A DNA stretch of 33,261 bases from Candidatus Zixiibacteriota bacterium (GTDB lineage: Bacteria; Zixibacteria; MSB-5A5; GN15; FEB-12). Below the pieces are notes generated by a model. That model saw only the letters and a program-made list of their open reading frames with translations, made no database searches and had not been told where the DNA came from. Both the position numbers and the translations under genes were made by a program. This document shows, in pieces, positions 1 through 33,261 of the stretch; position 1 is the stretch's first letter, and every line of letters starts with the position of its first letter. Location of the stretch: assembly GCA_020348905.1 (NCBI GenBank), contig CP070756.1, positions 2,172,526 to 2,205,786 of the forward strand, read 5' to 3'.

Positions 1-15
1 AGGACGGATTCTGTC

Positions 16-489
16 TTACATTCGCCGCACCAGCTTCATGATCGTCCGCCACTCGTCGGCGGTCACCGGCTGAATCGATAACCGGCTGCCCTTCTGCGTG
101 ACCATCATGCTCTCAAGGCCCGGCGCAGCCTTCAAAGTCGAAAGGGGAATTATATCGGACAACTTTCTTGTAAGCTGAACATCAACCATGTACCAGCGGG
201 GGTCATCGGAGGTCGATTTGGGATCATAATACCGGCTTTCCGGATCAAGCGCCGTGGGATCGGGGTAGCCGTCGCGGACCACCTTACACACGCCCACTAT
301 CCCGGGAGGATTGGCGTTGGAATGATAGAAAAAAACCTCGTCACCTTTTTTGACTTCATCGCGAAGGAAATTCCGGGCCTGGTAATTGCGCACTCCCTCC
401 CATTCGGCGGTCTGGTCAGGCGCTTTGACCAGGTCATCGATAGAAAAACAGTCCGGCTCGTTCTTAAACAGCCAGTATCGTTTAGCCAT
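16..489 (-). CDS. EVE domain-containing protein
   Basis: This is a 157-residue protein made almost entirely of one EVE domain, the PUA-like fold also found in thymocyte nuclear protein 1 and thought to bind modified nucleic-acid bases. What is seen: the N-terminal block YWLFKNEPDCFSIDDL, then WEGVRNYQARNFLR, then KKGDEVFFYHSN, and the central VGVCKVV strand, all typical of the family and in the usual order. The length matches a complete family member. The ATG at 489 is preceded by a GAGGAG Shine-Dalgarno at about 9 bases, so the start is well supported. It diverges from the isoaspartate methyltransferase gene. No substrate can be deduced from the sequence alone. The family assignment is firm; the base-binding role is family knowledge. 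Confidence 0.9.
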   Translation of the reverse strand: MAKRYWLFKNEPDCFSIDDLVKAPDQTAEWEGVRNYQARNFLRDEVKKGDEVFFYHSNANPPGIVGVCKVVRDGYPDPTALDPESRYYDPKSTSDDPRWYMVDVQLTRKLSDIIPLSTLKAAPGLESMMVTQKGSRLSIQPVTADEWRTIMKLVRRM

Positions 490-593
490 GCCTGCGTTCT
501 CCTCGTAGGTCGGGTTCCGAGTCCAAACAATACCCTCGTGAGAAACCCGACAACCTCCTAGACCACATTCCGGCCGAACTGGTTCAGATTCTA

Positions 594-623
594 TTGGCGG
601 ACCGCCTGCCTACCGTCTATATT
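594..623 (+). promoter_or_regulatory. Candidate sigma70-type promoter for the isoaspartate methyltransferase gene
   Basis: TTGGCG at 594-599 and TATATT at 618-623 are separated by 18 bases. They lie about 35 bases upstream of the GTG start at 657 that has the best ribosome binding site. The match to consensus is partial, so this is an inference. It explains why the in-frame TTG at 594 should not be used as a start. Confidence 0.35.
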
Positions 624-656
624 ATGTCTACCGCTCGCAGTTCGGAGGTTAGAGAG

Positions 657-1328
657 GTGATTTTCAGAAACCGCAAAAAATCGAATGTCGACTATGCCTC
701 CAAACGGCTGAAGATGGTCGAGGTTCAGATTGCCCGCCGCAATGTCAGGGACAAAGCCGTGCTCGATGCCATGCGCACTGTCCCGCGTCACCTGTTTGTG
801 CCTGACAGCCTCCGCGACGAGGCTTACGACGACGGCCCACTCCCAATTGGATGCGAGCAGACCATTTCGCAGCCTTACGTGGTGGCCTCGATGACCGAAG
901 AACTGGAGCTTACTCATCACAGCCGGGTCTTGGAGATCGGTACCGGCAGCGGCTACCAGGCGGCAGTCATCGCCGAGATCGCCAGGGAAGTCTACACGAT
1001 CGAAATTGTCGCCAAGCTTCTCGATAGCGCCCGCGCGCTTTTCGAGCAGCTTCACTACCGCAACATTTACGCGAAACAGGGGGATGGTTCTCTCGGCTGG
1101 CCGGAGTACGCGCCTTACAACGGCGTCATCCTGACCGCTGCCGCACCGCATGTGCCGGAAGCTCTGATTGAGCAGTTGGCTCCCGATGGAATAGTGATTC
1201 TGCCGTTGCGGGGCTCGTATCCTGACAGCCAGGAACTGGTGAAGATTCGCAAGACTTCGAGTGGTCTGGAGAGAGAAACGCTTTACGCCGTCCGGTTCGT
1301 ACCCATGACCGGCGAAATTGAGGAATAG
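657..1328 (+). CDS. pcm: Protein-L-isoaspartate O-methyltransferase
   Basis: The enzyme uses S-adenosylmethionine to methylate L-isoaspartyl residues in damaged proteins, starting their repair; it acts in the cytosol. The 223-residue product shows the family landmarks: MRTVPRHLFVP near the N-terminus, the GCEQTISQPYVVASM substrate-side motif, SAM motif I (VLEIGTGSGYQAAV), and the post-I region around VYTIEIV. The motif ILTAAAPHVPEALIEQL then leads to the usual GGIVILPL-type strand, here DGIVILPLRG. The start was chosen at GTG 657, because GGAGG at 644-648 sits 8 bases upstream. The frame stays open back to a TTG at 594 and contains an ATG at 624, but neither has a ribosome binding site and the product would be longer than usual. 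It is convergent with the DUF819 gene, with 37 bases between the stops and no clear terminator. Confidence 0.95.
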   Translation: MIFRNRKKSNVDYASKRLKMVEVQIARRNVRDKAVLDAMRTVPRHLFVPDSLRDEAYDDGPLPIGCEQTISQPYVVASMTEELELTHHSRVLEIGTGSGYQAAVIAEIAREVYTIEIVAKLLDSARALFEQLHYRNIYAKQGDGSLGWPEYAPYNGVILTAAAPHVPEALIEQLAPDGIVILPLRGSYPDSQELVKIRKTSSGLERETLYAVRFVPMTGEIEE

Positions 1329-1365
1329 CCTACCTCGAATGGCTGCTGGTAATTGAGCTTCTTCC

Positions 1366-2550
1366 CTACATGATCAACTTACACAACCAACCGGTGAGAA
1401 TCGCCGCCGGAGTGCCGACAGCGTAGCCCAGCAGCGCCATCAGAATCGATACGGGCACAAGTGTCGGTTTATGATGCGCCGCTACAATCGGCGCCGAGGC
1501 CGCCCCGCCAATGTTAGCCGCCGATGAGATAGCCGCCGTGTGAACATCGACCTTGAAAATCCGCGCCGCGCCGACTAAGAAGAAGCCATGGATGAAAATC
1601 CATATATATCCGCCGAGCACGAACCAGAACACCGATGAACTTAGGTTCGACAGATCGGCTTTAGCGCCCATGCGAGCCACAAACAGATACACCAGGGCCA
1701 TAGCTACCGCGTGCGAGCCGGGGATACGGCTGGCCGGCGTGAACGACAGCCCAATACCGAATATGGTAACGATTAGAATCTTATAGGTATTGTATGTAAA
1801 CACCGGTTGGCTTTCAGGATAGGGCGGCACGAACCCTGCCAGCCACGATGCCAGCGCCGTCACCGCGAAGCCGAAGAAAGCCAGGTACAGAAAGTGACGC
1901 ATCGCCATCTTGCCCTTATCGGTGGTGAGTTCCTCGGCCGCCTTGTGCATCTTCTCCAGTCGATCTTTGGAGATACCGGTGAATTTGTTGAATTTGGAGG
2001 CGAAATTTTTCGAGGCCAGCATAATCGGCAGCCATATCAGATAGACGGCATTGTCGGTGATGACAGCATAGCCGAAATCGAGCGAGCTTTCGTCCAGTTC
2101 GAATGCCTTGGCCACACCGGCCATATTGCCCGTCCCACCGATCCAGCTTCCGGCCAGCGCCGCGAAACCTTTCCATGTTTCCGGTCCCAGGCCGTGCTTG
2201 ACGATAAACAGGGCTATCGGCGCCCCTATCACTACTCCCAGCGTCCCGACCAGCATCACGAAGACGCCCTTCCCCATCACCCGGACGGTGGCCAGGATGT
2301 CAACCTCGAGCAGCATAATGACCAGGAACATGGGCAGGATAGCATCGCCCATGAAATCATAAACCGGCGACTTAGCCGGAATGAAACCGGTATTGGAAAA
2401 GATAACGGGAATGACATAGATAAATATCAGTGGTGGCAGATAACTGAAGAATGTCCACTTGGTTTTGTTTTCCAGGTAAAAGAAAAACGAGGTAATCGCA
2501 GCCAGAACGGCCAGGATCCCTGCCGGTGATGATATGATGGCGTCGTGCAT
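1366..2550 (-). CDS. DUF819 family integral membrane protein (YjcL-like)
   Basis: This is a 394-residue polytopic membrane protein. About ten or more hydrophobic segments are visible, and the glycine-rich block AGSWIGGTGNMAGVAKA followed by ITDNAVYLIWLP is characteristic of DUF819/YjcL proteins. Their transport activity is presumed but the substrate is unknown. A second conserved block near the C-terminus reads SAANIGGAASAPIVAA. The two glycine-rich halves suggest an inverted-repeat transporter fold; this is inference. It is the last gene of a minus-strand run that starts with phosphofructokinase, 40 bases downstream of the LOG gene. The ATG at 2550 has only a weak ribosome binding site, so translation may depend on its operon neighbours. 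The family call is confident; any specific function would be a guess. Confidence 0.85.
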   Translation of the reverse strand: MHDAIISSPAGILAVLAAITSFFFYLENKTKWTFFSYLPPLIFIYVIPVIFSNTGFIPAKSPVYDFMGDAILPMFLVIMLLEVDILATVRVMGKGVFVMLVGTLGVVIGAPIALFIVKHGLGPETWKGFAALAGSWIGGTGNMAGVAKAFELDESSLDFGYAVITDNAVYLIWLPIMLASKNFASKFNKFTGISKDRLEKMHKAAEELTTDKGKMAMRHFLYLAFFGFAVTALASWLAGFVPPYPESQPVFTYNTYKILIVTIFGIGLSFTPASRIPGSHAVAMALVYLFVARMGAKADLSNLSSSVFWFVLGGYIWIFIHGFFLVGAARIFKVDVHTAAISSAANIGGAASAPIVAAHHKPTLVPVSILMALLGYAVGTPAAILTGWLCKLIM

Positions 2551-2590
2551 AGGTCCGGTTCTATATTCTAAGTTAGATTTCTTATCTCAG

Positions 2591-3478
2591 CTAAGACAGG
2601 TCAAGCTTATCGGGCTGTTTAACCTCGGCCGAATCGTGTGAGGCGTAGAAATACCTTATGAAGTCCCAGGCATCCTTGGCCGTATCGGCGTACACGAACA
2701 GGCCAAGATCTTCTTCGTCGATAGTGCCTTCTTCGACCAGGTAATCAAAGTCTATCAGGCTTCGCCAGTATTTCTCGCCAAAGAGGATAATCGGCAGAGG
2801 TTTGACTTTTTTCGTCTGCACCAGCGTCAGGGCCTCGAACAGTTCATCCATAGTGCCGTAACCGCCGGGGAACGCCACCAGGGCCTTTGCCCTCAGCATG
2901 AAATGCATCTTGCGGATGGCAAAGTAATGAAATTGCAGACACAGTTCCGGCGAGATGAAAGGGTTCGGTTCCTGTTCCATCGGCAGCGTGATATTGAGAC
3001 CAATCGATTTGGCACCGATCTCATACGCTCCCCGGTTGGCCGCCTCCATGATACCCGGCCCTCCGCCGGTCACGATAACCCAATTGTGATTGCCGGACAT
3101 CTGGCCTTCCTCTGATACCAGCCGCCCGAACTCGCGGGCTTGGTCATAATAACGAGATTTGGCCAGAACAGCCCTTGCCCGGCGCAGCTTGATTCTCAAT
3201 TCTCGGTCGCGGGGCTTCTGGGCCAGCCGTTTTTCGAACCGTCTCACCCCGGCATTGGCCGCACGTGGCTCCACGATACGCGTACCGCCAAAGACAACGA
3301 TGGTGGAAAGGATATTCTGCTCTTCGAACAGCATCTCGGGTTTCAATAGCTCCAACTGCAGGCGAACCGGTCGGCAGAAGTCTTCATCCATAAAGTCATT
3401 GTCGTAATAGGCGATCCTGTACGCGGCCGATTTCTTGAGTCGCTCAACCATCTTCTTCGGATCAAGGCGCTTTGGCAT
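2591..3478 (-). CDS. LOG family protein (TIGR00730-type Rossmann fold nucleotide hydrolase-like)
   Basis: This 295-residue protein carries the two LOG family signatures: the nucleotide-binding loop VTGGGPGIMEAANRGA (about residues 136-151) and PGGYGTMDE (about 204-212), including the conserved glutamate. Family members cleave nucleoside 5'-monophosphates at the N-glycosidic bond, and some release cytokinin bases; many bacterial members are still annotated as lysine decarboxylases, which is wrong. The protein has a basic N-terminal extension of roughly 120 residues before the core. This is longer than plant-type LOG enzymes but common in one bacterial subgroup. An AAAGGAAA stretch lies upstream of the ATG at 3478, at a rather long spacing. 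It lies 17 bases downstream of the metallo-beta-lactamase gene and is probably co-transcribed with it. The natural substrate cannot be read from the sequence. Confidence 0.85.
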   Translation of the reverse strand: MPKRLDPKKMVERLKKSAAYRIAYYDNDFMDEDFCRPVRLQLELLKPEMLFEEQNILSTIVVFGGTRIVEPRAANAGVRRFEKRLAQKPRDRELRIKLRRARAVLAKSRYYDQAREFGRLVSEEGQMSGNHNWVIVTGGGPGIMEAANRGAYEIGAKSIGLNITLPMEQEPNPFISPELCLQFHYFAIRKMHFMLRAKALVAFPGGYGTMDELFEALTLVQTKKVKPLPIILFGEKYWRSLIDFDYLVEEGTIDEEDLGLFVYADTAKDAWDFIRYFYASHDSAEVKQPDKLDLS

Positions 3479-3495
3479 ACAAATATATTTCCTTT

Positions 3496-4881
3496 CTACA
3501 ATTCGACAGTTTCATCAAGCGAGGGGATAAATGTATCCCATCGGCGCTCTTTACGAATCTGGCCGGCCATCGCCTCGGAGCGGGAAGCCTCCCCGTGGGT
3601 GACAAACACCCGCTTGGGGCTGTTCTGCCACGGCTCAAGCCAGTGCAGCAATTCGTACGAATCGGCATGGCCGGAAAGACCCATCAGCTTCACCGCTCGG
3701 GCTTTCACTTCCACCGGCATCTTATGTATATACACGGAGCCGGCGCCATCAACTATTTTTCTACCCAGGGTGCCCTCGGCCATAAATCCCACCAGAAGCA
3801 GAGTGGTCCTGGGATCCGGCAGCCGGTTTATCAGGTGGTGGAGAATTCGCCCGCCCGTCATCATGCCGCTGGCCGACATTATAATGGCCGGGCCTTTCAG
3901 TTTGTTCAGTCTTTTTGAGGACTTCCTTTTTCGGTGAAGCTTCACGTTTTTCCCGTAAAAGACATTCTTACCGCGTCTGAGTTGATCACAGTGGATTGAA
4001 TGATAAGACGGAAAGCGCCGGTAAATGTCAGTGACTCTAACCGCCATGGGCGAGTCGATATGGATTGGCACGCTGGGAATCCTCTTTTGCGTGATCAGCA
4101 CATTAATAATGTAGGTAATTTGCTGAGTCCGACCCACCGCAAAGGCAGGAATCACCAGCACGCTTTTCCGCTTTTGAATATCGTCCATCACCCTGGCCAT
4201 TTCAAAGAAAATATCCTGAGGCTCGTGGACCTCTCCCCCGTAGGTTGACTCACACACAAGGTAATCGGTTTCCGGCGGGCGGCCGGGGTCAACCACCAGC
4301 GGCGTAGAATAGCGGCCAACATCGCCGGAAAACAGGATCGAAGTTTTCCTTGAACCATCGTTGAGTTTCATCTCGACACTGCCCGCCCCGAGTATATGAC
4401 CGGCGGCATGGTATCGAAACTTCACGTCATCACCCAGCTTCTTCCAGCGATTGAATATTACCGGGGTGAACTGGCCGAAGGTTTTTCTGGCATCGTCGAC
4501 AGTGAATAGCGGTAGCGCCCTGGCGTGGCTGGTGGCTTTTTTTCGATTGCGGTAGTCGGCATCCTCTTGCTGAATATGGGCCGCATCCAGAAGAAGAATC
4601 TTCGCCATCTCGATACTCGGTGCGGTCGCGTATATTTTTCCTGAGAATCCGGCCTGTACCAGCCTGGGAAGGTAGCCAATGTGGTCGACATGGGCGTGGG
4701 TCAGAACGACCGCGTCGAGGTCGGAAGGGTCAAACGGCGGCGGCGTCCAATTTTTCTGCCGAAGCCACTTTGGCCCCTGGAACATGCCGCAGTCGATAAG
4801 GATCTTCCTGCTATTGACGGTGAGTAGAGTTTTTGAACCGGTGACAGTTCCGGCGGCTCCGTGAAACGATAGTGTAATCAA
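3496..4881 (-). CDS. Metallo-beta-lactamase fold, beta-CASP domain ribonuclease-like protein
   Basis: This 461-residue protein opens with the metallo-beta-lactamase strand set (FHGAAGTVTGSKTLL, then ILIDCGMFQG). The zinc signature HAHVDHIGYLP follows, with the HxHxDH residues at 62-67. Later ligand motifs are GHILGAGSVEM, FSGDVGR and GLSGHADS. The inserted beta-CASP region and the C-terminal motif SASGMMTGGRILHHL place it with the RNA-processing (CPSF73-like, RNase J relative) exonuclease/endonuclease group rather than with beta-lactamases. All metal-binding motifs appear intact, so activity is likely. Length is normal for the family. The start is a TTG at 4881 that gives exactly the usual family N-terminus; no ATG alternative is present. 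It sits between phosphofructokinase (46-base gap) and the LOG gene (17-base gap) in the same probable operon. Confidence 0.88.
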   Translation of the reverse strand: MITLSFHGAAGTVTGSKTLLTVNSRKILIDCGMFQGPKWLRQKNWTPPPFDPSDLDAVVLTHAHVDHIGYLPRLVQAGFSGKIYATAPSIEMAKILLLDAAHIQQEDADYRNRKKATSHARALPLFTVDDARKTFGQFTPVIFNRWKKLGDDVKFRYHAAGHILGAGSVEMKLNDGSRKTSILFSGDVGRYSTPLVVDPGRPPETDYLVCESTYGGEVHEPQDIFFEMARVMDDIQKRKSVLVIPAFAVGRTQQITYIINVLITQKRIPSVPIHIDSPMAVRVTDIYRRFPSYHSIHCDQLRRGKNVFYGKNVKLHRKRKSSKRLNKLKGPAIIMSASGMMTGGRILHHLINRLPDPRTTLLLVGFMAEGTLGRKIVDGAGSVYIHKMPVEVKARAVKLMGLSGHADSYELLHWLEPWQNSPKRVFVTHGEASRSEAMAGQIRKERRWDTFIPSLDETVEL

Positions 4882-4927
4882 CTCTTTTTATCCAGCGATA
4901 CGCGATGACAGCCTGATTCGGGGCCGC

Positions 4928-6079
4928 TCAGCTACTTTGCCTTTCCTCCTGCTCGGCATAGAAATCGGCAAACGGTACGTCGGAGGGGTTGCCCAGGCAG
5001 AGGCCAAGCGATAACGCCGTGTGAATCATTTCGTGATCGACCGTTACCAGCCTCAGTTTGCCGGCCACTTCATCAAGGGCCGCTGAATCCATCTGTCCGT
5101 GTCTGAGCACCACCAGCCTTCCATACTCTCCCCGGTCGGCCATGTGAACAGCCGCCACACCAAACCGCGTGGCAAGAATACGGTCAAAGGCGGTCGGTGA
5201 GCCGCCGCGCAACAAATGTCCCAGGATGGTCACCCGGCATTCGATATTCGTGAGTCCTTCTATTTGCGACGCAACCTGATGAGAGACGCCTCCCAGCCGG
5301 ATGGCATCGGGAGATGTTTTGACTTTTCGGGCTACTACCATTTCACCACCGAGCGGTTTAGCTCCCTCGCCAACAACTACGATGGAGAAAGTTTTTCCCT
5401 GCGCATTGCGAGTTCGCACGGCGTCGCAAACGCCCTCGATATCGTAGGGGAACTCCGGCATTAGAATTATATCGCCGCCGCCGGCCAATCCCGAATACAG
5501 GGCCAGCCAGCCGGCGTAACGTCCCATTACCTCCACTATCATAACCCGGTGGTGAGACTGGGCAGTGGTGTGAATCTTGTCAATCGCTTCGGTAGCTGTG
5601 ACGACGGCCGAGTCGAATCCAAAAGTAACATCGGTGCCGACCAGGTCGTTGTCGATCGTCTTGGGAACACCAACAATTGGCAGGCCCTTCCTGGCCATCG
5701 CCGCCGAGGCTGCCATGGTGCCGTCGCCGCCAATGGCAATCAGCACATCCAGGCCCAGGGATTCAAAATTGCGAACCGCCTGTGTAGAGCGATCCAGGTA
5801 GACATAATCGTCATTTTGAAGCACCGGATATTTGAACGGGTCGGCGCGGTTCGAGGTGCCCAGGATGGTACCTCCCCGGGCCAAAATCCCGGATACGTTG
5901 CGGGAATCGATTTCCAGGAAGCGGTTTTCAATCAAACCCTCGTAACCGTCTTTGAAGCCAATGACTTCAACCCCAAAATCGTTCTGGGCGGTTTTGACGA
6001 TGGCGCGCAGGACAGCATTCAGACCCGGGCAATCGCCACCCCCGGTCAGTACCCCGATTCTCTTTCTCAGCTTTTTCAT
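4928..6079 (-). CDS. pfkA: 6-phosphofructokinase, ATP-type by signature residues
   Basis: The enzyme phosphorylates fructose 6-phosphate to fructose 1,6-bisphosphate in the cytosol, the committed step of glycolysis. Seen here (numbered from the ATG at 6079): TGGGDCPGLNAV at 12-23, GGDGT at 117-121, PKTIDND at 139-145, VEVMGRYAG near 182-190 and a later LRGGSPTAFDR motif. Known from the family: glycine after GGD goes with ATP use, while aspartate there goes with pyrophosphate use. This protein therefore combines the ATP-type GGDG with the lysine-type PKTIDND, the combination seen in some group III ATP enzymes. A TTG three codons upstream (6088) is an alternative start; ATG is preferred, although neither has a clear ribosome binding site. 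It is the first gene of the minus-strand operon and diverges from alpha-glucan phosphorylase. Confidence 0.92.
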   Translation of the reverse strand: MKKLRKRIGVLTGGGDCPGLNAVLRAIVKTAQNDFGVEVIGFKDGYEGLIENRFLEIDSRNVSGILARGGTILGTSNRADPFKYPVLQNDDYVYLDRSTQAVRNFESLGLDVLIAIGGDGTMAASAAMARKGLPIVGVPKTIDNDLVGTDVTFGFDSAVVTATEAIDKIHTTAQSHHRVMIVEVMGRYAGWLALYSGLAGGGDIILMPEFPYDIEGVCDAVRTRNAQGKTFSIVVVGEGAKPLGGEMVVARKVKTSPDAIRLGGVSHQVASQIEGLTNIECRVTILGHLLRGGSPTAFDRILATRFGVAAVHMADRGEYGRLVVLRHGQMDSAALDEVAGKLRLVTVDHEMIHTALSLGLCLGNPSDVPFADFYAEQEERQSS

Positions 6080-6236
6080 GAGGGCCAATTTAGTTATTGG
6101 AACCGCTTAAAAAAAGAAAAAAAGAACACCGCCGGGCAATTTTGGAGCCATCCGGTCGCTTTTGACCAATAAATTCGCAAACCAGAACGCCAGTGAGGTT
6201 GTTATGAAAATGTGTACCGAAAGGGCAATAAAATAA

Positions 6237-6266
6237 TTGTTGATTTAGGCGATAAATAGATATAAG
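6237..6266 (+). promoter_or_regulatory. Candidate promoter for the alpha-glucan phosphorylase gene
   Basis: The 226 bases between the divergent phosphofructokinase and phosphorylase starts are AT-rich toward the phosphorylase side. TTGTTG at 6237-6242 and TATAAG at 6261-6266 are 18 bases apart, and TATAAG lies about 40 bases before the ATG at 6306. The -35 match is poor, so this is a weak call. No convincing match was found for the opposite direction. Confidence 0.3.
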
Positions 6267-6305
6267 AAATAGCCATCGCCGAGAAATCCAAAACCGTAGG
6301 CGCCA

Positions 6306-8858
6306 ATGCGAGTTAAACAGTTTTTAGTCCTGCCCAGACTTCCGGAACGAATTGCCCCGTTACAGGAGATGGCACAGAACCTGTGGTATTCCTGGAACTG
6401 GGAGATAGTCAAACTCTTCATCCGGCTGGATCCGGAGATCTGGGAAGAATGTTCGCAGAATCCGGTTGAAATGCTCTCGCGTTTGCCTCAACAGAGGCTC
6501 GAGCAGGCCGCCGAAGACGAGGGATTTCTGGCCAGCCTCGACCGTATTTATGATAAGTTCAAGCGCTACCTGTCTTCGACCAAGTGGTTTGCCGAAAACT
6601 ACCCGGACATTAATCCCGGTTCAGTAGCCTATTTCTCTCTCGAATATGGTCTCGATACCGGGCTGCCGGTGTACTCCGGCGGTCTGGGCGTCCTGTCGGG
6701 AGATAGCCTCAAGTCAGCTTCAGATCTCGGCCTCCCCGTTGTGGCGGTCGGGTTGCTGTATCGCTACGGATATTTCAGGCAGTTTCTCTCCTCCGACGGC
6801 TGGCAACAGGAAAAGTATGAAGAAAACGACTGGTATCATATGCCCGTTGAACCGGTGAAAACCGAGAACGACCAACCTCTGAAAGTGTCGATTCAACTCG
6901 ATGGGACGCCGGTAAGAATTCAGATCTGGAAAGTCAATGTCGGCGTCACCCCACTGTACCTTCTGGACACCAACATTCCCGAGAATTCATCGAAGTGTCG
7001 TGAGATTACATCCGTCCTGTATGGCGGTGACAAGGACATGCGCATCAGGCAGGAAATCGTCCTGGGTATGGGTGGTGTCAAAGCCCTGCGAGCACTGAAT
7101 ATCCAACCGGCCATATATCACATGAACGAAGGTCACGCCTGGTTTCTGACCCTGGAGCGCATCCGCTTTCTGATGCAGGAGAAACATCTGTCCTTTGAGG
7201 AAGCCTCGCAGTACATATGGTCAACGACCGTGTTCACGACCCATACCCCGGTGCCGGCCGGCAACGAGAAATTCGACCCGGTCCTGATTCATCGCTACCT
7301 GGGTCGCTTCGTATCAGATCTCGGTGTCAGCTGGAAGGATTTCCTGTCCATCGGCAGGGTAATCCCCACCGACGAGACGGAACCATTCTGTATGACCGTA
7401 GCCGCCTTGAAATATTCAGCCTTTGCCAACGGGGTATCTAAGCTTCACGGCAGTATTTCGCGGGAAATGTGGCACAATATTTGGCCGGAAGTGCCAAAGG
7501 AGGAAGTGCCCATTACGTCCATTACGAACGGCGTACACAGCTTTTCCTGGATCTCGCACGACATGAAGGAATTGTACGAATCATATTTCGGCCTTCGCTA
7601 CCAGGAGAGACCGGGGGAACTCGATGTATGGCGCGAAGCCCGGAAGATTCCCGATGCCGAGCTCTGGCGAATTCACAACCGACGCCGCGAGCGCCTGGTA
7701 TTTTTTGCCCGAAAGCAGCTCAAACGACAACTGGCCCGTCGGGGCGGCTCCCAGTTGGAAATCCAGCGAGCCGACCAGCTTCTGGATCCGCAGATACTGA
7801 CGATAGGATTTGCGCGGCGTTTCTCCACCTACAAGCGCGGCACCCTCATATTCAGCGACCTGGACCGTCTTGACCAGATTGTCAATAACGAAAAGCATCC
7901 GGTCCAGATACTGGTGTCCGGCAAGGCTCATCCACTTGATAATCCAGGTAAGGAGATTATCAAAACCATCGTCACCTGCGCCTCGGAAGAACGGTTCCGC
8001 AACCGCGTTATCTTCCTTGAGGATTACGATATCAATGTGGCCCGATACCTGGTGCAGGGAGCCGATGTCTGGCTCAACAATCCACGCCGCCCGCAGGAGG
8101 CATCCGGAACATCGGGTATGAAGGCCGCTATGAATGGCGCCCTGCACATTTCGATCCTCGACGGCTGGTGGGTTGAGGGATACAGCGATGAAACCGGTTT
8201 CAAGATCGGAAACGGTGAGGAATACGACAACGTCGAGACCCAGGATCGCCTTGAATCGGAGCTTCTGTACACCACCCTGGAAAGGGAGGTAATTCCTCTC
8301 TTCTACGAACGAAATGAGATAGGCCTGCCCTCGAAATGGATCGCCAAAATGAAGGCAGCCATTCATATGGCAGGCGAGCGTTTCTCTACACACCGAATGG
8401 CTATGGATTACACCAACAGGTTCTATCTGCCGGCTATCCAGGCGGCCCACAGGCTGAGTGAAGATGACCACCGACTTACGCGTGAAGTATCGGGCTGGGT
8501 GAGCCGGATGAGCTCCAGCTGGGAGAAAATAACCATTAAAGATGTGGAGATACCTGAAGTCGGCGGCACCCTCTTTGTGGGTCAGAAATTCCCGATTAAG
8601 ATCGACGTCGTGTTGGGCGAGATAAAGCCCGATGACGTGGCCGTAGAAATAGTCTCCGGTCGACTCAATTCACAAGAGCAGATACTGGATTACCAGCCGG
8701 CTCGCGCCAGCTTGATCGGCGGCGATAATGGTATATACACATTCTCAGGTGAAGTCACGTGTACCGAGTCGGGCCGCTTTGGAATTACCGCTCGCATTAT
8801 CCCGAAAAACGAGCATCTGCCCCATACAATTAAGCCCAAAATGATAAGCTGGTGGTAA
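6306..8858 (+). CDS. glgP: Alpha-glucan (glycogen/maltodextrin) phosphorylase, GT35
   Basis: This enzyme releases glucose 1-phosphate from alpha-1,4-glucans using orthophosphate and pyridoxal phosphate. The 850-residue protein belongs to the TIGR02094-type phosphorylases. It begins with the ~100-residue DUF3417-type region (NLWYSWN near 25-31), then has VAYFSLEYGL, GLGVLSGDSLKSASDLGLP, the HMNEGHAWF motif, TTVFTTHTPVPAGNEKFD, and FARRFSTYKR. The pyridoxal-phosphate lysine lies in EASGTSGMKAAMNGALH and is about residue 606. No key motif is missing. A C-terminal ~120-residue beta-rich tail follows the catalytic core. The ATG at 6306 has only a minimal AGG five bases upstream. Divergent pairing with phosphofructokinase suggests a shared control region linking glycogen use to glycolysis; that link is inferred from gene order only. 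Confidence 0.93.
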   Translation: MRVKQFLVLPRLPERIAPLQEMAQNLWYSWNWEIVKLFIRLDPEIWEECSQNPVEMLSRLPQQRLEQAAEDEGFLASLDRIYDKFKRYLSSTKWFAENYPDINPGSVAYFSLEYGLDTGLPVYSGGLGVLSGDSLKSASDLGLPVVAVGLLYRYGYFRQFLSSDGWQQEKYEENDWYHMPVEPVKTENDQPLKVSIQLDGTPVRIQIWKVNVGVTPLYLLDTNIPENSSKCREITSVLYGGDKDMRIRQEIVLGMGGVKALRALNIQPAIYHMNEGHAWFLTLERIRFLMQEKHLSFEEASQYIWSTTVFTTHTPVPAGNEKFDPVLIHRYLGRFVSDLGVSWKDFLSIGRVIPTDETEPFCMTVAALKYSAFANGVSKLHGSISREMWHNIWPEVPKEEVPITSITNGVHSFSWISHDMKELYESYFGLRYQERPGELDVWREARKIPDAELWRIHNRRRERLVFFARKQLKRQLARRGGSQLEIQRADQLLDPQILTIGFARRFSTYKRGTLIFSDLDRLDQIVNNEKHPVQILVSGKAHPLDNPGKEIIKTIVTCASEERFRNRVIFLEDYDINVARYLVQGADVWLNNPRRPQEASGTSGMKAAMNGALHISILDGWWVEGYSDETGFKIGNGEEYDNVETQDRLESELLYTTLEREVIPLFYERNEIGLPSKWIAKMKAAIHMAGERFSTHRMAMDYTNRFYLPAIQAAHRLSEDDHRLTREVSGWVSRMSSSWEKITIKDVEIPEVGGTLFVGQKFPIKIDVVLGEIKPDDVAVEIVSGRLNSQEQILDYQPARASLIGGDNGIYTFSGEVTCTESGRFGITARIIPKNEHLPHTIKPKMISWW

Positions 8859-8910
8859 AGACCAGCCGCTCAGACCTCCTGAACCGCCTCAAACTTCCTT
8901 CCACTAATGC

Positions 8911-8937
8911 TTGACAAATCCGCGTGCCCGCTATAAT
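8911..8937 (+). promoter_or_regulatory. Candidate sigma70 promoter for the M16 peptidase pair
   Basis: A perfect TTGACA (8911-8916) and a perfect TATAAT (8932-8937) are 15 bases apart, shorter than the preferred 17. They lie about 50 bases before the ATG at 8986. The TTG of the -35 box is in frame with the peptidase and would mimic a start codon. The hexamer matches are directly visible; activity is inferred, and the short spacer could make it weak or regulated. Confidence 0.5.
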
Positions 8938-8985
8938 TATTGGTTTTCGCAAACCCAATTTCAAAAACATAATCTGGAGGAACTG

Positions 8986-10491
8986 ATGAATCAGGTACGT
9001 AGCCGCACACTGCTCTTTACCGCAGGTGTCATCTTTCTTCTCGCTTCGATGTCGTTTGCCTTTGACTTCAGCGAGTTAGAAGAGTCGGTCAGCGAGTATC
9101 AGTTGGAGAACGGTCTGAAAATTATTGTCATGGAGCGCCATGACGCACCGGTGGTGTCGTTTGCCACGTATGCCGATGTTGGGGCCGCCAACGACCCCAA
9201 GGAATATACCGGCATGGCTCATATGTTTGAACATATGGCCTTCAAGGGAACCAGCACCCTTGGCACAACCGACATCGACAAAGAACTCGAGTTGATGGCC
9301 ATTGAGGATTCAGTCTGGTACGAGTTGCGGGAAGAACGCAAGAAAGGCCGTATGGCCGACTCTACCCGTTTGGCGGAACTCGAGAAGGCCTTTGTAGAGG
9401 CGATCGAGAACGCCAATCAGTACGTTGTTCCCAATGCCTTTGATCAGATTGTCGAGACCGAGGGCGGCGTTGGACTCAACGCCGGCACCGGCAGCGACAA
9501 CACCGTTTACATAATGAGTTTGCCGTCCAACAAGGTCGAACTATGGATGGCCCTGGAATCCGAGCGTTTCATTGATCCGGTTCTCAGAGAAATGTATCGC
9601 GAGCGGGATGTGGTCGCCGAGGAGAGGCGTCAGTCGATCGAAAGCAACCCTATCTCCAGAACACTATGGGGCCTTATGTCGACCGCCTTCAGAGCCCACC
9701 CTTACGGCAATTCGATACTCGGTCATATGTCCGACATTCAGAATTATACTCGCGGCGCCGCTCTGGCATTCTTTAAGAAATACTACGTACCGTCCAACAT
9801 GGTCGTAGGAATTGTCGGCGACGTAAAGCCGGATAAAATATTCGAGATGGCCGAGCGCTACTGGGGTCGTATCCCCGCCAGTCCGAAGCCCGAGAGGCTG
9901 GCCACGGTGGAGCCGGAGCAGGCCGGACAGCGTACTATTGAACTCGAGGATAGAGCCCAGCCGTTGTTCGTGGCCGCCTGGCACGTTCCTCCCGCCACCG
10001 ATCCGGATTGGCCCGCCGTTGAAGCTTTTGCGGACTACCTGGGCCAGGGCCGTACCTCCATGCTCTACAAAAACCTGGTCAAGGAAAAGAAGATAGCAGC
10101 GGCCTCAGGTGTACTGGCCGGCTGGCCGGGCAATAAGTTCCCGTGCCTGGTAATCGCATATGCAATACCCTCGCCCGGCAATACCAACGAGATCTGTGAA
10201 ACTGAAATCTTCGCTGAAGTGGAGAAACTTCAAACCGAGTTGATTCCGGCGGAAGAAGTCGAGAAAATCAAGGCCCGTGCGAAAGCCGACCTGATTAATA
10301 ACCTGTCCGGCAATCTCGGTATGGCTATTCAGCTTTGTGGTTACGAAACTGACTGGGGAGACTGGCGCGAGCTTTTCCGCCAACTGGATCGAATAAACGC
10401 CATCACCGCCGAAGATATTCAGCGAGTGGCTCAGAAGTACTTTACCAAGAAAAACCGTACCGTTGCTAAGCTAAGCACGATAGAAGGATAG
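8986..10491 (+). CDS. Secreted M16 family zinc peptidase (active-site subunit)
   Basis: This is a 501-residue protein related to pitrilysin and the processing-peptidase beta subunit. After a signal peptide (about residues 1-25, hydrophobic core LLFTAGVIFLLASMSFA) comes the M16 N-terminal domain with the inverted zinc motif HMFEH (H79, E82, H83). The downstream glutamate-containing segment and a GLNAGTGSDNTVY strand follow. The C-terminal M16 half contains DYLGQGRTSMLYKNLV. The zinc motif is complete, so catalysis is expected, probably in the periplasm. The ATG at 8986 has a GGAGG at 8976-8980, 5 bases away; an upstream in-frame TTG at 8911 is rejected because it is part of a promoter. It lies 12 bases upstream of the second M16 gene, which supports a two-subunit complex. 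Substrate is unknown; family members often degrade or process peptides. Confidence 0.92.
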   Translation: MNQVRSRTLLFTAGVIFLLASMSFAFDFSELEESVSEYQLENGLKIIVMERHDAPVVSFATYADVGAANDPKEYTGMAHMFEHMAFKGTSTLGTTDIDKELELMAIEDSVWYELREERKKGRMADSTRLAELEKAFVEAIENANQYVVPNAFDQIVETEGGVGLNAGTGSDNTVYIMSLPSNKVELWMALESERFIDPVLREMYRERDVVAEERRQSIESNPISRTLWGLMSTAFRAHPYGNSILGHMSDIQNYTRGAALAFFKKYYVPSNMVVGIVGDVKPDKIFEMAERYWGRIPASPKPERLATVEPEQAGQRTIELEDRAQPLFVAAWHVPPATDPDWPAVEAFADYLGQGRTSMLYKNLVKEKKIAAASGVLAGWPGNKFPCLVIAYAIPSPGNTNEICETEIFAEVEKLQTELIPAEEVEKIKARAKADLINNLSGNLGMAIQLCGYETDWGDWRELFRQLDRINAITAEDIQRVAQKYFTKKNRTVAKLSTIEG

Positions 10492-10503
10492 TCGGGAGTG
10501 GTA

Positions 10504-12648
10504 ATGATGATCAGGAAAACACTTATTTTGCTGACGGCCGGCTTATTAATGCCGATGCTGTTTTGCCTTCACGTCATAGCTCAGGATGTGGAAAATCTTG
10601 AGTTTCCCAAGTTAAATGAAATCAAGATTCCCGATGTCGAGAAAGTGACTCTGGATAACGGGATGCGACTGTATCTGCTGGAAGACAAGTCTCTTCCGGT
10701 CTTCAATGTGAGCGTTCGCATAAACTGCGGTACGTACCTGGACCCGGCCGACAAGATCGGGATGGCTGACCTGTGCGGTACGGTCATGAGAACCGGCGGT
10801 ACCGAGACGTGGACGGGCGACCAGATCGATGAGCTGCTCGAAGGAATCGGAGCAACTGTCGAAACATACATCAACAGGGCGTCCGGGGGGGCCTTTGTAA
10901 ATGTTTTGAGCGAGTATGCCGACACCGGCCTGGCCGTTCTGGCCGATGTCTTGCGCCGACCGGTTTTCGACGAAGACAAAATCGAAGTCGCCAAAATGCA
11001 GACTCGCAGCGGGATTGCACGGCGCAACGACCAGATATCCCAGATCGCGCGCCGGGAATACAGCAAGCTCATTTACGGAGCCGATTCACCTTTCGCCCGC
11101 CACCCGGAGTATGCAACCATCGAGGCTATCTCACGTCAGGATTTGATCAACTACCATATCGCTTACTTTCACCCTGAAAATATAATGATGGCAATCTGGG
11201 GAGACTTCAAAAAGAAGGATGTCATCAAGAAGATCAAGCAGCTGTTTGGAAACTGGGAAATGGGCGGTATCCCCGTTCCGCCACTCCCCCGGGTTGATTA
11301 TGATTTCCGCAGCAAGGTCTACTACATCGAGAAGACCGATGTCGAACAGGCTTATATTCGACTGGGCCATATCGGCGGACTGATGACAGACGCGGACTAT
11401 ACCGATCGGATAGTCATGAATAGTATCCTCGGTGAGGGTTTTGGAAGCCGCATTACCGACGCTGTCCGCACCAGGCTGGGCCTGGCCTACTCAACCGGTG
11501 GAAGGTACACTTCTAATATCTCATATCCCGGCTATTTCTTCGCCGCCGCATCCACCAAGCCACAGAGCGCCCTGCTGGCCACCCGGGAAATGATAAAACA
11601 AATCAAATCGATGTTGACCGACTTGCCTACCGAGAAAGAGATGAAGAAAGGTAAGGACGGCTACCTGAACTCCTTCGTCTTCAATTTCGACACTCGCCGA
11701 GAAGTCCTTGAGAGAATGATGGCCTACGATTTCTACGGCCTGCCGGAAGATTTCCTCCAGCAGGAGAAGCAGGGAGTCGAGAACGTCACTCCCGAAGCCG
11801 TCATGGCGGCAGCTCAGAACAACCTGCGTCCCGACGAAATGGTAATACTCGTGGTTGGAAATGGCGCCGAGTTTGAGCAGCCACTGGACAGTCTGGGCCT
11901 GGGACCGGTCGATACGATTGATATCACTATCCCTCCCGCCGAACAGGAGGAGCAGGTCGAGGTTTCGGAGGGCAACGTTCAAAAGGGAATGACGCTGCTG
12001 AATAAGGCCGTTGATGTCGCCGGCGGATTGGAGAACTTCAAGAAGATCGAAGGCGTTTCGTTCAAGAGTAATATCCTCGTCGAGTCCGGTCAGCACAGGT
12101 TTGAGGTGGCGCACGAAGCGGCGATGCTGTTTGCAGGCAAGAAACGCAATGTCGTATACATGTCAGGGATCCCCGTGTATGATATTTACGACGGTGCAAC
12201 CGGATGGAAAACCGGCGGTGACGGCGAGATTCGCGCCATGGACGAGAACGAGTTGGCCGAAGCCGGCCGTGACCTGTCCCGCAACATTATCAGCATCTTC
12301 CGCCAGGCCGACAATCTCCCTTATCAGGTAGTCTACGCCGGACCGGATGTGATCGATGATATCGCCGTTGAATACGTCGCCTTGATGGAAGACGAAGAAA
12401 ACTCGCTCTGCCGTCTTGGAATCGACGCCGACGGCCGGTTGGTCTGTTGTTCGTTCTACGGCATCACCGCTTTCGGCCCCGGAATTACCGAAGAGATCTT
12501 CTCGGCCGAAACCGAGATTGAGGGAGTAAAGATCCCCATGCAGATTAAGCGAATCATGAACGGCCGAGAATTCGGGGTGGAGACAATATCAGAGTTTCTG
12601 ATAAATCCGGAACTTCCGGAAGACACCTTTGCAAAGCCCGAAGAATAA
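10504..12648 (+). CDS. M16 family protein lacking the zinc motif, with C-terminal LolA-like extension
   Basis: This ~714-residue secreted protein is the probable partner of the preceding M16 peptidase. Residues about 1-28 form a signal peptide (core LILLTAGLLMPMLFCLHVIA). The M16 N-terminal domain is clear (VTLDNGMRLYLLEDKSLPVF), but where HxxEH should stand the sequence is ADLCGTVMRTGGT, so the zinc site is gone. The C-terminal half keeps the arginine-tyrosine motif RTRLGLAYSTGGRY, which in two-subunit M16 proteases is supplied by the non-zinc subunit. From about residue 500 on there is an extra ~210-residue domain, beginning NKAVDVAGGLENFKKIEGV, that looks like the lipoprotein-sorting (LolA-like) fold often joined to such proteins; this last assignment is tentative. 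ATG 10504 or 10507 fits the GGGAG at 10494-10498 better than the GTG at 10498. Confidence 0.88.
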   Translation: MMIRKTLILLTAGLLMPMLFCLHVIAQDVENLEFPKLNEIKIPDVEKVTLDNGMRLYLLEDKSLPVFNVSVRINCGTYLDPADKIGMADLCGTVMRTGGTETWTGDQIDELLEGIGATVETYINRASGGAFVNVLSEYADTGLAVLADVLRRPVFDEDKIEVAKMQTRSGIARRNDQISQIARREYSKLIYGADSPFARHPEYATIEAISRQDLINYHIAYFHPENIMMAIWGDFKKKDVIKKIKQLFGNWEMGGIPVPPLPRVDYDFRSKVYYIEKTDVEQAYIRLGHIGGLMTDADYTDRIVMNSILGEGFGSRITDAVRTRLGLAYSTGGRYTSNISYPGYFFAAASTKPQSALLATREMIKQIKSMLTDLPTEKEMKKGKDGYLNSFVFNFDTRREVLERMMAYDFYGLPEDFLQQEKQGVENVTPEAVMAAAQNNLRPDEMVILVVGNGAEFEQPLDSLGLGPVDTIDITIPPAEQEEQVEVSEGNVQKGMTLLNKAVDVAGGLENFKKIEGVSFKSNILVESGQHRFEVAHEAAMLFAGKKRNVVYMSGIPVYDIYDGATGWKTGGDGEIRAMDENELAEAGRDLSRNIISIFRQADNLPYQVVYAGPDVIDDIAVEYVALMEDEENSLCRLGIDADGRLVCCSFYGITAFGPGITEEIFSAETEIEGVKIPMQIKRIMNGREFGVETISEFLINPELPEDTFAKPEE

Positions 12649-12670
12649 TTTAAAAATACCTGCGGCTTGA

Positions 12671-12697
12671 GGCCGGCTTTTCAAGCCGGCCTTTTTT
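12671..12697 (+). terminator. Intrinsic terminator after the M16 pair
   Basis: A perfect 9-base-pair stem, GGCCGGCTT (12671-12679) with AAGCCGGCC (12683-12691), closes a 3-base loop and is followed at once by six T (12692-12697). It starts 22 bases after the stop codon of the second M16 gene. This separates M16 transcription from the paralog array downstream. Confidence 0.9.
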
Positions 12698-13022
12698 ATA
12701 CCCTTCCGGAGATCGCTGACGGGCCTGCCATGACTTCCGCCCGTTCCCTGCCCGTAGCCAGGCGCGCGAATTATAATTATGTGCAATTGAGGCCGGTCCG
12801 CACAATGCGCGCCGGTCTTTCTGTTTGAGTGTCGTAGACACACCCTGATATACCATTATCAGACCCGGTTTTTCAGCACTCCTGCTCCGCCACGAACGTT
12901 ATCACAGGCAATCGATAGACACATTTTTTGCGGCCCTCCACGACCCGGCTGGCAGGCATGAAACATATTCCGGCGTCCGGGCGTCCCTCTTTTGCACCGC
13001 CGTACAATACCGGAGGTTACAA
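12698..13022 (+). other. Non-coding region upstream of paralog P1
   Basis: There is no convincing gene here. It contains a TATAAT within an AT-rich stretch (12772-12777) without a good -35 element, two small inverted repeats (GTGTC/GACAC at 12829-12841; CTGATA/TATCAG at 12845-12862), and TACAAT at 13003-13008 just before the P1 ribosome binding site. GGAGG at 13012-13016 lies 6 bases before the P1 ATG. The length of the region suggests that P1 has its own promoter, but none can be named with confidence. Confidence 0.4.
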
Positions 13023-15626
13023 ATGATACCAAAGAGACTCGGTTACGCCGCCGTTTGTACGTATTTCATTATCAGCCTTCTCACCAGCCCCGTTGCCGGT
13101 CGAGCAATGCCCGGACCGGAGGAGGATAAGACACCCTCGGTTTTGCCGCTGACGACCGCCCCCGCTTTCGGAATCGTAGCGCATCGCGTCGGGCAAATGG
13201 TCCTATGCATCCGCAACGACGGCAACTTTGGAGCCTGCTGGCAACAAACACCGGTAGACTTCTATACCGGCGAGGAGATCCCGTCGTGCGAATTCCCAAA
13301 AGGATCAAACACCCATTATTTGTGGGGTTCCTCTTTCTGGATTGGTGCCGTTGTGAATCACGACACACTGGTTTCGACCGGCTGGTCCGGGTGGTTCTCA
13401 GTCGGCAGCGAATTCGCGCCCGAACAAGACGGCCTGGGTGAAATCGACCGGCGCGCCATGGGATCAATTGACCCCGCCATGGCCGCCGATGCCATCAGCG
13501 AAGAGGACTATATTAGCGTTTACTACGACACTCTGACAACAGGTGTGATTCCCGATTACTTCGGACGACCGCACATACCGCTCAATATAGAAGTCACCGA
13601 GCGGTCGTACGCCTGGTCGTACTCTTATGCCGAAGACTTTATTCTTTTTGATTATACCATTCAAAATATCGGCCGGGAGCGGCTCAGCGATGTCTATATG
13701 GGTATCTTCGTCGATGGAGATGTCTACTGGGGTCAGACGAGCTTGTTTGGTATGACAGACGATATCTGCGGGTTTGTGCAGGCTTTTTCCAGCAGCAGAG
13801 ATGGGTGCGTGTTCTGGGACACCGTCAACATTGCCTGGATAGCCGATAACGACGGAGACCCCTATTTGGGGGCCTATAATGATAGGTCAGTGACAGGAGT
13901 GACGGGTACTCGGATTATCCGTACGCCCGCCGACTCGCTCGATGTTTCTTTCAACTGGTGGATTAGTAACTGGGACACAGAATTGGACTTCGGGCCTCGG
14001 GAGATCGCCGGAGTGGGTCGATTACAAGAAGATTTCCGGGATTTCGGTACCGGTGGACTGGGTACCCCCGAGGGAGACCGCAATGCTTACTACCAGATGC
14101 GGAACATGGAATTCGATTACGACCAGATCTACACGGCCACGATTGGTGCCACCGATCCCAACTGGCTCCAACCGACTCAATCATTGGCCGGTAACTTTGC
14201 CGATGGCTTTGACACGCGATACCTGCTCTCTTTCGGTCCCTTCGATATTGACCCCGGCGAGAGCCTGCCCATATCCTTCGCCTATGTCGGCGGCGACAAT
14301 TTCCATGTCGATCCGAATAATATCAACAACCTTCCCGACAACCCGGATACGTATTACGAAAACGTCGATTTTTCCGACCTGGCCCTCAACGCTGCCTGGG
14401 CCGGGCGAGTCTACGACAACCCCGGCGTAGATACCGATGGTGACGGCTATTCCGGAAAGGTCCGCTTCTGCTGCGATGACGGCAGAGCTTACAGCTTCAG
14501 TTCAATCGATGACACCCTGGAGATTGACGGTTTCAGCAGCAACGGCTGCCAGTTAACGTGGTATGAAGGGGACGGCGTACCTGATTTTCGCGCCGCTTCA
14601 CCCCCCCCGGGCCCGGACTTCTGGCTGGAGCCAAGTGTCGGAAAGATTCGGGTACGTATCAACGGCCAGCGCTCGGAAACCGCCAGGGACGTCTTTTCCG
14701 GCCGGCCTGATTTCGAAGGATACCGGGTCTATGTCGGCCGCGATGAAAGAGAATCCAGCTTCAGTGTGGTCGGATCCTACGACCGCGAGGATTACAATAA
14801 ATTCGTCTGGACTGGACTCGACTTCAGGCTTTTCGACATTCCTTATTCGCTGGATTCACTGAGGTGCCTTTACGGAGCCTCCTGCGAAGACTCGCTGTTC
14901 GATCCCATGGTATACACACGCGACCACCCTTACCGGCATCCGCTTTTTGCCGATTCGCTATTTTACTTTGACGCCCAGGATTACAACGCATCGGAGTTCG
15001 GTAGCCTGACACCGATCAGGAAAATCTACCCCGACCAACCGTATCCTTCGTCGGTGAATCCGGATTCGGCCGGTGCTGATGAATTGACCGATGACGGTCG
15101 TCTCAAATACTTCGAATACGAGATCGAGATCGACGGCCTTTTGCCAACGGTGCCCTATTATGTAAGTGTCACCGCCTTCGATTTCGGCTCCCCGGAGGAA
15201 GACCTGGAAGCCCTGGAAAGCGCCATTGCCCGCAACGTCAAAATGGCTTATGCCGAGAGAACCGCCGGTGATGTACTGTCCGGGAATCTTAAGGCTTACG
15301 TTTATCCGAATCCATATCGTTCCGATGGCGACTACCGCGATACTGGCTTTGAGGGCCGTACGGAAACCGATCGTCCCGATCACCGTGTTCGGGCGATAAA
15401 TTTCGCTAATCTGCCCCCCCGGTGCTCTATTAGCATATACTCGCTGGACGGCGACCTCGTTCGCAGGTTAGAACACGACGCCGATCCGGCCGACCCAACC
15501 TCGTCACACGAGACGTGGAATCTCATCACCCGCAACACCCAGATGGTGGTCTCCGGTCTTTACTACTGGGTGGTGGAGGCCGAAAACGGCAATACGCAGG
15601 TGGGAAAATTGGTCATAATCATGTGA
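13023..15626 (+). CDS. Large secreted protein P1 with FlgD-Ig/T9SS-type C-terminal domain (tandem paralog 1 of 5)
   Basis: This is a protein of unknown function, 867 residues. Residues 1-26 are a signal peptide ending at SPVAG. Then come a conserved core (HRVGQMVLCIRNDGNFG at 54-70; FWIGAVV near 105; YAWSYSYAEDFILFDY at 196-211), an EF-hand-like acidic loop DNDGD (275-279), and NWWISN (311-316). A second acidic loop of thrombospondin-3 type follows (DTDGDG, 470-475), then a fibronectin-III-like region (FEGYRVY at 564-570 to YYVSVTAFDFGSP at 712-724). The C-terminal module runs from YPNPYR (761-766) to the end and resembles sorting domains used for surface export in the FCB group. Paired cysteines occur at 249/262, 483-484/509 and 615/621. 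No catalytic motif was recognised. GGAGG precedes the ATG at 6 bases. Closest relative in the window is P2. Confidence 0.85.
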   Translation: MIPKRLGYAAVCTYFIISLLTSPVAGRAMPGPEEDKTPSVLPLTTAPAFGIVAHRVGQMVLCIRNDGNFGACWQQTPVDFYTGEEIPSCEFPKGSNTHYLWGSSFWIGAVVNHDTLVSTGWSGWFSVGSEFAPEQDGLGEIDRRAMGSIDPAMAADAISEEDYISVYYDTLTTGVIPDYFGRPHIPLNIEVTERSYAWSYSYAEDFILFDYTIQNIGRERLSDVYMGIFVDGDVYWGQTSLFGMTDDICGFVQAFSSSRDGCVFWDTVNIAWIADNDGDPYLGAYNDRSVTGVTGTRIIRTPADSLDVSFNWWISNWDTELDFGPREIAGVGRLQEDFRDFGTGGLGTPEGDRNAYYQMRNMEFDYDQIYTATIGATDPNWLQPTQSLAGNFADGFDTRYLLSFGPFDIDPGESLPISFAYVGGDNFHVDPNNINNLPDNPDTYYENVDFSDLALNAAWAGRVYDNPGVDTDGDGYSGKVRFCCDDGRAYSFSSIDDTLEIDGFSSNGCQLTWYEGDGVPDFRAASPPPGPDFWLEPSVGKIRVRINGQRSETARDVFSGRPDFEGYRVYVGRDERESSFSVVGSYDREDYNKFVWTGLDFRLFDIPYSLDSLRCLYGASCEDSLFDPMVYTRDHPYRHPLFADSLFYFDAQDYNASEFGSLTPIRKIYPDQPYPSSVNPDSAGADELTDDGRLKYFEYEIEIDGLLPTVPYYVSVTAFDFGSPEEDLEALESAIARNVKMAYAERTAGDVLSGNLKAYVYPNPYRSDGDYRDTGFEGRTETDRPDHRVRAINFANLPPRCSISIYSLDGDLVRRLEHDADPADPTSSHETWNLITRNTQMVVSGLYYWVVEAENGNTQVGKLVIIM

Positions 15627-15713
15627 ACGTCTGGCTCCGCATGCGGCCACACAGGACGCCCGGTCTTATTCCGGCTCGTTAATTTCTCGCCAGCCGGACC
15701 AACATGAAAAACG

Positions 15714-15742
15714 TTGTTTTAATCCCAACAGCCTCTTATATT
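15714..15742 (+). promoter_or_regulatory. Candidate promoter for paralog P2
   Basis: TTGTTT (15714-15719) and TATATT (15737-15742) are separated by exactly 17 bases, in the 212-base gap between P1 and the P2 start. The -10 element matches consensus at five of six positions and the -35 at three. The same pair, with a 16-base spacer, occurs before the MFS gene on the other strand. Confidence 0.4.
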
Positions 15743-15838
15743 GCTTGCTTCAGACAGGCGTTTTGATCGATGCTAAACATTTGCTCCGGTTCAAACGTCT
15801 GTATTCTACATCGTGGTATGGCTCAGGAAGGTCGAGGG

Positions 15839-18439
15839 ATGTCAAAGAAGGTCTTAATTGGAGCAATCTGCTCATATTTTGCAATCCTCTTTTTTTGTAA
15901 CCCCGCCGCTGGTCGGGTAATACCGGAATTTGCCGGCGAGAAGGACCCTACCCTGTCGTCACTTACATTAACTCCCGCTTACGGCTCGGTGGGGCATCGC
16001 ATCGGCCAGATGGTTCTGTGTCTTAATAACAACGGAACTTTCGGAACCGGCTTCTCCAACTCAACGGCCGACTTCTTCACGGGCGAACCGGTGCCTTCAT
16101 GTGAGTTCCCCAAAGAGTCAAATACCAGGTACCTCTACGCGGCTGCCTTCTGGATTGGGGCCGTTGTCGGACGCGACACCCTTGTGTCATGCGCCGCCAC
16201 GGGATGGTCATGGGGTAGAGAATTCGCTCCTGATCAGATCGGCATCGGCGACATCGTCAAGCGATCCATGGGGTCGATCGACCCCACCCTGGCGGCCGAG
16301 GCCGTCAGTGAGGAAGATTACATCATGGTGTACATGGATACCATGACCAGTGGCGTCGAGCCCGATTACTACGGTCGACCGCATATCCCGCTTAATATCG
16401 AGGTAACCCAGAATTCCTATGCCTGGTCTTATTCGTACGCTGAAGATTTTGTCCTCTTTGATTACATCGTTCGCAATATCGGCTCAAACCACCTCGAAAA
16501 TGTATACATGGGCATCTATGTGGACGCCGACGTTTATTGGGGTCAAAGCAGTGCCGGCGGTGGCTATCGCGACGACATCTGCGGATTTGTCGAGGCCCTG
16601 CCGCATGAGAGCGATGGTTGCTTATTCTGGGACACGGTCAATATCGCCTGGATAGCCGATAACGACGGAGATCCCGATGGCGGTGTTTACGGCGAGCAAT
16701 CGGTGACGGGTGTAACCGGGACCCGGATCATCCGTACCCCGGGTGACTTTTTGGATGTTTCATTCAACTGGTGGATCAGCAACTCTTCCGCCGCATTGGA
16801 TTTTGGCCCTCGTGAGCGATCATTCCTGGGCCGGTTGGACGATGAATTCAGGGATTTCGGTACCGGTGGCCTGGGTACCCCCATGGGTGATGCCAACTCT
16901 TACTATCAAATGCGCAACATGGAGTTCGATTATGACCAGGTCTACACCGCTACCATAGGTGCCACCGATCCCGTGTGGCTTCAGCCACTTCAGGAGCTCG
17001 CCGGTGACTTCGCCAACGGTTTTGACACGCGCTACCTGCTCTCTTTCGGGCCTTTCGACATCTACCCCGGTGAGAGACTGCCGATATCATTCGCTTATGT
17101 AGCGGGAGCCGATTTTCACGTCGATCCGAACAACATCAATAACTTGCCCAACAATCCAGATCTGTACTACGATAATGTCGATTTTTCCGATCTTGGACTC
17201 AATGCCGCCTGGGCTGGCAGAATCTATGATAACCCCGGCGTCGACACCGACGATGATGGTGATTTTGGAAAGGTTCGTTTCTGCTGCAGCGACTCGACTG
17301 CCTACAGTCTCGATTCACTTGGTGACACCATCAACATCGAAGGCTTCGACAGTGAAGATTGTGAACTGATCTGGTATGAAGGCGACGGTGTCCCTGATTT
17401 CCGTGGTGCCTCACCTCCTCCCGCGCCCGAGTTCTGGCTCGAGCCACGCGTTGGCGAGATACGGGTGCGTATCAACGGCCAGCGTGCGGAAACCGCCAAG
17501 GATGTCTTCTCGCGTCGGATCGATTTTGAGGGATACCGGGTTTACGTTGGCCGCGACGAAAGAGAATCGAGCTTCAGCGTGGTTGGCTCCTACGACCGTG
17601 AGGACTACAACAAATTCGTCTGGGATGGATCCGATTTTACTCTATTCGATATTCCCTATACGCTGGACTCGCTCCGGTGCCTTTATGGCACGTCATGTCA
17701 GGATTCGTTGTTTGACCCCCTGGTATACAGCCGCGACAATCCCTATCGCCACCCGCTTTTCGCCGACTCGGTATTTTACTTTACTGCCCAGGATTTCAAC
17801 GTGGCCCAATTCGGATCGCTCACGCCAATACGTAAAATCTATCCGGAGCAGCCCTACCCATCGGCGTTGAACCCTGATTCAGCCCGGGCTGACGAGTTGA
17901 CCGAAGACGGCCGTCTCAAGTATTTCGAGTACGAAATAATCATCGAAGGCCTGCTGCCTACCGTACCGTATTACATTAATGTCACCGCCTTTGATTTCGG
18001 CTCGCCGGAGGCCGATCTGGAAGCCCTCGAAAGCGCCGTTACCCGCGGCGCACAGATAGCCTATGCTGATAAGACAGCCGGCGACGTTATGTCGGGCGGA
18101 CTTCAGGTATACGTATATCCCAACCCGTACCGGGCCGACGCCGACTACCGCGATCGCGGTTTTGAGGGCCGTATGGATGCCGACCGACCCGATGACCGTG
18201 TCCGCACGATCCATTTCGCCAACCTGCCGTCCCGGTGCACCATCACCGTATATTCCCTCGACGGTGACCTCGTGCGACAGATTGAACACGACGCCGATCC
18301 GAACGATCCCACCTCATCGCACGAGACGTGGAATCTCATCACCCGTAACACCCAGATGGTGGTATCCGGTCTCTATTATTGGGTAGTTGAAGCCGAGGAC
18401 GGTCAAACGCAAATCGGCAAGTTAGTTATAATCATGTGA
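15839..18439 (+). CDS. Large secreted protein P2 with FlgD-Ig/T9SS-type C-terminal domain (tandem paralog 2 of 5)
   Basis: An 866-residue protein of unknown function, the nearest relative of P1 and alignable along its whole length. The ATG at 15839 was chosen because AGGAAGG (15825-15831) lies 7 bases upstream and a signal peptide follows directly (core VLIGAICSYFAILFFCNPAAG). The open frame extends upstream to 15770 but that segment would bury the signal peptide. It has the same domain order as P1: N-terminal HRIGQMVLC block, DNDGDPDGG loop, DVSFNWWISN, DTDDDGDFGK acidic loop, fibronectin-III-like section and YPNPYR-type C-terminal module ending GKLVIIM. All P1 cysteine pairs are kept (DDICGF with DGCLF; RFCC with DCELIW; RCLYGTSCQD). 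A repeat-rich DNA relationship with P1 is visible at the 3' end, where long stretches are nearly identical. Confidence 0.85.
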   Translation: MSKKVLIGAICSYFAILFFCNPAAGRVIPEFAGEKDPTLSSLTLTPAYGSVGHRIGQMVLCLNNNGTFGTGFSNSTADFFTGEPVPSCEFPKESNTRYLYAAAFWIGAVVGRDTLVSCAATGWSWGREFAPDQIGIGDIVKRSMGSIDPTLAAEAVSEEDYIMVYMDTMTSGVEPDYYGRPHIPLNIEVTQNSYAWSYSYAEDFVLFDYIVRNIGSNHLENVYMGIYVDADVYWGQSSAGGGYRDDICGFVEALPHESDGCLFWDTVNIAWIADNDGDPDGGVYGEQSVTGVTGTRIIRTPGDFLDVSFNWWISNSSAALDFGPRERSFLGRLDDEFRDFGTGGLGTPMGDANSYYQMRNMEFDYDQVYTATIGATDPVWLQPLQELAGDFANGFDTRYLLSFGPFDIYPGERLPISFAYVAGADFHVDPNNINNLPNNPDLYYDNVDFSDLGLNAAWAGRIYDNPGVDTDDDGDFGKVRFCCSDSTAYSLDSLGDTINIEGFDSEDCELIWYEGDGVPDFRGASPPPAPEFWLEPRVGEIRVRINGQRAETAKDVFSRRIDFEGYRVYVGRDERESSFSVVGSYDREDYNKFVWDGSDFTLFDIPYTLDSLRCLYGTSCQDSLFDPLVYSRDNPYRHPLFADSVFYFTAQDFNVAQFGSLTPIRKIYPEQPYPSALNPDSARADELTEDGRLKYFEYEIIIEGLLPTVPYYINVTAFDFGSPEADLEALESAVTRGAQIAYADKTAGDVMSGGLQVYVYPNPYRADADYRDRGFEGRMDADRPDDRVRTIHFANLPSRCTITVYSLDGDLVRQIEHDADPNDPTSSHETWNLITRNTQMVVSGLYYWVVEAEDGQTQIGKLVIIM

Positions 18440-18595
18440 GTATTTGGCGTCACTCCGGGCGCAGTTTTCGCTGTTGACCGGTATGCGCCGGCGACACCGC
18501 ATCCCAGACGGCAGATTCTGCGCGGAGCATCCCGGTCAAGGGTGTAGAGTCGTCCCAACCAGCCAATTTCCAATATCTTAGCTCTGCCGGAAGAC

Positions 18596-18628
18596 TCCCA
18601 TTCGGGACCGGCCGGCCCGGGATTTTTT
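18596..18628 (+). terminator. Probable intrinsic terminator after P2
   Basis: A GC-rich hairpin with CGGG (18603-18606) and CC (18608-18609) pairs with GG (18614-18615) and CCCG (18616-18619) around a GGCC loop, with one bulged A. TCCC/GGGA may extend it outward as an alternative pairing. Six T follow at 18623-18628. The stem is imperfect but the hairpin plus T-run is typical. Confidence 0.65.
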
Positions 18629-18640
18629 GCCTGAAATATC

Positions 18641-18671
18641 TTGCTAACGAAATCAAAATATTGTAACTTTA
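18641..18671 (+). promoter_or_regulatory. Possible promoter of the P3-P4-P5 operon
   Basis: TTG at 18641-18643 lies 20 bases before TAACTTTA (18664-18671). This is one mismatch away from the TTG...TAnnTTTG pattern known for Bacteroidetes vegetative promoters, with the correct spacing. A sigma70 reading (TTGCTA, 17 bases, TAACTT) is also possible but poor. Only position between a terminator and the next gene makes it credible. Confidence 0.3.
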
Positions 18672-18679
18672 CGGCTTAA

Positions 18680-18710
18680 AACTTCAGGCGGTTTTCCGCC
18701 AAGTTTTATT
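18680..18710 (+). promoter_or_regulatory. Leader stem-loop before P3
   Basis: AACTT (18680-18684), two bulged bases, GGCGG (18687-18691), a TTTT loop, CCGCC (18696-18700) and AAGTT (18701-18705) form a ten-pair stem, followed by the T-rich TTATT. It lies about 65 bases before the P3 start. It may be a leader attenuator or a second terminator for P2; the sequence alone does not decide. Confidence 0.5.
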
Positions 18711-18773
18711 TAAACCAAACCAAGAGGATGAACGTCACAACTAAAAAACTTCCAAACTCAGAGTGTGAGAACC

Positions 18774-21326
18774 ATGAAAATTTTCAAAATCGTTGCGGTT
18801 ATTATCCTATTTGCACTGTTATTTTCCGGCTCGGCCTTCGGCCGCTGGTCACTGGAACTCGATGCTAAAAACAATGCGGCTACATCTCCCCTGGGCGCTG
18901 TAGACCCGGCCTATTGCACTGTATCGCATCGCATTGGCCAACTGGTGCTGGCGGTCAGCAACAAGGGTGTCTTGGCCGGCGTAACGGCCTGGTCAGATCC
19001 AACCGACTGCATCACAGGAGCCCAAAACAGGGATGCCGAATATCCCAAGGAATCCGCTATCGACTACTGCTTCGCATGCTGTTTCTGGATTGGGGCCGTA
19101 GTCGGACGTGACACGATGGTTTCCACCGGGGCGGATGGATGGATATCCAATTCCGAGGAGTTCCGTCCCGCCTACGAACCTTTCGGAAACCTCATCTACC
19201 GGAGCATTCGCTTCCCGGAACAGCCCGACCTCTTCGAGGGTGCTATCTCCGAGGAAGACTACATAGCAGTCTACTCTGATACCGCCGCATATGTGGATGA
19301 TAATGCCTGGGATGGCCTGCCCCACCGGCCTCTCAATATCGAAGTGACCCAGCGGTCTTTCGCCTGGTCCTATTCTTACGCCGAAGACTTCATTCTCTTT
19401 GACTACGAGATCAGGAACATTGGTGTGACGACCCTTGAAGATGTTTATATGGGTTTCTACAACGACAGTGACGTCGGCCTAAGGATCGACCAGCAGAGAC
19501 ACACCGACGACATCTGCGGATTCAGGGAAACCTTTACCAGTCTCTACGAAGGAGTATGCGAGTTCGAGGACACCGTAAACATCGCTTACATTGCTGACAA
19601 CGACGGCGACCCCGAAGGTGGCATTTATACCGATATCTCCTGCCCTGACGTAACTGGCATGAGAATCGTACGTACTCCGGCCGATGAACTCAATGTTTCT
19701 TTTAACTGGTGGATATCCAACGGCGATCCGGGAGCCGATTTCGGCCCCCGTGAGCGCGACGGCATCGGCCGTTGGCCCGAGGAATTCCGGGATTTTGGCA
19801 CCGGCGGTCTGGGTACACCGGAGGGTGACTACAACAAGTACTTCCAGCTGATGAACCAGGAATTCGACTTTGATCAGATTGAGTCCGCCACTATCGGGCC
19901 AACCGATGCCACCTGGCTCTATCCACCGCAGGAAGATATCGCCGACGTCGCCAATGGTTTCGACACCCGCTACCTCCTGTCATTCGGTCCTTTTGACATC
20001 GAACCGGGCCAGCGCCTGCCGATATCGTTCGCGTACGTTGCCGGGCAGGGATTCCATCAGGACCCGAACAATGTGAACAACCTCCCTTATAACCCGGATA
20101 TCTACTACGCCAACCTTGATTTTTCCGACCTGGCTCTAAACTCTACCTGGGCCGGCCGGGTATATGATAACCCCGGGGTGGACACCGATGGAGACGACAA
20201 CTTCGGCGAATTCCGGGTATGTTATTTCGACGTCGACAGCACCCAGGCCGATACTATCTGGTATAAAGGCGACGGGGTTCCTGATTTCCGTGGTGCCTCT
20301 CCTCCGCCGGCACCCGTCACCTGGCTGGAACCAGCCGTAGGCGGAATCAGGGTACGTTTCAACGGGTATCGTTCGGAAACCACCAGGGACGTCTTCTCCC
20401 GCATTGCCGACTGGGAAGGCTATCGAGTCTATGTTAGCCGCGATGAGCGCGAAGGAAGTTTCAGTGTGGTGGCCTCCTACGACAGGGAGGATTACAACAA
20501 GTATGTATATAATCCGGAGATGCTCCCCGAAGCCGGCTTTGAGCTGCGCGATATACCGTTTACGCTCGATTCTCTTCGGGCATTGTACGGTGACACTTTC
20601 GATCCGATGGCCCATAACCAGTCCAACCCCTTCCAGCACCCGGAGCATGTCGATTCACTGTTCTATTTCGAGCCACAGGATTTCAACGCCTCCGAGCTCG
20701 GCCGGGATACGCCCATCCGAAAGGTATACCCGGACCAGCCCTTCCCATCCAGTGAATTCATTGAAGAAATGGATCCGAGTGAGCTGACCGATGACGGCTA
20801 CATGAAGTATTACGAGTACGAGCTAGTTATTGACAGCCTGCTTCCCTCGGTCGAATGGTACGTGAGCGTAACTGCCTTCGACTTCGGCTCGCCGGAGTCG
20901 GACCTGCAGGCATTGGAATCGGCCAAATCGGTCGATGCTAAGGCGGCCTATCCGCTCAGTTCAGCGGAATTGGTGCAGAGCCAGAATCTAAAAGTTTTTA
21001 TATATCCAAATCCTTATAGGGCTGATGCCGGTTATCGCAGTGACGGGTTTGAGGGAAGAATGGATACGGACCGTCCCGATGACCGGGTACGCGAGATTCA
21101 TTTCGCTAATCTGCCTCCTAGGTGCACAATTAGAATATACTCGCTTGATGGTGACCTTGTGCGCGAATTGGAGCACGACGTTGATCCGTCCGACCCCGAA
21201 TCGACTCACCACATCTGGGATATGATCACAAGAAACACCCAAATGGTGGTCTCGGGCATCTACTTCTGGACGGTAGAAGCAGACAACGGCGAAACTCAGA
21301 TTGGCAAGCTAGTCGTCATCATGTAA
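18774..21326 (+). CDS. Large secreted protein P3 with FlgD-Ig/T9SS-type C-terminal domain (tandem paralog 3 of 5)
   Basis: An 850-residue protein of unknown function, more distant from P1 and P2 than they are from each other. The ATG at 18774 starts directly on a signal peptide (MKIFKIVAVIILFALL..., probable cleavage after SAFG); the GTG three codons earlier is possible. No good ribosome binding site is seen for either. The shared core is intact: SHRIGQLVLAV, FAWSYSYAEDFILFDYEI, DNDGDPEGG, NVSFNWWISN, DTDGDDNFGE, WEGYRVYVSRDER and a YPNPYR C-terminal module ending GKLVVIM. Cysteines differ: the pair in RCLYGASC is replaced by RALYGDTF, and the CC...C loop is reduced to a single cysteine in RVCYFD. 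A new cluster CFACC appears near residue 100. It is followed after 4 bases by P4, pointing to an operon. Confidence 0.85.
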   Translation: MKIFKIVAVIILFALLFSGSAFGRWSLELDAKNNAATSPLGAVDPAYCTVSHRIGQLVLAVSNKGVLAGVTAWSDPTDCITGAQNRDAEYPKESAIDYCFACCFWIGAVVGRDTMVSTGADGWISNSEEFRPAYEPFGNLIYRSIRFPEQPDLFEGAISEEDYIAVYSDTAAYVDDNAWDGLPHRPLNIEVTQRSFAWSYSYAEDFILFDYEIRNIGVTTLEDVYMGFYNDSDVGLRIDQQRHTDDICGFRETFTSLYEGVCEFEDTVNIAYIADNDGDPEGGIYTDISCPDVTGMRIVRTPADELNVSFNWWISNGDPGADFGPRERDGIGRWPEEFRDFGTGGLGTPEGDYNKYFQLMNQEFDFDQIESATIGPTDATWLYPPQEDIADVANGFDTRYLLSFGPFDIEPGQRLPISFAYVAGQGFHQDPNNVNNLPYNPDIYYANLDFSDLALNSTWAGRVYDNPGVDTDGDDNFGEFRVCYFDVDSTQADTIWYKGDGVPDFRGASPPPAPVTWLEPAVGGIRVRFNGYRSETTRDVFSRIADWEGYRVYVSRDEREGSFSVVASYDREDYNKYVYNPEMLPEAGFELRDIPFTLDSLRALYGDTFDPMAHNQSNPFQHPEHVDSLFYFEPQDFNASELGRDTPIRKVYPDQPFPSSEFIEEMDPSELTDDGYMKYYEYELVIDSLLPSVEWYVSVTAFDFGSPESDLQALESAKSVDAKAAYPLSSAELVQSQNLKVFIYPNPYRADAGYRSDGFEGRMDTDRPDDRVREIHFANLPPRCTIRIYSLDGDLVRELEHDVDPSDPESTHHIWDMITRNTQMVVSGIYFWTVEADNGETQIGKLVVIM

Positions 21327-21330
21327 GACC

Positions 21331-23934
21331 ATGATGAACCAATCGTTCTTCAAAAAGAACCGCCGGAAAGTGGTGCTTCCGGCGGTCCTTGTGTTACTTT
21401 TTAACGCCGTGGGTGCCGATTTGGCCTTCACCCGCGACGCTAAACTGGAGCGTCTCGAGAGGATTAAGGACTACTCTGTAACTCACACGTCGTCCTCCGC
21501 ACCTATTATCGAGTACGCCGCCCACCGGCAGGGCAAGATGGCTCTACTTATCGGCAACAACGGAACCTTTGGATCTGAGGGAGCCAGTCCTATAGATGTT
21601 TTGACGGGCGAGAATCACCCGGCCTGCGTATATCCCAAAAACAGCGACCTGGTTTACCTGTGGGTCGCCGCTCTGTGGGTCGGAGCCGTCGTGGGACGAG
21701 ATACGGCGGTGAGTGTCGGATCCGAGGACTGGTACTGCGCTCATGAATTCTGGCCCGACATGCCTCCCTTTGGCGAATTTGAGTTCCAGTCAATAAATAA
21801 CTCCAGCCCGTTTTACTCTGAAGATGCTTACTCGGAGCAAGATATCATCTGTCGCTATACCGACACCATTTCCGACCGAAATGTAACCGATCCGGATGAA
21901 TGCGATCCCGGTTCTCACATCCCCTTAAATATCAAGTCGACCCAGCGGTCGATGTCCTGGAGCTATGAATATGCCGACGATTTCATTCTCTTTGACTACC
22001 AGATAGAAAATATCGGAAGAGATCGCCTCCGTGAGGTCTACATGGGTATCTGGGTGGACGGCGATGTCTGGCACGTTAATAATCAGGATTCCGATCACTG
22101 GACCGATGACCTGGTTGGTTTCTATCAGTCCCATCCGGCCCCGGAGGGCTGTGGTTTTGTGGACACCATTAACATTGCCTACCACAGCGATAACGATGGT
22201 GACCCTATCGACGGCCAATGGAATGATGAATCGCCGAGATCGGCCGTCGGAGTGCGGGTGGTGCGCACACCGTCGGACTCGCTGAAGTATTCCTATAACT
22301 GGTGGATCGTAACCTACGGTGACCCGAGCCGGGATTTCGGCCCCCGCCAGAGAGAAACACCGGACGATCCTTTCCGTGACCTCGACGGCCGCCTGGGTCC
22401 CCCGGTGGGTGACGAGAACAAATACTATGTTCTCAAGCACGACGAGTTCGATTACGATCTGCTTTTTACAGCTATCGACCACAGCGATAGCGGTCGGGGA
22501 TGGCTGCCTCCACCGGAAAATGCCGAGAACTACGCCGACGGCTACGATGTTCGCAATCTGCTCTCGTTCGGACCGTTCGAAATTGACCCCGGCGAGAAAC
22601 TGCCCATTTCGTTCGCCTGGATCGGGGGGGAAAATATTCACGTCAATCCTGATGATTTTGAAGATTTCAACCCGTACCGGCCTTCGCTCTTCTACGAAAA
22701 GCTCAATTTTGCACCACTGGCTCTCAACTCCCGCTGGGCCTCGTGGATCTACGACAACCCCGGCGTCGATACCGATGGCGATGGCGACAGCGGGCAGTAT
22801 CGCATCTGCTGTTACGATACTACCGTTTCCGACACCGGCCTGGTCTTTGGCAGGTGCGATACCTCCTGGCATAAAGGCGACGGTGTCCCCGACTTCCGCG
22901 GCGCCTCGCCGCCTCCTGCTCCCGAAGTGCGGGTTGAACCGGAAGTGGGTACCCTCCACGTGAGATTTAACGGCCTGTTAACCGAAACTACCGAGGACTA
23001 CTTCGCCAAGAACGTCGATTTCGAAGGCTATCGCGTCTACCTGAGCCGTGATGAACGCCCCTCGAGTTTCTATATGGTAGGCTCGTATGACCGGGAAGAT
23101 TTCAACAAGTACGTGTGGAATCTCGAAGAGGAAACATTCCGACTGTATGACATTCCTTTCACCCGCGACGAGTTGCAGTTGCTGTATGGTGACCCTCTCG
23201 GCATAGAAGATTTTGATCCACTGGTCTTCACCAGGGACAATCCTTACCGGCATCCTGATTTTTCCGATTCGGTCTACTTTTTCGTGACACAGGACTTTAA
23301 TCAGTCTGAGTTCGGAGTAAACACGCCCATTCGCAAGGTCTATCCTGACCAGCCATACCCCTCTAATCTGAACCCGCAACAGGCCCTGCCCGAGGAGCTG
23401 ACCGAAGACGGTCGGCTAAAGTACTTCGAATACGAGATGACGGTTGAGAACGTGCTTCCCACGGTTCCATATTATGTCAGCGTAACGTCCTTTGATTTCG
23501 GTTCGCCCGAGATCGGCATGGCACCGCTGGAATCATCGGTACTAAATAACTCTATTGTTGCCTACCCTTTGGCCTCGGTCGATGACGTCCTCGAGAACGA
23601 CCTCAAAGTATACGTGTATCCCAACCCGTACCGTACCGATGCTCAGTATGAGGCGGGTGGATTTGAGAATCGTCGCGGAACCGAATCCGAAGATCGTATG
23701 CGCAGGATTCATTTCGCCAATCTGCCCCCCGTGTGTAAGATATACATATACTCTCTTGACGGTGACTTGGTGCGGGAAATCGATCATAATTTCCCTGAAG
23801 GGGGGCCGGAGGCGATGCACGATACCTGGAACCTTATTACCCGCAACACGCAGGCCGCTGTCAGCGGTTTGTACTACTGGGTGGTCGAGTCCGAATATGG
23901 CACCCAGATGGGCAAATTCGTCATAATCAAGTAG
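21331..23934 (+). CDS. Large secreted protein P4 with FlgD-Ig/T9SS-type C-terminal domain (tandem paralog 4 of 5)
   Basis: An 867-residue protein of unknown function. Two adjacent ATGs (21331, 21334) start it only 4 bases after the P3 stop, so translation is probably coupled. The N-terminus is basic (FKKNRRK) with a hydrophobic core VVLPAVLVLLFNAVGA, a signal peptide. Compared with P1-P3 it has the subgroup features RSMSWSYEYADDFILFDYQI, the acidic loop SDNDGDPIDG, NWWIVTYGDPSRDFGPRQ, HSDSGRGWLPPPE and a second acidic loop DTDGDGDSGQ followed by CC and a DTGLVFGRC insertion. The fibronectin-III-like section and the YPNPYR module, ending GKFVIIK, are present. The cysteine pair of the RCLYGASC region is absent. 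It is most similar to P5, seven bases downstream. Confidence 0.85.
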   Translation: MMNQSFFKKNRRKVVLPAVLVLLFNAVGADLAFTRDAKLERLERIKDYSVTHTSSSAPIIEYAAHRQGKMALLIGNNGTFGSEGASPIDVLTGENHPACVYPKNSDLVYLWVAALWVGAVVGRDTAVSVGSEDWYCAHEFWPDMPPFGEFEFQSINNSSPFYSEDAYSEQDIICRYTDTISDRNVTDPDECDPGSHIPLNIKSTQRSMSWSYEYADDFILFDYQIENIGRDRLREVYMGIWVDGDVWHVNNQDSDHWTDDLVGFYQSHPAPEGCGFVDTINIAYHSDNDGDPIDGQWNDESPRSAVGVRVVRTPSDSLKYSYNWWIVTYGDPSRDFGPRQRETPDDPFRDLDGRLGPPVGDENKYYVLKHDEFDYDLLFTAIDHSDSGRGWLPPPENAENYADGYDVRNLLSFGPFEIDPGEKLPISFAWIGGENIHVNPDDFEDFNPYRPSLFYEKLNFAPLALNSRWASWIYDNPGVDTDGDGDSGQYRICCYDTTVSDTGLVFGRCDTSWHKGDGVPDFRGASPPPAPEVRVEPEVGTLHVRFNGLLTETTEDYFAKNVDFEGYRVYLSRDERPSSFYMVGSYDREDFNKYVWNLEEETFRLYDIPFTRDELQLLYGDPLGIEDFDPLVFTRDNPYRHPDFSDSVYFFVTQDFNQSEFGVNTPIRKVYPDQPYPSNLNPQQALPEELTEDGRLKYFEYEMTVENVLPTVPYYVSVTSFDFGSPEIGMAPLESSVLNNSIVAYPLASVDDVLENDLKVYVYPNPYRTDAQYEAGGFENRRGTESEDRMRRIHFANLPPVCKIYIYSLDGDLVREIDHNFPEGGPEAMHDTWNLITRNTQAAVSGLYYWVVESEYGTQMGKFVIIK

Positions 23935-23941
23935 TACCACG

Positions 23942-26539
23942 ATGTCCTGTTTTCGCCAAGGAACATACCGCCACGGGCCGCTGCTGCTGGCGGTATTTGT
24001 CATGCTTCTCATGGCGAGCCCCGGCAACGCCAGAGACATTAAATCCGAGAAGCTGCTGGCCGGCAAAAGCGCCACTGCCAGCCTATCCGCCACCGACCCG
24101 GTGGTGGGTTACGCACGACATTCTCAGGGCAACATGCAATTGATAATCAGAAATAATGGGACTTTCGGTTCCGAATGGGACAATGTCTGGGATCCGTTGA
24201 CGGGCGAGAGATGGGAATCGTGCGTTTATCCCAAAAACAGCGATCTCATTTATCTTTATGTCTGCGCCCTGTGGATTGGCGCCGTAGTAGGCCGCGATAC
24301 CCTGGTCTCATGCGGAACCGAAGACATGTACTGCTCCTACGAATTCTGGCCCGATATCCAACCGTTCGGGGACCCGCAGTACCAGTCGATAGACCCCACC
24401 AGCCAATACTACTCAGAGGAGGCTTACTCGGAACAAGACATTCTCTGCGAATTCACCGACACGCTCGACAATCTGGGTTTGACCAATACATGGTGGTGCG
24501 ACGGCGCTACTCCGCACACCCCGCTCAATATAAAGGTGTCCCAGCGGTCAATGGCCTGGAGCTACGATTACGCCGATGATTTCATCCTCTTCGATTACCA
24601 GATCGAGAATATCGGCACCCAGCGGCTCAGCCAGGTCTACATGGGAATATGGCTCGATGGTTGCGCCTTCCATGTCACCAGGGCATGGTATCGCTACTGG
24701 ACCGATGACATTGTAGGTTTCTATCGCACCCACCCCGCCGACGGAGACTGCGGTTTTCTGGACACGATCAACATCGCCTACCACGCTGACAACGATGGTG
24801 ACCCGGATGAAGAAACCGGGGAATGGACCGACTTTTCTCCCAAGTCTGTGGTGGGCGTCAGGGTGGTGCGCACTCCGGCCGACTCGCTCAGGTATTCCTT
24901 CAACTGGTGGATAATGAACTACGACGACCCCACGCGTGACTTCGGCCCCCGTCAGCGAGGCACCGAGGAGGATCCATTTCGCGATTTCGGGACGCGCCTG
25001 GGCACACCTGTCGGCGATGAAAACCGGTATTATATTCTTCGCCACGATGAGTTCGACTACGATCTGCTCACGGTGGCCCTGGATCACAGCGATAGTGGTC
25101 GCGGCTGGTTGCCACCCCCTGAAGACGCCGAGATGTACGCCACCGGATTTGACGTTCGTTACCTGCTTTCGTTCGGGCCGTTCGAGATCAATCCCGGAGA
25201 AAAACTGCCCATCTCGTTCGCCTGGGTAGGCGGCGAGAACTTTCATGTCGAACCGTCCGATTTTGAATCGTTCAACCCGTACTGGCCGTCCGACTTCTAT
25301 AACAAGCTCAATTTCTCCGAGCTTGCAAGCAACTCCCGCTGGGCCTCCTGGATATACGATAATCCCGGTGTGGACACTGATGGTGACGGCGACAGCGGTC
25401 AATATCGCGTCTGCTGCTACGACACCACCGTCACCGATACCGGGCTGGTGCTCAGCGCCTGTGACACCACCTGGTACCAGGGCGATGGTGTGCCGGACTT
25501 CAGGGGTGCCTCCCCGCCGCCGGCACCGAAATTATGGATTGAGTCTCAGGTTGGATCACTTCGTATCAGGTTCAACGGAACCCGGTCCGAAACAACCCGT
25601 GACCCGTTTTCCGGTGTACCGGACTTTGAGGGCTATCGGGTGTACATCGGACGCGATGATCGCCTCCCCAGCCTTAGCGTGGTTGCTTCGTACGACCGCG
25701 AGAATTTCAACAAGCATGTCTGGAACGGAGCGGTGGATGCCTTCGAGTTGATTGACCTGCCGTTCACCCGGGAAGAACTGCAACAACTGTACGGCGACCC
25801 AATCGGGGCCGATGATTTTGATCCGCTCTTTTATACCAGCACCAACCCGTTCTTTCATCCCCAATTTCCCGATTCACTGTTTTATTTCACAACTCAGGAT
25901 TATAACCAGTCCGAGCTGGGCGTTACAACCCCTATTCGCAAAGTATATCCCGATCAACCCTACCCGTCGAGTCTCCATCCCGACTCGGCCCGTCCTGAGG
26001 ACCTTACCGAGGAAGGTTATCTCAAGTATTTTGAGTACGAGCTTATCCTCGAGAATCTGTTGCCGACTATTCCCTACTATGTTAACGTGACGGTATTCGA
26101 TTTTGGGTCACCCCGGATGGACCTGGATCCGCTGGAAACATCGGTACTCAACGGTCTCGAGATCGGCTACGCCCTTACACCCGCTGAGGCTGTTGAGGAA
26201 CAGAACCTGAAAGTCTTCGTCTACCCCAATCCGTATCGATCCGATGCCCGGTATGAGATGGAGGGATTCGAAAACCGCGACGGAACCGAGGCGGCCGATC
26301 GGATGCGGCGGATTCACTTCGCCAACCTGCCCCGGGTGTGCAAGATATCAATCTACTCCATCGACGGCGACCTCGTGCGCGAAATCGACCACTACTATCC
26401 CGAGGGCGGTCCCCATGCCATGCACGACACCTGGAACCTGATAACGCGCAATACCCAGGCGGCCGTGAGCGGTCTCTATTACTGGGTGGTTGAATCGGAC
26501 CAGGGCACACAGATGGGCAAGCTGGTTATAATCAGGTAA
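23942..26539 (+). CDS. Large secreted protein P5 with FlgD-Ig/T9SS-type C-terminal domain (tandem paralog 5 of 5)
   Basis: An 865-residue protein of unknown function and sister of P4. The ATG at 23942 lies 7 bases after the P4 stop. Its signal peptide has the core LLLAVFVMLLMASPGNA. The diagnostic blocks of the P4 subgroup are present: RSMAWSYDYADDFILFDYQI, ADNDGDPDEE, NWWIMNYDDPTRDFGPRQ, HSDSGRGWLPPPE, DTDGDGDSGQ with CC, and DTGLVLSAC. It carries extra cysteines that P4 lacks, in YVCALWIG and in SCGTEDMYCSYEF. The C-terminal module starts FVYPNPYR and ends GKLVIIR. The stop codon abuts the stop codon of the convergent MFS gene with no base between, and no terminator for this operon is visible. 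Confidence 0.85.
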   Translation: MSCFRQGTYRHGPLLLAVFVMLLMASPGNARDIKSEKLLAGKSATASLSATDPVVGYARHSQGNMQLIIRNNGTFGSEWDNVWDPLTGERWESCVYPKNSDLIYLYVCALWIGAVVGRDTLVSCGTEDMYCSYEFWPDIQPFGDPQYQSIDPTSQYYSEEAYSEQDILCEFTDTLDNLGLTNTWWCDGATPHTPLNIKVSQRSMAWSYDYADDFILFDYQIENIGTQRLSQVYMGIWLDGCAFHVTRAWYRYWTDDIVGFYRTHPADGDCGFLDTINIAYHADNDGDPDEETGEWTDFSPKSVVGVRVVRTPADSLRYSFNWWIMNYDDPTRDFGPRQRGTEEDPFRDFGTRLGTPVGDENRYYILRHDEFDYDLLTVALDHSDSGRGWLPPPEDAEMYATGFDVRYLLSFGPFEINPGEKLPISFAWVGGENFHVEPSDFESFNPYWPSDFYNKLNFSELASNSRWASWIYDNPGVDTDGDGDSGQYRVCCYDTTVTDTGLVLSACDTTWYQGDGVPDFRGASPPPAPKLWIESQVGSLRIRFNGTRSETTRDPFSGVPDFEGYRVYIGRDDRLPSLSVVASYDRENFNKHVWNGAVDAFELIDLPFTREELQQLYGDPIGADDFDPLFYTSTNPFFHPQFPDSLFYFTTQDYNQSELGVTTPIRKVYPDQPYPSSLHPDSARPEDLTEEGYLKYFEYELILENLLPTIPYYVNVTVFDFGSPRMDLDPLETSVLNGLEIGYALTPAEAVEEQNLKVFVYPNPYRSDARYEMEGFENRDGTEAADRMRRIHFANLPRVCKISIYSIDGDLVREIDHYYPEGGPHAMHDTWNLITRNTQAAVSGLYYWVVESDQGTQMGKLVIIR

Positions 26540-27760
26540 CTAATCCCCGACATTGAACTGCTTCGGCAAGATACGCGTGAACAGCATGTAGCCTATCCCG
26601 GACAGGATAGCCAACGATGATATCAGGGCCCATGCTATCGCCGCATTGGACCCGAAATAATCGAGAATCACTCCCCCGTAGAGAGGCCCGAATGACCAGC
26701 CGGAAGCTACGAAGAAACCGAATATACCCATATACCGTCCCATCCTGCCTTCCGGTGCCAGCCTCGAGGTAAGGGCGAGCGAGGGCGGCGACATAAACAT
26801 CTCCCCCATCGTCACCACAAAAATGGCCAGCACAAAATAAGAGAATCCCGCCAGTACGCCTACCATTCCGTAGCCGACGGCATACACGAAGGCGCCCATG
26901 GCCAGCTGCGTGGTCAGCCGGTATCTTGATAGCATTCGCGTCACCGGTATCTGCAGCAGAACCACCATCAGTCCGTTCAGTGCGTAAAGCAGACCCAGCT
27001 GGTGTTCGGTAATCCTCACCATCTCAACGGCGTATACTGAAAACGGAGCTATAAGCTGAGCTACCACCAGGTAAAGTGCGAATATCAGGATTGAGTGGCG
27101 GACCAGATAAGGATCATCGCGGATGGCCAACAAATCGGACAGCTTGAATCGTTCTTGAATAACGGTTCCGCGGGGCGGCCGCAGAAAGAACAAAAACACC
27201 AACCCGGATACAAGCGTTATACCGGATGATATCAGGAACAGTAGACCGTATGAATAATGGGCAAAGAAACCACCTATGGCCGGTCCCACGGCCCAGCCCA
27301 GGTTGCCTGCCGAACGGGTAATAGCATAACCATCGAGCCGCTTTTCCACCGGCAGAATATCCGACACCATCGCGTTTGCCACCGGCTGAAATATGGCCCC
27401 GAACACTGAGTTGACCAGCAGCGCGATTGCGATTGGCCAGAATCCCCATTCCTTATAGATGGAAACCGACAGAACAAGAAAGGCGCCGGCGCGGAATATC
27501 TGTGAATAGATGAGCAGCGTATTTCTCTCAATTCTATCGGAGACTTCGCCGCCAATCGCCTGAAACACCGACCGGACTGCCGCCATGGCCCCGAAAAACA
27601 GACCGATCTCAGACATGGACAGACCGAGGTTGGCATGGAAGTAAATAGCGATGAATGGAATTGAAACCGCGAAGCCCAGGGCACTGACGAACCAGCCGGC
27701 TGAAAGAATCCAAAGGTTCTTCTCGAACTGTTTTACAAATCCTACCGGTTTTGCAAACAT
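26540..27760 (-). CDS. MFS (major facilitator superfamily) transporter
   Basis: A 406-residue inner-membrane transporter with roughly twelve hydrophobic segments. The loop between segments 2 and 3 carries the MFS motif A in degenerate form (GGEVSDRIERNTLL). A long central loop rich in charged residues (PPRGTVIQERFKLSDLLAIRDD) separates the two six-helix halves. It resembles multidrug-efflux-type MFS proteins (YdeE/MdtG-like group), but substrate cannot be predicted. No ribosome binding site precedes the ATG at 27760, and the likely -10 element is so close that the mRNA may be leaderless. It is separated from the upstream kinase gene by an intrinsic terminator and so is probably transcribed by itself, and it runs tail to tail into P5. 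Confidence 0.88.
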   Translation of the reverse strand: MFAKPVGFVKQFEKNLWILSAGWFVSALGFAVSIPFIAIYFHANLGLSMSEIGLFFGAMAAVRSVFQAIGGEVSDRIERNTLLIYSQIFRAGAFLVLSVSIYKEWGFWPIAIALLVNSVFGAIFQPVANAMVSDILPVEKRLDGYAITRSAGNLGWAVGPAIGGFFAHYSYGLLFLISSGITLVSGLVFLFFLRPPRGTVIQERFKLSDLLAIRDDPYLVRHSILIFALYLVVAQLIAPFSVYAVEMVRITEHQLGLLYALNGLMVVLLQIPVTRMLSRYRLTTQLAMGAFVYAVGYGMVGVLAGFSYFVLAIFVVTMGEMFMSPPSLALTSRLAPEGRMGRYMGIFGFFVASGWSFGPLYGGVILDYFGSNAAIAWALISSLAILSGIGYMLFTRILPKQFNVGD

Positions 27761-27769
27761 AGTCCGAGG

Positions 27770-27797
27770 AATATAAATAAGAGATGACTAAAAACAA
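27770..27797 (-). promoter_or_regulatory. Candidate promoter for the MFS gene
   Basis: Read on the minus strand, TTGTTT (27792-27797) and TATATT (27770-27775) are 16 bases apart. The -10 element ends only 9 bases before the ATG at 27760, so transcription would begin within a few bases of the start codon. The -35 element overlaps the T-rich tail of the kinase terminator. Confidence 0.4.
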
Positions 27798-27823
27798 AAG
27801 AAAAACCCGCAGGTGGCGGGTTT
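27786..27823 (-). terminator. Intrinsic terminator after the kinase gene
   Basis: On the minus strand, AAACCCGC and GCGGGTTT (27816-27823 and 27803-27810) pair over eight bases with a 5-base loop, followed by a T-rich tract that continues to about 27786. It begins about 31 bases after the kinase stop codon and before the MFS promoter. Confidence 0.8.
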
Positions 27824-27854
27824 GTCATACCGTTTGTATCAATACGATCGCCGG

Positions 27855-30842
27855 TTATCCGGTAAGGGCAGCCAGACGACGCCTGACATCTTCGGTAATA
27901 TCGATCTCAACGTCGGCTTCACCCCAGTACCGCAGCACCTCTTCGAGAAGCAGGATGGCCTCGCGATCATTACCCAGGCCTTGTTCGGCGATACCGAGAT
28001 AATAGAGTGCTCGAATATACCGGTGAGAGGCAACCCTGACGTTAAACTTCTGAAGGGACTGCTCTATATTTTGTTTGCCTTCCGAAAAGTCGCCTGTAAG
28101 AACCTGGAAAATTCCCAGGGCCCGACCTTCATCATAGACATTCACGTTCTTTTCCGCCGCCATGCGGTCTTTGTATATGCTGATCAATTCTGTGGTGTCA
28201 GCTTCACCATGAGCATAGAACATGCGTTTGATGTTGTCAACCACGTGCCACAGCTCTGGAGGAAGACGGCGCTGCATTTCTTCGGCGGTCTCAATTAAAA
28301 CCGGTTCGAGCTCGCCGGCCCTGGTGTGGTCCCAGACGACCGCCGTCAAAGGATAATCAATCCGGGCAAAGGCTGGTGCCCAGTCATGCGACTGTTTCAG
28401 GTAAAACATGGCACTGTCTTCGTTGCCGTAGTGGTGATGGTAAGTAGCCAGCTGGGTCAGGGCATGGAAGATCAGGTTGCTGTCGCTGGTCAGGATAGCC
28501 TGCTGGCAAGCCTGGTAGGAGAACCTCAGCGCCCGCTTGAATTTTCCATCCCAGATACTGAGGTCAGCCAGCTGCCGGTAATATGCACGCAGCCAGTAGG
28601 GGTCATCACCACTGACCTCCCTCAGCTTTTCGATTTCCCGTTGTGCACCGTCGAAGTCCCTCTTGGCCACGTAAAGGTTGCTCATTCGAAAGCGGGCTGT
28701 CTGGTGGTCGGGGAATCTTGTCAACAACTGCCCCAGTTCGCCTATGGCCTCATCAACCCTATCTTGCGTGGCGTATATCCGGGACAGCATCATGTACGGT
28801 TCGGGTGACTCGGGATGATACTTCTTGATGAGCTGAGAATACTCGATGGCCTCCTCGAAAAGGTCAGCCTTCTCATAGATGGCGGCATATTGACTGAGGG
28901 CCAACTGATATGTCGGGTCAATATGTAAGGCCGTGTCAAGATGAGCAAAGGCCTTGGCCGTATCACCGGTAAACACATTTACCAGGAGGGCATATATGGC
29001 GTGGCCTTCCTTATCGTCGGGATAGCGCTTGACAAAAGAAGCCAGCTTGATAAAAGCATTGTCGAATTCCGGATCCAGCCAGATATCGGAGTAGACCTCC
29101 AGCAGATCGCGATCGCGGGTAGGAAGTTTGCCTTCATACCGCCTGGCCATGGAGAAGTACTTCGCTCCTTCCTGCTGCATATTCTGAAAGATATAACACA
29201 TCCCGATTCGCATGTACGGCAGCGCAAAAGTGGAATCGATGGCCAGGGCCTGGTTGAACTCCTCAATGGCTTCGTCATAAAGCTCCAGATACATCTTGTC
29301 AACACCGACGCGATAATGCCGATAAGCTTCGGGGGAAGACGACGTATAAGTAGCCACCTTGCGGTCTTCCATATCCTTGCCGAGGTTCAGTGAAGACGCG
29401 ATCTTGTAAGTGAGGCTGTCAACCAGCGTAAAGGGATCATCACCTACAACTTTTTCGCCGAATATTATATTGCCCGTAGCAATCTCCTGCAGCCGAGCGT
29501 CGATCCTGATCTGGTCGCCGAGTTTATAGAACGCTCCCGATAGAAGGTTCACCGCACCCAGAGTACTGGCCGCCTCGACGCACTCGTCGAAGGTGTGGTT
29601 GGTCTTCTTCTCCTCGGGAAAACAATCGATAATCCTCTCGCGGCTTATGATAGTTATTGCTTCCGCCTGAGCCAGGTCGGTCAGCAGAATCTCAGGAAGA
29701 CCTGTCTCGAGCCAGTCCCATTGCGGATCGCCGGTCTTGTTCTCAAATCCCAGAATAGCAAGGGTGTTAGACTGGGCTTTGAGCGCGGAAGATCTACCGG
29801 GCTGGGAACTATCCAGGTAAGCCATAACGGCAACAAATACCACCAGAGCCGCAACCAGCCACAAAGATAGCTGTTTCAGCCCGAATCTCGGTGAACCGGC
29901 CGCTCTGGCTGCGGCCGCGCTGCTCAACTCCGATGACACAGTGTCGCTGGAGCCGCTGTCGAACAAGCGACGCAGGTTCCTCAAATCAACCACCAGATCG
30001 CGCGTATCCTGATAACGGTCATCCGGGTCTTTGCGCAAACATTTGTCGATGATGCGCTCCAGTTCGGGAGGAACGTTGGCATTCTTCAAGCTCGGTGGCT
30101 CGTGCCTCGCCTCGAGAATCTTGGCTATGGTGGAGACAGAGGTGGGACCGGCAAACGGAAACTCACCGGTCGCCATTCGGTACAATAGAACTCCGAAAGA
30201 GAAGATGTCTGAACGGGTGTCAATCTTCTCGCCGCGCGATTGCTCCGGGGACATATACGAAACCGTGCCCAGAATCTTGCCCGCCTTGGTTAGTTCCTCC
30301 TTTTCAACGGTTCTCGTTTTGTCCTCGGTATCACCGCTGAACGCCGGTTCGATCGGCTTGGCCAGTCCGAAGTCCAGTATTTTGGGCACGCCGTCTTTAT
30401 CAATGATGACGTTGTCAGCTTTTATGTCGCGGTGGACAATATTCATTTTGTGCGCGGCTGAAAGGCCGGAGGCAACTTTCTCAGCCAGACGCACAACCGA
30501 CGCCATATCGGGCTGCCGACCGCGCAGATAGTTGAACAGCGACGTCCCTTCGATATATTCCATAACGATGTAATTCAGCTCGCGCTCCGATTGCGGATCC
30601 CTGGCGGTGCTGATATCATAGATGCTCATGACGTTGGGATGCGAAACCTGGGCGGCGGTGGTCGCCTCGCGGCGGAAACGCTCCTGACGATCGGGGCTGT
30701 CAAAGGCATCTTCAAGCAGCACTTTGAGGGCGACCTTTCGGTTCAACTTGGAATCCTCGGCCAGGTAAACCTCCCCCATACCGCCTTCCCCGAGCTTCCT
30801 GATTATCTCGAAATGCGCAAACTGCTGCCCTGATTCCAGCAT
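27855..30842 (-). CDS. Membrane-anchored Ser/Thr protein kinase with TolB/CsgG-like and TPR domains
   Basis: A 995-residue PknB-type kinase. Catalytic parts are complete: glycine loop GEGGMGEVY (18-26), VALK lysine at 40, HRDIKADN (137-144), DFG (157-159) and SPE (198-200). Residues ~275-320 are a serine/alanine-rich linker, and ~325-343 form a single membrane segment (LWLVAALVVFVAVMAYL). After it comes a domain starting LAILGFENKTGDPQWDWLE that resembles the TolB N-terminal/CsgG-like module found in many TPR-containing sensor proteins. From about residue 490 to near the end are TPR-type helical repeats (for example the LYDEAIEEFNQALAIDSTFA unit). The kinase would be cytoplasmic and the repeats periplasmic, if orientation is standard. 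AAGGA eight bases before the ATG lies inside the C-terminal codons of the phosphatase gene, so the two are co-expressed. Ligand and targets are unknown. Confidence 0.93.
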   Translation of the reverse strand: MLESGQQFAHFEIIRKLGEGGMGEVYLAEDSKLNRKVALKVLLEDAFDSPDRQERFRREATTAAQVSHPNVMSIYDISTARDPQSERELNYIVMEYIEGTSLFNYLRGRQPDMASVVRLAEKVASGLSAAHKMNIVHRDIKADNVIIDKDGVPKILDFGLAKPIEPAFSGDTEDKTRTVEKEELTKAGKILGTVSYMSPEQSRGEKIDTRSDIFSFGVLLYRMATGEFPFAGPTSVSTIAKILEARHEPPSLKNANVPPELERIIDKCLRKDPDDRYQDTRDLVVDLRNLRRLFDSGSSDTVSSELSSAAAARAAGSPRFGLKQLSLWLVAALVVFVAVMAYLDSSQPGRSSALKAQSNTLAILGFENKTGDPQWDWLETGLPEILLTDLAQAEAITIISRERIIDCFPEEKKTNHTFDECVEAASTLGAVNLLSGAFYKLGDQIRIDARLQEIATGNIIFGEKVVGDDPFTLVDSLTYKIASSLNLGKDMEDRKVATYTSSSPEAYRHYRVGVDKMYLELYDEAIEEFNQALAIDSTFALPYMRIGMCYIFQNMQQEGAKYFSMARRYEGKLPTRDRDLLEVYSDIWLDPEFDNAFIKLASFVKRYPDDKEGHAIYALLVNVFTGDTAKAFAHLDTALHIDPTYQLALSQYAAIYEKADLFEEAIEYSQLIKKYHPESPEPYMMLSRIYATQDRVDEAIGELGQLLTRFPDHQTARFRMSNLYVAKRDFDGAQREIEKLREVSGDDPYWLRAYYRQLADLSIWDGKFKRALRFSYQACQQAILTSDSNLIFHALTQLATYHHHYGNEDSAMFYLKQSHDWAPAFARIDYPLTAVVWDHTRAGELEPVLIETAEEMQRRLPPELWHVVDNIKRMFYAHGEADTTELISIYKDRMAAEKNVNVYDEGRALGIFQVLTGDFSEGKQNIEQSLQKFNVRVASHRYIRALYYLGIAEQGLGNDREAILLLEEVLRYWGEADVEIDITEDVRRRLAALTG

Positions 30843-30845
30843 AAC

Positions 30846-30995
30846 TTACATCCTTTTTATTGCGAGCATGGTTATATCATCTGACCTGGGTGAATCTTCC
30901 GCAAATTCCACGACGTCATCCACAATCGACTCAATGACATCACAGCAGGACTTGTCTCTGACCTTGCTAAACAGCCGCTCCAGTCGATCATCGCC
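30846..30995 (-). pseudogene. In-frame C-terminal remainder of the PP2C phosphatase behind a TAA stop
   Basis: Directly after the TAA at 30996-30998 the same reading frame stays open for 49 codons. It reads GDDRLERLFSKVRDK and later SPRSDDITMLAIKRM, then stops at 30846-30848. GDDRLERLF and DDITMLAI are the standard closing motifs of SpoIIE-type PP2C domains, so this is the missing end of the upstream gene and not an independent gene. A tyrosine codon (TAT or TAC) in place of TAA would restore an intact protein of 546 residues. This stretch also carries the ribosome binding site of the kinase. Confidence 0.85.
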
Positions 30996-32486
30996 TTAAT
31001 GCGTGCCATCCAGATCGGCTTCAACCACACCGTCAGTGAAGACGAGCAACATATCGCCCGGATCGAGCTCGACTGTTTCCTCCTGCCAGTCGGAAAAGTC
31101 AAAGGCACCAATCATGGTCCCCGATGGCTCCAGGTGCTGGACGGTTCCATCCCTGCGTACCAGAAGAGGTGGATTGTGCCCGGCATTAATATAGGTAAGC
31201 CGGTGCCTTTGACCATCAATAATTCCGGCGAACACGGTTGCAAAGTCTTCCGGGGCGCTGTAATTGAATAACTGTCGCGAAACTTGCTTTACCACCCGGA
31301 TGAGTTCCAGGTTGGACTCTTCGTACAGAATCCGGAAGGATGCCAGGATATTGGACATCAGCAGGGCGCCACCCATCCCTTTGCCGCTGACATCAGCAAC
31401 TACGAATACGAGTCTGCCGTCAGGCAGCTTGGCCAGATCATACAGATCTCCGCCCACCATCCGGCATTGCTCCTGGAAGGCATGGACGTCATATCCCGGC
31501 AGTTGTGGAATATTCCTGGCCAGAAGGTTGCGCTGAATAGAGGACGCTCTTCTCAATTCGGCCGCGAAGATTTCCCTCTCGTGTCGCTCCCGCATTAGTT
31601 CGTAATTCAACAGACGTGATGCAATCAGGTTACCGAAAGTGGCCAGCAGATGCAGATAATCATCGTTATACTGGTGCACCGGGTTGGTCGTATCGAGATA
31701 GAGAATCCCCAGAACGACCCCACCGTCGAATAGCGGCACGGCCATAGCCGAGCCGATATGGGAGCGGATTATTGATTCCTGACGGGCAAATTTCGGATCG
31801 TCATGCGGGTCTATCAGTATGGAATTCTTCTGTTCGAGTATCTCCCCTACAATGGTGCGGGATAAACTGAATTCGCCCGGGTCCTTGCCACCCGGCAGAA
31901 GGCAGGCAGCAGTGGCAATCTCCCGGTCATTCTCGGTGGTGGTCAGCACCGCCAGTCGCTCGGCCGGAATGACTCGGTTAACGAGTTTGAGGGCGTATTC
32001 CAGCATTTCTTCCTGAGGTTCCGGAAGTACCAGTATCTTGGCCAGTTCAAAAAGGGTCGGGAGCACCTCAGGGAGGTCCTTCACCTTGGCCGGAAGCGGC
32101 TTTGAAGCTTGGTTGAGCGAAAGGAAAACCGATTTCTCAGGGTCGTTCTCAGCCAGCTTGGTTGTTCGGGGACGGCTTATGCTGCTTCCGCCGGTGTCGG
32201 GACAAATCTTGAATTCTGCGACACCGACCACAACTTGGTCGCCAATGTTCAGCCTGATGCTCTCCGAGATGCGCTCCCCGTTGACAATGGTGCCATTATA
32301 GCTGTCCTGGTCGGTGATAAAGCAGGTTCGGCCATCAGGTTCCACTTTGAGGATGGCGTGGGTCCTGGACACCGTGCCATCATTGATGACGAAATCGGAA
32401 TCAGAAGCACGGCCAATCCTGTACTCACCCGGTTGCAGTGGCCAGGAATGAAAACGAATACCGTCGGTACCTACTAATCTCAACAT
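30996..32486 (-). CDS. FHA-GAF-PP2C (SpoIIE-type) serine phosphatase, interrupted by an in-frame stop
   Basis: A 496-residue cytoplasmic signalling phosphatase in three parts. Residues 1-95 are an FHA phosphothreonine-binding domain (YRIGRASDSDFVI, SRTHA, NGTIVNG). About 145-300 form a GAF sensor domain (VLPTLFELAK to LLATFGNLIASRLL). From ~310 there is a SpoIIE-type PP2C domain with metal-binding aspartates in GGDLYD (345-350), ADVSGKG (364-370) and FTDGVVEA (D485). The protein stops at residue 496, just before the last ~50 residues that complete the PP2C fold; these are encoded in the same frame after the stop. The truncated form would lose the final DD motif that ligates metal, so it is probably inactive unless the stop is read through. 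The gene lies between a glycosyltransferase-like gene (41-base gap) and a Ser/Thr kinase that it probably opposes. Confidence 0.9.
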   Translation of the reverse strand: MLRLVGTDGIRFHSWPLQPGEYRIGRASDSDFVINDGTVSRTHAILKVEPDGRTCFITDQDSYNGTIVNGERISESIRLNIGDQVVVGVAEFKICPDTGGSSISRPRTTKLAENDPEKSVFLSLNQASKPLPAKVKDLPEVLPTLFELAKILVLPEPQEEMLEYALKLVNRVIPAERLAVLTTTENDREIATAACLLPGGKDPGEFSLSRTIVGEILEQKNSILIDPHDDPKFARQESIIRSHIGSAMAVPLFDGGVVLGILYLDTTNPVHQYNDDYLHLLATFGNLIASRLLNYELMRERHEREIFAAELRRASSIQRNLLARNIPQLPGYDVHAFQEQCRMVGGDLYDLAKLPDGRLVFVVADVSGKGMGGALLMSNILASFRILYEESNLELIRVVKQVSRQLFNYSAPEDFATVFAGIIDGQRHRLTYINAGHNPPLLVRRDGTVQHLEPSGTMIGAFDFSDWQEETVELDPGDMLLVFTDGVVEADLDGTH

Positions 32487-32527
32487 TGGCGACTAACCTA
32501 ATCTACTTTTGCCGTATTCGATTTCTA

Positions 32528-33261
32528 TTATAACGAATTTGACTTGCAATAGTTAATGAAAAAATCGGCTATTGAGCTGAAGCCGTCTATTGGTCGGCGC
32601 TCAAAACCGCTTTGCGCCATTTCACTTAGATACCCGTGTTGCCTCAAATCGGTCAACCATTCACCGAAACCCGACGCGGCCGTCTCGTCTACAGTCTCTG
32701 CTACTTCAGCTTCCTTCAGGAGTCGCTCATTGATGGGCGAAAAAGGCCCATATGCCGGTCCAACTATGAACATCGGCAACCCCAGTCCGAGAGCCCAATT
32801 GGTCCGCTCATGCGACGGAGATACGAAATAGTCGAACAACCCGAAAAGTTTCTCGGTGAAGATATCCAGTTCGCGACGGCTGGAGTACTTGACAATAAGA
32901 GCCTCGGGGGGCTCTGCCGGTATCGGGTCGCCGGCGCCGATCTCGACGCATTCAATCTGCCAGCCTCGAAAGGCATCTCGAGCCTTGCGCAGAAATCGGC
33001 CCCGGGGCCCCGTAAAAAGGATGACCGTACCACCCTCCGCTACGGCCTGTCCGGCGGCAGTGACCAGTTTGTCGATGTGGGCCTTCGGCTCTGCACCGGA
33101 ACTGAAAAAAGCACCGGTAAGCGGATTCTGCCCGTTTATGCGGAGCAATCTGGCCTGGTACGCATCGCCGGCCCGACGGACCAGGCTCGGCTCTATACAC
33201 AGGCCGGTAACAATAACCTGGTTATCTTCGTATCCACCGTCAACAAAGGATTCTGCCGCCT
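32528..33261 (-). CDS. Glycosyltransferase-like protein (GT-B fold), N-terminus outside the window
   Basis: The frame is open to the window edge, so about 244 C-terminal residues are visible and the start is missing. A TTG at 33148 could be mistaken for a start, but upstream in-frame residues read NQVIVTGLCIEPSLVRRAGD, the linker typical of GT-B enzymes. After it come GAFFSSGAEPKAHIDKLV, ILFTGPRGRFLRKARDAF, FVSPSHERTNWALGLGLP and MFIVGPAYGPFSPINERLLK. The arrangement of a strand-loop-helix and a GLP(M)xIVxP motif followed by a NERLL helix resembles MurG/GT28-type C-terminal nucleotide-sugar domains. The assignment is by overall pattern, not by a decisive motif, so a related non-GT Rossmann protein is possible. 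It is probably the first visible gene of the phosphatase-kinase operon. Confidence 0.55.
   Translation of the reverse strand, partial: AAESFVDGGYEDNQVIVTGLCIEPSLVRRAGDAYQARLLRINGQNPLTGAFFSSGAEPKAHIDKLVTAAGQAVAEGGTVILFTGPRGRFLRKARDAFRGWQIECVEIGAGDPIPAEPPEALIVKYSSRRELDIFTEKLFGLFDYFVSPSHERTNWALGLGLPMFIVGPAYGPFSPINERLLKEAEVAETVDETAASGFGEWLTDLRQHGYLSEMAQSGFERRPIDGFSSIADFFINYCKSNSL

Follow-up and report, generated by a model that had tools for sequence, protein, structure and literature searches.

An in-frame TAA 49 codons before the end of a conserved FHA-GAF-PP2C phosphatase gene in a Zixibacteria metagenome assembly

The window analyzed here, a stretch of 33,261 nucleotides (2172526-2205786 of CP070756.1) from Candidatus Zixiibacteriota bacterium, carries on its minus strand a putative FHA-GAF-PP2C phosphatase gene of the SpoIIE type that is closed by an in-frame TAA (30996..30998, minus strand, codon 497) shortly before its expected end. 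The stop is most likely a very recent nonsense mutation that creates a loss-of-function allele, a reading that is favored with moderate confidence. A single-base change in the sequenced lineage would have converted a conserved Tyr codon to TAA, provided that the base call is real. The product would then end at residue 496 without the final two helices, the final core strand, and one of the metal-ligand Asp residues, so that phosphatase activity would probably be lost while the FHA domain, the GAF domain, and the neighboring kinase stay intact. The allele may be private or restricted to a strain.

The ORF as sequenced (30996..32486, minus strand, 496 aa) starts at the ATG at 32486 and ends at the TAA. 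It features an FHA domain (residues 22-88), a GAF domain (about residues 159-291), and a SpoIIE-type PP2C domain that is cut after position 137 of the 192-position profile. The read-through frame (32486..30849, minus strand) has 546 codons. The residues before the TAA are ...EADLDGTH, and the frame continues after it with GDDRLERLF...SDDITMLAIKRM. This 49-codon continuation (30849..30995, minus strand) forms the C-terminus of the PP2C domain, with predicted helices at residues 498-508 and 514-529 and a predicted core strand at residues 538-545, and it includes the invariant DD of the SDDIT motif (residues 536-537; 30876..30881, minus strand). The tail ends with a TAA at the native position of the full-length frame (30848..30846, minus strand), which is followed by GTT and then by the ATG (30842) of the partner gene, an intact Ser/Thr protein kinase of 995 aa with TPR repeats (27855..30842, minus strand). 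The ORF matches Pfam SpoIIE positions 1-137, and the tail alone matches positions 146-191 of 192 with an E value of 4e-4. A whole-genome profile search with PF07228 recovers one full-length domain across the stop, flagged "1 TAA", and scores 158 bits across the stop versus 124 bits for the ORF alone, with a gathering cut-off of 25. Judged by these matches, the tail is more than a chance continuation of the frame. The initial annotation proposed that the TAA splits a PP2C gene 49 codons before its end and that the tail is the canonical closing segment of a SpoIIE-type domain; the frame, the Pfam matches, and the orthologue alignment confirm both.

On sequence grounds the gene belongs to a conserved group of FHA-GAF-PP2C phosphatase orthologues in the Zixibacteria, whose genes lie immediately upstream of a Ser/Thr kinase gene. 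In a full-frame alignment of 29 orthologues (546-553 codons long) codon 497 encodes Tyr in 24 and Phe in five, which agrees with the earlier observation that the TAA is one base away from a Tyr codon. All 29 run through the site into the tail and none ends there. A class-wide search of 132 genomes identified 76 orthologues, and none of the others has a stop at codon 497; one (G028) reaches a contig edge before the site, and the 74 others span it and are open there. The nearest relatives found share about 72% protein identity, one of them, at 72%, being encoded by CP070674.1 (L033, "Candidatus Zixiibacteriota bacterium"). A search of a plasmid collection gave no match. The kinase gene is located directly downstream of the phosphatase gene in most genomes, often overlapping its stop codon, and the two form an operon-like arrangement in most relatives. 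None of 49 kinase orthologues contains an internal stop. Separately, the kinase beside the G001 orthologue is cut at a join of 100 N.

The age of the stop was assessed from the constraint on the tail and the body of the gene. The tail is 49-51% identical to those of same-genus orthologues, and the body is 66-72% identical; the two intact same-genus tails share 45% identity. With the tree fixed from the body, the tail branch is 0.53, compared with 0.52 and 0.53 in the intact same-genus lineages. In the tail, nine columns reach at least 80% conservation across the family, and this copy retains every one of them; the branch of the PP2C region before the stop is among the shortest (rank 3 of 30). 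The tail branch, the retained columns, and the short pre-stop PP2C branch indicate that constraint lasted until very recently or still acts. Since the tail is undecayed, the stop is either very recent or not real, as had been argued from the sequence initially. The description of the tail as perfectly conserved holds for the strongly conserved columns and does not extend to the tail as a whole, given its level of identity. Outside the tail, the gene has been under strong constraint until recently, which is equally compatible with an error and with a very recent mutation.

A consensus or assembly error is a serious possibility, although it is not the preferred one; the gene would then be intact in the organism, and one wrong base, or a base from a minority strain, would account for the TAA. 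The nominal "single contig" of 3.27 Mb consists of binned metagenome contigs joined by 100 N into a pseudo-chromosome, with a completeness of 80.65%. Runs of exactly 100 N occur 17 times in 400 kb of this genome (G000:C1:1990001-2390000), and 15 and 14 times in stretches of the same-genus genomes G001 and G003, respectively, and the window is precisely one contig between two such runs. Because the contigs are joined in this way, gene order across the joins is untrustworthy. Isolated consensus errors are expected in a binned metagenome pseudo-chromosome, which argues against a real mutation, and the normal constraint on both tail and body is compatible with an error. An error is also favored by the metagenome genome G075, which has isolated TAAs in its orthologue of the phosphatase and in a response-regulator domain gene (G075:C38:305013). 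A scan for interruptions covered 1.2 Mb, or 37% of the genome, and 1018 ORFs, with stops closely trailed by an in-frame start codon escaping it; apart from this tail, no stop in the scanned sequence was followed by a convincing in-frame coding continuation, and no second case of a conserved UAA interruption emerged there. A single nonsense codon in 1.2 Mb is compatible with a real recent mutation and equally with random consensus errors at a low rate, which by our own estimate is about 2e-5 per base if some 4% of random substitutions yield a stop. Real genomes, too, normally have one nonsense gene in a thousand, which counts against an error. Inspection of the sequence revealed no homopolymer or repeat at the stop site, and about 100 domain instances in the genome show no other nonsense interruption among the matches listed. 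These include ABC (40), kinase (14), and response-regulator (39) domains, in which no internal stops were seen among the matches listed; the genome is therefore not riddled with nonsense errors. A frameshift-ridden assembly was rejected as a cause, as the broken ksgA (G000:2288226-2288564), which resembled a second case, owes its break to a 100-N join rather than to an error. Other matches from a same-genus tblastn search for interruptions were also rejected, as they are short antisense ORFs, N-terminal extensions, or tandem paralogues.

Two further features were recorded in the course of these searches. G003 contains a protein kinase domain with an internal TAG (G003:C1:2078430-2079197), in a frame of 572 codons with two kinase-domain matches. 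The window itself carries five tandem paralogous ORFs on the plus strand (13023-26539), about 850-890 aa long and each with a signal-like segment at the N-terminus. They share the C-terminus ...VVSGLYYWVVE...GKLVII, are also tandemly repeated in G003, and are apparently surface or secreted proteins.

The undecayed tail frame and its retained conserved residues would also be expected if the stop were sometimes decoded as an amino acid. Such UAA readthrough or recoding, an option raised by the initial annotation, would give two isoforms, one without the catalytic C-terminus, and it is highly improbable. TAA is an ordinary stop in this genome, ending 309 of the 985 stop-terminated ORFs in the 1.2 Mb (TGA ends 383 and TAG 293), and it is also the second stop of this gene. 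An 81-nt segment surrounding and following the stop is no more stably folded than shuffled sequences (z -0.23), none of the other orthologues has a stop at codon 497, and the scan of 37% of the genome turned up no further conserved interruption. Readthrough is unsupported because TAA is a normal stop, no recurrent interruption was found in the scanned 1.2 Mb, the RNA structure is not unusual, and the stop is not shared by other orthologues. A more specific version, in which UAA readthrough at low frequency yields active phosphatase as a minority product beside a catalytically dead FHA-GAF form, for dosage control of the adjacent kinase, is extremely improbable.

It is likewise very unlikely that the inactivation was selected, with a truncated FHA-GAF pseudophosphatase kept as a non-catalytic kinase partner and repeated losses in the family. 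The G075 orthologue (L176, G075:C54:136000-146000; orthologue at G075:140779) is interrupted independently by a TAA at codon 300, which lies between the GAF and PP2C domains and encodes Glu in 27 of 29 orthologues; its kinase is intact, and this case speaks for selected loss. Also in its favor, the same-genus genome G002, which is 97% complete, has no orthologue of the PP2C phosphatase or of the kinase; this double absence suggests that the two genes are gained or lost together. However, interruption of 2 of 76 orthologues differs too little from that of 0 of 49 kinases to stand out, and repeated selected loss was rejected since two cases are too few for recurrence above background. The stop here and that in G075 bear no positional relation to each other, at least one further gene of G075 is interrupted, and the 74 other orthologues that span the site are open there.

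The consequence of the preferred nonsense mutation for the product was examined with an AF2 model of the read-through frame, rather than of the truncated chain. The model has a mean pLDDT of 81, shows a PP2C alpha/beta sandwich, and places two helices and the last core strand in the tail. Its Foldseek matches include 3f79, 6k4e, 3ke6, and 5ucg, with E values down to 4.5e-14, and the best are SpoIIE/RsbU-type phosphatases. Aligned to SpoIIE (5mqh), the first Asp of the SDDIT motif, D536, matches chain position 216, which corresponds to Asp795 of B. subtilis SpoIIE when numbered by our own count from the VSGD motif. Mn in SpoIIE is coordinated by Asp628, Asp746, and Asp795 (PMC3517971; PMC5468089). 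The set of metal-ligand Asp residues is incomplete in the 496-residue product, with D347, D365, and D485 located before the stop and D536 after it; the set would be complete only with a spurious stop or with readthrough. Because the metal ligand D536 and the core strand are missing, this product is expected to be inactive and, judging from the alignment and the model, should be catalytically dead. The kinase has its own Shine-Dalgarno-like AAAAGGA within the tail (30851..30857, minus strand), 8 nt upstream of its ATG, which may act as a ribosome-binding site; kinase translation therefore need not depend on reading the tail. The earlier suggestion that the kinase is left unopposed exceeds the evidence and is not established, because a PF07228 profile search found five other full-length SpoIIE-type domains in the genome, and the operon-like pairing applies to most relatives.

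The gene is similar in sequence family and predicted fold to the SpoIIE/RsbU-type PP2C (PPM) Ser/Thr phosphatases (PF07228), which include B. subtilis SpoIIE, RssB and SiaA of P. aeruginosa, and Rv1364c, and it features the same Asp ligands, D347, D365, D485, and the tail D536, which is invariant in the alignment. It differs from them in its FHA-GAF N-terminus, in adjoining a TPR kinase gene, and in having its last 49 residues, including D536, beyond a stop codon. The isolated in-frame stop, the undecayed downstream frame, and the absence of any orthologue sharing the stop are also found in ordinary nonsense pseudogenes and in single-base consensus errors of metagenomes, from which no feature of this gene differs. 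Genes with stop-codon readthrough or stop reassignment are alike in having conserved coding sequence after the stop; here, unlike in such genes, the stop is not conserved, no recurrent interruption was found in the 1.2 Mb scanned, TAA is used normally, and no unusual structure follows the stop. The isolated stop is ordinary and does not constitute evidence for a new genetic mechanism. A lone nonsense codon in an N-joined metagenome-assembled genome, without reads, shows neither a lost signaling brake nor recoding, and caution is warranted in this respect. What the comparison documents is an FHA-GAF-PP2C phosphatase and kinase gene pair that is widely conserved across the Zixibacteria.
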